Positions 1 through 48,188 of a DNA stretch of 48,188 nucleotides are shown piece after piece. Within the stretch, counting starts at the first letter, position 1. Every line of letters starts with the position of its first letter. The notes beneath the pieces were generated by a model. That model did not search any database. It had not been told where the DNA came from and worked only from the letters and a program-made list of their open reading frames with translations. The position numbers were made by a program, and so were the translations under genes. The DNA comes from Acidobacteriaceae bacterium (lineage in GTDB: Bacteria; Acidobacteriota; Terriglobia; Terriglobales; Acidobacteriaceae). The stretch lies in the NCBI GenBank assembly GCA_003138975.1, contig PLHQ01000209.1:87022-135209 (forward strand). The letters run 5' to 3'.

Positions 1-230
1 TCACTCCGCGGACGCCCCGGAGAGCGCTTTTTGCTCGCCGGGTCACCGCACTTTCGATCATGAGACTTCTGGCGCATGATCTTACCCTATCATATAATCT
101 TATCGGAGCTTTAGAATCCAATACGGGCAGTATCGAATCTAAAGAAAAATCGATGGGTTCGTTTCGCATCCATGCAGGAACCCTTCTTCCTTATATTCGA
201 AACTTACATTTGAACTCTGGTGCCTAACCG
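1..230 (+). promoter_or_regulatory. Upstream region of the RND efflux operon
   Basis: This 230-base stretch has no complete gene. A perfect TATAAT hexamer lies at 93-98, but no convincing -35 hexamer is found 16-18 bases upstream, so it is only a possible promoter for the pump operon. A minus-strand frame opening at an ATG (61-59) runs off the left edge for 20 codons. It could be the start of a divergent gene, for example a regulator, but the fragment is too short to identify. No clear Shine-Dalgarno sequence precedes the ATG at 231. Confidence 0.3.
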
Positions 231-3200
231 ATGTGGATTGTTGCGTTAGCTCTAAGACGTCCCTATACCTTTATCGTGATGGCGCTCGTCATTATCATTC
301 TGACGCCGATCACGATTTTGCGGACACCCACGGACATCTTCCCGGATATCGATATTCCGGTGGTTTCGGTGGTTTGGTTCTACACGGGCATGTCGCCGCA
401 AGACATGGCCGACCGCATCGTGGCCAACTCCGAGCGTGGCATTACCACCACGGTCAATGATATCGAGCACATGGAGTCTCAGTCGGTTTATGGACTCGGC
501 ATCATCAAAGTGTTTTTTCGTCCTGGCACCAACGTGCAGGGCGCGATCGCTCAAATCACCGCGATTTGCCAGACTACGGTGCGCGGCCTGCCGCCAGGCA
601 CTACGCCGCCACTGATCATCTCTTACAGCGCTTCTACCACTCCTATCATTCAACTCGGGCTGAGCAGCAAAACTCTCCCGGAACAACAATTGTTCGACCT
701 TGGCCAGAACTTTCTGCGTACTTATCTGGCCACCGTGCAGGGAGCCGCCACCCCATACCCTTACGGCGGCAAGATCCGCCAGATTCAGGTGGACCTGGAC
801 TTGCCGAAGCTCCAGGCCTACGGCCTCCAGCCCAATGACATCGTTAACGCCGTCAACGCACAGAACATTATTCTTCCCACCGGCACCATCAAGATGGGCT
901 CGCTGGAATACAACGTAGAAATGAACGGAACGCCGCAGACTATCGCGGAATTGAACGATCTTCCGGTTAAAACGACCAACGGCTCCACGCTTTACATGCG
1001 CGACGTTGCCCACATCCGCGACGGTTTCGCACCGCAAACTAACATCGTGCGCCAGGACGGGAACCGCGGCGCTCTGATGTCGATCTACAAAAATGGCAAC
1101 GCCTCGACGCTGCAAATTGTTCAAGGAGTCAAGAACATTGTTGTACAGGCGGCACAGTCGTTGCCGCCCGCGCTGAAGATCACTTCTCTGTTTGACCAGT
1201 CTCTATTTGTGCGCGCATCGATTGAGGGTGTGCTGCGGGAGGGCTTGATCGCAGCCGCACTTACCGCTGTGATGATCCTCATTTTTCTCGGCGATTGGCG
1301 TCCAACGATCGTTATTTCCATTTCCATTCCGCTCTCCATCTTTGTCTCAATCATCCTTCTCGGAGCGATCGGACAGACCATCAACATCATGACGTTGGGA
1401 GGGCTGGCGCTGGCCGTTGGCATCCTGGTAGATGACGCCACGGTGGAAATCGAAAACATTGAGCGCAACCTGGCCATGGGCAAGGAAATGAAGCAGGCCA
1501 TCCTGGACGGAGCGCAACAAATTGCCGTGCCGGCCTTTGTCTCCACGCTCAGCATCTGCATCGTCTTTGTGCCCATGTTCTTTTTGACGGGCGTCGCAAA
1601 ATTCCTATTCGTGCCGCTGGCAGAGGCGGTTAGCTTCGCTATGCTGGCCAGTTATCTTCTATCGAGAACCCTCATTCCAACGTTGGTGATGTACATCATG
1701 CGCGGCCATGAGCATCGCGCCGACGCTCCGAAGTCGTTTCTGGGCAGGTTTCAGCGCGGCTTCGAACGCAAGTTCGAAGACTTCCGGCGCGGCTATGAGA
1801 GCTTGCTGGAAACCACCCTTGAACATCGCGGCATGTTCGTGATTTGCTTTCTAGCTTTTTGCCTGCTGTCGCTCGGGCTGTTTTTCTTTCTGGGAGAAGA
1901 CTTCTTCCCGCAAGTGGATGCCGGGCTGTTACGCCTGCATGTGAGGGCTCGTCCCGGTTTGCGTGTGGAGGAAACCGCCCGCCTCTGCGACGAAATTGAA
2001 GCCGTGCTGCGCCAGGAGATTCCCAAGGGCCAACTGCAAACGGTGCTCGATAACATCGGTCTGCCCAACTCGGGCATCAACCAATCCTATAGTTCGAACG
2101 GAACCATCGGCAGCAGCGATGCGGAAATTCTCATTGCACTCGACCCGGAGCATCATCCTCCCACCGCCGGGCTTACCAGGCAATTGCGGGAAGTGTTGCC
2201 GCAGCGCTTCCCTGGGGTGGAGTTCTTTTTCCAACCCGCCGACATCGTCACGCAGATTCTAAATTTTGGCCTGCCCGCGCCCATTGATGTGCAGGTCATC
2301 GGCACGGATATAGGAAGCAGTTATCTGATTGCGCAACAAATCGCCAATAAAATGCGGCACATTCCCGGCACTGCCGATGTACATGTGCAGCAGTTGCTTT
2401 CCCTGCCCACGCTGCATATGGACATTGAGCGCACGCGAGTCACGCAAGTTGGGCTCACGGCGCACGACGTAGCGCAAAGCGCGCTGGTTTCGCTGAGTGG
2501 CAGCTTCCAGACCGCGCCGAATTTCTGGCTCAACCCAAAGAACGAGGTTACGTATCAGATCGCGGTGCAGTCGCCGCAATATCGAATGACTAATCTGCGG
2601 GACCTGATGGACATTCCGGTCACTTCGCAGCAGGGCCCGCAACTCATGGGAAATCTGGTGCAGCTGTCTCCGGTGGCGCGGGCCGCTACGGTGAACCATT
2701 GGAACGTGGCGCCTGTAATCGATGTTTACGCCAGCACACAGGACCGCGATCTGGGTGCCGTGGCTGCGGATACGGACAAAGTTCTCAAGACCTTCGAGGG
2801 CCATCTGCCGCGCGGCACAAGCATTGTGGTGCGCGGTCAGGTAGCCACCATGCGCTCATCATTTTTCGGCCTGGGAGTAGGATTAGTTGGCGCGATTCTT
2901 CTGGTTTATTTGCTAATCGTCATCAATTTTCAGTCCTGGCTCGATCCTTTCATCATCATCACAGCGTTGCCGGGAGCGCTGGCGGGAATCTGCTGGTTCC
3001 TGTTGCTGACGCGTACTACGTTGAGCGTGCCCTCACTCACGGGCGCGGTCATGTGCATGGGTGTGGCCACCGCTAATTCCATCCTGATGGTAAGTTTTGC
3101 GCGAGAACAGATGGACGAAGGGATTCCCGCGGCAAAAGCTGCCGTGGCTGCAGGATATACCCGTATGCGTCCAGTGCTGATGACAGCACTGGCCATGATC

Positions 3201-3383
3201 ATCGGTATGGTGCCCATGGCCTTGGGATTTGGAGAAGGTGGCGAGCAGAACGCGCCGCTGGGCCGAGCCGTGATCGGCGGGCTGCTGTTTGCCACGGTTG
3301 CCACCTTATTTTTTGTGCCAAGCGTATTCGCCATTTTCCATGGTCGCCGTGAAGCGAAGCGGGCGCAAGCGGAACAGGTTTAG
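231..3383 (+). CDS. RND efflux transporter permease subunit (AcrB/HAE1-like)
   Basis: Inner-membrane pump subunit expected to use proton flow to export small molecules in a complex with the products of the next two genes. The 1,050-residue length fits the AcrB family. Membrane segments lie at about residues 8-28, in a block at about 335-490, at about 533-553, and in a block at about 877-1035, with two large periplasmic loops between them. The TM4 acidic pair of the proton relay is present (D401, D402 in GILVDDATVEIEN). The TM10 lysine of AcrB (K940) is replaced by alanine (A948 in GVATANSIL), so this belongs to an RND branch with a different relay. It is followed 25 bases later by the membrane fusion gene. 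The gene order permease, fusion protein, channel differs from acrA-acrB. The substrate cannot be told from sequence. Confidence 0.93.
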   Translation: MWIVALALRRPYTFIVMALVIIILTPITILRTPTDIFPDIDIPVVSVVWFYTGMSPQDMADRIVANSERGITTTVNDIEHMESQSVYGLGIIKVFFRPGTNVQGAIAQITAICQTTVRGLPPGTTPPLIISYSASTTPIIQLGLSSKTLPEQQLFDLGQNFLRTYLATVQGAATPYPYGGKIRQIQVDLDLPKLQAYGLQPNDIVNAVNAQNIILPTGTIKMGSLEYNVEMNGTPQTIAELNDLPVKTTNGSTLYMRDVAHIRDGFAPQTNIVRQDGNRGALMSIYKNGNASTLQIVQGVKNIVVQAAQSLPPALKITSLFDQSLFVRASIEGVLREGLIAAALTAVMILIFLGDWRPTIVISISIPLSIFVSIILLGAIGQTINIMTLGGLALAVGILVDDATVEIENIERNLAMGKEMKQAILDGAQQIAVPAFVSTLSICIVFVPMFFLTGVAKFLFVPLAEAVSFAMLASYLLSRTLIPTLVMYIMRGHEHRADAPKSFLGRFQRGFERKFEDFRRGYESLLETTLEHRGMFVICFLAFCLLSLGLFFFLGEDFFPQVDAGLLRLHVRARPGLRVEETARLCDEIEAVLRQEIPKGQLQTVLDNIGLPNSGINQSYSSNGTIGSSDAEILIALDPEHHPPTAGLTRQLREVLPQRFPGVEFFFQPADIVTQILNFGLPAPIDVQVIGTDIGSSYLIAQQIANKMRHIPGTADVHVQQLLSLPTLHMDIERTRVTQVGLTAHDVAQSALVSLSGSFQTAPNFWLNPKNEVTYQIAVQSPQYRMTNLRDLMDIPVTSQQGPQLMGNLVQLSPVARAATVNHWNVAPVIDVYASTQDRDLGAVAADTDKVLKTFEGHLPRGTSIVVRGQVATMRSSFFGLGVGLVGAILLVYLLIVINFQSWLDPFIIITALPGALAGICWFLLLTRTTLSVPSLTGAVMCMGVATANSILMVSFAREQMDEGIPAAKAAVAAGYTRMRPVLMTALAMIIGMVPMALGFGEGGEQNAPLGRAVIGGLLFATVATLFFVPSVFAIFHGRREAKRAQAEQV

Positions 3384-3408
3384 AGTTTTCGTGAGAATCG
3401 GAGTGAGC

Positions 3409-4803
3409 ATGAGTGCAGAAAGCAAGTCCAATTCAACGGCGGATGAACGGCGGCCCTCACCGGACCCCAGTGCTCAACCGTCACAGCACGACCAAGGCGG
3501 CGAAGAGCATCATGCTATAGGCGTTCAGGCTCAGCGTGACGAGGAGATCGAAGCGATCCGGCAGCATTCACGGCACCAGCCGCCGGGGATTCAAAGACCG
3601 CCAGACCTTCCGCCCGCACCGCCGCGCAAGGCTTTGACACTTATAGGAATATTGCTGCTGGTGCTGCTGGCGGCCGGTGGGCTCACAATGTTATCCCGGG
3701 TAAGTCACGAGCGAGCTCTGGCCAAGGAGACGGAGCGCGAGACGGTGCCAACCGTCGCCGTGGTAAATCCCATGTCGGAAAAACCCGACGAAGACTTGAT
3801 CCTGCCAGGTTCGTTACTGGCCTATGAAGAGTCTCCAATTTACGCCCGCACCAGCGGCTACCTGGTGCGCTGGTACAGAGACATTGGCAGCCGCGTAACG
3901 AAAGGCGAGTTGCTGGCGAAGATCGACACTCCAGAGGTCGATCAGGAGTTGAACCAGACCCGCGCCACGCGCCAGCAGATTGTCGCACAAATGGAGCTGG
4001 CGAAGATCAGCGCCGACCGCTGGGAGAACCTGCGCCAGACCGACTCCGTTTCCGCGCAAGAAGCCGACCAGCAAACGAGCGGTTACAAGCAGGCTCAGGC
4101 AAACCTGGCCGCCGCCGACGCCAACGTGCGCCGCCTCGAACAGCTTGAAGGATTCAAAGAGGTCTACGCGCCGTTCTCCGGCGTGCTCACCCGCCGCAAC
4201 GTGGATCCGGGTGCGCTCATCAACGCTGGCGCGGGCGCCGCCGGGCGAGAGTTATTTGACCTTGCACGCGTCGATCCACTGCGGGTTTACACCAGCGTTC
4301 CGCAGGCTTACGCACCCTATATAAAAGTCGGCGCCAAAACTGCTGTCACTTTGCAAGAATTCCCCGGTCAAAAGTTCGTCGCGATAGTAGCGCGAACAGC
4401 AGAGGCGATTGACCCCACCACACGCACGTTGCTCACCGAAGTGGATGTACCGAACAAGGATGGTCGCTTGCTGCCCGGCTCATTCGGCGAAGTGCACTTC
4501 GCCGTCGGCTCTGGCGTGAACAAAGTTACGATTCCGGTGAACACAATGTTATTCCGCGCCGAGGGTCCGCGCGTCGCGGTCGTCGGTCCCGACGGCAGGG
4601 TGCGGTTGCGCCCCATCAACATCGGACGCGACTACGGCACCACCTTGGAGATTCTCGGCGGCGTCTCCCCGACGGACCAAATCGTCGTGAACCCAGCGGA
4701 CTCGCTGGAAGAGGGACAGCAGGTAAACGTGGCGCAACCCCCACCGGCCCAGCAGCAGCCTGGTCAAACGACGCAAGGCCAACAGAAAGGCGGGGCATCG
4801 TGA
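3409..4803 (+). CDS. RND efflux periplasmic adaptor subunit (HlyD/AcrA family membrane fusion protein)
   Basis: Periplasmic adaptor that links the RND permease to the outer-membrane channel. The frame is open from 3289, but the ATG at 3409 is preferred: it lies after the permease stop and has a GGAG six bases upstream. The 464-residue product has an unusually long hydrophilic, Pro/His-rich N-terminus of about 75 residues, then one membrane anchor (about 76-95), instead of the lipoprotein signal common in AcrA. Lipoyl-like segments (ESPIYARTSGYLVRWYRDIG and YAPFSGVLTRRNVDPGALI) flank a short coiled-coil hairpin rich in Gln and Ala, and a beta-barrel domain follows. The C-terminus is a Gln/Pro-rich tail. 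The stop overlaps the next start (GTGA), which indicates translational coupling. Confidence 0.9.
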   Translation: MSAESKSNSTADERRPSPDPSAQPSQHDQGGEEHHAIGVQAQRDEEIEAIRQHSRHQPPGIQRPPDLPPAPPRKALTLIGILLLVLLAAGGLTMLSRVSHERALAKETERETVPTVAVVNPMSEKPDEDLILPGSLLAYEESPIYARTSGYLVRWYRDIGSRVTKGELLAKIDTPEVDQELNQTRATRQQIVAQMELAKISADRWENLRQTDSVSAQEADQQTSGYKQAQANLAAADANVRRLEQLEGFKEVYAPFSGVLTRRNVDPGALINAGAGAAGRELFDLARVDPLRVYTSVPQAYAPYIKVGAKTAVTLQEFPGQKFVAIVARTAEAIDPTTRTLLTEVDVPNKDGRLLPGSFGEVHFAVGSGVNKVTIPVNTMLFRAEGPRVAVVGPDGRVRLRPINIGRDYGTTLEILGGVSPTDQIVVNPADSLEEGQQVNVAQPPPAQQQPGQTTQGQQKGGAS

Positions 4804-6299
4804 AGCGAGCCGTATTCGCGGCCGTTCTTGTTCTATTGGCGTTAGCGGCGGGATGCACCGTCGGTCCGCGTTACCGCCGTCCTGCGGCTCCAGCCCCAGC
4901 GCCGGATGCGTGGAAGACACAACCACCGTGGCAGCAGGCCGCGCCCAAGGACGCGATCCCAAAAGGCGAGTGGTGGAAGATCTTCAACGATAGCGCGCTC
5001 GATGCCTACGAACAGCAGTTGCTGCAAGCCAACCAGTCTCTGTTCGCCGCGCGCGACCGGTTAGATCAGGCTCGCTCGCTGGCGCGCGTAGCCACTGCCG
5101 ATTTCTTCCCACAGCTATCAGCGGATCCCTCCGCGGTGCGGGAGCGGGGTTCCGGCAATCGTCCGCTGAATGGTGAGCTGCCGACCATCGTGAACGGCGT
5201 GCCGCAACCCGTCCCTCCTTACACGCAGAGTGTCTATACGGTTCCGTTCTCTCTCAGTTATGAAGCCGATCTCTTTGGACGCGTGCGGCGTAACGTGGAA
5301 GCGGCCAACGCTTCCCTTCAGTCCACGGCGGCGGATCTTCAAAACGTACAGTTGGTGCTGACCGCCGAACTTGCCGCGGACTACTTTTCTTTGCGGGAAT
5401 TGGACGCCGAGTTTCAGGTAGTGCAGGAGTCCGTGGGCTATCAACGCAAGGGCCTGGATCTTGTGAACAGCCGTCACAATGGCGGCATTGCCAGCGGACT
5501 CGAAGTGGCGCAGCAAGCCGCTCTGCTCGATTCAACGCTATCGCAGCTGGCACTGGTGCAACAGACGCGAGCTCAATATGAACACGCCATTGCGGTATTG
5601 CTGGGACAGTCGGCCTCTGCTCTCACCGTGCCGGTTGCGCCGTTGCAGGCTACACCCCCGCCAGTCCCGCTCGGTGTGCCTTCGGATGTCTTGCAGCGCC
5701 GGCCCGATATTTCTACTGCCGAGCGTCAAATGGCTTACCAGAATGCGCAGGTGGGCATCGCGCGGGCAGCCTTCTATCCCAACATTACCCTTAGCGGTTC
5801 TGGAGGATGGCAGAGCATTGAGCTCGCCCCGCTTTTGAACGCGCCCAGTCTGTTCTGGTCGCTCGGTGTGGACGCTTTGCAGCCCATTTTCGAGGGAGGA
5901 CGCAACCGCGCCAATCTGGCAGCTGCCCGCGCCGCGTATGACCAGTCTGTAGCAAACTACCGCCAGTCCGTGCTGACTGCGTTCCAGCAAGTTGAGGACG
6001 GCATCAGCAACCTGAGCACGCTTTCGCAAGCTCTCTCCACTCAAGGTGCGGCAGTCGAGGATGCGCGCCGGGCTCTTGCAATCGCCAACAATCGCTACAT
6101 CGGCGGAGTCACTAGTTACCTCGACGTCATCACTGCCCAGACTACTCTGCTGAGCAGCGAGCGGCTGGAGACGCAGTTACTCGGCCAGCAGATGGTCAGC
6201 TCTGTCTATCTGGTGAAGGCTCTTGGCGGTGGGTGGGACGCCAGCGAAATCAAAGACCAGCAAGTCCATCCGCAAGCGATTCAGGCGGTGCAGCCTTGA
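4800..6299 (+). CDS. Outer-membrane efflux channel lipoprotein (NodT/OprM family)
   Basis: Outer-membrane channel completing the tripartite pump. It starts at a GTG that overlaps the adaptor stop by four bases. The 499-residue product opens with a lipoprotein signal whose lipobox is LAAGC (Cys19 or so), followed by the TVGPRYRRP stretch typical of NodT-family channels. Two outer-membrane efflux repeats follow: the first contains FSLSYEADLFGRVRR and the second FWSLGVDALQPIFEGGRNRA, each with long Gln/Ala-rich helices. The motif RRPDIS in the middle is also typical of the family. It ends the operon. The downstream sequence has a short tandem direct repeat (GAGTCTTAAC, twice) and no strong terminator. 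Confidence 0.93.
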   Translation: MKRAVFAAVLVLLALAAGCTVGPRYRRPAAPAPAPDAWKTQPPWQQAAPKDAIPKGEWWKIFNDSALDAYEQQLLQANQSLFAARDRLDQARSLARVATADFFPQLSADPSAVRERGSGNRPLNGELPTIVNGVPQPVPPYTQSVYTVPFSLSYEADLFGRVRRNVEAANASLQSTAADLQNVQLVLTAELAADYFSLRELDAEFQVVQESVGYQRKGLDLVNSRHNGGIASGLEVAQQAALLDSTLSQLALVQQTRAQYEHAIAVLLGQSASALTVPVAPLQATPPPVPLGVPSDVLQRRPDISTAERQMAYQNAQVGIARAAFYPNITLSGSGGWQSIELAPLLNAPSLFWSLGVDALQPIFEGGRNRANLAAARAAYDQSVANYRQSVLTAFQQVEDGISNLSTLSQALSTQGAAVEDARRALAIANNRYIGGVTSYLDVITAQTTLLSSERLETQLLGQQMVSSVYLVKALGGGWDASEIKDQQVHPQAIQAVQP

Positions 6300-6323
6300 G
6301 TCTTAACCTTGAGTCTTAACTAG

Positions 6324-6352
6324 TTGACAAATAGCCTGCACAAGCCTAGCAT
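6324..6352 (+). promoter_or_regulatory. Sigma-70-like promoter for the 67-residue gene
   Basis: A perfect TTGACA at 6324-6329 is followed by a 17-base spacer and TAGCAT at 6347-6352. The next start codon on this strand is at 6534, so a transcript from here would have a leader of about 175 bases. This is pattern matching only. Confidence 0.45.
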
Positions 6353-6533
6353 CGAAGTTGAGCCCTTATCTCCTCTTAATTCTTTCAGCTATTCGGAAGT
6401 AAGACCGGTCCTATCTTATCTTTATCGCACTCAGCGAGTTTCTGAGGGGGAACGACGCTATCTCGATCTTAACCTCGGGATATTTTGGCCTTGTCCCGTT
6501 GCCTGTTTTGCGCTTGAACCAAAAAGGGAGCCC

Positions 6534-6737
6534 ATGAAAAACACAAAGTTTCTCGTAAAAGTAAATCGCGGCGGCGCGCGTGCCGCCGAATACGTACTGC
6601 GAATCGACCGTAGCCCCATCCAGACCACAACCAACAAGAAACTCGCATTGGCTATGGGAAGATTCACGGCGGAAGATGCCGTCAAATCGATGCAGAATTC
6701 CCGCTGCACCCCGGAGTTGATCTCGGTATTTGTTTAA
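6534..6737 (+). CDS. Small hypothetical protein, 67 residues
   Basis: Not recognised as a named family. The ATG at 6534 is chosen over the upstream in-frame start because AAAAAGGGAG, a good ribosome binding site, sits just before it. The product is basic (many Lys/Arg) and soluble, beginning MKNTKFLVKVNRGGARAAEY and ending in a hydrophobic LISVFV. It contains the segment GRFTAEDAVKSMQNSR, which looks helical. No signal peptide, membrane segment or cysteine pair is seen; there is one Cys. A promoter-like sequence lies about 180 bases upstream and a hairpin follows the stop, so it looks like an independent transcription unit between the efflux operon and the convergent sugar transporter. Confidence 0.6.
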   Translation: MKNTKFLVKVNRGGARAAEYVLRIDRSPIQTTTNKKLALAMGRFTAEDAVKSMQNSRCTPELISVFV

Positions 6738-6763
6738 CGTTTGGGCTTCGCTTTTTCGGATCT

Positions 6764-6780
6764 CGGCTCAACTCGAGCCG
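6764..6780. terminator. Hairpin between convergent genes
   Basis: CGGCTC at 6764-6769 and GAGCCG at 6775-6780 form a 6-bp stem with a 5-base loop between two convergent stop codons (6737 and 6816). There is no clear T-run after it on either strand. Confidence 0.35.
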
Positions 6781-6815
6781 GCATCTATTCCAAACTTGCT
6801 CCCGGACTAGTCCAG

Positions 6816-8342
6816 CTAGCTTCGGGCGTGGCGTTGGCTATTGGGCTTCGAACCACTCAGCGCGAAAAACAGAATATAGAGATAACAGATCACAGGAAGA
6901 AAGAAGGCGTGGTGAATCCCGATCCGGTCGGCTATCGCTCCTTGCGCCAGCGGAATAATTGCTCCTCCAACTATCGCCATAATCATGATTCCGGACCCGT
7001 CCCCCGTGAGCGGGCCAAGTTCCGCTACACCCAGGGTGAAAATGCTCGGGAACATGATGGAGTTGAAGAAGCCAACCAGGATGATGCTCCACATGGCAAC
7101 TTGGCCGGTGCTTAACATTGAGATCGCGACAAGGATACTGGTGGAAACTGCAAAGGCTCCGAGCAGGAGACCCGTTCCTACGGTCACGCGTCCGCCACGA
7201 AGAACGGCAGCGATTGTGGCGATAGCGGCGACGACCGCAACCAGCGCGAACAGGGGCCTCGCCGTAACCAAGACCCACACAATCTTCCAAATGAAAGCTA
7301 GGAATCCGCTTTGGCCGCCTTCAACGAGATGCCCACTGATCAAATATGAGATCACAACCAACGTAGCTGCAACGGCTGCAACCAGACCCATGTAAGCCGC
7401 CTTCGCCCCGCCCAAGAGGGCTGACCCAATGAAACGACCGATCATCGCCCCACCCCAATAAAAGGCGACAAAACTGGCCGCGACTTTCTCCGCCAATCCT
7501 CCAATTTCTGGTTGGCCAAAATAATTCACCAGAAAACTCCCGATCGCAACCTCTGCGCCGACGTATAGAAAGATACCGATCGCGCCAAAAATTAAGTTAG
7601 GGTGCCTCCAGATAGAGTCGTTCACTTTTTCGCCGATCTGGTGCTGAGCGTGGGGAATTTTCGGCAACTTGAAACTACCTATGGCCACTGCCAGAACGAC
7701 CAGCGCGATACCCAAACCCACATAGGGCGTCTTGACGGTGGCCGCTTCGTGCAAGCGATAGGCCTGCAGGGCTTCGGGCGCCAGCGCCCGTATCTCTTCC
7801 ATGGTCTTTGGCGCTGTACTCAGAATCAGAAAACCGCCGAAGAAAGGAGCGAGGAAGGTTCCCAGGGAGTTGAACGCCTGTGTGAGGTTCAGGCGGCTCG
7901 ACGCCGTCTCGGGTTTACCCAGGACGGTCACATAGGGGTTAGCCGCCACCTGAAGGCAGGTGATGCCGGCAGCAAGCACAATTAGTGCGACCAGGAACAA
8001 CGGGAACGACGGGACGCTGGCGGCGGGCACAAACAGGAAGGCACCCAGACCCATGGTAACCAAACCCACGACCATCGAGCGCTGATAGCCAATCCAGTCA
8101 ATAATCTCAGCCGAAGGTATGGAGAAAAGAAAATATGCTCCAAAGAAGGCAAACTGAATGAGCATGATCTCTTTGTAATTCAGGTCGAAAATCGGCTTCA
8201 GGTGAGGGACCAAAATGTCATTGAGACAAGTCAGAAAGCCCCACATGAAAAACAACGTGGTCACGACTGCCAGCGGTCCCGTATAGGACGATGGCGTGTC
8301 AGGAGAAATTGCGGTAGAACGGCTCGGTGTTGCGATTGACAT
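6816..8342 (-). CDS. Sugar MFS transporter, FucP family
   Basis: Proton-coupled sugar importer of the major facilitator superfamily. The frame opens at 8387, but the ATG at 8342 is preferred because the family begins about 30 residues before the first helix; this gives 508 residues. Strong FucP/GluP features are LFFMWGFLTCLNDILVPHLK in TM1, QFAFFGAYFLFSIPSAEIID in TM2, and AANPYVTVLGKPETASSRLN after TM4, where the family carries its sugar-binding Asn. About 12 hydrophobic segments are visible, with an unusually long insert of extra hydrophobic helices around residues 330-400. It lies 88 bases after the arg operon on the same strand and could be read with it. The exact sugar (fucose, glucose or galactose) cannot be told. 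Confidence 0.88.
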   Translation of the reverse strand: MSIATPSRSTAISPDTPSSYTGPLAVVTTLFFMWGFLTCLNDILVPHLKPIFDLNYKEIMLIQFAFFGAYFLFSIPSAEIIDWIGYQRSMVVGLVTMGLGAFLFVPAASVPSFPLFLVALIVLAAGITCLQVAANPYVTVLGKPETASSRLNLTQAFNSLGTFLAPFFGGFLILSTAPKTMEEIRALAPEALQAYRLHEAATVKTPYVGLGIALVVLAVAIGSFKLPKIPHAQHQIGEKVNDSIWRHPNLIFGAIGIFLYVGAEVAIGSFLVNYFGQPEIGGLAEKVAASFVAFYWGGAMIGRFIGSALLGGAKAAYMGLVAAVAATLVVISYLISGHLVEGGQSGFLAFIWKIVWVLVTARPLFALVAVVAAIATIAAVLRGGRVTVGTGLLLGAFAVSTSILVAISMLSTGQVAMWSIILVGFFNSIMFPSIFTLGVAELGPLTGDGSGIMIMAIVGGAIIPLAQGAIADRIGIHHAFFLPVICYLYILFFALSGSKPNSQRHARS

Positions 8343-8430
8343 AGTTATGGCTTCCGCTCGGCATGATAGCACTGGAAGCCGCGACAAAGCATTTCTCTGA
8401 GCCGAAATTCTGATCGATCTTCCCTGCGAA

Positions 8431-8958
8431 TCACACCGCGTTGCCGGATAGGTCCTGGAGCTTTACCAGCCAGTTTGCGGGTTCGGGCAGAATTGCGAAC
8501 GTTGGAAGTTTGCCGCGCACCATCGCGACTTCGTCGCAGCGATGAAATCTGGGACAGACGTGGCAATCTTTGTAAATTTTGTCGGGAAGGTCCTCTCGTT
8601 GCGCGATCTGGAATCCCTGGCGCGCAAAAAATTCTGGAGACCGCGTGAACAGGCAGATGCAATCCACACGGTGGCGTTTTGCTTCGGCCATCAAAGCCTT
8701 CATCAGTCGACTGCCCCCGCCCTGGCCTTGTACCTGAGGCCCAACCGTGATCGAACGAATCTCGGCCAGGTGCGTGCCGTAAAGATGCAGCGCGCCGCAC
8801 CCGATGATGCGGCCTTCATTTTCCAGAACGACAAAGTCTCTAACGTTCTCGCAAATCTCCGCCAGCGTGCGGGGCAGCAGAGTGCCGTCCCCGGAATAGG
8901 CGCAAATCAGTTCGTGGATGTGCTCCGCATCCGGCAAAATGGCTTTACGCGTGCGCAT
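8431..8958 (-). CDS. argA: Short-form N-acetylglutamate synthase (GNAT family, ArgA-type)
   Basis: Transfers an acetyl group from acetyl-CoA to glutamate, the first step of arginine synthesis. The frame is open from 9045, but the ATG at 8958 has a very strong ribosome binding site (GAGGAGGT) just upstream and gives 175 residues, the size of stand-alone short NAGS such as that of mycobacteria. The acetyl-CoA loop is seen in VGPQVQGQGGG. The family-specific stretch from RSPEFFARQGF through LPDKIYKDCHVCPRFHRCDE, with its three Cys, matches the short NAGS/ArgA GNAT domain. It lacks the kinase-like domain of classical ArgA. It overlaps the end of argH by 14 bases, so it is the last gene of the arginine operon. 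Confidence 0.88.
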   Translation of the reverse strand: MRTRKAILPDAEHIHELICAYSGDGTLLPRTLAEICENVRDFVVLENEGRIIGCGALHLYGTHLAEIRSITVGPQVQGQGGGSRLMKALMAEAKRHRVDCICLFTRSPEFFARQGFQIAQREDLPDKIYKDCHVCPRFHRCDEVAMVRGKLPTFAILPEPANWLVKLQDLSGNAV

Positions 8959-10345
8959 GGACCTCCTCGCGTAGGGACTCGATTTTCTTTCTCGCCACCC
9001 CAATCCCCTGCCGCACTCTGGCGGGCGCGGTGCCACCAATAACATCGTGAATCGCCAACACCGCGGCCGGCTTCAGGCAGTCATGAAAGCTCTCATCGAA
9101 TGCGGGATTCAGAGCATGCAACTCATCCAGCGTTAAGTCCTGAAGCTTACAATTCTTTTCCAGGCAGAGCTTCACTGCCTTGCCAATCTGCTCGTGCGCG
9201 AGCCGCGAAGGGACGCCGCGATTGACCAGGTAAGTTGCGGCCGCCCAGGCATTCAGAAATCCCGACTGCGCCGCCTCGTTCATCCGTGGATGGTCGAACT
9301 CCACCGCTTTCATCCACCCGGCGACCAGCGGCAACAACCCGAGCGCCGTGTCCGTGGCGTCGAACAGGGACTCTTGCGTTTCCTGCAAGTCCTTGTTGTA
9401 AGCCAGAGGCAAGCCTTTCAACGTCACCATCAGTGCCGTTGCGCTACCAATGACGCGGCCGGTCTTGCCCCGCACCAGTTCCAGAAGATCGGGATTCTTC
9501 TTCTGAGGCATGGCGCTGCTGCCAGTGGAATAAACCTCAGGCAACTGCACAAAGCCAAATTCCTGCGAAGAGAAGATGATCATCTCCTCCGCCCACCGGC
9601 TCAGGTGCAGACTCAATAGCGAAAGCGCATTGACGAATTCGAGAATGAAATCGCGGTCGCTGGTGGCGTCGATGCTGTTCAACGTAGCACCAGCGAAGTC
9701 GAGTTCCTCTGCCATGAAAGAGCGATCGAGAGGCAGAGTCGCACCCGCGACCGCGCCTGATCCCAGCGGACAAACGTTCAGCCGCTTGCGGCAATCGGCA
9801 AGCCGGTCAGCATCCCGCAAGAACATCTCGACATAAGCCAACAGCCAATGCGCCACTAGCACCGGCTCAGCGTGCTGCAAATGCGTATAGGCAGGTATGG
9901 CGGTGCTGCCAGCCTGATCGGCGCGGTCGGTGAAAGCCCCACAGACCTCGGCCAGTTCCTTTCGCAGCTCATCGATCGCCGCGCGCACGTAGAGACGCAG
10001 GTCGGTGGCAATCTGTTCGTTGCGGCTACGGCCGCTGTGCAGTTTGTATCCGGCTTCTCCGATCCGCGCGGCCAACTGCTTTTCCACGAAGTGATGCACG
10101 TCCTCAGCTTCGTCGTCGACAAATCCCTTGGCAGCGGAGGCCATTTCGCCAATCTGCTGCAACCCCTCAAGAATGCTGATGAGTTCATCTGCAGATAGAA
10201 CCCCCGCGTTTTTCAAAGCGCGGGCGTGCGTTCCGCTGGCCGCCAGTTCGTAGCTGAGCAGCCGGCGGTCGAAGTCGAACGAGCGCTGCCAACGTTCGAA
10301 TTGCGGATCCAGCGCCTGCCGGAACCGACCCGACCACATCTTCAT
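8945..10345 (-). CDS. argH: Argininosuccinate lyase
   Basis: Splits argininosuccinate into arginine and fumarate, the last step of arginine synthesis. The frame runs up to 10603, but the ATG at 10345 overlaps the argG stop (ATGA) and has AGGAGG seven bases upstream, giving 466 residues, the normal length. The protein starts MKMWSGRFRQALD, as in ArgH. The fumarase-superfamily signature GSSAMPQKKNPD is complete, and HSGRSRNEQIATDLRLY and THLQHAEPVLVAHWLLAY are the other conserved blocks. The 3' end contains the ribosome binding site and start of the NAGS gene, recalling the ArgH-NAGS fusions known in some marine bacteria. Confidence 0.97.
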   Translation of the reverse strand: MKMWSGRFRQALDPQFERWQRSFDFDRRLLSYELAASGTHARALKNAGVLSADELISILEGLQQIGEMASAAKGFVDDEAEDVHHFVEKQLAARIGEAGYKLHSGRSRNEQIATDLRLYVRAAIDELRKELAEVCGAFTDRADQAGSTAIPAYTHLQHAEPVLVAHWLLAYVEMFLRDADRLADCRKRLNVCPLGSGAVAGATLPLDRSFMAEELDFAGATLNSIDATSDRDFILEFVNALSLLSLHLSRWAEEMIIFSSQEFGFVQLPEVYSTGSSAMPQKKNPDLLELVRGKTGRVIGSATALMVTLKGLPLAYNKDLQETQESLFDATDTALGLLPLVAGWMKAVEFDHPRMNEAAQSGFLNAWAAATYLVNRGVPSRLAHEQIGKAVKLCLEKNCKLQDLTLDELHALNPAFDESFHDCLKPAAVLAIHDVIGGTAPARVRQGIGVARKKIESLREEVHAHA

Positions 10346-11547
10346 CGCGCAACCTCCTGACGTGCGCGGGCGCGGGTGCGCGACGGTAGTCCGAGGATGC
10401 GAATGAAGCCCGCCGCATCTTTCTGGTCGTAACTGTCGCCCATGGTGAATGAGGAAAGATCGGTGCGGTAGAGGGAGTGCTCGGACTGACGGTTCACCAC
10501 CGAAACGTTTCCCTTGTACAAAGAGAGCGTCACGCCGCCTGTCATTTCTGTCTGCGTGCTGGCGACAAATGCGTCGAGCGCCTCGCGCAGCGGTGTGAAC
10601 CACAAACCGAAGTAGACCAGTTCCGCGTACTTCAGACCCACGTGCTGCTTGAAGTGCGCGACCTCACGCTCCAGGCACAGCGCTTCCAGTTCGCGATGCG
10701 CCGTGATCAGCAATGTTCCGCCGGGCGTTTCGTAACATCCGCGCGACTTGATTCCCACGAAGCGGTTCTCCACCAGGTCCACGCGTCCCACAGCATTGCG
10801 CGAGCCGATTTCGTTCAGCAACTCGACCAGCGACACAGGATCAAGCTTCATTCCGTCGACGGCGATGGGAGTCCCTTTCTCGAAGCTAATGTTCACTTGC
10901 TCGTCCTTGTCCGGCGCCTCTTGTGGCGAACGCGTCATCTTCCACGTGGTCGCCAGCGGCGCATTCGCCGCATCTTCCAGCTCTCCACCTTCGTGACTGA
11001 GGTGCCAAAGGTTGCGGTCCCGGCTATGAATTTTCTCCCGGCTCGCCTCCACAGGGATGCCGTGCTGCTCGGCGTAATCCAGACAATCCTCGCGGGATTT
11101 CAGCGCCCATTCCCGCCACGGCGCAACTACTTTCAGCTCCGGCGCGAGCGCCTGGTAAGTCAACTCAAAGCGAACCTGATCGTTGCCCTTCCCAGTGCAG
11201 CCGTGCGCCACGGCCGTCGCTCCTTCGCGCAGAGCGACTTCGACTTGACGCTTTGCTATCAGGGGGCGCGCCAAGGATGTGCCCAGCAGATACTTGTGCT
11301 CGTACACCGCACCTGCGCGCAGCGCAGGAAAAACGTATCCGGTCAGAAATTCCTCGCGGAGATCCTCCACGACTACCTTGCTTGCGCCGGTGGCGTAGGC
11401 TTTGTCGACCACGGCTTCGATGTCGTCGCCCTGGCCCACATCGCCGACCATCGCGATGACGCTGTAAGAGTAATTCTCCTTGAGCCACGGAATAATGATG
11501 GAGGTATCGAGTCCTCCCGAGTATGCAAGAACAATTTTTTCAGGCAT
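10342..11547 (-). CDS. argG: Argininosuccinate synthase
   Basis: Joins citrulline and aspartate with ATP to give argininosuccinate. The ATG at 11547 is chosen (GAGGAG upstream; the protein then starts MPEKIVLAYSGGLDTS), giving 401 residues, the normal length. The ATP-binding P-loop AYSGGLDTS is near the N-terminus. AHGCTGKGNDQVRFE and the C-terminal SVVNRQSEHSLYRTDLSSF block are also conserved. It overlaps argF by 8 bases at its start and argH by 4 bases at its end, so the three late genes of the pathway are translationally coupled. Confidence 0.97.
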   Translation of the reverse strand: MPEKIVLAYSGGLDTSIIIPWLKENYSYSVIAMVGDVGQGDDIEAVVDKAYATGASKVVVEDLREEFLTGYVFPALRAGAVYEHKYLLGTSLARPLIAKRQVEVALREGATAVAHGCTGKGNDQVRFELTYQALAPELKVVAPWREWALKSREDCLDYAEQHGIPVEASREKIHSRDRNLWHLSHEGGELEDAANAPLATTWKMTRSPQEAPDKDEQVNISFEKGTPIAVDGMKLDPVSLVELLNEIGSRNAVGRVDLVENRFVGIKSRGCYETPGGTLLITAHRELEALCLEREVAHFKQHVGLKYAELVYFGLWFTPLREALDAFVASTQTEMTGGVTLSLYKGNVSVVNRQSEHSLYRTDLSSFTMGDSYDQKDAAGFIRILGLPSRTRARARQEVAR

Positions 11548-12622
11548 GAGCGCTCCTCGCTGGTAGACGATCGCCGCCACCCAGCAGTAAATAAAGAATG
11601 GCTTTTTGCACATGCAGGCGGTTTTCCGCCTGTTCGAAAATCAGAGACTGCTCGGAATCCATGACCGCATCCGTCACTTCCAACCCACGATGGGCGGGGA
11701 GGCAATGCATGAAAACCGCATGAGGCGCGGCTTCCTCCATGAGTTCCGCATTCACTTGATATGGCGGAAAGATCCGCGCTCGCTCGGCAGTCTCCCGCTC
11801 CTGCCCCATGCTGACCCAAGCGTCGGTATAAATCGCATCGGCTCCGGCAACGGCATCGTGCGGATCGGCCAGCAATTGAATCCCGGCGCCGGTCTCTCCG
11901 GCGATTTCGCGAGCGGCAGCCACAATCTGCGGATTCGGCGCGTAGCCCGGCGGAGTCGCGATTCGTATCGACGATCCGAGGCACGCACAGGTCAGCAGCA
12001 ACGAGTGCGCCACATTGTTTCCGTCGCCGATGTACGCCAGACAGCGATTCTTGACATCTCCGAAGCGCTCCAGCAGCGTGAAATAGTCAGCCAGCGCCTG
12101 GCACGGATGCTCCAAATCGCTGAGCGCGTTAATCACCGGGACACGGGCGTGCTGGGCCATGCCTTCGATGGTCTCCTGCGAAAAAGTGCGCAGCACAATC
12201 ACATCCACCCACCGCTCCAGGTTGTGCGCAACGTCGCTCAACGTTTCGCGCGCGCCGAGGCGTTCCTGAGTCTGGTCGACGAACATTGCCGAACCGCCCA
12301 GGCCCGTCATTCCTGCCTCGAAGGTCAACCGGGTTCGCAATGAGGCCTTCTCGAAGAACATCACCATCTGTTTGCCGGAGAGCGCCTGTCGAAAATCAGC
12401 GGGACACGCCTTCATCATTCCGGCGAGATTCAAAACTGCGTCTACCCCTGCCGTTCCGAGATCGCACGTCGACACTAGATCCGGACACCAGAAAGCCTGC
12501 GGCGCGTTCGCGGCAGCGACCGCCGTTCTTGCTTGCACATGACTATTCAACTTTGACTCCTTCTTCTGCACCTGGGTATCCGCCGGTTGCAATTTATAGC
12601 GAGCAGCGACTGACGGGCTCAT
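11540..12622 (-). CDS. argF: Ornithine carbamoyltransferase
   Basis: Forms citrulline from ornithine and carbamoyl phosphate. The ATG at 12622 overlaps the argB stop (ATGA) and has GGAGGTGA nine bases upstream, giving 360 residues. That is some 40 more than usual: the N-terminal region up to about residue 45 is a low-complexity extension. The carbamoyl-phosphate motif appears as SLRTR, the second site as HPCQALAD, the ornithine-side motif as DAWVSMGQE, and the conserved Cys loop as HCLPAHRGLEVTD. The SMG loop and HCLPAHR support the ornithine enzyme rather than the N-acetylornithine or N-succinylornithine versions. A start further inside the frame would remove the extension, but the ribosome binding site argues for 12622. 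Confidence 0.95.
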   Translation of the reverse strand: MSPSVAARYKLQPADTQVQKKESKLNSHVQARTAVAAANAPQAFWCPDLVSTCDLGTAGVDAVLNLAGMMKACPADFRQALSGKQMVMFFEKASLRTRLTFEAGMTGLGGSAMFVDQTQERLGARETLSDVAHNLERWVDVIVLRTFSQETIEGMAQHARVPVINALSDLEHPCQALADYFTLLERFGDVKNRCLAYIGDGNNVAHSLLLTCACLGSSIRIATPPGYAPNPQIVAAAREIAGETGAGIQLLADPHDAVAGADAIYTDAWVSMGQERETAERARIFPPYQVNAELMEEAAPHAVFMHCLPAHRGLEVTDAVMDSEQSLIFEQAENRLHVQKAILYLLLGGGDRLPARSAHA

Positions 12623-13404
12623 GAATGCGTCACCTCCGTGCCACATGAAAGCTTGGTCAGATAAAACTGGGGCAAAACTTCCACCTCGTTCGCGGGCAAA
12701 ATTCTCACTCGTCCCACCCCCTGTTTCAGTGCCAGCCCGCAGGCTTGCAGCTTGGGTAACATGCCGCCGCTGATGATCGAACTCGCTGCCAGTTCTGCCG
12801 CCTGTTTCGTGCTCAGCCACGGCATCACGCTGCCTGCAGCATCTCTTACCCCGGGCACATCGGTGAGAAAGATAAGGGTGTCGGCGTGGCAAGCCGCGGC
12901 ACAAGATGCCGCCATTTCATCGGCGTTCACGTTGTAGTACTCGCCGTCGGCTCCCAGCGCTAGCGAAGCCATAACCGGAATTCCTCCCTGCCGCCACAGC
13001 GCTTCAATCCAGCACGGCTCCGCGAAACAAATCTCTCCGACAAATCCCAAGTCGCGCCCATGAACAAACTTCCTTCGTGCGCGAAACGTCATGCCGTCAC
13101 CGCCGCAGAATCCGATCGCCGGCATGCCCGCCGCCTGAATCGCCGCCACCAACTTTTTGTTGATGATCCCACCCAATACCATGAGCGCCGTATCTCGAGT
13201 CTCCGCATCGCTGATCCTCAGCCCGTCCACAAACTCGCTTTTCTTCCCCAGTCGCTCCAGCATGCGAGTCAGAGCGCCGCCGCCTCCATGAATCACGGCT
13301 ACGCGGTGGCCATCCTGCGCCAACTCCGCAATGGCTTGGGCACACTTACGCAGCATCGGAGCATCTTCGATCGCTGCGCCACCAATCTTCACCACAATCG
13401 TCAC
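12619..13404 (-). CDS. argB: Acetylglutamate kinase
   Basis: Phosphorylates N-acetylglutamate, the second step of the pathway. The track of open frame reaches 13611, but the GTG at 13404 overlaps the argC stop (GTGA), has GGGAGGG upstream, and makes the protein begin at VTIVVKIGGAAIED, which is where the family begins. This gives 261 residues. The two glycine-rich nucleotide and substrate loops are KIGGAAI and IHGGGGALTRML. The substrate-side YNVNADEMAA and the SGGMLPKLQACG block near the C-terminus are conserved. The protein lacks the N-terminal arginine-sensing helix of arginine-inhibited enzymes, which suggests control elsewhere (NAGS or ArgR); this last point is inference. Confidence 0.95.
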   Translation of the reverse strand: MTIVVKIGGAAIEDAPMLRKCAQAIAELAQDGHRVAVIHGGGGALTRMLERLGKKSEFVDGLRISDAETRDTALMVLGGIINKKLVAAIQAAGMPAIGFCGGDGMTFRARRKFVHGRDLGFVGEICFAEPCWIEALWRQGGIPVMASLALGADGEYYNVNADEMAASCAAACHADTLIFLTDVPGVRDAAGSVMPWLSTKQAAELAASSIISGGMLPKLQACGLALKQGVGRVRILPANEVEVLPQFYLTKLSCGTEVTHS

Positions 13405-14447
13405 TGCAAACCCTCCCGCTCTTCCCACTCGTACATCAGATTCATATTCTGCACGGCTTGTCCGGCAGCCCCTTTCAGCAAATTGTCCACGCAGGAAACC
13501 AGTACCAGCCGCTGGCCATCCTCTGCCAGACAAAAACCGAGATCGCAGTAGTTCGTGTGCAGCGAAAACTGCAACTGCGGCAATTTCGGAGTCGCGAATA
13601 CGCGCACCCAATGTTTGCCCGCATAGAAATCACGCAGACAGGATTCCACTTCTGCCTCCTTTGTCGCCCGGTTCAGGCGTACGTAGAGGGTCGACAAAAT
13701 CCCGCGCGGAATTGGCAGTAAATGCGGCGTGAAAGTCAAATCCCCATCATCCAGTTCCAACTGCTCCACCATCTCTCCCAGATGCCGATGATGGAACACC
13801 GCGTACGCGGAAAGATTGTCTGCCACCGAAATGAAATGAGTGCGCGACGTGGGCGACTTGCCTGCTCCGGACACTCCCGACTTCGAGTCAGAAATAATTC
13901 CGTGGCTCCGGTCGATGAGCTTCGCCTTGAGCAGCGGCGCCAAAGCCAGAATCACCGAGGTCGCGTAGCAACCAGGATTCGCGACGAGCTGGGCTGAGGC
14001 GATCCGATCACTGTTCAACTCCGGCAGCCCGTACACCGCCTTCGCTGTCAATTCCGCAGCAGTGACTGCATCCGCATCCTGGAACGAGTAGATGGCACGA
14101 TGCTGCGCCTGCTTCAGCCGCCACGCCCCGCTCAGATCAATCACGCGCAATCCTTGTGCGATTGCCTCCGGCACAAGAGATCTCGACGCTTCGTGCGGCG
14201 TCGCCAGGAAAAGTAACTGCACGCCCTGACGTTTCAGTTCCGGCCACGACAACGATCGCAGCGGATAGCCACCATTGCCGGACAACTCCGGAAACACCTC
14301 TGCCAAATCTGTCGGACCATCAGTGCCGCCCTCGCGGCGCAACAAGACAGGCTTCTCCAGCCGCGGATGGCGCTCGAGAATCCGCGTCAGCTCCAGCCCT
14401 GAATAGCCGCTGGCTCCAAGCACTGCGGTTTTGAGCTTCGCCGGCAT
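13401..14447 (-). CDS. argC: N-acetyl-gamma-glutamyl-phosphate reductase
   Basis: Reduces N-acetylglutamyl phosphate with NADPH to the semialdehyde. The ATG at 14447 shares one base with the argR stop and gives 348 residues. The Rossmann loop GASGYSGLELTRIL is at residues 10-23 or so, and the catalytic Cys is in ANPGCYATSVILAL. SDSKSGVSGAG and the C-terminal VDNLLKGAAGQAVQNMNL are diagnostic for ArgC. Upstream is the repressor gene argR, downstream argB; both are overlapped. Confidence 0.97.
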   Translation of the reverse strand: MPAKLKTAVLGASGYSGLELTRILERHPRLEKPVLLRREGGTDGPTDLAEVFPELSGNGGYPLRSLSWPELKRQGVQLLFLATPHEASRSLVPEAIAQGLRVIDLSGAWRLKQAQHRAIYSFQDADAVTAAELTAKAVYGLPELNSDRIASAQLVANPGCYATSVILALAPLLKAKLIDRSHGIISDSKSGVSGAGKSPTSRTHFISVADNLSAYAVFHHRHLGEMVEQLELDDGDLTFTPHLLPIPRGILSTLYVRLNRATKEAEVESCLRDFYAGKHWVRVFATPKLPQLQFSLHTNYCDLGFCLAEDGQRLVLVSCVDNLLKGAAGQAVQNMNLMYEWEEREGLQ

Positions 14448-14890
14448 CAGCCGAGCATCTCCTCGATCCGGACCGCAACTTTCTTCGCGCCGTCCTTGTC
14501 GGGACAAACAATCAGGATTGTGTCGTCCCCTGCGATGGTTCCCACCAATTCCTCCCATTCCTGCTCGTCTAAAGCCGCCGCCACGGGCTGCGCGCTGCCA
14601 ATGATGGTCTTCACCACCAGCAGGTTCTGCGCTGCCCGCACATCCAGCACGAACTCGCGAACTAGTCGCTGCACCGGGGGTAGAGCCAGACCCGCTGAGC
14701 CGTCCCCTTGAGGCAAAGTGTATCCAGCGGCCGTCTTGCTCAAGTTCAGGTCCCGGATATCCCGCGACAACGTCGCCTGCCCCACCTTGAATCCCCGCTT
14801 TCGCAATGCCCGCTGCAGATCTTCCTGGTTGGCAACGGGCCCCTGCCTTAATGCTTCCAGAACGGCTCTCTGACGCAGGACTTTATTCAT
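14447..14890 (-). CDS. argR: Arginine repressor
   Basis: Arginine-responsive DNA-binding protein, the first gene of the operon. The 147-residue product has an N-terminal winged helix with the recognition helix in VGQATLSRDIRDLNL, and a C-terminal hexamerisation and arginine-binding domain ending in GTIAGDDTILIVCPD, in which the two Asp contact arginine in ArgR of other bacteria. It begins at the ATG at 14890, and two near-perfect ARG boxes lie just upstream. The arrangement implies that it represses its own transcript and thereby the six genes after it. Confidence 0.97.
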   Translation of the reverse strand: MNKVLRQRAVLEALRQGPVANQEDLQRALRKRGFKVGQATLSRDIRDLNLSKTAAGYTLPQGDGSAGLALPPVQRLVREFVLDVRAAQNLLVVKTIIGSAQPVAAALDEQEWEELVGTIAGDDTILIVCPDKDGAKKVAVRIEEMLG

Positions 14891-14892
14891 TT

Positions 14893-14926
14893 TGAATATT
14901 TATTCATACATATGAATAAATATTCT
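14893..14926 (-). promoter_or_regulatory. Tandem ARG boxes (ArgR operator)
   Basis: Box 1 (14893-14906) reads TGAATATTTATTCA, a perfect match to the TGAAT-4W-ATTCA core. Box 2 (14913-14926) reads TGAATAAATATTCT, one base off. The box centres are 20 bases apart, about two helical turns, as I recall for the argR operator of E. coli (21 for most others). Together, 14894-14925 form an almost perfect 32-bp palindrome. They start 3 bases before the argR start codon and overlap the likely transcription start. Confidence 0.9.
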
Positions 14927-14929
14927 CTT

Positions 14930-14957
14930 ATCTTACAGGGCTCGCCGCGCCTGTCAA
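14930..14957 (-). promoter_or_regulatory. Sigma-70-like promoter of the arg operon
   Basis: On the minus strand a perfect TTGACA (14957-14952) is separated by 16 bases from TAAGAT (14935-14930). Transcription would begin near 14923, inside ARG box 2, so bound repressor would block RNA polymerase. No other good -35/-10 pair is seen upstream of argR. Confidence 0.6.
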
Positions 14958-15121
14958 GAGCAAATCTTCCCTGTCTTAATTCTTCTGGTAACCCGCAGAG
15001 ACGGATTATGGGTGTGGACTCAAAGGCTCCGCGTTCGCGAAAAGCCGAGGATGGCCTCAAATCCTTGCTAGACTACTCGCGGCTTGGATGTCTGCTGCGA
15101 GCCAGCCTAGGAGCACGCTGG

Positions 15122-15895
15122 ATGAACAAGAAACCCACACTGGTTGCTGAGCTGATTGCTGAATTCCTCGGAACCTTCGTCTTGATCCTCTTCGGCACCG
15201 GTGTGGTTGCCATGGTGGTTCTGTTTCCGTCAAACGCAACCGCGCACGGAGGCTACACCAACATCACCCTCGGCTGGGGATTGGCGGTCACCATGGGAAT
15301 CTACGTGGCGGGAAAAGTTTCCGGCGGCCATCTCAACCCGGCGGTCACTCTCACTCTAGCGGTGTTCCGCGGCTTTCCCTGGCTCAAGGTTTTGCCTTAT
15401 TCGATTGCGCAGACGGCAGGAGCATTTCTTGCGGCCGCCTTGGTGTACCGAAATTATCTTCCGGCCTTCCGGCAATTCGACCCTCAACTGGAAAAAACGG
15501 CCGGGATTTTCACAACCTTCCCCGCGTTTCCGGCTTGGCCGCAAGCAGGCTTTCTGGATCAAGTGATCGGCACCGCTCTGCTGCTGCTGCTAGTGTTGGC
15601 CATCACGGACGAACTCAACGTTCCTCCTGGAGCCAACCTTGCGCCCGCGATGATCGGACTGGTGGTTGTAGCGATTGGCATGAGCTTCGGCGGCATGCAC
15701 GGATATGCGATTAATCCGGCTCGCGATTTTGGCCCGCGTCTTTTCACCGCCGTGGCCGGATTCAAAGACAATGGCCTCACCGACGGCCGTCGAGTGTGGT
15801 GGGTTCCAGTGGCTGCGCCGCTGCTGGGAGGACTTGTCGGCGCCGCAGTCTACGATTTCGGCATTCGACGATTTCTGCGCGCGTTCTCGTCCTAG
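15122..15895 (+). CDS. glpF: Glycerol facilitator (MIP/aquaporin family)
   Basis: Membrane channel for glycerol. The frame opens at 14912, but the ATG at 15122 (TAGGAG ten bases upstream; the protein then begins MNKKPTLVAELIAEFLGTF) is the right start, giving 257 residues. The two half-helix motifs are NPAVTL in GHLNPAVTLTLAVF and NPARD in GYAINPARDFGPR. The Asp after the second NPA marks the glycerol-conducting GlpF branch. Six membrane segments are visible. The glycerol kinase gene follows 28 bases later, so this is a two-gene glycerol uptake operon. No GlpD gene is in the window. Confidence 0.94.
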   Translation: MNKKPTLVAELIAEFLGTFVLILFGTGVVAMVVLFPSNATAHGGYTNITLGWGLAVTMGIYVAGKVSGGHLNPAVTLTLAVFRGFPWLKVLPYSIAQTAGAFLAAALVYRNYLPAFRQFDPQLEKTAGIFTTFPAFPAWPQAGFLDQVIGTALLLLLVLAITDELNVPPGANLAPAMIGLVVVAIGMSFGGMHGYAINPARDFGPRLFTAVAGFKDNGLTDGRRVWWVPVAAPLLGGLVGAAVYDFGIRRFLRAFSS

Positions 15896-15923
15896 CTAAT
15901 GCCCGCAGAGAACAGGAGGTCTC

Positions 15924-17411
15924 TTGCCTTACATTCTCTCTCTCGATCAGGGCACAACAAGTTCCCGAGCGCTCTTGTTTGACCACGACGGCGCCGTCCG
16001 ATCCGTGGCCCAGCGCGAGTTCACACAGATCTTTCCCGAGCCCGGATGGGTCGAGCACGATCCCGAAGAGATCGCGGCATCGCAAATTGCAGTCGCTTTG
16101 GAAGCTTTGGCCCAGGCACACGTGCAGCCCAGCGACGTCGCCGCTATCGGCATTACCAACCAGCGAGAAACAACGATCGTCTGGGATCGCACGACCGGCA
16201 AGGCCATCAGCAATGCCATTGTCTGGCAGGATCGCCGCACCGCTGCGTTTTGTGAGCAGCTAAAGGCGCAGGGTCACGAAAACTTAATACAGCAGCGGAC
16301 TGGCCTGCTGATCGACGCTTACTTCTCAGGCAGCAAGATTTCCTGGATCCTGGAACATGTGCCCGGTGCAAGAAAACTTGCCGCAGCCGGCCGCTTGGCA
16401 TTTGGCACCGTGGATACCTGGCTGCTTTGGAAACTGACTGGCGGCCGAATACACGTCACCGACGCCAGCAACGCCTCCCGCACCATGTTTTTCAATCTGC
16501 ATTCTGGAACGTGGGACGGCGAACTACTCGATCTCTTCGGAATCCCTGATTCAATGTTGCCCTCGGTCCGGCCCTCCAGCGAAGTTTATGCAGAAGTCAG
16601 CTCCGTTCCCGGTCTCAACGGCATACGCATCGCTGGAATCGCTGGCGACCAGCAGGCCGCGCTCTTTGGCCAAAGATGCACCACTCCGGGTCTCACCAAA
16701 AATACTTACGGCACGGGGTGCTTCCTGTTGCAGAGCACGGGCAACCGCGCAGTTGCGTCGACCAATCGCCTGCTCACAACCGTAGCTTGGCAAATCGGGG
16801 ACAGCACGAACTACGCGCTCGAAGGCAGCGTGTTTGTGGGCGGAGCAGTGGTCCAGTGGCTGCGCGACGGCCTCGGAATCATTCGCAAGTCATCGGAAGT
16901 GGAAGCTCTAGCAGGTTCCGTCGCCGACAATGGCGGAGTCTATTTCGTGCCAGCCTTCGTGGGCCTCGGCGCTCCGCACTGGGATCCCTATGCACGGGGC
17001 GCAATCATTGGTCTCACTCGCGGCAGCAATGCAGGGCACATCGCGAGAGCTGCCTTGGAAAGTATCGTGTACCAGGTCGCCGATCTCATGGACGCGGTAC
17101 AAACCGACACCAGCACTCCGCTGCTGGAGCTGCGCGTGGATGGCGGTGCGTCCGCCAATGACAGTCTCATGCAATTTCAGGCTGATGTTCTCGGCGTGCC
17201 CGTGGCGCGTCCCGCAATGACGGAGACAACTGCGTTGGGCGCCGCATTTCTGGCCGGTCTGGCCGCTGGTTTCTGGAAAGAGATGCAAGCGATTTCAAAC
17301 TTGCCGCAGGAGGAACGCAAATTTGAACCGCGCATGCCACGCTCCCAAGTGAACGAACTGCGACAGCGATGGAACGAAGCCGTCTCGCGGACAAAAGGTT
17401 GGAAGACCTGA
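15924..17411 (+). CDS. glpK: Glycerol kinase
   Basis: Phosphorylates glycerol with ATP to sn-glycerol 3-phosphate, trapping what GlpF lets in. The start is a TTG at 15924 preceded by AGGAGGT, and the 495-residue length is normal. The first ATP motif [16 protein letters not shown] is at the N-terminus. [19 protein letters not shown] contains the glycerol-contacting Arg-Glu pair, and [22 protein letters not shown] and [20 protein letters not shown] are the other family blocks. It lies directly after glpF on the same strand. Confidence 0.97.
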
Positions 17412-17425
17412 GTTAGGGGTCGGGC

Positions 17426-17462
17426 CCTTCGAAACTAGCACTTGAAAACCAAAGATCGAAGG
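17426..17462. terminator. Inverted repeat in the glpK/GH130 convergent gap
   Basis: CCTTCGA (17426-17432) and TCGAAGG (17456-17462) pair with a 23-base loop in a 55-base gap between convergent stop codons. The stem is short and there is no T-run, so its role as terminator is weakly supported. Confidence 0.25.
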
Positions 17463-17466
17463 TTTG

Positions 17467-18450
17467 TTATGGGATAACCGGCGCCTCTGCCACACCGACA
17501 TTGGTATCCGCGCCACCGTAGTAAAACAAGTACCGTTCCCCTTGCCGTACCATGCCTTCCACGAACACCACATTCGGGACCTGTCCCACCTTCTCCCATG
17601 GCTTCTCAGGAGCAAAGATGGGACTATCCGTCCGCGAGATCAGTACGCGCGGGTCGTTCCTGTCGAACATCGCTACGCCCGTGCGATAAACCAGCTTGTC
17701 GTCGGCGCCGTTGTAGATGAGAACAATTCCCTTCGGAGTAACGATCGGTGCAGGCCCCGGCTCGGCTACGCGAGAGTCAAACTTTCCCGCGCGCACCGGT
17801 AACACCGGGGCGTCGGTCGCTTCCGTCCAGTGCAGCAGATCGGTGGAAGAGGCCAGTCCGACCTGGTCGTTGTTGTCCTTAGCCGTCCCGAGAAAATACA
17901 TCCAATACTTGCCGCCAATCTTTTCTGGCACAATCGCTCCAGACTTCGTCCAGCGGACGTTCCAGCTCCCTTTATAGGCAGGAAGAATCACGCCGCTTCG
18001 CTCCCAGTGAATAAGATCCTTCGAACTAGCCAAGCAAAGCTGCGCGTCCTTCTTGTTGTAGCCGGTATAGGTCAGATAATAGGTGTCGCCGAACTGAACT
18101 AGTCGCGGGTCTTCCACGCCACCATCTTTTTCATAATCTTTCTCTGGCGAAAATACAGGCTCGCTCCGCCGAGTAAAGTGAACCCCATCCGCACTCTCGG
18201 CGTAGCCAAGGCGCGAAGTGCCGCCCTTGTCCTGGGCCCGGTAAAGCATAATGATTTTGCCGTCGCGAAGAACTACCGAAGGATTGAAGGTGCCTGCCGA
18301 CTCCCACCCGTCCCCCCGTGGTGAAATCACGGGGCTATCGGAGACACGGTGCCACGCCCCAAAAGGCCAACTTGCGCTATCCTGTGAAGCCAGCGCCAGA
18401 AGCAGCGTGAGTAGCTTTACCCAGCTCTTGATTTGAATTGAATTGATCAT
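17467..18450 (-). CDS. Secreted GH130-type glycosidase or phosphorylase
   Basis: Five-bladed propeller enzyme of the GH130 type, which acts on beta-mannosides. The 327-residue product begins with a signal peptide (hydrophobic LLTLLLALA, cut probably after SASW or so). The family motifs are FNPSVVLRDGKIIMLYRAQD, RLGYAESADGVHF, and GGVEDPRLVQFGDTYYLTYTGY with the Asp that acts as proton donor. Later repeats have similar KYWMYFLGT and IVLIYNGAD strands. Known GH130 phosphorylases work in the cytoplasm, where phosphate is available. An exported enzyme is more likely a hydrolase; this is inference. It is divergent from a sugar kinase gene, so both may serve uptake and use of a sugar. Confidence 0.8.
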   Translation of the reverse strand: MINSIQIKSWVKLLTLLLALASQDSASWPFGAWHRVSDSPVISPRGDGWESAGTFNPSVVLRDGKIIMLYRAQDKGGTSRLGYAESADGVHFTRRSEPVFSPEKDYEKDGGVEDPRLVQFGDTYYLTYTGYNKKDAQLCLASSKDLIHWERSGVILPAYKGSWNVRWTKSGAIVPEKIGGKYWMYFLGTAKDNNDQVGLASSTDLLHWTEATDAPVLPVRAGKFDSRVAEPGPAPIVTPKGIVLIYNGADDKLVYRTGVAMFDRNDPRVLISRTDSPIFAPEKPWEKVGQVPNVVFVEGMVRQGERYLFYYGGADTNVGVAEAPVIP

Positions 18451-18583
18451 GCTGATTTTGCCTTTTTGACATTGACTGATTTTGCTCCGAGACCTGTACT
18501 ATGCCGAGACTCCAATGCTTGCGTCCCGATTCTCAGCCAGGTTGTTCGTTCCTGCAACTTTCAGCCGCGTCGGCGAAACTTCC

Positions 18584-19492
18584 ATGTTGAGCAAGAAAAA
18601 AACTATCGTAGGCCTAGGCGAATTGCTTTGGGACCTATTCCCCGCCGGAAAACAATTGGGAGGAGCTCCAGCTAACTTCGCTTACATTACATCTTTGCTC
18701 GGGGATGACGGAATTCCCGCTAGTCGTCTCGGCGAGGATGCTCTAGGTGCGGAAGCGATTCGTCGCCTCGGAGAGCTCGGACTCTCGACCGAATTCATTC
18801 AGAAGGATGCAGATCATCCTACCGGAACCGTGAAGGTCGAGGTGGACCCTTCCGGTCAGCCGCGCTTTGAAATCGCCGAGTCTGTCGCGTGGGATTTTTT
18901 CGAATTCACGCTGCACTGGCAGAAGCTGGCACAACGAACCGACGCCGTATGCTTTGGATCTTTGGCGCAGCGATCAGACCGCAGTGGCGACACCATTCGT
19001 AGATTTCTGCTGGGCACACGTCCAGGCACGGTGCGAGTTTTCGACGTCAACCTTCGACAAAACTTTTACACCACGCAAGTGCTTGCGGAATCGATGAAGC
19101 TCGCAACCGTCGTCAAGCTGAACCATGAAGAACTCCCAAAGATCATGCGACTGTTTAAATTGGAAGATCGCGGCGAGCAAGATTCGGCGCGACGCTTGCT
19201 GTCTTCTTATGATCTGAAGCTGGTTTGCATTACTCGCGGCACAAATGGCAGCCTGCTGGTATCCGCCGATGAATCCACCGAGCATCCCGGATTCAAAGTC
19301 AAGGTCGCAGATACCGTCGGCGCTGGGGACGCGTTCACCGCGGCTTTGGTCCACGGATATCTTCGCGCCACGTCGCTCGGGCAAATCAACGAAACCGCGA
19401 ACCGCGTCGGCGCCTGGGTCGCCAGTCAGTCTGGAGGAACGCCAGCCCCGAAAGCTGGTGACTTGAGGCAAAGCCTGGCCGAGATTGGCTAG
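18584..19492 (+). CDS. PfkB-family carbohydrate kinase (fructokinase-like)
   Basis: Cytoplasmic sugar kinase of the ribokinase/PfkB family. The frame starts earlier (18482), but the ATG at 18584 is preferred since the family begins with a KKKTIVGLGELLWD strand; this gives 302 residues. Motifs are GELLWDLFPAGKQLGGAPANFAY (the N-terminal substrate Gly-Gly loop), RQNFY, NHEEL, and VKVADTVGAGDAFTAALVHG near the C-terminus, where the DTVGAGD carries the catalytic Asp. The ribosome binding site before 18584 is weak. It lies divergent to the GH130 gene with a shared 133-base gap. The exact sugar is unknown. Confidence 0.88.
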   Translation: MLSKKKTIVGLGELLWDLFPAGKQLGGAPANFAYITSLLGDDGIPASRLGEDALGAEAIRRLGELGLSTEFIQKDADHPTGTVKVEVDPSGQPRFEIAESVAWDFFEFTLHWQKLAQRTDAVCFGSLAQRSDRSGDTIRRFLLGTRPGTVRVFDVNLRQNFYTTQVLAESMKLATVVKLNHEELPKIMRLFKLEDRGEQDSARRLLSSYDLKLVCITRGTNGSLLVSADESTEHPGFKVKVADTVGAGDAFTAALVHGYLRATSLGQINETANRVGAWVASQSGGTPAPKAGDLRQSLAEIG

Positions 19493-19604
19493 GGCATTCG
19501 AAAATAATTCCTCTTATCCGAAATAAACCGGCTGCCTTTCCCCCGTCACTGCAGGATTTAGTTTAATCTGTCAGGTTTGGTTTTTGGTGTCTGAGGGGGC
19601 CCAA

Positions 19605-22600
19605 GTGACCGTACCGCAAGCAGTCCTTCGTCTGCTCGTTTGCATTTCGATTTTCCTGCCAGTTGCATCAAGCAGCGCGCAGCAGATTCCCGAGAACACT
19701 TATCAGGAGCTGCATTGGCGCATGATCGGCCCGTTCCGTGGAGGCCGCACGCGTGCTGCCACCGGAGTTCCGAGCCAACCCAATGTCTTCTATATGGGCC
19801 AGGTCAACGGCGGAGTATGGAAGTCAGACGACCATGGACGCACCTGGACTCCCATCTTCGACCACGAGTCTACTCAGTCAATTGGCGCAATCGCCGTCGC
19901 TCCTTCCAGTCCCAACATTATTTATGTCGCGAGCGGCGAAGGCTTGCATCGCCCCGACCTTTCGGTCGGCAACGGAATTTACAAATCAACGGACGCCGGA
20001 AAAACCTGGACGCATCTCGGCCTGCGCGACGGCCAGCAAATCCCCGCACTTGCGATCGACCCGCGTGATCCCAATCGAGTCTTCGCCGCCGTGCTCGGCC
20101 ATCCTTACGGCCCAAATGACGAGCGGGGCCTTTTCCGTTCCACCGACGGCGGCCAGACCTGGCAAAAAATAATCTACAAAGACGAGAACACTGGCGCCTC
20201 CGATGTAGAGATCGATGCCTCCAATCCCGACGTCATCTACGCTTCGATGTGGGAGGTGCGCGAGGGCCCATGGGAGGACAACAACGAAGTCAACGGAACG
20301 GCAGGCGGCTTATTCAAGTCTACCGATGGCGGGAACACATGGCATCCGTTGAGCAACGGCCTACCGAAGGATCTATCGCAAATCTATGTCGCCATCGCCC
20401 CCACTGATCCGCGACGCCTTTATGCCACGCTGGGCACCGCCTCCGGTGCCCTCGGCGTCTACCGTTCCGACAACGCCGGAGAAAACTGGACTCACATCAC
20501 GGAGGATCCCCGCCCGTCCGCCCGCATCGGCGGGGGCGACCTGCCCATCCCCCGAGTAGATTCCAAGAATGCAGACGTCGTCTATAGCGCCAGCACCGTA
20601 ACCATGCGGTCGACGGATGGCGGCAAAACCTGGTCTGGCTTCCGCGGAGCGCCCGGCGGCGACGACTATCAGAATCTCTGGATCAATCCCAACGACCCAA
20701 ACATTATTCTTCTTGTCAGCGATCAGGGCGCACTCGTCACCGTCAACGGCGGAGCCTCCTGGAGTTCCTGGTACAACCAGCCAACCGCGCAGATTTATCA
20801 CGTCTCGGTAGCTCCCACTTTTCCCTATCGTGTCTGCGGCGGCCAGCAGGAGAGCGGTTCCGTCTGCATCTCCAGCCGTGGTAACGATGGTGCCATCACG
20901 TTCCGCGACTGGCATCCCGTTGGCGTCATCGAATACGGTTACGTCGCGCCGGATCCGCTTGACCCTGACATTATCTATGGCGGCGGCAGAAGTGAAGTCT
21001 CAAAGTTCCACTGGTCCACCGGCCAGGTACAGAACGTCACGCCGGTCCCGCTGCGCAACCCGAAATACCGAACCGACCGCACTGAGCCCACGATGTTCTC
21101 GCCTCTCGACCCGCACGTCCTTTATTTCGCCGGCAACGTACTCTTCAAGACTACTGACGGCGGAAACTCCTGGCAGACCATCAGTTCCGATCTCACTCGC
21201 GACAATCCCGGAGTTCCAGCCAGCGTCGGCAGTCTCTTCCCCAAAGGCGCCGAGAAACAGCGCGGCGTCATCTACGCTCTCGCGCCTTCATTCAAGAACA
21301 TCAATACGCTGTGGGCCGGCACCGACGACGGCCTGATCTGGCAAACCCGCGACGGCGGCAAGAGGTGGAACGATATCACTCCCAAAGACCTGACGCCCTG
21401 GAGCAAGGTTACGCAGATCAGTGCCTCGCACTTCGACGACGACACTGCCTACGCATCCGTCAGCCGCTTCCGCATCAATGACAACCGCCCCTATATATAT
21501 CGCACTCACGATGGCGGCAGGACCTGGAGCCTGATCACAGCCGGCCTTCCCGACTTCGGCCCGGTGGACACGGTCCGCGAAGATCCTGTGCGCAAAGGCT
21601 TACTGTTTGCGGGCACGGAGAATTCGGTGTGGGTCTCGTTCGACGATGGCGATCACTGGCAATCCCTGCAATTGAATCTGCCGCACACCTCCATGCGCGA
21701 TCTCTGGATCCATGACAACGACCTGATGGTCGCGACGCACGGCCGCTCGTTCTGGATTCTGGATGACATCGCCCCGCTGCGCGAAGTGGCAAATTTAGCC
21801 AGCACAACCGCGGTTCATCTCTTCACCCCGGCACCCACCTTCCGCATCCAGCGCGATACCAACACGGACACGCCGCTTCCTCCCGACGAACCCGCTGGCG
21901 CCAATCCGCCCGATGGCGTAGTGATTGATTACTATCTGGCGTACAGCGCCACTTCTCCTGTCACTCTTGAAATTCTCGACGCGCGCGGCCAGCTCGTTCG
22001 CAAATTTTCCAGCACCGATAAACCCGACGCAACAGAAGAGGAATTGGAGAAACAACTCATCCCCCTATATTGGCTGCGTCCATTCCGTTCGCTGCCCTCC
22101 GAGGCTGGCATGCACCGCTGGGTTTGGGATCTGCACTATCCCGCACCCAATTCCACGCGCCATGAATATCCCATCGCCGCAATTCCTGGGGACACACCTC
22201 GCCTGCCGCTTGGTCCCACGGCTTTACCGGGTTCTTATACCGTGCGGCTAACTGCAGATGGCAAAAGCTTCACCGCGCCCTTCGTCGTCAAGATGGATCC
22301 CCGCGTAAAAGCCTCTGCTGCCGGCCTTGAGAAGAAGTTCCAGATTGAAGTGCACCTGGCGTCGCTGCTGGGCCGGACGTCACAGGCTGTACTGCAAGCG
22401 GGATCGATTCGCGAGCCGCTGCAAAAGCTGAGCCAGCAAGCCAGTGGACCGGTGCGCGATTCTGTTCAGGCATTGCAAAACAAACTCGTGGCTGTTCTGG
22501 GAGCGCCGGCCGGCTTGCTTGCGCCGCCTTCCAACGAACTCACTCTTACGCGGGTAAATGGACAAATCGCTGTGTTATATGCCCAGGTGTGGCAGGTGGA

Positions 22601-22796
22601 CGCGGAACCAACAGCCGCGCAGTCTGACGCCGTCGCGGCAAACGAACGCGACGCAGCGCATGTGATGAAACGCTGGGATGCGCTGCAGGCTTCCGACCTC
22701 CCTGCTCTCAATCGCGCTCTCAGCGGGGCTGGCTTGCCGGAGGTGAAAATCGAATCGGACCCGCACCATGAAGAAAGCAATATGGATGAAGAATAA
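19605..22796 (+). CDS. Large secreted Asp-box (BNR/sortilin VPS10-like) propeller protein
   Basis: Exported beta-propeller protein of the type often called glycosyl hydrolase or VPS10/sortilin domain protein. In-frame TTG and GTG starts exist at 19584 and 19587. The GTG at 19605 is preferred because GAGGGGG lies seven bases before it, giving 1,063 residues with a signal peptide ending near ASSSAQQ. At least eleven Asp boxes of the form S-x-D-x-G-x-T-W are visible between about residues 75 and 690 (SDDHGRTW, STDAGKTW, STDGGQTW, STDGGNTW, SDNAGENW, STDGGKTW, TVNGGASW, TTDGGNSW, TRDGGKRW, THDGGRTW, SFDDGDHW). The C-terminal third has an immunoglobulin-like beta region and a helical tail. No catalytic residue can be assigned. 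It is convergent with the next gene, 21 bases away. Confidence 0.85.
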   Translation: MTVPQAVLRLLVCISIFLPVASSSAQQIPENTYQELHWRMIGPFRGGRTRAATGVPSQPNVFYMGQVNGGVWKSDDHGRTWTPIFDHESTQSIGAIAVAPSSPNIIYVASGEGLHRPDLSVGNGIYKSTDAGKTWTHLGLRDGQQIPALAIDPRDPNRVFAAVLGHPYGPNDERGLFRSTDGGQTWQKIIYKDENTGASDVEIDASNPDVIYASMWEVREGPWEDNNEVNGTAGGLFKSTDGGNTWHPLSNGLPKDLSQIYVAIAPTDPRRLYATLGTASGALGVYRSDNAGENWTHITEDPRPSARIGGGDLPIPRVDSKNADVVYSASTVTMRSTDGGKTWSGFRGAPGGDDYQNLWINPNDPNIILLVSDQGALVTVNGGASWSSWYNQPTAQIYHVSVAPTFPYRVCGGQQESGSVCISSRGNDGAITFRDWHPVGVIEYGYVAPDPLDPDIIYGGGRSEVSKFHWSTGQVQNVTPVPLRNPKYRTDRTEPTMFSPLDPHVLYFAGNVLFKTTDGGNSWQTISSDLTRDNPGVPASVGSLFPKGAEKQRGVIYALAPSFKNINTLWAGTDDGLIWQTRDGGKRWNDITPKDLTPWSKVTQISASHFDDDTAYASVSRFRINDNRPYIYRTHDGGRTWSLITAGLPDFGPVDTVREDPVRKGLLFAGTENSVWVSFDDGDHWQSLQLNLPHTSMRDLWIHDNDLMVATHGRSFWILDDIAPLREVANLASTTAVHLFTPAPTFRIQRDTNTDTPLPPDEPAGANPPDGVVIDYYLAYSATSPVTLEILDARGQLVRKFSSTDKPDATEEELEKQLIPLYWLRPFRSLPSEAGMHRWVWDLHYPAPNSTRHEYPIAAIPGDTPRLPLGPTALPGSYTVRLTADGKSFTAPFVVKMDPRVKASAAGLEKKFQIEVHLASLLGRTSQAVLQAGSIREPLQKLSQQASGPVRDSVQALQNKLVAVLGAPAGLLAPPSNELTLTRVNGQIAVLYAQVWQVDAEPTAAQSDAVAANERDAAHVMKRWDALQASDLPALNRALSGAGLPEVKIESDPHHEESNMDEE

Positions 22797-22817
22797 AGCG
22801 CGATCACGCGTCGCGCT

Positions 22818-25355
22818 CTACAAAGCTTCTACCGCACCCTGTAGCTCCCGTGTGATTTGCGCGGGATCCCTTCCGGCTGCAAATCGCAGCGGCTGGCCGA
22901 TGCGGACTCCAATCTTCCACGGTCGAGCAAACTTTCTGCCACTTTGCTTCACTTCAAACAATCCCACAATTCTCATCGGCAGTACAGGAATATCCAAATT
23001 ATTCGCCAGAAGCCCAATCCCCGCACGAAACGAATTCATCTTGCCATCAACCGTATGTCGTCCCTCGGGAAACACCAGCACGCTGTATCCGCGATCCACG
23101 GCCTGACCCGCATAAGCAAAGCTCTGCCGGAAGCCGGCTTCGCGCGGCAGAGGAAACAAGTTCAGCAGAGAAACTCCCAGCACCCATTGCATGCGATCGT
23201 GGATTCTTCCGACGAATCCTCTGCTGGGAGCGGGCGTGTGCAATGCTTCCATCGCCTCGCCCCCAGCCGCAGTCGCGATTCGGTTCCGCAGCCGTGCCGG
23301 TAATGCCGTCTGCACGAACCCCACATCCACGTCAGCAATATGATTGCAGACCACCAACAGCGGCCCGTTCCAGCCTCGCAAATGTTCCCGTCCTTCGATC
23401 CGTGGCCAGCCCAGCAGCAGCATGGCCGGCCTCATTAGCAAATAATGCGCTAGCCATCGCACCCACGGCATCGGCCACCGCAATACCCAACCCGGATAGT
23501 GATACTCCACGCGCTGCCGCACCTCACCCTGCAACATCCTTTCCACGTCGCCCACCGTACGCGCCGCGCTAAAACGAGTCTCGCTCAGGTCCACTTGATA
23601 TCGATCCTCCAGCGCGCCAATCAATTCCACGCGGTCCAGCGAACTGAGTCCAAGATCGGAATCGAGCGCCGATTCAGCATTGAGCCCGGTGACGCTGCGC
23701 CCCGCAATGCGGCCAATCAACTCCGTCACGGGACTGTCACTCGCGGCGTCATGGGCCCCGGCATGCAGAATTTGTGTGGCCGCGAATTCCGCAATCATGT
23801 TCCGCCGGGGCTTCTGCGTGCTGGTGCGCGGAAAATCTTCTTGCGGCCACTGCACCCACGTCCGCATACGCTGGAATTCCCCCAGAGACTGATTCGCACG
23901 TTCCACCACTTCTTCCGCGCGGGCATCGGCGCGCAGGATCAGCACTGCGCACGGCTCTGCATTTCCCCCACGCTCAATCCCCACCACCACGCAATCTTTC
24001 ACTTCCGGCTGGCGCCGCAACGCCGCCTCCAAATCTTCGGGATAGATATTGAGCCCACCCGGCGTCACGATCACTTCTTTCTTGCGCCCTTTGAAATAAA
24101 GGTTCCCGGCTTCATCCAGTGCGCCCACGTCTCCGGTGCGATACCAACCTTTTTCGTCGGCGACTCCTTCCGCGTGACCCGCTCCCCAATACCCCGCCGC
24201 CACTCCGCCCCCGCGGATCAAGATCTCCCCATCTTCCGCCAGCTTCACTTCTCGCCCCGGCAATACTTTCCCGATCGATCCTTTCCCCAACTTGAACGGA
24301 TGGTTCACACTAATCAGCGAGGTCGTTTCCGTCAGCCCATATCCCTGGATCGCGGCATAACCCAGCCGTCCCCAGAATTCTTCCGTCTCAGCATCCAGCG
24401 CCGCGCCCCCGGAAATAAACGCCCAGAACTTCCATCCGAACTGCCGGTGAATCGCGCGAAAAATCCACCATCGGTGCAGAAAGTGCTTTCCTTCCGACGC
24501 GCGGAACCGCCGCCGAAAATGTTCGATTTCCCCGTCATCCTCCAGATCGCGTTCGATCTTCTGCTTGAGCGACTGCAAAACTCTCGGCACACTCACCAGC
24601 ACCGAAACTCGCTCCCGCCGGATTGTGCGCACGATCTCCGATGGCTTCAGCTCTTCCTGAAAAATCACTGTCCCGCCCAGCAGCTGCGGCAAGAACATCC
24701 CGAGAAATTGCCCGAAGACATGGCTTAGCGGCAACAGATTCAGAAACCGCACAGGATGTACCCAGCGCTCATACTTCAAATAGCGCTGCATCTCTTGCTC
24801 TAGCGGATCAATGTTGGCCAGCACGTTGCCATGGGTGATGACCACACCCTTGGGTTCAGCCGTTGTCCCGGAGGTAAACACAATTTGCAGCACATCTTCG
24901 CGGGTGGTTATGTTCGCGGTTGGCTTTGCGGAATGCTGCCCGAGCTCCTTCGACAGATCTTCAAGAACCAACACGGGGATTGTCGCGGCAGCGCCGTCCA
25001 AGAGTTCAGCCGAACGGCTCCGGGAACACACCCAAAGCCTAGCCTCAACCTGTCGTGAAACTCGCGCAGCAAAATCGGCGGAGGCGCCATTATCCATCGG
25101 GACCACAACAACGCCGCACAGCGCGCATCCAAAGAATGCCGCAACCCACTCCGCGCAGTTCTCGCCCCACAGCATCATCCGGTCGCCCTTGCCAATCCCA
25201 CGCGCTTCCAACTCCCGACAAAACCGAAACGCCATCTCCATAACCTGCCCGTACGTGAACCATTCCATGCGGTACCCACGATGCTGCCCGTAGGCACGCT
25301 CATCGCAGTGCGCCTGAAAGTTCGTTAAGAAAAACTGTGCTAAAGATTCAGCCAT
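22818..25355 (-). CDS. AMP-binding, acyl carrier and PlsC acyltransferase fusion protein
   Basis: Three-domain lipid enzyme. Residues about 1-515 are an acyl-activating (AMP-forming) domain: the P-loop-like TSGTTAEPKGVVITHGN, QGYGLTETTS, and YRTGDVGALDEAGNLYFKGR. Residues about 535-610 are a carrier domain with the phosphopantetheine Ser in DLGLSSLDRVELIG. Residues about 640-845 are a PlsC-type acyltransferase with NHIADVD (the H-x4-D motif) and FPEGRHT. A likely route is fatty acid activation, loading on the internal carrier, and transfer to a lysophospholipid or glycerol phosphate. The ATG at 25355 is chosen, though a TTG at 25388 is in frame with a better upstream purine run. E. coli Aas has the same two enzymes in the opposite order and no carrier between them. 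Confidence 0.88.
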   Translation of the reverse strand: MAESLAQFFLTNFQAHCDERAYGQHRGYRMEWFTYGQVMEMAFRFCRELEARGIGKGDRMMLWGENCAEWVAAFFGCALCGVVVVPMDNGASADFAARVSRQVEARLWVCSRSRSAELLDGAAATIPVLVLEDLSKELGQHSAKPTANITTREDVLQIVFTSGTTAEPKGVVITHGNVLANIDPLEQEMQRYLKYERWVHPVRFLNLLPLSHVFGQFLGMFLPQLLGGTVIFQEELKPSEIVRTIRRERVSVLVSVPRVLQSLKQKIERDLEDDGEIEHFRRRFRASEGKHFLHRWWIFRAIHRQFGWKFWAFISGGAALDAETEEFWGRLGYAAIQGYGLTETTSLISVNHPFKLGKGSIGKVLPGREVKLAEDGEILIRGGGVAAGYWGAGHAEGVADEKGWYRTGDVGALDEAGNLYFKGRKKEVIVTPGGLNIYPEDLEAALRRQPEVKDCVVVGIERGGNAEPCAVLILRADARAEEVVERANQSLGEFQRMRTWVQWPQEDFPRTSTQKPRRNMIAEFAATQILHAGAHDAASDSPVTELIGRIAGRSVTGLNAESALDSDLGLSSLDRVELIGALEDRYQVDLSETRFSAARTVGDVERMLQGEVRQRVEYHYPGWVLRWPMPWVRWLAHYLLMRPAMLLLGWPRIEGREHLRGWNGPLLVVCNHIADVDVGFVQTALPARLRNRIATAAGGEAMEALHTPAPSRGFVGRIHDRMQWVLGVSLLNLFPLPREAGFRQSFAYAGQAVDRGYSVLVFPEGRHTVDGKMNSFRAGIGLLANNLDIPVLPMRIVGLFEVKQSGRKFARPWKIGVRIGQPLRFAAGRDPAQITRELQGAVEAL

Positions 25356-25455
25356 GGAGTGAAGAGTGGAGGTGGCAGAGAAATACAACTGAAGCCTTGC
25401 CTCTTGGCAAGTTTAGTAGCAGAAGGGGACAAGCGCACATGCACCGGGTAGATTC

Positions 25456-25929
25456 TTAAGAGAGGATGCTTGCGCGGCACTTCGGACATCGGCCGCTCAC
25501 ATTTATGAAGCCTCTCGGCTCATGAAGAGGCTTATGACAATGGGGACACATGAATCCCTGTTCTTCGCACATGACCCTATCGTGCTGAAAGATTCGATGG
25601 AGCACGTAAATCTCGGCTAAGCCAACAGCGAACAGAGCTACGAATGCGGCCACGTGAGGGTGTGATGGTGAGGGAACACGCACAAGAACTCGGAAAAGCA
25701 TGTACAAGGTAGCGAATAAGACGAGCAACATCGTCCCCACGAGTTGGTTATGCCTTTTCGCGATTGCGACGCGTTTTGACTCCCACTCGGCAGGAAGGAT
25801 CGATTTTGTCTTGCCCAAGTAGTTCCCGGTGGGAAGCTGATAAAACACTACGACTAGCAAAAGAAGAAACGCACCGCCGAAGTACTTATCCCTGCTCGCT
25901 ACCGTCAGACAAGGAAAGAAGCAATTCAT
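25456..25929 (-). CDS. Hypothetical membrane protein with C-terminal zinc ribbon
   Basis: Not recognised. The ATG at 25929 gives 157 residues (a TTG at 25956 is an alternative). Two to three membrane segments are seen (GGAFLLLLVVVFYQL, LVGTMLLVLFATLYMLFRVLV and VAAFVALFAVGLAEIYVLH), followed by a Cys pair CPHC and a second pair CPKC 25 or so residues later, a zinc-ribbon arrangement. The last residues are RASILS. No clear ribosome binding site is visible. It lies between the acyl-activating fusion gene and the selenoprotein gene, all on the minus strand, but gaps of 40-100 bases give no proof of an operon. Confidence 0.6.
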   Translation of the reverse strand: MNCFFPCLTVASRDKYFGGAFLLLLVVVFYQLPTGNYLGKTKSILPAEWESKRVAIAKRHNQLVGTMLLVLFATLYMLFRVLVRVPSPSHPHVAAFVALFAVGLAEIYVLHRIFQHDRVMCEEQGFMCPHCHKPLHEPRGFINVSGRCPKCRASILS

Positions 25930-25968
25930 CTGGGCGATATTATCAGCGAGCACCAACTTCTAGAACCT

Positions 25969-26535
25969 TCACTCCCTCCCCACCCCCAACGCATCCGCCA
26001 CCCGATTGATGTAGTTAAACCACGAAGCGATCAGCGTGATCTGCAATATCCCGCGATCGTCAAATCCCACGGCGCGCAGCCCCTCGATATCGTCCTTCCA
26101 AACCTTGGTCGCGTCCTTGGTCAACTTGACCACATAATCCAACATCACCCGCTCCTGCGGCGTGATGGGCGCGGTCGTGTAGTCCTTTTCCAGCGCCTCC
26201 ACCAGCTCCCCGTCCAACGTCACCCTACGCAGAAACTCTGCATGCGACTCGATTCAATACTTGCACCGGTTGGTCACCGAGACCATCGTGGTAATCATTT
26301 CGTGCTGCCGCCGGCTCAACGGCAACTCCGGCGACATCAGCGCCCCAAACGTGCTGAACGCGTGGTAGAGCGCCTGCGGGATCAGTGTGTGCGACCCCAC
26401 AATCGACGACCCTCCCGACTCATCCGGGTGCACTGGATCGCCATACTCCTTGGGATACAACGACCGCTGCGCCTCCATCGCATGGCGCAGCTTTTCATCA
26501 GCTCCCGACAACGGTATGGTTTTAATCCAAGTCAT
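25969..26535 (-). CDS. Selenocysteine-containing AhpD-like (carboxymuconolactone decarboxylase family) peroxidase-related protein
   Basis: Predicted thiol/selenol peroxidase-related enzyme of 188 residues, decoded through an in-frame TGA at 26256-26254 (residue 94). On both sides of the TGA the reading is one continuous protein in the same frame. The motif around it is NRC(91)KYU(94)IESH(98), which overlays the C-x-x-C-x-x-x-H of mycobacterial AhpD (C130, C133, H137), with the Sec in the place of C133. E79 lies 15 residues before it, as E118 does in AhpD. The end, [13 protein letters not shown], is typical of the peroxidase-related subfamily. The ATG at 26535 has GAGGGG upstream. Just after the UGA is a SECIS-like hairpin. 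If the TGA is not read as Sec, this is two fragments of 93 and about 84 residues. The Sec machinery (selA-D) is not in the window. Confidence 0.82.
26227..26256 (-). promoter_or_regulatory. UGA codon with SECIS-like hairpin
   Basis: After the UGA (26256-26254) the mRNA can fold AUGCAGA (26243-26237) against UCUGCGU (26233-26227), a 7-bp stem with one G-U pair, closing a GUU loop. The first loop base is G, and it lies 18 nt after the UGA. That is the spacing and loop base expected for bacterial SECIS elements, and close to that in E. coli fdhF. GUC and GAC just outside can extend the stem. Confidence 0.65.
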
Positions 26536-26922
26536 AAACGTCTTCGCCCCTCGACCAAGGTTTCCTGCAGCTTTGCAGCGCGAAGGTTACACCAGTTGCG
26601 CATCACCGCCCCATAGCGCATTTGTACTAGAGGCCCAAACCTGTTCAATATAGTCAATTTTGGCCGTAACCTGAGGGTCTTCCAACTGATTCCCTTGGTA
26701 ACTCGTTCGTACACTCCCTTTTGGTAACCCTTGGTAACCATGCGATTCCCCCCGTCCAGCCGTACAATTGCACTTGTTCCAACCGGCCATCTCTAATAAA
26801 GGAGTTTGGCCACGTGACGTTCCCCCGGGCAACACTCCCAGGAGGCGTCATCGGTTTCTCGGTGCAGACTTTTTCGGTTCAGGCTTCTTTGGTTCAGACC
26901 AGGGGCTGGAGTTCGTAACCTT
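26536..26922. promoter_or_regulatory. Divergent regulatory region with three TTGGTAAC copies
   Basis: Region of 387 bases between the selenoprotein gene and the TPR gene, with no gene that I can support. TTGGTAAC occurs three times in one orientation at 26695-26702, 26721-26728 and 26731-26738, the last two 10 bases apart (one helical turn). A related GCCGTAAC is at 26663-26670. This could be the binding site of an unknown regulator. The two divergent genes probably start here. Confidence 0.35.
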
Positions 26923-29900
26923 ATGGCGTTCGGTTTCGGGTTCAACAAACAGAAGGTGCTCAGCACTGCGGAGAAGTATGTTCAGCAGGGCAAGATGCAA
27001 AACGCCATCGCTGAGTACGAAAAGGTCATTAAGGCCGATCCCAAGGACCTCACGGTCACCAACACCATCGGCGACCTCTACTCCCGTCTCGGCGAGGCCG
27101 ACAAGGCCACAGAATGCTTTAAGACCGTAGGCGATGCCTATGCCACGCAAGGTTTCACGGTCAAGGCCATCGCCATGTACAAGAAGATCAGCAAGCTCAA
27201 GCCTTCGCTTGAGAGCGTGCTGAAGCTGGCCGAGCTCTATACCCAGCAGGGACTCTTCAATGATGCCCGCGCCCAATACCTGCAAGTAGCCGAAGAATTT
27301 CTGAAATCCGGCGAGCTCGACAACGCCGTCCGTATCTTCCAGAAGATTCTGGAAATGGATCCGGAAAACACCAACATGCGCGTCCGCCTGGCGGAAGTCT
27401 ACGTCCGCCTCGGCAAGAAGAATGACGCCTGGCAGATTTTTTCCGCCGCCGCCGAAACCCTGCGTGCCAAAGGCTCTCTGAGCGGCGCCGAGGAAGTTTT
27501 GCGGCGCATGCTCACGCTCGACCCCGGCAACAGCTACGCGCTGCTCATGCAGGGCCGTAATCTGCTCGAGGCTGGCGATGCCGAAGCCGCCATCGAATCT
27601 CTCCAGAAAGTTTCGGATCTCGATTCCAATCCTGATGGCCTCCGCGATCTGCTTAAGGCCTATCTCAAGAATGGACGCCTCTCGGATGCCGGCACTCTCG
27701 CCAGCAAGCTGCTCACTGTCCACAATGACCTGGCGTCGATCTCCGTTTTTGCCGATGCTCTCATGCAGGCCGGCCAATACGAGAACGCGCTCCAGGTTTA
27801 TGACCAACATGCCGACCGGCTGCTAGCCGAAGATTCCGATAAAGTTCTAAAAAACCTGCACTCTGTCATCGGGCATGTGCGCGATAATCCCGCTTCGCTC
27901 GAAAAGCTTCTCGAACTATTCCAGAAAGCCGGAGAGTCCACACATCTCACCGAAGTCATCGAGTTGTTGGCTCACGCCTCGGTCCAGTCCGGCGATCTGC
28001 CGCGCGCTCGTGATCTTTATCAAAAGCTCGCCACCATGGAGCCTGGCAATCCCCTGCACATGAACAATTACCAGCAGGTGGTCAGCCAGCTCGGTGGACC
28101 TTCCGCCGAAAAACTGATTTCCGCGGAAGAAGCCGCCGTCATCGTCGACGAACTGGAGGCCACTTCTCCCTCCGTCCACCAACACTATTCAGACGCCATT
28201 GCCCTCGCAGTTCGTTCTGCTCTTACCGACGCGGAACTTTTCATCTCTTACAACATGCCCGCCAAGGCTCTGGGCCCGCTGATGGCCGCTCTGCCGCAGG
28301 CGCCCAACGATCTTCGACTGAACCAGCGCCTCGCCGCCCTGCACACTCGTGCCGCGCGTTTCGCTGAAGCCGGTGTCTGCTGCCGCACTTTGCAGAACGT
28401 ATATTCCGAAGCCGGCTATCCCGAAGAAGCCACTCGCTACGGCGAACTCGCCGATCGTTACGAAGAGCGTTCTGCAACTTCCGCTTCTACCGAATCCGTT
28501 GTCGAGTTGGCGCCTGCTCCGGCAGAACCAACTCCGGAGGAAATTTCCGTCGCGGCCGCAGCCTCGGCCCATTCCGCGGAAGAAATTGAATTCTCCGTCG
28601 TCGCGGGTCAAGACAACGACCAAGACACTGATCAGGTCAACCAACCAGTTAGCGCGGTCGCGCACTCCGCAGCACCTGAGTCCACTCCTGCGGAGATCGA
28701 TCTTTCCTCCGAGTGGGATGATGCCCTCACGATTGAAGCCGACGAACCCGCTGCGGAAGCCACGGAAATCGAAATCACGGATTCCGCTGCCGACCATGAA
28801 ATTTCCATCGGCAAAGCCGAAGCACCAAACCAGAATCCAGAAAAGATAGCCGAAACCATCGAAGAAATCCGCTTCTACCTCGAGCACGGTATGCCCGAGC
28901 AGGCATCGGCAGCCTTTGAAAAGCTTCAGGCTCTCACCAATGACGAAGCCACTCTAATCACGCTCCGGGCTGAACTCGAGACTGCCTCGCAGCACACCGC
29001 CGCTGTGGACGAAGTGTCCACCGTCGACGCCGTCTCTGAATTCAATGTCGACGAATCCGCCGCCGAAATCACCGTCGATGAAATTCCAGACGCTGCTCCC
29101 GAAGCCCCGGTCGTGGTCGAAGAAATTTCTCCTGAACCACCTGCTCCGGTTGCGCAGGTGGAAGCTCCGCCTGCGCCCCACGCCGAACCTGCCGCAGCCG
29201 AGCCTCCCGTGACCGAGCCCTCTGTCGCGCCGGCGCGTGGCGTTCTCCAGGAGTTCGTTTCCGATCTAGAGTCTTCCCTGGGCGAGAGTTTCCTTCCAGC
29301 GACGGTCTCGCACGAAGCCGAACCATCATTCGAACACGCTTCAGTGGACTCCGCCACAGCGGAGCGCCGTGTCCAGCCTGAACTTGAGCCTGTGGGCAAC
29401 GCCACACCCACTACCTTCGGCGTGCCCCAACCCGAGGTCATCGGTGAGTTCGTAGCGGATCTCGAAGCTTCCCTGGGAGACGACTTCCTCAAGGGCGCTC
29501 CAGTCCCCGAACCCGAGCCCGCATCGCAGCCTCAGCCCGAACTAGAAACCAAGCCGCCCGTTGCGGCAGCTCCTGCGCAGCAGTGGCCCGCGCCAACACC
29601 TGCGCCCCTTCCACCGGTCAGCGTCCCTGTGGCCGCCAGTGCCGCAGCCGCCGCGGCGTCCTCTGGTTCTCCTGCAATTTCATCGCAAGCGTCAGCCTCG
29701 GTGCCGCAGCAATCCGCGGCCGCGGCTCCCACTCCACACATTTCTCCAATCATTCCCGGCGCACCAACCGCCGCCAAGTCTTCCCCCTTCGGTGAGGACG
29801 CTGGCGTCGATCTAGCCGAGATGTTTGGCGAGCTAAAACAAGATCTCGAGGCCGGTTCTAGCACCACTGAAGAGGATCCTGAGACTCATTACAACCTCGG

Positions 29901-30252
29901 CATCGCGTTCCGCGAAATGGGCCTGCTCGATGAAGCCATTGGCGAGTTGCAGAAGACCTGCCAGGCCGTCGATCGCGGACATCCTTTCCCGCAAGTCATG
30001 CAGACTTACACTTGGCTGGCTCAGTGCTTCCTCGACAAGGGCGTCCCCGAAGCCGCGATTCGCTGGTATCAAAAAGCTCTCATCGCCCCGGGCATCGACG
30101 AAGAAACGCGCACCGCTCTCCACTACGAACTCGCGGCTGCCCACGAGACCGCCGGCGACAAACCCTCCGCCCTCAAGCACTTCATGGAGGTTTACGGCCG
30201 CAACATCGATTATCGCGACGTCGCCGAGCGCATCAAGCCCCTGAAGTCGTAG
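26923..30252 (+). CDS. Large TPR-repeat protein with Ala/Pro/Glu-rich middle
   Basis: Scaffold-like protein of 1,109 residues, with no signal peptide or membrane segment. Tetratricopeptide repeats fill roughly residues 12-490 (for example KVLSTAEKYVQQGKMQNAIAE and DARAQYLQVAEEF). A low-complexity acidic and Pro/Ala-rich stretch runs from about 500 to 960, and a final TPR block (ETHYNLGIAFREMGLLDEAIGELQ) from about 985 to the end. Within the low-complexity stretch an internal repeat appears: EFVSDLESSLGESFL and EFVADLEASLGDDFL, with a third related LAEMFGELKQDLEAG just before the last TPR block. The ATG at 26923 has GGGGCTGGAG about 11 bases upstream. The function is unknown; the repeats point to protein-protein binding. 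I know similar proteins from Acidobacteriota and deltaproteobacterial genomes. Confidence 0.85.
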   Translation: MAFGFGFNKQKVLSTAEKYVQQGKMQNAIAEYEKVIKADPKDLTVTNTIGDLYSRLGEADKATECFKTVGDAYATQGFTVKAIAMYKKISKLKPSLESVLKLAELYTQQGLFNDARAQYLQVAEEFLKSGELDNAVRIFQKILEMDPENTNMRVRLAEVYVRLGKKNDAWQIFSAAAETLRAKGSLSGAEEVLRRMLTLDPGNSYALLMQGRNLLEAGDAEAAIESLQKVSDLDSNPDGLRDLLKAYLKNGRLSDAGTLASKLLTVHNDLASISVFADALMQAGQYENALQVYDQHADRLLAEDSDKVLKNLHSVIGHVRDNPASLEKLLELFQKAGESTHLTEVIELLAHASVQSGDLPRARDLYQKLATMEPGNPLHMNNYQQVVSQLGGPSAEKLISAEEAAVIVDELEATSPSVHQHYSDAIALAVRSALTDAELFISYNMPAKALGPLMAALPQAPNDLRLNQRLAALHTRAARFAEAGVCCRTLQNVYSEAGYPEEATRYGELADRYEERSATSASTESVVELAPAPAEPTPEEISVAAAASAHSAEEIEFSVVAGQDNDQDTDQVNQPVSAVAHSAAPESTPAEIDLSSEWDDALTIEADEPAAEATEIEITDSAADHEISIGKAEAPNQNPEKIAETIEEIRFYLEHGMPEQASAAFEKLQALTNDEATLITLRAELETASQHTAAVDEVSTVDAVSEFNVDESAAEITVDEIPDAAPEAPVVVEEISPEPPAPVAQVEAPPAPHAEPAAAEPPVTEPSVAPARGVLQEFVSDLESSLGESFLPATVSHEAEPSFEHASVDSATAERRVQPELEPVGNATPTTFGVPQPEVIGEFVADLEASLGDDFLKGAPVPEPEPASQPQPELETKPPVAAAPAQQWPAPTPAPLPPVSVPVAASAAAAAASSGSPAISSQASASVPQQSAAAAPTPHISPIIPGAPTAAKSSPFGEDAGVDLAEMFGELKQDLEAGSSTTEEDPETHYNLGIAFREMGLLDEAIGELQKTCQAVDRGHPFPQVMQTYTWLAQCFLDKGVPEAAIRWYQKALIAPGIDEETRTALHYELAAAHETAGDKPSALKHFMEVYGRNIDYRDVAERIKPLKS

Positions 30253-30255
30253 AAT

Positions 30256-30270
30256 AACCCGATGGGTTTT
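30256..30270 (+). terminator. Short terminator-like hairpin after the TPR gene
   Basis: AACCC (30256-30260) and GGGTT (30264-30268) form a 5-bp stem with a 3-base loop, followed by TT, starting four bases after the TPR stop codon. It is short, so only weak support. Confidence 0.35.
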
Positions 30271-30371
30271 GTCCCTTACTCTTTCTTTCGGTGTTCACTA
30301 AGCCGGTTTTCAAGAAATACGCTCGGTGAATTCTTCCGCGCGATTCCACCCCTGCCGCGGCGGAGCGCCCA

Positions 30372-30743
30372 GTGACCACCGATCCCAAGCTGCCCGTCGA
30401 AAGTGGTCCCGTGCCTGCCCACCATGCGCCCGTGCCGAACGAAACCATCACCCGGCTCCTCGATTCGAAAGAGGTCGTTGCCCCTCCCACCCATACGGGG
30501 TTGCAACTCTGGCTGCATCGCACCTCCGTGTTCCTTTTCGTGCTGGTTAGCGCCGTCGCCGGAGTTCTGCTCCTGATTTTGCCCTGGACCCCCGAGTGGA
30601 CCGATAACTATCTTCTACTTTCGTATCCCTGGCTTCGTATCTTGATCTCAACCGGCTTTTTTCGTGGCCTGTGCAGCGGCCTGGGTTTGCTCGACATCTG
30701 GATCGGCTTCTGGGAAGCCCTCCACTATCACGATCGTCAATAG
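30372..30743 (+). CDS. Hypothetical small membrane protein
   Basis: Not recognised. It begins at a GTG at 30372 with CGGAGCG seven bases upstream and gives 123 residues. The first 45 residues are hydrophilic and Pro-rich. Two membrane segments follow (VFLFVLVSAVAGVLLLILPW and WLRILISTGFFRGLCSGLGLLDIWIGFW), and the protein ends in EALHYHDRQ. This pattern, short with a cytoplasmic head, is common in Acidobacteriota hypothetical proteins. It lies 119 bases after the TPR gene and 85 bases before the LOG-family gene, on the same strand. Confidence 0.6.
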   Translation: MTTDPKLPVESGPVPAHHAPVPNETITRLLDSKEVVAPPTHTGLQLWLHRTSVFLFVLVSAVAGVLLLILPWTPEWTDNYLLLSYPWLRILISTGFFRGLCSGLGLLDIWIGFWEALHYHDRQ

Positions 30744-30828
30744 TCCAAAGTACGTGGGCAGCTTTCGCGAATGCTCCGTCGAATTGAGAAACGTAAGAAC
30801 GCTGGATTTCAGAACGTGAGTCTCCTAC

Positions 30829-31713
30829 ATGGTCGATAAGCTCAAACCCGCACCTCTGGCCTACGAGAATCAACCCTTCATCAACAGTCCCGACGGGCGC
30901 ATTCTTCGCATTCTCGCGGAATATCAGGAACCGTTATCGCGTTTTCGCCGCGAACAAATTCAGGACACGGTCGTCTTCTTCGGCTCGGCCCGCTTCCAGA
31001 GAGGCGACGCCGCCAAGAAGAATCTGTCGGCCGTGGAAAAGAACGACGCCAATGCCGCCGTAGCGCAGTACGAAGATAATCTGAAGCGTGCCCGTGCCGC
31101 CGTTGACATGGCCCGTTACTACGAAGACGCCCGCCGCCTGGCGTTTCTTCTTACCGAATGGTCCATTCAGATTCCCGCCCGCCGCCGCCGCTTTGTCGTG
31201 ACCACCGGCGGTGGTCCCGGAATCATGGAAGCCGCCAACCGCGGCGCCCAGGAGGCCGGAGGCAAAAGTATCGGCCTCAACATCAACCTGCCCCTCGAAC
31301 AGAATCCCAATTCCTACATCACGCCCTCGCTCAACTTCGAGTTCCACTATTTCTTCATGCGCAAGTTCTGGTTCGCCTACCTGGCCAAGGCGCTGGTGAT
31401 CTTCCCCGGCGGCTTCGGCACCATCGACGAACTCTTCGAAATCCTGACACTCGCTCAGACCGATAAACTCGCCAAGAAAATTCTCGTCGTCATCTACGGC
31501 AGCGAATACTGGCACCGCATCATGAACTTTCAGGCCTTCGTCGACGCGGGCACTATTTCTCCGAATGACCTCAATTTATTCAAGTTCGTTGATACGCCAG
31601 AAGACGCTTTCACTTTCCTCCGCGACGGCCTGACTGAATACCATCTCGGCGGCCCGCCCAAGAAAGAGAAAGAGCAGGAAGTCCTGCCCGAAATCGCCAA
31701 AACCAGGCCATAA
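30829..31713 (+). CDS. LOG-family protein (TIGR00730-like)
   Basis: Member of the Lonely Guy family, whose studied members cleave nucleoside 5'-monophosphates (cytokinin riboside phosphate) to base and ribose 5-phosphate. The 294-residue protein carries the two family motifs, GGGPGIMEAANRG and PGGFGTIDELFE, in a Rossmann-like fold with the Arg and Glu of the active site. The N-terminal 60-70 residues (from FFGSARFQRGD) and the longer C-terminus mark the larger bacterial branch. The ATG at 30829 is used. The true substrate in this bacterium cannot be told. It starts a likely same-strand run with thiE. Confidence 0.88.
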   Translation: MVDKLKPAPLAYENQPFINSPDGRILRILAEYQEPLSRFRREQIQDTVVFFGSARFQRGDAAKKNLSAVEKNDANAAVAQYEDNLKRARAAVDMARYYEDARRLAFLLTEWSIQIPARRRRFVVTTGGGPGIMEAANRGAQEAGGKSIGLNINLPLEQNPNSYITPSLNFEFHYFFMRKFWFAYLAKALVIFPGGFGTIDELFEILTLAQTDKLAKKILVVIYGSEYWHRIMNFQAFVDAGTISPNDLNLFKFVDTPEDAFTFLRDGLTEYHLGGPPKKEKEQEVLPEIAKTRP

Positions 31714-31843
31714 GGAAACGAAGAGGACGCGGAGAATTCCCAGCTTTCCTGCGTGAAACCCTGCGTCCGAGGTTGAGAATTTGGGAGACTACCACACGCC
31801 TGGCGCGGTCACCTTTTTGCTCTAAACTGGGAGCTGAAAGCCG

Positions 31844-32518
31844 ATGGCTGAACGCTACCTCCTCTACTACATCACGGACCGCACGGCCTTCCCCGGCGAT
31901 GAGCACACTCGCCGCCACCGTCTCCTCGACAAGATTGCGGAAGCCGCAAGCGTCGGCGTCAATTACATCCAGCTCCGCGAAAAAGATCTGTCCAGCCGCG
32001 ACCTTGAATCACTAGCCCGCGAAGCAATCCGCATCATCCGCGATAGCGCGAAACTGAGAACTGCCCTCCTCATCAACGCGCGCACCGACGTTGCCCTCGC
32101 CACAGCTGCCGCCGGGGTTCACCTCCCCGCTCACGACGTTTCGGCCGCAGAAGTCCGCAAGGTATGGAACGGCCCGTGTGGTCGCGGGCGACTCGCCCGC
32201 GAAATCTCACCACGACATCCCGTCATCTCCGTCTCCTGTCACACTCTAGAAGAAGTAGCCCAAGCCGCCGCAGATGGCGCCACTCTCGCCGTCTTCGCTC
32301 CCCTGTTCGAAAAAAAGGACGCACCCGGAGCTACTCCCACCGGCCTCGACGCTCTCCGCCAAGCCTGCCGCGCCAAAATCCCGGTTCTCGCACTCGGAGG
32401 GATAACTCTGCAGAACGCCGAATCCTGCCTGCGCGCCGGAGCAGCCGGCATCGCCGCCATCCGCCTCTTCCAGGAAAATGACATCGCCGCAATCGTGCGC
32501 ACGTTGGGCGGTCATTAG
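31844..32518 (+). CDS. thiE: Thiamine-phosphate synthase, with an inserted palindrome
   Basis: Joins the hydroxymethylpyrimidine and thiazole halves into thiamine phosphate. The 224-residue product has a TIM-barrel with YIQLREKD, LLINARTDVALAT and VHLPAHD in the first half, and PLFEKKDAPGATPTGLDAL and PVLALGGITLQN in the second half. The ATG at 31844 has GGGAGC about 15 bases upstream. Residues about 108-124 (GPCGRGRLAREISPRH) are not found in usual ThiE, where that loop is short. They coincide with a GTGG-headed hairpin at 32176-32202. The insertion keeps the frame. No other thi gene is in the window. Confidence 0.92.
   Translation: MAERYLLYYITDRTAFPGDEHTRRHRLLDKIAEAASVGVNYIQLREKDLSSRDLESLAREAIRIIRDSAKLRTALLINARTDVALATAAAGVHLPAHDVSAAEVRKVWNGPCGRGRLAREISPRHPVISVSCHTLEEVAQAAADGATLAVFAPLFEKKDAPGATPTGLDALRQACRAKIPVLALGGITLQNAESCLRAGAAGIAAIRLFQENDIAAIVRTLGGH
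32176..32202 (+). repeat. GTGG-headed palindrome inside thiE (REP-like copy A)
   Basis: GTGTGG (32176-32181) followed by TCGCGGGCG (32182-32190), loop ACT, and CGCCCGCGA (32194-32202): a perfect 9-bp stem. It encodes residues 111-120 of thiE in frame. Confidence 0.7.
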
Positions 32519-32564
32519 TCGCTTGTTTCCGGGAGCGGTCTGCACTTGGGAGTTCTTTGCTCTT

Positions 32565-32630
32565 GGGTGGCGCAGCGCTTCAGCGCTGCGAATACGACTG
32601 GTCTAATTGGAGCCGGGTTTTAGCCCTGAA
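32565..32630 (+). repeat. GTGG-headed double palindrome between thiE and a convergent gene (REP-like copy D)
   Basis: GGGTGG (32565-32570) is followed by CGCAGCGCT and AGCGCTGCG (32571-32590), then a spacer and a second imperfect GGG/CCC hairpin near 32613-32627. The whole unit aligns with 39851-39914. It lies in the gap between the convergent thiE and YdeI-like genes. Confidence 0.75.
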
Positions 32631-32641
32631 GTAGCGGATCC

Positions 32642-33115
32642 TCACCCCGCCCACTTGATCCCAGTCTCAAGAACTTTCACCACTTTAGCCAACCGTCGCG
32701 CCCGAGTCTCTTCCTGCTTCGCCCCTTTGATCGAAACCGCCATCTCTTTTTGGTGGGTGAACGCGAGCCTTTCCCAGTTCGCTTTCGCCGCTTTGTTCTT
32801 CGCTAGCGCTTTCTTCAACAGCGGTGGCGCCTCCACCGTGCGCGCCTCTTCGTCCCGCTCCATCACCACCTCGACAGCGTCTCCAGGCTTTACGCCCACG
32901 CCCTGGCACAAGGTCTTGTTCACCGGCATCATGTGGCGATCGCCACAAGGCATCAGCGACGAACGAAATGGAAAGCCATTGATCGTGCCCCGCACGGGCA
33001 CTCTGGCACGTGTCCCAAAAAACTCCGGCACGTCCACCGGCGGAGTAATCGCCGCTACCACGCCCGCTTCTCTGCCATCGATCTTTGCCTTGAACCGCAG
33101 CTTTTGTTTCGCCAT
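32642..33115 (-). CDS. YdeI/OmdA-family protein with DUF1905 domain
   Basis: Unknown cytoplasmic protein of the YdeI/OmdA (bacteriocin-protection) type. The 157-residue product has an N-terminal DUF1905 beta-barrel-like region (residues about 1-95, with PVRGTINGFPFRSSL and MPVNKTLCQGVGVKPGD) and a C-terminal helical OmdA-like region (FTHQKEMAVSIKGAKQEET). The ATG at 33115 has GGAGGG seven bases upstream. It is convergent with thiE, and the gap holds a GTGG palindrome. Confidence 0.75.
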   Translation of the reverse strand: MAKQKLRFKAKIDGREAGVVAAITPPVDVPEFFGTRARVPVRGTINGFPFRSSLMPCGDRHMMPVNKTLCQGVGVKPGDAVEVVMERDEEARTVEAPPLLKKALAKNKAAKANWERLAFTHQKEMAVSIKGAKQEETRARRLAKVVKVLETGIKWAG

Positions 33116-33185
33116 TACAGCCCTCCATCAGCGCTGCTAAACTCTATCTCGACCCGAAACACAGGGCAACATCACAGCTAGAACA

Positions 33186-33911
33186 ATGGCAGCGGCTTAT
33201 TCCCAGCCCGACCCAGCAACCTGCATAGAGCCTCGTCTGGTTTCGATCTCCGGAGCCTGGTTCCTCATGGGATCCGCTTCCGGCCAGGATTGCGAACGCC
33301 CCGTTCACCGCGTGTGGGTTGATGCCTTCCAACTCGCCGCCACTCAAGTTACCAATGCCGAATACGCTCACTTCCTGCGCTCCACAGGATCGCAACCTCC
33401 GCCCTTCTGGACCGACAAGAATTTTAGCGATCCTCAGCAGCCCGTCACCGGAGTTTCCTGGTTCGACGCTAACGATTACAGTCAGTGGCTGTCCTCGCAA
33501 ACCGGCCTCGCGTACCGTCTTCCCAGCGAAGCGGAATGGGAGCGCGCCGCTCGCGGCGATCTCGAACAACAAGATTTCCCGTGGGGCAACGATCCGCCGC
33601 AATCTCTCCCCGACTACGCCACGCGCTGGCAAACCGGACCCGAGCCCGTCGCCCGCTACGCTCCCAACGCCTTCGGCCTTTACAACATCTGCGACAACGT
33701 CCACGAGTGGTGCAGCGACTGGTACGATCCCAACTACTACGCCATCTCTTTCGACCACAATCCACGGGGACCCGAGCCAGGCCAGCGCAAAGCCTCTCGC
33801 GGTGGATCATGGCGCCATCACGTGAAAATCGCACGCTGCTCCGCCCGCTCCAGCATCCCTCCCGAGTTTCAGTATGCTGATTACGGTTTCCGTTTGGCGT
33901 GCAATATTTGA
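33186..33911 (+). CDS. Formylglycine-generating-enzyme-like (SUMF1/FGE fold) protein without the catalytic Cys pair
   Basis: 241-residue protein of the FGE/SUMF1 fold. The family blocks are PVHRVWVDAFQLAATQVTN, GVSWFDANDYSQWL, RLPSEAEWERAARG, NVHEWCSDWYD, and RGGSWRHH...RCSARS near the C-terminus. In true FGE the last block has two Cys of the active site; here they are replaced (GGSWRHHVKIARCSARS keeps only the later Cys), so conversion of sulfatase Cys to formylglycine is unlikely. Members of this fold without the Cys pair act as other oxygenases or binding proteins (for example EgtB- and PvdO-like). No signal peptide is seen and the ribosome binding site before 33186 is weak. It overlaps no other gene and no sulfatase gene lies near. 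Confidence 0.75.
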   Translation: MAAAYSQPDPATCIEPRLVSISGAWFLMGSASGQDCERPVHRVWVDAFQLAATQVTNAEYAHFLRSTGSQPPPFWTDKNFSDPQQPVTGVSWFDANDYSQWLSSQTGLAYRLPSEAEWERAARGDLEQQDFPWGNDPPQSLPDYATRWQTGPEPVARYAPNAFGLYNICDNVHEWCSDWYDPNYYAISFDHNPRGPEPGQRKASRGGSWRHHVKIARCSARSSIPPEFQYADYGFRLACNI

Positions 33912-33925
33912 TTTGGAGAGCACCC

Positions 33926-34795
33926 ATGTTCCGAAAGGATCTTCTACAGGAAAAACGCATCCTCATCACCGGCGGCGGCACCGGACTCGGCAAAGCCATG
34001 GCTCACCGCTTCCTCGAACTCGGCGCCACGGTCTACATCTGCGGCCGTCGTGAGGACGTGCTGCAGCAAACCGCTGCCGAACTTTCCGCCGCCACCAAAG
34101 GCCCCATCCATGCTCTCCCGTGCGACGTCCGCAATCTCGACGCCGTCGAAGCCATGATCGATTCCATCTGGAAGTCCAGTCCACTCGACATTCTCGTTAA
34201 CAACGCTGCCGGAAATTTCATCGCCCGTACCGAAGAACTTTCTCCGCGCGCTTTCGAATCCGTGATCGGCATCGTGCTGCTCGGCACTCTGCACGCCACC
34301 ATGGCTTGCGGACGCCGCTGGCTCAAAGCCAACCGCAAAGGCACCGTTCTCAGCATCTCGGCAACTTACGCCCCGGTCGGTTCGGCTTACGTCGTTCCCT
34401 CCGCCGTCTCGAAAGCCGGAGTCGAAGCTCTCACCCGCAGTCTCGCCGTCGAATGGGGCAATCGCGGAATTCGCATGAACGCCATCGCCCCCGGCCCCAT
34501 TCCCACGCAAGGCGCATTCTCTCGTCTACTGCCACGCCCCGAACTCGAAGCGCTCGCACTCGACCGCAACCCCCTGCACCGCTTCGGCAACACGGAAGAG
34601 TTGGCAAATCTGGCCGCGTTTCTGGTAAGCGACGGCTCGGGCTACATCAACGGAGAAGTCGTCCGCATGGACGGTGGAGAATTCCTGCAGGGCGCCGGAG
34701 AATTCAGCAATCTTGGCCGCTCCCTCACGGAAGAAGATTGGAAGGCGATCAAGCCCAAGAAGTCAGGCCAACCAAGAACTAACGAAGAATCGTGA
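33926..34795 (+). CDS. SDR-family oxidoreductase, 2,4-dienoyl-CoA reductase-like
   Basis: NAD(P)-dependent short-chain dehydrogenase. The ATG at 33926 has TTGGAGAG seven bases before it, giving 289 residues. The cofactor loop is TGGGTGLGKAM, the structural motif NNAAGNF is that of dienoyl-CoA reductases, and SISATYAPVG with VVPSAVSK replaces the usual Y-x-x-x-K by S-x-x-x-K, with another Tyr 11 residues earlier. This matches the active site of mitochondrial-type 2,4-dienoyl-CoA reductase (Tyr, Ser, Lys). It may act in breakdown of unsaturated fatty acids. The substrate is inferred. It is convergent with the next gene by only 4 bases. Confidence 0.85.
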   Translation: MFRKDLLQEKRILITGGGTGLGKAMAHRFLELGATVYICGRREDVLQQTAAELSAATKGPIHALPCDVRNLDAVEAMIDSIWKSSPLDILVNNAAGNFIARTEELSPRAFESVIGIVLLGTLHATMACGRRWLKANRKGTVLSISATYAPVGSAYVVPSAVSKAGVEALTRSLAVEWGNRGIRMNAIAPGPIPTQGAFSRLLPRPELEALALDRNPLHRFGNTEELANLAAFLVSDGSGYINGEVVRMDGGEFLQGAGEFSNLGRSLTEEDWKAIKPKKSGQPRTNEES

Positions 34796-34799
34796 CGAA

Positions 34800-35156
34800 T
34801 TAGCGACCGTCCCTGGACGGCATCACGATCCCCTTCAGCAACAGATTGACCAAGCTGAGAACGATCGCGCCTACAAACGCCGCGAAGAATCCACGCACCT
34901 GAAAACTCGGCGAAAGCAGCGCAGACGCCAGCTCCAGCATCAGCGCATTGATCACAAACCAGAACAATCCCAGCGTGAGCAGCGTTAGAGGAAACGTCAA
35001 AATTTTCAGCAACGCGCCGATGGTCGCATTGATGAATCCGATGACGAGCGCCGCGATCAACGCCCCCTTGATCCCGCTCACCGAAATTCCGTGTACCACC
35101 TGCGACACAATCCACACTGCCAGCGCACTCAAAACCCAATTCAGTAAGATCCGCAT
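34800..35156 (-). CDS. Small membrane protein of the phage-holin-4-type superfamily (YvlD-like)
   Basis: 118-residue integral membrane protein with four hydrophobic segments: about residues 1-20 (LLNWVLSALAVWIVSQVV), 30-48, 53-80 (TLGLFWFVINALMLELASALL) and 90-112. The ATG at 35156 is chosen because AAGGAGC lies seven bases upstream. The pattern fits the PF04020-type family, which includes B. subtilis YvlD. Despite the family name, these are usually chromosomal proteins of unknown role and not phage holins. Nothing around suggests a phage. Confidence 0.75.
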   Translation of the reverse strand: MRILLNWVLSALAVWIVSQVVHGISVSGIKGALIAALVIGFINATIGALLKILTFPLTLLTLGLFWFVINALMLELASALLSPSFQVRGFFAAFVGAIVLSLVNLLLKGIVMPSRDGR

Positions 35157-35336
35157 AGCTGCTCCTTCCCACACCCACGCGTGACCACGAATGTTCCTCG
35201 CAAGACTATATCAATTCACCAAGCCCATGTCCTCGGGTCATACCTTTACAATAAATTCACTTACGCATCCACCGTCTTCGTCGCTCCTTTGGGTTACACT
35301 ACACAATTCAACTTTGCTCTTCCGGAGAGACTTCGC

Positions 35337-36182
35337 ATGCCCGAACCGGCTCTGAGCGGTTCCGAATTCAAAAAGCAGTTGCATCAAGGCACGCCAAAGG
35401 TCGGCTTGTTCCTCAACTCGCACAGTCCCACGGTCGCCGAGCAACTCGCGCACAGCGGCTACGACTGGCTGCTCGTCGATACCCAGCACGGCCCCATGGA
35501 CCACGAAAAACTTTCGTCGATGCTCTGCGGAATCGCCAGCGGCGGCGCCAAGTCGATCGTCCGCGTCGGCGGATACGACGACCGTCCCGGCATCCAGCAG
35601 GCTCTCGATCTCGGCGCCGACGGCGTCCTCATTCCCTATATCAATACCGCCGAAGAGGCCCGCCACGCCATCAGCTGCACCAAGTATCCAACCGTCGGCA
35701 CGCGCTCCGTTTATTTTCCCCAGCGCAGCATGAACAAGGCCGGACTCCTTGGCTACGCCGGAAATTTCAATAAAGAAGGTATCGTCGCCCTGCAAGTCGA
35801 AACCGCCTCCTGCATCGAAAACATCGCCGAGATCGCCGCCGTTCCCGGCGTTGACATTCTCTTCCTCGGTCAAAACGATCTCTGCATGTCCATGGGCCTC
35901 TACAATAAGTACGAGTTCCCCCACATGTATACTTCGCCCGAACTCGATGCCGCCACCAAGAAACTGATCGAACACGCCCGCAAGAACAACATAATCCTCG
36001 GCCTGTTCTTGTTCGGTACTCCGCGCGTCGGCGAATTTCTCGACAAAGGATTCACCTTCTTCAGCCTCGGCAACGACCTGCATCACCTGGTCACCCAGGT
36101 CGGAGCCTACGTCAACGACGTAGAGAAAGTTTCCCAAGAAAAGAGCAACCCCTGGAAGCGACGCCCCACCGCGCTGTTCTAG
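35337..36182 (+). CDS. HpcH/HpaI-family aldolase or citrate lyase-like protein
   Basis: Metal-dependent pyruvate aldolase of the HpaI type. The frame opens at 35181 but the ATG at 35337 has GGAGAG nine bases before it and fits the family start (VGLFLNSHSPTVAEQLAHSG), giving 281 residues. The general base His is in VDTQHGPMDHEKL, Arg in IVRVGGYD, the metal-binding Glu in LQVETASCIENI, and Asp in FLGQNDLCMSMG. This is the fold that splits 4-hydroxy-2-oxo acids into pyruvate and an aldehyde. The exact substrate (for example 4-hydroxy-2-oxoheptanedioate) is not known and no other aromatic degradation gene is nearby. Confidence 0.85.
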   Translation: MPEPALSGSEFKKQLHQGTPKVGLFLNSHSPTVAEQLAHSGYDWLLVDTQHGPMDHEKLSSMLCGIASGGAKSIVRVGGYDDRPGIQQALDLGADGVLIPYINTAEEARHAISCTKYPTVGTRSVYFPQRSMNKAGLLGYAGNFNKEGIVALQVETASCIENIAEIAAVPGVDILFLGQNDLCMSMGLYNKYEFPHMYTSPELDAATKKLIEHARKNNIILGLFLFGTPRVGEFLDKGFTFFSLGNDLHHLVTQVGAYVNDVEKVSQEKSNPWKRRPTALF

Positions 36183-36199
36183 ACGATTCGGGCCAGGCC

Positions 36200-36240
36200 G
36201 TGTGGGGCGGACACTCTTGTCCGCCAACTGCCGCTACGGC
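36200..36240 (+). repeat. GTGG-headed palindrome between convergent genes (REP-like copy C)
   Basis: GTGTGG (36200-36205), GGCGGACA (36206-36213), loop CTCT, TGTCCGCC (36218-36225), then a small TGCCG/CGGCA hairpin up to 36240. It lies in the 141-base gap between the convergent aldolase and GT-C-like genes. Confidence 0.75.
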
Positions 36241-36323
36241 AACCACTCTGGACTTCCTTTGGGAATTTTGCCTCATGATCTGTTGCCAAACGAAGTTGAA
36301 CTCCGTGTATCCAGCTCCCTCGC

Positions 36324-38033
36324 CTACCGTCGCTCTCCATATGGCTCCAGCCGCGCCGGCCCATCCGCTTCGACTATCCAGAATTTCCGCCCGCGATAAT
36401 AATCCAGCAGCTCCTGATTTTTCTCCGGCCCCATATCCCGCGCCCACACAATCTTCGATCCATCAATATCCCCCTCGTTGTATACCCACTCGCGGTCAAG
36501 ATCAAAGTCCGGAGCATACTTCACCAGCACCACATCCCTCCCCGGCAACGCATCCAGCTCCTTCACAATAGCCGCGCGCCCCACGTCTCCATGCTGCCAA
36601 TCCTTTTCCGGATGCACATGCGTCACCGCCAATGCGATACGCAACAACACCGTTGCTACATACACCACGCAAACCGCGCGCACAAACGCTAGTCCCACAG
36701 GACGCTCGCGCCACTGAAACCATCTCAAATGCCGCATGCACTGCATCAGAAATAGAAAGAGCAAAGCCGTCGCGGGAGCAAAGTAGTGCGGCAGGAACCA
36801 CACCTCGATGGCCAGGCCAATGACAAAGATGCCGGCAATCATCCACGGCACCCGCATGCGCCGGTCGCGCGCCGCGCACGGCAGCGCTAACAGCACGAAC
36901 GGCAAGGGTGAAACCAGAAAATCCAGCCAGAAATAATAAAGTTTTACACCGCCGCGCCGCATAAACCCGCGCAGCGTCTGATTCTCCGTTGCCTCCCGCA
37001 ACTCTCGCTCATACTGCGCCTGCATCTTGGCGTGGTGGTAAGTTTTCTGCGGCCACGGTTTTTGCGAGATAAAATAGCGTCCCATGGCGTACGTTTCTCG
37101 GTTCACGTCATACGCCATGCGGAAAGGACTTCCCGTTACCCGGTAATAGTAATAGCCGGTCCACGCGGCAAGAGGAACAAGCGTCAGCACCAGCGGCAGC
37201 ACAATCCTCGCCAGCGAAACCCGGACCGGTGGCCCGCTTTTCCCCGACATCCAAGCCAACAGAGCAATCGCCACTCCCAAGCCCAACAAAAATCCTTCGT
37301 ACGGACGAGTGTTGGCGAGAACAGACAATCCAACCGCCATAATCGCCGCATCGCGTCTTCGCGCACCGTGTTGGATTCTAGGCAGCGCCCCCAGAACCAG
37401 CGCTCCTCCCACCGCCGGCAGGCATGCGCTCCAGTATCCGTTCGTGAAGTAACTCAGCAAACCCAGCCGCGTCACCACCAGCACTCCACCCAGCAGCGCC
37501 CATCGCGACGGTATCCAGCCTTGCAGCATCCAGCAGACCGCCGCGCACATCAGCGCCGATGCCAGCAATTGCCCGATCCACGGATTCCCCAACACCTCGC
37601 CCAGCGCCAGGATCAGCCCCTGTCCCGGCGGATACATCGACATATACGTCGGATGCCAGATCACATGGAACGTTTCGAAATGCACCCACATCGGGTGCGG
37701 AGGATTCGTCAACCTTCCATGCGCGAACGTATCAGCCGCCAGCAGGTAACTGAATTCATCGTGGTAACGCGGCAATGGCACGCCAAGAAGAAGTGCGCCC
37801 GCTCCCCGAATTACAAACAACGAAAGTCCCACAAGAAAAATACACAGCCCTTTTCTGCCGGCGATCTTCTTCCCGAACTGCTCGATCCGCGCCGGCCCCA
37901 GCGATGCCCATATCTGCGGAAACTTGATCTGCAGATAAACCACGAGCCCAACGATCGCAATCGGCTTCAAAAATTTCAGCAGCCACGTGACAGCGTGCGC
38001 CATCAGCCCCGCCGCCAGCGGTAGATTCCCCAT
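36324..38033 (-). CDS. Polytopic membrane protein, GT-C glycosyltransferase-like
   Basis: 569-residue protein with about 11-12 membrane segments. The ATG at 38033 has GGGGTGAC just before it. After the first helices an acidic loop HDEFSYLLAADTFAHGRL and VHFETFHVIWHPTYMSMYPPGQG resemble the first lumenal loop of GT-C transferases (ArnT/PMT type), in which the Asp/Glu binds the lipid-linked sugar and metal. The C-terminal 90 residues are soluble (YAPDFDLDREWVYNEGDIDGS). A transferase role is inferred from shape and the D/E loop; no family is certain. The downstream gap contains a GTGG palindrome. Confidence 0.6.
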   Translation of the reverse strand: MGNLPLAAGLMAHAVTWLLKFLKPIAIVGLVVYLQIKFPQIWASLGPARIEQFGKKIAGRKGLCIFLVGLSLFVIRGAGALLLGVPLPRYHDEFSYLLAADTFAHGRLTNPPHPMWVHFETFHVIWHPTYMSMYPPGQGLILALGEVLGNPWIGQLLASALMCAAVCWMLQGWIPSRWALLGGVLVVTRLGLLSYFTNGYWSACLPAVGGALVLGALPRIQHGARRRDAAIMAVGLSVLANTRPYEGFLLGLGVAIALLAWMSGKSGPPVRVSLARIVLPLVLTLVPLAAWTGYYYYRVTGSPFRMAYDVNRETYAMGRYFISQKPWPQKTYHHAKMQAQYERELREATENQTLRGFMRRGGVKLYYFWLDFLVSPLPFVLLALPCAARDRRMRVPWMIAGIFVIGLAIEVWFLPHYFAPATALLFLFLMQCMRHLRWFQWRERPVGLAFVRAVCVVYVATVLLRIALAVTHVHPEKDWQHGDVGRAAIVKELDALPGRDVVLVKYAPDFDLDREWVYNEGDIDGSKIVWARDMGPEKNQELLDYYRGRKFWIVEADGPARLEPYGERR

Positions 38034-38119
38034 GTCACCCCAAACCAATCGCTCTCACCTCGCACCGCCATTAGAATACCTTGTCCATCCCATCACGCCG
38101 CTGCAGTACAATCCACCTC

Positions 38120-38779
38120 GTGGATCCCCTGACTAACATCGAAGTTCGTGTTCTCGGCTCGCTGATCGAAAAAGACATCGCCACTCCCGATTACTATCCC
38201 CTGTCACTGAACGCTCTGGTGAATGCCTGCAATCAGAAAAATAATCGCGATCCGGTGATAACTCTCGATGAAGATTCCGTCGCTCACGCACTCGCCACGC
38301 TGCAGGAAAAACGTCTCGCCGGCCCCGCCAGTGGCGCCGACAGCCGAGTTACCAAATACGAGCACCGCCTGCAGGAAGTTTTCAACTTCGACCGCCGCGA
38401 GACTGCCATCCTCTGCGTGCTTCTACTCCGCGGCCCGCAAACTCCCGGCGAACTCCGCGGTCGTACCGAACGCATGTACCGCTTCGAAGCTCTCGACGAC
38501 GTAATCTCCACCCTCGACCGCCTCAGCCAGCGCCAACCTTCGCTGGTCGCCATCCTTCCGCGCCAGCCCGGCAGGAAAGAATCGCGTTATATGCAACTCT
38601 TCTCCGGCGACGTGCCTCCTGCAGTCGATGTGGCGCGGGCGTCCTCGCCCGCGTCGGACCAAGTCCGCTCCTCCACCGACCCCCGCTTTGCCCATCTCGA
38701 AAACGAAGTCCTGGAATTAAGAAGGGAAGTGGCGGAGATGCAGCAACAACTCGCCGCCTTCCGCAAACAATTCGAATGA
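38120..38779 (+). CDS. YceH/DUF480-family protein with inserted palindrome
   Basis: Protein of two winged-helix-like domains. The GTG at 38120 is chosen because the family begins at about NIEVRVLGSLIEKDIATPDYYPLSL; this gives 219 residues. Further family blocks are ACNQKNNRDPVI, KYEHRLQEVF, ERMYRFEALDDV and PGRKESRYMQLFSG. After that, residues 170-178 (DVARASSPA) are encoded by a GTGG-headed palindrome, followed by a coiled-coil tail (LENEVLELRREVAEMQQQL). The role is unknown. No good ribosome binding site is visible and a TTG at 38081 is in the same frame. Confidence 0.8.
   Translation: MDPLTNIEVRVLGSLIEKDIATPDYYPLSLNALVNACNQKNNRDPVITLDEDSVAHALATLQEKRLAGPASGADSRVTKYEHRLQEVFNFDRRETAILCVLLLRGPQTPGELRGRTERMYRFEALDDVISTLDRLSQRQPSLVAILPRQPGRKESRYMQLFSGDVPPAVDVARASSPASDQVRSSTDPRFAHLENEVLELRREVAEMQQQLAAFRKQFE
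38628..38653 (+). repeat. GTGG-headed palindrome inside the YceH-like gene (REP-like copy B)
   Basis: ATGTGG (38628-38633), CGCGGGCG (38634-38641), loop TCCT, CGCCCGCG (38646-38653): a perfect 8-bp stem. It is in frame and sits between the conserved domain and the coiled-coil tail. Confidence 0.7.
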
Positions 38780-38874
38780 CTCCCGACCTTTCTCAGCTCC
38801 CTCCGCGGCCGATCTCCGCGATACGCTTTTGGTGTAAGCTCATACCAAAGCGCTCCCTCCAATAGGAGCACTCT

Positions 38875-39741
38875 ATGCATCGCCGCGAATTCCTCACTCG
38901 CTCCGCCACCGGCCTCGGAGCCGCTTGGCTCACCTCTAAGAATCTCCTTGCCGCTCTCGCGACCCAGCCGCTTCCCGCGAAGTTCTCCGCCTCCGACACG
39001 GTCACACTTGGCAGCACTGGCATCAAGACCAGCCGCCTCGCCATGGGCACCGGCACCGTCGGCTCCGGTCATCATTCGAATCAGACCGCTCTCGGTGTCA
39101 AAGGACTCTCTGATCTCCTGCTCAATGGCTACGATCAAGGTCTGCGTTTCTTCGACGCCGCCGACGCCTATGGAAGCCATCCTCACGTAGCCGAGGCGCT
39201 CAAACATATCCCTCGCGACAAAGTCACCGTGCTCACGAAGACCTGGGCCCGCGATCCCGCCACTGCCCGCGCCGATCTTGACCGCTTCCGCCGCGAGCTC
39301 GGCACCGACTATCTCGACATCTGCCTCATGCACTGCGTCACCGAACCTGATTGGACCGAGCGCTACAAAGGCGTGATGGACGTCTTCTCCGAAGCCAAGC
39401 AGAAGGGAATCATCCGCGCTCACGGCTGTTCCTGCCATAGCATCGAAGCTCTGCGCGCCGCCGCGAAATCACCCTGGGTCGAAGTCGATTTCGCCCGCAT
39501 CAATCCCATCGGCTCCCACATGGACGCAGACCCTCAAACCGTCGTGAGCGTCCTTCGCGAAATGAAATCCGCCGGCAAAGCCGTGGTCGGTATGAAAATT
39601 CTCGGCCAGGGCGATCTCGCCAAGCGGCAGGATGAAGCCATCAGATACGCCCTGTCGCTCGGCATTCTCGACGCCTTCACCATCGGCACCGAAAGCAAGT
39701 CCCAACAAGAAGATCTGATCCGTCGAATCGCAGCCGCATAA
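38875..39741 (+). CDS. Tat-exported aldo/keto reductase
   Basis: 288-residue NADPH-dependent oxidoreductase of the aldo/keto reductase superfamily. It starts with a twin-arginine signal (RREFLTRSATGLG) and a GGAGC ribosome binding site (TAGGAGC) before the ATG. The barrel has the tetrad D (FDAADAYG), Y in the same motif, K (VLTKTWARDP) and H (LMHCVTEPDW). C-terminal IGTESKSQQEDLI is the cofactor side. Such exported AKRs with Tat signals are common in Acidobacteriota and Planctomycetota. The substrate is unknown. It ends in a gap with two GTGG palindromes. Confidence 0.85.
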   Translation: MHRREFLTRSATGLGAAWLTSKNLLAALATQPLPAKFSASDTVTLGSTGIKTSRLAMGTGTVGSGHHSNQTALGVKGLSDLLLNGYDQGLRFFDAADAYGSHPHVAEALKHIPRDKVTVLTKTWARDPATARADLDRFRRELGTDYLDICLMHCVTEPDWTERYKGVMDVFSEAKQKGIIRAHGCSCHSIEALRAAAKSPWVEVDFARINPIGSHMDADPQTVVSVLREMKSAGKAVVGMKILGQGDLAKRQDEAIRYALSLGILDAFTIGTESKSQQEDLIRRIAAA

Positions 39742-39771
39742 TCGAACGGAAAGAATTAACTAACAATTGCC

Positions 39772-39914
39772 GGGTGGGGACAGCCGCCCGCGGCTATCCT
39801 GCCGGCCGAAGCCCGGCTCTTTTGCCACACTACTGAAAGGCTCCGGGTTTGGGTGGCGCTGCGCTTTCAGCGCTGCGATCACGACTTATCTAGCTGGAAC
39901 CGGGCTTCAGCCCG
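39772..39914 (+). repeat. Two GTGG-headed palindromes in tandem (REP-like copies F and E)
   Basis: Copy F: GGGTGG (39772-39777), GGACAGCCG, loop CCCG, CGGCTATCC (to 39799; one mismatch). Copy E: GGGTGG (39851-39856), CGCTGCGCT, loop TTC, AGCGCTGCG (to 39877; one T-T mismatch), followed by a second hairpin CGGGC/GCCCG at 39901-39914. The heads are 79 bases apart in the same direction. They lie between the convergent aldo/keto reductase and the next minus-strand gene. Confidence 0.75.
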
Positions 39915-39929
39915 AGATACATTCGCGCA

Positions 39930-40394
39930 TCATTCCATCCCACGGAACTCCGAAACCACCTCGATACTCCCCACAATGTTCGCATTCAGCTGATCCAGTT
40001 CACTCGCAGGAATCCAATATTCTCTGTGCGTGGACGCTCCAACCACACGAGCCTCATATCCTTGTAGAAACTTCGTCTGCACTCTGAACCGCAGCACGTA
40101 TCCCGCGAAACCAGAGCGCTCGTCTTTCGTATTCCAGTCGCGCGCAATCTGGGCTGCGTATTCCTCGTTGAGCACCGGATAAAAGAAAGGCTGCTCCGGC
40201 AACCGGGGTGGAAACTCACGGAATCCGCTCGCGCGTACCAACTCGAATTCCATTTGTGCCACAGGCCGGTAAAGCGTTGTTAACCCCGTATTCACCCCTT
40301 CAGCATATCGAAGATTGATCGAGCGAAACTCTCTTGGACAAAGCCGCGTCCTCGTAGCGTCCGCCTCAACGCAGTAGTCCACAGCCCTATTCAT
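39930..40394 (-). CDS. Hypothetical protein linked to the RHS-type gene
   Basis: Not firmly recognised. The ATG at 40394 overlaps the stop of the RHS-type gene by 8 bases and gives 154 residues; the same frame opens at 40439, so other starts are possible. The conserved core is GLTTLYRPVAQMEFELVRAS, FPPRLPEQPFFYPVLNEEYA, ARDWN and HREYWIPASELDQLNANIVG. I have seen such proteins next to RHS genes and in many soil bacteria, sometimes labelled ADP-ribosylation/crystallin J1, but I cannot confirm the role. It could be a toxin domain or its partner; this is inference. Confidence 0.5.
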   Translation of the reverse strand: MNRAVDYCVEADATRTRLCPREFRSINLRYAEGVNTGLTTLYRPVAQMEFELVRASGFREFPPRLPEQPFFYPVLNEEYAAQIARDWNTKDERSGFAGYVLRFRVQTKFLQGYEARVVGASTHREYWIPASELDQLNANIVGSIEVVSEFRGME

Positions 40395-41528
40395 CCATTG
40401 TCGGCATGCCATGTTCAAAAAAGAATTTCTTTTTCTCACTAGTAGGAAGGCTCACGATGGTTTCGATGACCTCGTGCCTCTGATCGAATACATAGTCATA
40501 CCGATAGACTGCGCCATCCGCCAACGTTTGCTCTGAAACCCTGCTTCCATCCTGGTAAACGTTCCGGAGAAGTACTCTCCAGTTTCCGTCGGTAATGGTG
40601 GTCATGAGATACGGATCGTAGCCCGGCGCACGGAGAAGCGGCGCATACTCGAAGCGATATAACACATGCAACCCATCCGCCACAGTCTCCAAGTGCCCGT
40701 TGAACCCGTATGAATATTTCCGAACATTGCCCGCGTCGTCCTTGGCCTCGACGATTCGATGTGCTTGATCGTATTTGAAGTCAATCTTGTGCCCAGCGGG
40801 AGAAATCAGCTGCTGCAAGTCTCGCTGTTTATCGCGTCTCAACTGTATGCCATAGCCGGCGGCATCCTGCATCTCGAGAGCGACGCCCTGCGCGTAACTC
40901 TTCGCGTTGTAGGCTTCAGGAAAAAGGAACCGCCGGCCATCGCGGAAATGCAGAGTCCAGCCATCGCCATTCCAGGCAATCTGTGCCCCGTAAAACTCAG
41001 AGGAAGTTCCATCGTGCCGAAAGACCGCATCAGCGTAACCAGTTCCTTTGGAGATCCGGCGAAAATGGATTTCGCGTCCATCTTCCAAGTTCAGGTCCAT
41101 ATAGGTGTAGGGAAATCTTGTACCGGTCGGGCACACGTCGTAGGGATGATTCGTTCCTGCGCCGAATGCCCGAGCGTAGAAATCCCAAACACGATACGTT
41201 CGCGTCAGAGACAAGGGCATAGCATCAGGAACGAACAAGTCAGTCTGGCGAAGCACAAACATCCCGAATGCAGATCGACTTCAAATTCGTTCACCGGGGA
41301 GTCGTGATGAACCGTCGGTTCGATCCGCAGAATGGAGCTCTTGAACTTAACGCCTTCCGGTCCCAGGTCAGTCGGAGAAATCACGAGATACGGGTAGGAA
41401 CCGTCCCACGCCGGAGGCGAATCCGTGAAAGGTAGAAGCTCAACCTTTACCGGGCGAGCAGCAGGTTTCCGAAATGTGAGAAAGGCGGAGCTGGCCAGCA
41501 GCACCACAAGCACACACCACTTCCACAT
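40387..41528 (-). pseudogene. RHS/YD-type secreted protein interrupted by a frameshift
   Basis: Two overlapping frames together make one RHS-type protein. The first (41528-41205) has a signal peptide and reads NEFEVDLHSG near its end. The second (from an ATG at 41262) begins MFVLRQTDLFVPDAMPLSLTRTYR, which in intact relatives follows directly after the HSG. One base is missing at the junction (GGATG where GGAATG is expected), so a one-base deletion fits. The second part has YD-like strands such as YDQAHRIVEAKDDAGNVRKYSYGFNGHLETV. An intact product would be about 380 residues, short for RHS. It may be a true pseudogene, a sequencing error, or a start within an overlap; the last is least likely. 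Confidence 0.6.
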
Positions 41529-41752
41529 CGGCGGATGCTAGAAATGACTCTTTCCCATCACCTGATGCCAGTCACCGAACCATAGTCCCCGAGCTTTACC
41601 TTACTACGTGTTCCGCGCCCCACACAGTGTCCATCTCACCACGATCATCCATACCTGGCCGCCACCTAACCCCCGCAAAATCAACGCCCCGCCCACTGGC
41701 CCCCTCCATGCACTCTCCTTAAGCGCTGCTCAGCAGCAGGAGGTGACCAATC

Positions 41753-42709
41753 ATGACCCGTATCAACTTGTTTCGCTCTACCCCATCCACTCTGAATTCC
41801 GTTAGTTGGGGTAAGAAGAACTTCGACAACACCAGCACGCTGACCTTCGCCGCTCTCCTGATCGTTTGTTCAGTAGCCGTCGGATGCTCCAGCGATAAAC
41901 CAAAACCCATAAGCTCCACCAACGAATCTCCAATCACTCAACCCACGCCGCCCGTCACAACCAGTTCCACGCCCACGCCGGAAATGCCCATGCAGCAGGC
42001 CGCCGCCAAGCCTGTGCGCAAGAGAGTCGTCCACAAAGCTCCGGCAACCCTAACGTACGTGGATAAAACTTCCGGAGTCTCTTTCCAATATCCGCGCAAG
42101 GACGCGCTCAAGACCGGCGACGCCGCTACCGAACTCGTTTCCTCCGGTCCCATTCCCATGGACTTCGTGCAGCCCGGGGGAGTCGCGCTCGCAGCCGTTG
42201 CCATTCCCGAGTCCACCTATCCCAACTCGGACCTGGCCTCGGCCTTCTTCAACGTCAGCGTGAACAAAACTCTTACTGCGGATCAGTGCGGCGAGTTCTC
42301 CGTCCCGCAGCCCAACCCCGCAGCCCCGGCCGATCCCACGGTCCAAGCCACGGCGCAGCTGGCGACTTCGCCGATTTCTAAATTGATGATCGGTGACATG
42401 GAACTCCAGTCCAGCGAAACCAACCTTGGTGGGCAAACCACGACCGGCCCTCGCGAACAAGCGTCGAAGTACTACCACGTCTTCCAGAACGGCGCCTGCT
42501 ACGAATTCGCCCTGAAAGTCGCAACCACCGGACCCGACCCTACACGCACAACGGAATCCACCACCAAAAACGTCGACCGTGACGAAGTCTTTCACCGCCT
42601 CGAGAAAATCCTGGCCACCGTGAAGATCAATCTGGTCACCGCTCCTGAAGTCAACGCCGAAGTCAAAATGAATGCGCAACCCACGCCCGCGGAAACCCCA
42701 GCCCAGTAA
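41753..42709 (+). CDS. Lipoprotein of unknown function
   Basis: 318-residue exported lipoprotein. The ATG at 41753 has a very good AGGAGGTGA about six bases upstream. After a long positively charged head (about 30 residues), the hydrophobic core and lipobox VAVGC (Cys about 45) are seen. The next 60 residues are Thr/Pro/Ser-rich linker. Residues about 98-300 form a globular part with LTYVDKTSGVSFQYPRKDAL, ASAFFNVSVNK, and SKYYHVFQNGACYEFALKVAT, a pattern of stress-type surface lipoproteins; no family name can be given. Two Cys (in DQCGEF and GACYEF) may pair. The C-terminus is Ala/Pro-rich. Confidence 0.7.
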   Translation: MTRINLFRSTPSTLNSVSWGKKNFDNTSTLTFAALLIVCSVAVGCSSDKPKPISSTNESPITQPTPPVTTSSTPTPEMPMQQAAAKPVRKRVVHKAPATLTYVDKTSGVSFQYPRKDALKTGDAATELVSSGPIPMDFVQPGGVALAAVAIPESTYPNSDLASAFFNVSVNKTLTADQCGEFSVPQPNPAAPADPTVQATAQLATSPISKLMIGDMELQSSETNLGGQTTTGPREQASKYYHVFQNGACYEFALKVATTGPDPTRTTESTTKNVDRDEVFHRLEKILATVKINLVTAPEVNAEVKMNAQPTPAETPAQ

Positions 42710-42718
42710 TCGCAAAAC

Positions 42719-42764
42719 GGCGCCGGTCATAACCCTGCGGTGAAAAGAAAGCATGACCGGCGCC
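42719..42764. terminator. Perfect 12-bp inverted repeat after the lipoprotein gene
   Basis: GGCGCCGGTCAT (42719-42730) and ATGACCGGCGCC (42753-42764) pair with a 22-base loop, starting ten bases after the lipoprotein stop. There is no T-run, so it could be a terminator-like mRNA end or a protein-binding palindrome in the upstream region of the next gene. Confidence 0.5.
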
Positions 42765-42853
42765 AGCGCGGGCTGGACGCTCGTCTCGGCCTGCCCTTCC
42801 GTGTCGAGTCCAAACCCAACCTGCCGCATCCAACCTTAGACATGGAGGTCCCT

Positions 42854-43753
42854 ATGCACGTTATTCTTGGAGCAAACGGCAACACTGGACACGTAGTAGC
42901 AAAGACTCTTCTTGCTCGCGGCCAGAAAGTTCGCGCCGTCGGCAGAAACGCAACTCACCTGCAGCCTCTCGCAGCTAACGGCGCGGAGATTTTCATCGCC
43001 GATGTCACCGACGCGTCCGCCCTCACCAAAGCCTTCCACCAGGCAGATTCCGCCTACGTCATGCTTCCGCCCAACCCCACCAGTAACGACTTCCGCGCTT
43101 TTCAGGATCGCGCCAGCGACGCCATCGCCGCCGCCATTCAAAAAGCCGGAGTCAAGAATATTGTTTCGCTCAGCAGTTTTGGCGCCGACAAATCCTCCGG
43201 AACCGGTCCGGTAGTCGGCCTTCACAATCTCGAGCAAAAGCTCAACCAGATCGACGCTGCCAACGTTCTTCACCTGCGCGCCGGATACTTCATGGAAAAC
43301 ACTCTGGCGCAAGCCGGCGCTATTCGCATGATGGGCTCGGCCATCGGACCCGTTCGTCCGGATCTCAAACTTCCCATGATCGACACCCACGACATCGGAG
43401 CTGCCGCAGCCGACGCTCTCTTGCGCCTCGCCTTCCGCGGCAAGCAAACCCAAGAGCTGCACGGCCAGCGCGATCTTAACTACACCGAAGTCACCACCAT
43501 CATCGGCACCGCCATCGGCAAGCCCAACCTCCCCTACATCCAGGCGCCGGACGATCAACTCCGAGCCGCCATGGTTCAGATGGGGATGTCCGACAATTTC
43601 GTTGGCCTCATCCTCGAGATGGCGGGCGCGCTCAATTCCGGACACATGCGCGCTCTCGAACCTCGCGGCCCCGGCAACACCACTCCAACGCCCTTCGAAA
43701 CTTTCGTCGCTCAGTCATTCGTCCCCGCCTATCAACAACAAGCAGCAGCCTAA
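42854..43753 (+). CDS. NmrA-like NAD(P)-binding protein
   Basis: 299-residue atypical SDR of the NmrA type. The start at 42854 (GGAGGT four bases before it) is preferred over 42842. The cofactor loop GANGNTGHVVAKTLL is at the N-terminus, followed by VRAVGRN and IADVTD. GVKNIVSLSSFGADKSSGTGPV and LRAGYFMENTLAQ are family blocks. Such proteins sense NAD(P) state or act on small quinones and lignin-like compounds; the role here is unknown. Upstream is the palindrome above; downstream is a strong bidirectional terminator. Confidence 0.8.
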   Translation: MHVILGANGNTGHVVAKTLLARGQKVRAVGRNATHLQPLAANGAEIFIADVTDASALTKAFHQADSAYVMLPPNPTSNDFRAFQDRASDAIAAAIQKAGVKNIVSLSSFGADKSSGTGPVVGLHNLEQKLNQIDAANVLHLRAGYFMENTLAQAGAIRMMGSAIGPVRPDLKLPMIDTHDIGAAAADALLRLAFRGKQTQELHGQRDLNYTEVTTIIGTAIGKPNLPYIQAPDDQLRAAMVQMGMSDNFVGLILEMAGALNSGHMRALEPRGPGNTTPTPFETFVAQSFVPAYQQQAAA

Positions 43754-43756
43754 TCA

Positions 43757-43800
43757 CACACGAAAGGCCACGCTCATTTCAGAACGTGGCCTTTCATGTG
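43757..43800. terminator. Bidirectional terminator hairpin
   Basis: GAAAGGCCACG (43762-43772) and CGTGGCCTTTC (43785-43795) form an 11-bp perfect stem, extended to 16 bp with one mismatch (CACA/TGTG ends), loop of 12 bases. T-rich sequence follows on the plus strand, and on the minus strand the A-rich arms make it suitable there too. It lies between convergent stop codons at 43753 and 43829. Confidence 0.8.
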
Positions 43801-43828
43801 CCTTTGATTTTGATTTCGCGGAGCAACG

Positions 43829-44794
43829 CTAGCCGCTCTTACCCGACTCCGCCAGCCTCATACTCACAATCACCGTATGCGCCAGGCTCTCCACCACGGC
43901 CACATCACCTTCATCAAAATTAAACGGCTCCGTCGCGAGGACCATCAGCAACCCCACCGTGTCGCGCTCATAACGAACCGGTGCCGCCAGAATCGATCGC
44001 ACGCCCAGCCTCCGGCAACTCTCCAAATCCACTCTCGGATCGTTCTCCGTATCATCGCACCGTAAAGTTTTTCCCGCGCGAAAGCACTCTCCCGAAAGTC
44101 CCGAGTTCACATCCAACCGCGTCCCCAGCGCCGGCGCTTTTTCCCCAACGCTGGCCCGGCACATCACCGCGCCCTTATGGACGAGCGCAATCGCCGCGCT
44201 CGTGCCCCGCGTCAGCGACCGCGCACGCTCTCCAATCAGCCGCAACGCCGCCGTCAAATCCGTGCCCAGCGAACTGAATTCATATTGCACCGTCGCCGAC
44301 GCCGCACCTCCATCCGCATTTCCCGCCGCTGTCCATGCCTCCGCTTCCAAACTAACGGTCATGGGATCGCGATCCGCTCCTCCAGCAGACTTCGCTCCCG
44401 CAGGCCAAGCCATCCTGCCCAATGCAACCTTCGGTGCGATGTGGCTGGGCGCACCCGCATTCAGCGTCAACCAATCGTTCAATCGCCGCCGCCCATCCTC
44501 CGGCAAATCCGAGAAGCGCACCCCCGCACGCCCCAGCGCATCGGCCCACGCGATGTATCCCGTAGTCTCGAAGTGCGCCTCTGGTTCGGAAAGATCTAGC
44601 TTCACCCGGACGCGCCGCTCCCGGTCCGGCAACTGCCCATCGCGATTGCTTTCCGTCTGCATCGACAAGCCCTCTTCACTCAGGTCTAAAATCATGCCGC
44701 CCGTCACGCCATCGAAGCTGGCAAACGCCGGGGCATGCACCATCTGCCGCCAACATCTCCGCCGTTCCCCAGCCAGCTCGTGATTCTTTTCCAT
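43829..44794 (-). CDS. PilZ-GAF two-domain protein
   Basis: Signalling protein of 321 residues joining a PilZ domain to a GAF domain. The PilZ part (residues about 8-110) has the c-di-GMP motif residues ERRRCWR and DLSEEGLSM (the RxxxR and D/NxSxxG). The GAF part (about 170-320) has SSLGTDLTAALRLIGERAR, SAAIALVHKGAVMCRASVG, GLSGECFRAGKTLRCDD and VRSILAAPVRYERDTVGLLMVL. The ATG at 44794 is one of several possible starts; 44818 is also in frame and no ribosome binding site is clear. It is divergent from another PilZ gene. Confidence 0.8.
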   Translation of the reverse strand: MEKNHELAGERRRCWRQMVHAPAFASFDGVTGGMILDLSEEGLSMQTESNRDGQLPDRERRVRVKLDLSEPEAHFETTGYIAWADALGRAGVRFSDLPEDGRRRLNDWLTLNAGAPSHIAPKVALGRMAWPAGAKSAGGADRDPMTVSLEAEAWTAAGNADGGAASATVQYEFSSLGTDLTAALRLIGERARSLTRGTSAAIALVHKGAVMCRASVGEKAPALGTRLDVNSGLSGECFRAGKTLRCDDTENDPRVDLESCRRLGVRSILAAPVRYERDTVGLLMVLATEPFNFDEGDVAVVESLAHTVIVSMRLAESGKSG

Positions 44795-44948
44795 AACTTC
44801 GAGCAAATGAATTCCCATAAGAATGATGAGATAGCCCGCCAACAGAAAAAAGTGCTACCGCGGATTCCCCAACCTGGAAGCCGCACTCGCTCACCTGCTA
44901 TACTTCAGCCCGTCCAAACTGGGTTATCATCCACCGGAGACTTGCTCG

Positions 44949-45287
44949 ATGCCTCCACCCCCGGAGCGACGCCGTGATCCCCGCGTCAAAGTGAAGGTGC
45001 CCGTCGAGATCTATCTCGAGGGCAACGACATACCATTTCGCACCGCCACATCCGACCTCAGCCTGCACGGCTGCTACATTGAGACCTTCTCTCCTTTTCC
45101 CATTGGCACCGTCCTCGAACTCAAGCTTCAGGCAAACAGCACGCTCCTGGTGCTGGCTACTGTCGTCGCCAGCGACCCTCAAGTCGGCAACGGCATCCAT
45201 TTCACCAAGATGCTCCCCGAAGACGTCGAAGAACTGAAGGCTTTCCTGGCCGCGGCAGAAAAAGCAGGGACGGAGAACGCGGGATAA
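44949..45287 (+). CDS. PilZ-domain protein (c-di-GMP binding)
   Basis: 112-residue stand-alone PilZ domain. The binding residues are in ERRRDPRVKVKVPVEIYL (RxxxR) and SDLSLHGCYIETF (DxSxxG); the rest is a beta-barrel and a C-terminal helix (DVEELKAFLAAAEK). The ATG at 44949 has CCGGAGA about nine bases upstream. It is read in the opposite direction to the PilZ-GAF gene, 155 bases apart, so both may be under one divergent control region. The target is unknown. Confidence 0.85.
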   Translation: MPPPPERRRDPRVKVKVPVEIYLEGNDIPFRTATSDLSLHGCYIETFSPFPIGTVLELKLQANSTLLVLATVVASDPQVGNGIHFTKMLPEDVEELKAFLAAAEKAGTENAG

Positions 45288-45332
45288 CCGCACCGCCAGT
45301 CCCGCCGGCCCGCACCACATTACAATTCTCCG

Positions 45333-45818
45333 ATGGCGCACAAAACCAACGCCGTTCGCCTGCTCGATCAGCTGGGGATCCGCTACGAGCTGCGCGAATA
45401 CGACGTCGACGAGAGCGACCTGGCGGCGGAGAGCGTGGCCGCCAAGATCGGACTCCCACCGGCGCAGGTGTTCAAAACTCTGGTGGCGCGCGGCGACCGC
45501 AGCGCCGCTTGTTTCGCCGTCGTACCCGGCGATGCCGAGCTGGATCTGAAAGCCCTGGCTTCGGCCTCGGGAAACCGCAAGATCCAACTGGTTCCCGTGA
45601 AGGAACTGCAAGCACTCACGGGATATATCCGCGGAGGCGTCACCGCTCTCGCCGGCAAGAAAGACTATCCCGTGTACGCGGATGAAACCATCGAGTTGTT
45701 CGACGTCATCTCCATTTCAGCTGGCATTCGCGGGATGCAAATCCTGCTCTTCCCGGCTGACTATCTGACCGCGACCAAAGCCACCGTGGCAGCCCTAGCG
45801 CGCCCGAAACAGACGTGA
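45333..45818 (+). CDS. ybaK: Cys-tRNA(Pro)/aminoacyl-tRNA deacylase, YbaK/EbsC family
   Basis: Hydrolyses mischarged Cys-tRNA(Pro) made by prolyl-tRNA synthetase. The 161-residue product starts MAHKTNAVRLLDQLGIRYEL. The conserved lysine is in QVFKTLVARGD, followed by CFAVVPGDAELDLKALA, the GGVTALAGKKDYPVYADE block and ISISAGIRGMQILLFPADYL, typical of the YbaK branch. It starts 45 bases after the PilZ gene, with no clear ribosome binding site. The symbol is given because the match is good over the full length. Confidence 0.9.
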   Translation: MAHKTNAVRLLDQLGIRYELREYDVDESDLAAESVAAKIGLPPAQVFKTLVARGDRSAACFAVVPGDAELDLKALASASGNRKIQLVPVKELQALTGYIRGGVTALAGKKDYPVYADETIELFDVISISAGIRGMQILLFPADYLTATKATVAALARPKQT

Positions 45819-45907
45819 TCCCCCTCCACGCCAAGAAAGAAAAGGCCAGTCCCCAACCTCCGCGCTCCCGACATCACCATTCATTCGTCCACTCCCTTTC
45901 CAAATCC

Positions 45908-46212
45908 CCAAATTGCATTGTCATCCTGAAGCGACTGCCTTATCGTCGCTGAAGGATCCCTAGGTCGCCACACGCACCTGTGGGACTGCATTTGTCAGCT
46001 ATACATTAGGTATTTGATATTGCGAAAAGCTAGTCAAGGTTGGGTGAACAGGAGTGGTGTGGAAATCATTGGGAACGGGGGGTCAAGAAACCAAAAGGTT
46101 GCGAGTTGTGGAATTCCGCCTTTGGCAAAGAATGCCAAAGATGGGGCACCCGGCCGTTCTTGTCGGGATCGCTTTTGAAATCTCCGCGATATCCGTCGGG
46201 ATGACAATTTGG
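45908..46212. repeat. Repeat-derived 305-base element with inverted ends
   Basis: The region between ybaK and the VOC gene (about 550 bases) has no coding signal that I trust. ATTGTCATCC at 45917-45926 is the exact reverse complement of GGATGACAAT at 46199-46208. The outer flanks CCAAATTG and CAATTTGG also mirror, with a 5-base insert on the left. Within are AGCGAC/GTCGCT (45930-45950) and a REP-like hairpin at 46120-46140. This looks like a small non-autonomous element (MITE- or REPIN-like). Confidence 0.5.
46120..46151 (-). repeat. GGTGCCC-headed palindrome (class 2 copy H)
   Basis: CTTTGGCA (46120-46127), loop AAGAA, TGCCAAAG (46133-46140), then on the minus strand the head GGGTGCCCCAT (46151-46141). 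The head shares GGTGCCC with the palindrome beside the transposase gene at 47742-47776. Confidence 0.55.
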
Positions 46213-46372
46213 CGGGTCCCGAGTGTGCACCGACAAGACGCCCCGTTGCAAACCCACCGCCCTTCCCTTACATTTGGACCGCCAAAACATGGACAGCGGA
46301 GCTGCGGTTTCCGCGCGGCCAACGCAGCCTTGATGCGAAGGGTTGATTCGTCCAGCGGACTCGGAGGAACTC

Positions 46373-46690
46373 ATGGCAAACACATTTGGTACGGATATTT
46401 TGATTCAGGCAGCGGACCCGATGGAGGCCGCCAAGTTCTACGTCAAGGAACTTGGCTTTGAGGTCACGGATGAGGAATCAAATATGGTCAGCCTCCACGG
46501 AAAGAACATCAACTTTTTCATTGAGCGAGGGCCTGCTCTTGGACCGGTTTTCGAAGTTACGGTAGAAAGCGTTCAGGAAGCCAAAACGCGTCTCAAGAAA
46601 AAGGGTTGCCAGATCGTGAAAGATGAGCCTAAGTTCCCGCGATGTTACATCAAAGATCCATACGGTCTGATTTATAACCTGACGGAGTGA
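46373..46690 (+). CDS. VOC-family (glyoxalase/bleomycin resistance-like) protein
   Basis: 105-residue protein of the vicinal-oxygen-chelate fold. The ATG at 46373 has CGGAGGA six bases upstream; the frame reaches back to 46343. The segment PMEAAKFYVKELGFEVTDEE is the usual first half, with FEVTVESVQEAKTRLKKKGCQIV and YIKDPYGLIYNLTE in the second half. No metal-binding set can be assigned with confidence. Single-domain members like this act as dimers. The substrate is unknown. Confidence 0.8.
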   Translation: MANTFGTDILIQAADPMEAAKFYVKELGFEVTDEESNMVSLHGKNINFFIERGPALGPVFEVTVESVQEAKTRLKKKGCQIVKDEPKFPRCYIKDPYGLIYNLTE

Positions 46691-46725
46691 TTTCGGCGTC
46701 GGCAGTTATAGCTGAGGGACCGGAA

Positions 46726-46805
46726 GTAAGAATCCCCGCTCCTTCGGCTTCGCTCAGGGCAAGCTCTCCTGCCTCGCTTCTCTCTCGCGCGTCGCAATGA
46801 CAAGA
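46726..46805. repeat. Remnant of a common dispersed intergenic repeat
   Basis: This 80-base stretch reads like the palindromic repeats that give the peptide CPERSRR when translated (CTTCGGCTTCGCTCAGG at 46742-46758) and ends in GCGTCGCAATGACAAG. Similar sequences recur in intergenic regions of several phyla. It lies between the VOC gene and the convergent membrane protein gene, and no gene is present. Confidence 0.4.
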
Positions 46806-46814
46806 CTTTTGTGG

Positions 46815-47660
46815 CTATCCCAGAATCGCGTGCGTGATCCCCTGCCACCAGGAAGGATTGTGCCGCCACATGTATACCGCGAGGCTTTGGCCCACGATCA
46901 ACAACGGCAGCGCATAGAGATATACCTTGTGGACGCGCCGGTCTACCAGCAGGTCGCGCGCAACGCCTAGAACCATCAGCAGGTCCAGGCAAGGATAGAA
47001 GAGATTGTGGTTGAACAAGTAGTCAAAGCGGCCGATGGGCGCGTCCATGAGCGCGCAGGTTGCGATGAAGATCAGCCGGCGGTGCAGCTCTGGTTTCGTG
47101 CGCCAATAAATGGCAAGCGCAATGGGCACGCCGAAGGCGATCATGTCGAAGAACGGGATGCTCAGAAAAGCATCCGCGCCGCTCTGATGGAGTTGAACCG
47201 TGTCAAAGCGGGCCATGATGATGGCGGTGGCAGTGCCCAGCGGAACCATCACCGTGGCGAGCCCGGCGCCAAACCAGCCGAGGAAGCGGTGCCAACTGAC
47301 TTTGTGTATACGGACCAGCGTCGACTGACAAATGAAGAAGATCACCCACCCGGCGAAAGCCGAGCCGTGAATCCAGAGAATGAAGGGCCGCGGCACCGCG
47401 GGATGGAACAGATTGTCGTTGACCGTACGCTTGAAGCCGTCGACCACAATGGCCGCGACCAGCAGCGACATCGCAAAATAGAAATAGCGATGCACAATCC
47501 CGTTGCGACCGGTCAAGGTCAGCGTGCTGATTTTTTTCTCCGGGCCCACGGCAGGCCCGACGTGCTCTGCGTTGACAGTGGACATGGAAGGGTGAGCTGG
47601 GACTTCGCTTCCGTTTGCCCGGCGTACGAGAGGATACACGTCGAGCGTCCGGTTCGCCAT
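46815..47660 (-). CDS. Polytopic membrane protein of unknown function
   Basis: 281-residue membrane protein with about seven hydrophobic segments from residue 60 on (YFYFAMSLLVAAIVV, ILWIHGSAFAGWVIFFICQSTLV, LGWFGAGLATVMVPLGTATAII, FFDMIAFGVPIALAIY, LIFIATCALMDAPIG, and two more). Conserved His residues lie in FHPAVPRPFILWIHGSAF and RIHKVSWHRFLGW, which may bind heme or metal. I recall such proteins as unnamed membrane proteins in many Acidobacteriota. The ATG at 47660 is used; the ATG at 47585 would remove 25 residues. Neither has a good ribosome binding site. Confidence 0.6.
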   Translation of the reverse strand: MANRTLDVYPLVRRANGSEVPAHPSMSTVNAEHVGPAVGPEKKISTLTLTGRNGIVHRYFYFAMSLLVAAIVVDGFKRTVNDNLFHPAVPRPFILWIHGSAFAGWVIFFICQSTLVRIHKVSWHRFLGWFGAGLATVMVPLGTATAIIMARFDTVQLHQSGADAFLSIPFFDMIAFGVPIALAIYWRTKPELHRRLIFIATCALMDAPIGRFDYLFNHNLFYPCLDLLMVLGVARDLLVDRRVHKVYLYALPLLIVGQSLAVYMWRHNPSWWQGITHAILG

Positions 47661-47741
47661 CTTTTTCGGATTCGTTCAAAGGAAAAGGGCGGGCTGGCCT
47701 ACCCTTGGTTTTTTCTGGTTACGCCTACATCAAGAGGCTGC

Positions 47742-47776
47742 CCCAGCTTTGCTGGTTTTGCAAAGCTGGGCACCAC
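47742..47776 (-). repeat. Palindrome next to the RAYT gene (class 2 copy G)
   Basis: CCCAGCTTTGC (47742-47752) and GCAAAGCTGGG (47760-47770) form a perfect 11-bp stem with a 7-base loop. On the minus strand it is preceded by GTGGTG (47776-47771). It lies 24 bases after the transposase stop codon, in the same orientation as that gene. Confidence 0.7.
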
Positions 47777-47800
47777 GGACCTCGACCCCGCCGACTGGCA

Positions 47801-48188
47801 TTACGCTATCTTCCTCACTTTCAGCCCCGCCTTCCGCTCTTCATTCACCAGCACGGCTCCGCGCTCGCCGTCAGCATAATGCCGGTAGCTGCTCCAGTCC
47901 CAGTGTTGAGGTTCCAGCCCCAGTCCCCGTTTTACCGGATTGCGATGCATGTAGCGCAGCTTCTCCACCCGCTTTTTCTCCGTGAACACCACAAAGTCAT
48001 AGAAGCGCGCCTGCCAGATATGCCCGCTATCCAAAGCCGTGTCCCACAAGCTGCCCTGCCGCGGATCGCTGGCCGAGCGCTGCTTGTGCAGCAGCCGCCG
48101 CGCGAAGCCCTGCTTGATCGCTTGCATCACCTTGAACGGATCGCCGGCAGATGCTCGCGGGATTCGGCCTAAAGTACACAAAAAATAG
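47801..48188 (-). CDS. REP-associated tyrosine transposase (RAYT), C-terminal part
   Basis: Transposase of the Y1/IS200-like type that acts on REP palindromes. The frame is open to the right edge, so only the last about 128 residues are present. The RAYT signature is clear: GHIWQARFYDFVVFTEKK, VEKLRYMHRNPVKRGL, and QHWDWSSYRHYADGE, with VMQAIKQGFARRLL before it. The N-terminal HUH motif and any start are outside the window. It is not flanked by classic IS ends here; instead a palindrome lies just beyond its stop, as is usual for RAYT genes, which mobilise REPs in trans. Confidence 0.85.
   Translation of the reverse strand, partial: YFLCTLGRIPRASAGDPFKVMQAIKQGFARRLLHKQRSASDPRQGSLWDTALDSGHIWQARFYDFVVFTEKKRVEKLRYMHRNPVKRGLGLEPQHWDWSSYRHYADGERGAVLVNEERKAGLKVRKIA

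Follow-up and report, generated by a model that had tools for sequence, protein, structure and literature searches.

A putative AhpD-like selenoprotein gene with a conserved in-frame TGA codon and a SECIS-like hairpin in an Acidobacteriaceae genome

AhpD-like proteins with a CxxU motif (COG2128) were reported as a selenoprotein family from the Sargasso Sea in 2005 (PMC1088965) and appear again in a table of 2022 (PMC9312934); AhpD-like proteins of TIGR01926 with CxxU are listed in the table of a 2026 selenoproteome review (PMC13188914). As regards Acidobacteria, a table of 2006 gives three selenoprotein families and four selenoproteins for the phylum, and the deep-Sep study (2025) gives three known selenoproteins for Occallatibacter riparius. 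In the accessible portions of the open-licence literature, nothing was found on the acidobacterial clade described below or on the gene order selD–selA–selB–ahpD. This kind of selenoprotein is already known, and the gene analyzed here is, judging from its sequence, a further member of it. The original prediction that such a form is easily missed stood as far as gene callers are concerned, which break the frame; as regards the literature it did not, the AhpD-like CxxU family being already catalogued.

The window, i.e., the whole stretch of DNA that was analyzed, is 48,188 nt in length and belongs to an Acidobacteriaceae bacterium. With the standard code, its minus strand contained an upstream frame of 93 aa (26254..26535), and 3′ of the TGA there were ten sense codons and then GTG (codon 105), opening a frame of 84 residues. 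The proposal that these two minus-strand frames (93 and about 84 residues) are a single one was borne out by translation: only the TGA and the ten sense codons lie between them, and the joined protein has 188 residues with no other internal stop. The following features were assigned to the gene and its active-site codons.

25969..26535, minus strand: whole putative AhpD-like selenoprotein gene (translation, TIGR01926, PF02627, and full-length relatives)
26254..26256, minus strand: in-frame TGA, codon 94, at the last position of CxxU (TGA in 110/110 clade-1 sequences; Cys in distant homologs)
26263..26265, minus strand: codon of Cys91, the predicted resolving thiol of C-x-x-U (C91 in 62/62 aligned Sec rows)

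The window frame (26535..25969) consisted of 188 sense or selenocysteine codons and a terminal stop, which is TGA too; codon 94 (26256–26254) was the sole internal TGA. The motif and its spacings, as originally predicted, were read in the translation of the joined protein: E79 is followed by C91-K-Y-U94-I-E-S-H98 at spacings of 12, 3, and 4, which we take to be equal to those of E118, C130, C133, and H137 in AhpD of Mycobacterium tuberculosis.

The window protein was compared with family profiles and structures, U being written as C in the family profile searches. It passed the thresholds of TIGR01926, “peroxidase-related enzyme” (112.2 bits against a cut-off of 81.8), TIGR00778, the AhpD core domain (35.7 against 27.8 bits), and the Pfam family PF02627, CMD (34.7 bits against a gathering score of 23); passing PF02627 and TIGR01926 upheld its earlier assignment to the CMD/AhpD type. 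It scored below the cut-offs of AhpD proper, TIGR00777 (16.5 against 191.95 bits), of NF041238, AhpD_rel_CFYUT (50.2 against 175 bits), and of NF053654, YciW-related (seleno)protein (32.4 against 310 bits). The best sequence matches among solved proteins were 2pfx, 3c1l, 2oyo, 6k40, and 2prr (E 6e-23 to 5e-17), and position 94 was occupied by Cys in 2pfx, 3c1l, and 2oyo, the three alignments inspected. The AlphaFold model of the protein was moderate (mean pLDDT 67.3, pTM 0.63). Foldseek with this model returned the same solved structures (E 8e-8 to ~4e-6, TM ~0.65), debrominase Bmp8 (6ohi/6ohj; E 6e-4 to 9e-4), and, as a weak fold match, M. tuberculosis AhpD (1gu9, 1knc; E 0.045–0.16). The nearest solved relatives are peroxidase-related or AhpD-like proteins.

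Relatives of the window gene were sought across the order (397 genomes). In 63 genomes (own included), a relative of full or nearly full length was present; these relatives were 63–91% identical, the own copy excepted, and contained exactly one internal TGA each. Partial or broken copies were found in five further genomes of the 397. Fragmented copies of the window gene with the TGA retained were observed in loci L156, L157, and L158 (genomes G117, G118, and G174), and selA was present in these genomes. From a second search, that of genome contigs, the best 80 of 260 relatives were taken; their records are labelled Acidobacteriota, Gemmatimonadota, Latescibacterota, and KSB1, the spread beyond Acidobacteriota being that of the contigs’ record titles, where labels of metagenome-assembled genomes may be wrong. 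Codon 94 was TGA in 109/109 loci from both searches (L032–L140; 72–91% identical, some duplicates). With the window added, TGA was found in 110/110 sequences, 86 of which were distinct over the region compared. Identity in full-length alignment with the relatives was 59–91%.

The phylum was searched in 396 genomes at E ≤ 1e-25. Among the matches listed, 30 were 59–99% identical (own included), 29 of them with one TGA and one stop-free; 29 more, also among the matches listed, were 37–48% identical and had one TGA each. Codon 94 was TGA in 26 of the 28 phylum-wide loci (L160–L187). The remaining two were L187 (43% identical, sister clade), which escaped the motif pattern and whose longer copy, L218, reads U, and L186 (59–60% identical), which reads N-R-T-R-Y-C-S-L-S-H, i.e., has Thr at position 91 and Cys (TGC) at position 94. 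Cys94 was found in all 20 stop-free distant homologs taken from the order (L198–L217), a chosen subset of the stop-free matches among the order matches listed. Alignment across the TGA, by which the original prediction was to be checked, gave TGA in the close homologs and Cys in the more distant ones; Cys94 of the distant homologs and the printed structure alignments place the TGA at the second active-site Cys, as had been claimed. At positions 79, 91, 94, and 98, 62 of the 83 aligned rows had E-C-U-H, 16 had E-C-C-H, four had E-S-C-H, and one, L186, had E-T-C-H; the E / C-x-x-C(U) / H catalytic layout of an AhpD-type peroxidase was found in 62/62 Sec rows.

Distribution of Sec and Cys over the tree took four changes, at least three of which are forced by the starred branches, while shuffled labels gave an average of 18.9. 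The clade of the window comprised 36 Sec forms and one Cys form with a support of 100/99, and was separate from the Sec clade adjoining selB in other genomes of the family. L186 was located inside the Sec clade, its exact place being unsure; because of this position, it is most simply regarded as a Sec-to-Cys reversion.

Behind the TGA, the following RNA features were predicted.

26227..26243, minus strand: apical hairpin, predicted SECIS, with a 7-bp stem AUGCAGA/UCUGCGU and the loop GUU at 26236–26234 (fold, codon entropy)
26215..26251, minus strand: predicted lower stem, in which CGAGUCGC pairs with GUGAC and UUG, with a 3-nt bulge AGG (minimum-energy structure, weakly supported)

According to the available text of the 2026 review (PMC13188914), the model of the bacterial SECIS has a loop of 3–9 nt, a stem of 4–16 bp, a distance of 16–37 nt from the UGA, G within the first two nucleotides of the loop, usually with G or U next to it, and a minimum free energy (MFE) of −7.5 or lower. 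The features found here agree with the model as given there: a GUU loop beginning after 17 nt from the UGA, a stem of 7 bp, and an MFE of the 45 nt past the UGA of −8.0 or lower in 109/109 distinct sequences. The hairpin is located inside 26200–26260, the stretch in which the original prediction would have a SECIS sought. The MFE structure of the window had −14.2 kcal/mol, and its apical stem by itself −6.4 kcal/mol. Compared with shuffles, the folding energy was unexceptional (z = −1.15; 25 of 200 shuffles fold as well); among random synonymous recodings, 580 of 20,000 (2.9%) also keep the 7-bp stem. Since the folding energy was non-significant, the SECIS argument rests on the conservation of synonymous codons instead.

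Synonymous codon entropy was scored over the 86 distinct sequences. For codons 98–103 (CAC GCA GAG TTT CTG CGT) it was 0.16, 0.09, 0, 0, 0, and 0.27 bit, respectively, compared with 2.4 bit for R104 and 1.47–2.05 bit for other conserved Leu codons; the lowest values elsewhere among degenerate codons were 0.28 (Y175) and 0.37 (Y93). Read as RNA, codons 98–103 give the stem ACGCAGA-GUU-UCUGCGU; the window has AUGCAGA, the pair being kept as U-G. The GUU loop was present in all 136 Sec sequences, selected by a motif pattern that includes U and HAEF, with 7/7 pairs in 129 and 6/7 pairs in seven of them. The stem hardly varies within clade 1, so it provides no proof by compensatory changes there, and the stems found in sister clades are different ones. 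The Cys form L186 reads CACACGGAGTTCCTGACG at this place and has lost the stem. The case for this predicted SECIS consists of synonymous conservation and analogy.

The source genome (5.45 Mb, 98.58% complete, 3.08% contamination) contained selA (535.4 bits, frame neighbours included, against a cut-off of 267.9), selB (380.9 against 242.25 bits), and selD (367.9 against 125 bits). A tRNA-Sec was found with a score of 67.9 (Rfam gathering score 47), and the same tRNA was called tRNA-SeC with the anticodon TCA by ARAGORN. The selenocysteine genes that the original prediction would have in this genome (selA, selB, selD, and tRNA-Sec (TCA)) were all found, and by this gene complement the source genome can make selenocysteine.

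A second CMD/AhpD gene with an in-frame TGA and a GCPFU motif was located elsewhere in the source genome (C60:55818-56408; L009, 1327-1917, plus strand). The best NCBIfam match of its protein was NF053654 (132.4 bits, below the cut-off of 310). This paralog was kept in 13 of 45 genomes of the genus (own included) with at least 67% identity and one TGA each; its hairpin, TCTGCC-GTG-GGCAGA, was present in the minimum-energy fold of six of eight sequences. On contig C70 (8000-11500; L196), a frame for a molybdopterin oxidoreductase contained a single in-frame TGA, within ARVUHGPTV, a stretch that presumably resembles Sec formate dehydrogenases; the frame probably encodes an enzyme of this kind. 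Right next to selB, on the opposite strand, is a CMD protein of the Cys type (CRYCTQHH; C30:13004-18438; L007/L012).

At E ≤ 1e-80, selA was present in 172 of the 397 order genomes: in 60 of the 63 with the full gene versus 112 of the 334 others, five of which have partial copies (Fisher p 1.7e-21, kinship ignored and genome identifiers transcribed manually). The three exceptions at this threshold were G393, with a split selA over the cut-off, and G212 and G356, gene-bearing genomes in which no selA over the cut-off was found; SelB was over the cut-off in all three. SelB was tested in 33 genomes and was over the cut-off in 30; below it were G409, G613, and G634. In G409, the genome of the Cys form L186 (99% complete), we failed to find SelB over the cut-off (the best match, of 182.5 bits, was a 403-aa frame, probably EF-Tu) or selA even at 1e-5, selA having been sought in seven of the 33 genomes. 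G613 (Sec form, 90% complete) had the gene and selA and no SelB over the cut-off; G634 (sister clade, 72% complete) had a partial SelB match and no selA at 1e-5. Missing sel genes in gene-bearing genomes were assumed to be draft gaps. The sole Cys form found, L186, is also without the partner Cys, and in its near-complete genome neither selA nor selB was detected.

The sister Sec clade has the motif C-P-Y-U-x-D-S-H (CPYULDSH), which was read in 15 loci; two members matched TIGR01926 with 95.7 and 112.2 bits, and a protein of this clade is also carried by G096. In the ten loci picked for a nearby selA (L141–L150), the order selD–selA–selB–ahpD(Sec) on one strand was observed in 10/10; selA was found by its motif in eight and mapped by genome search in the other two. 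In L143, selD, selA, selB, and TIGR01926 were all over the NCBIfam cut-offs, and the other nine loci were read by motifs. No sel gene motif was seen in the other five of the 15 loci, which were chosen without selA nearby. A 7-bp stem, CTTCCTG/CAGGGAG, with G at loop position 2 is possible in 15/15 loci; in L143, the one sequence folded, the minimum-energy fold had not this stem but another and longer hairpin whose loop has 11 nt. To judge from the gene order, the client may travel together with the machinery that decodes it.

Because of the one conserved frame, the Sec machinery, the TGA/Cys pairing, and the frozen SECIS-like hairpin, we conclude that the two frames most probably form a single, intact gene that encodes an AhpD-like selenoprotein, the TGA being read as Sec (probability about 0.93). 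A nonsense pseudogene, or an assembly or base-call error, with the TGA as a premature stop, would be consistent with the frame being broken under translation table 11, and gene decay seems to occur elsewhere, in the fragmented copies of G117, G118, and G174. Against this, the same TGA recurs throughout the relatives L032–L140 (109/109), the codons after it are under protein constraint (e.g., 160–184), and codons 98–103 are under an additional constraint at the RNA level. The recurrence of this TGA in many separately assembled genomes with titles of several phyla makes an assembly error very unlikely. With the TGA shared across relatives and the downstream part constrained, the pseudogene and the sequencing error were rejected as extremely improbable.

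Decoding of the TGA in another way, by near-cognate read-through as Trp or Cys or in programmed regulation, would make the full-length protein a minor product. Against this, TGA also terminates the window gene, and position 94 pairs with the Cys of homologs. Moreover, the Sec set of the genome is complete, two of its other genes (C60 and C70) likewise have an in-frame TGA and are of known kinds of selenoprotein, and the SECIS-like hairpin is frozen, yet gone in the sole Cys form. On the Cys pairing, the Sec set, and the frozen hairpin, alternative decoding was rejected as well, being very improbable.

With codon 94 read as Sec, the proposed chemistry is modelled on that of AhpD. The hairpin behind the UGA would guide SelB, which would deliver Sec-tRNA(Sec) to codon 94. 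Sec94 would attack the hydroperoxide in place of Cys133 of M. tuberculosis AhpD, the E79...H98 relay may activate or polarise it, and Cys91 would resolve it as a selenenylsulfide; the active site would then be recycled by a dithiol reductant.

Gene neighbourhoods were compared over 49 loci. An AMP-binding synthetase-like ORF lay downstream on the same strand at varying distance in 28 of them (window included), and a TPR ORF on the opposite strand in 15. In the window, the downstream ORF (22818-25388, minus strand) had AMP-binding, PP-binding, and acyltransferase parts. Between it and the selenoprotein gene was a 166-aa ORF (25456-25956, minus strand) with CPHC...CPKC pairs near its C-terminus, for which neither a Pfam match nor a relative among the 49 loci was found. 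A search of the 49 loci for a tight functional operon around the window gene found none.

Regarding function, peroxide reduction is probably the main role of the protein, as far as homology indicates. The E79, C91, U94, and H98 of all 62 Sec rows stand at the AhpD spacing, as would be expected for a peroxide-reducing site, and this argues against a selenoprotein with another main role, such as a Sec-dependent thiol/disulfide oxidoreductase or another redox reaction of the CMD fold. Such a role, which we consider rather unlikely, would be in line with the naming of TIGR01926 only as “peroxidase-related”, with the score for TIGR00777 (16.5 against 191.95 bits), with the fold match to Bmp8, a CMD-fold enzyme of different chemistry, and with the AMP-binding synthetase-like ORF in 28/49 loci, which hints at lipid or acyl chemistry.

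A broader proposal would be a Sec-locked peroxidase lineage in Acidobacteriota and in contigs labelled Gemmatimonadota, Latescibacterota, and KSB1, with a sister Sec clade behind selD–selA–selB in a set of Terriglobales-like genomes; we see the chances for and against it as evenly balanced. If true, AhpD-like peroxidases would be a main reason why soil Acidobacteriota keep selenocysteine, and Sec coding could be transferred along with its client by the gene cluster. Two findings are apparently new: the near-exclusive occurrence of the Sec form across a broad range of taxa and the order selD–selA–selB–ahpD(Sec) in the sister clade; the frozen SECIS-like hairpin and the informative Cys form are also fresh. 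Because gene callers split such genes, estimates of selenium use in this phylum, which is common in soil, are probably too low. With its strict Sec form, its frozen hairpin, and its co-occurrence with the Sec machinery, the gene is a clean system for the question of why some enzymes seldom revert to cysteine, and the Cys form that occurs naturally in a genome where neither selA nor selB was detected is a ready comparison.

Like the catalogued COG2128/TIGR01926 CxxU family, as described in the available parts of the sources, the window protein has Sec as the last residue of CxxU, a hairpin behind the UGA, and Cys homologs. The window clade differs from that family, as described there, in its occurrence in soil Acidobacteriota and neighbours and in its near-invariant predicted SECIS; it is a distinct clade with a conserved N-terminal part (MTWI...LYP.EY..PVHP), the catalogued proteins being compared by their descriptions only. 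NF041238 and NF053654 are likewise CMD-family models with “(seleno)protein” in their NCBI names, with the window protein far below their cut-offs. The solved proteins 2pfx, 3c1l, 2oyo, 6k40, and 2prr, several of which are named uncharacterized, are its top matches in sequence and fold and have Cys, as read in the three alignments inspected, where the window protein would have Sec. In comparison with M. tuberculosis AhpD, Sec would replace the second Cys of the active site, and the score for TIGR00777 sets the window protein apart from AhpD proper.
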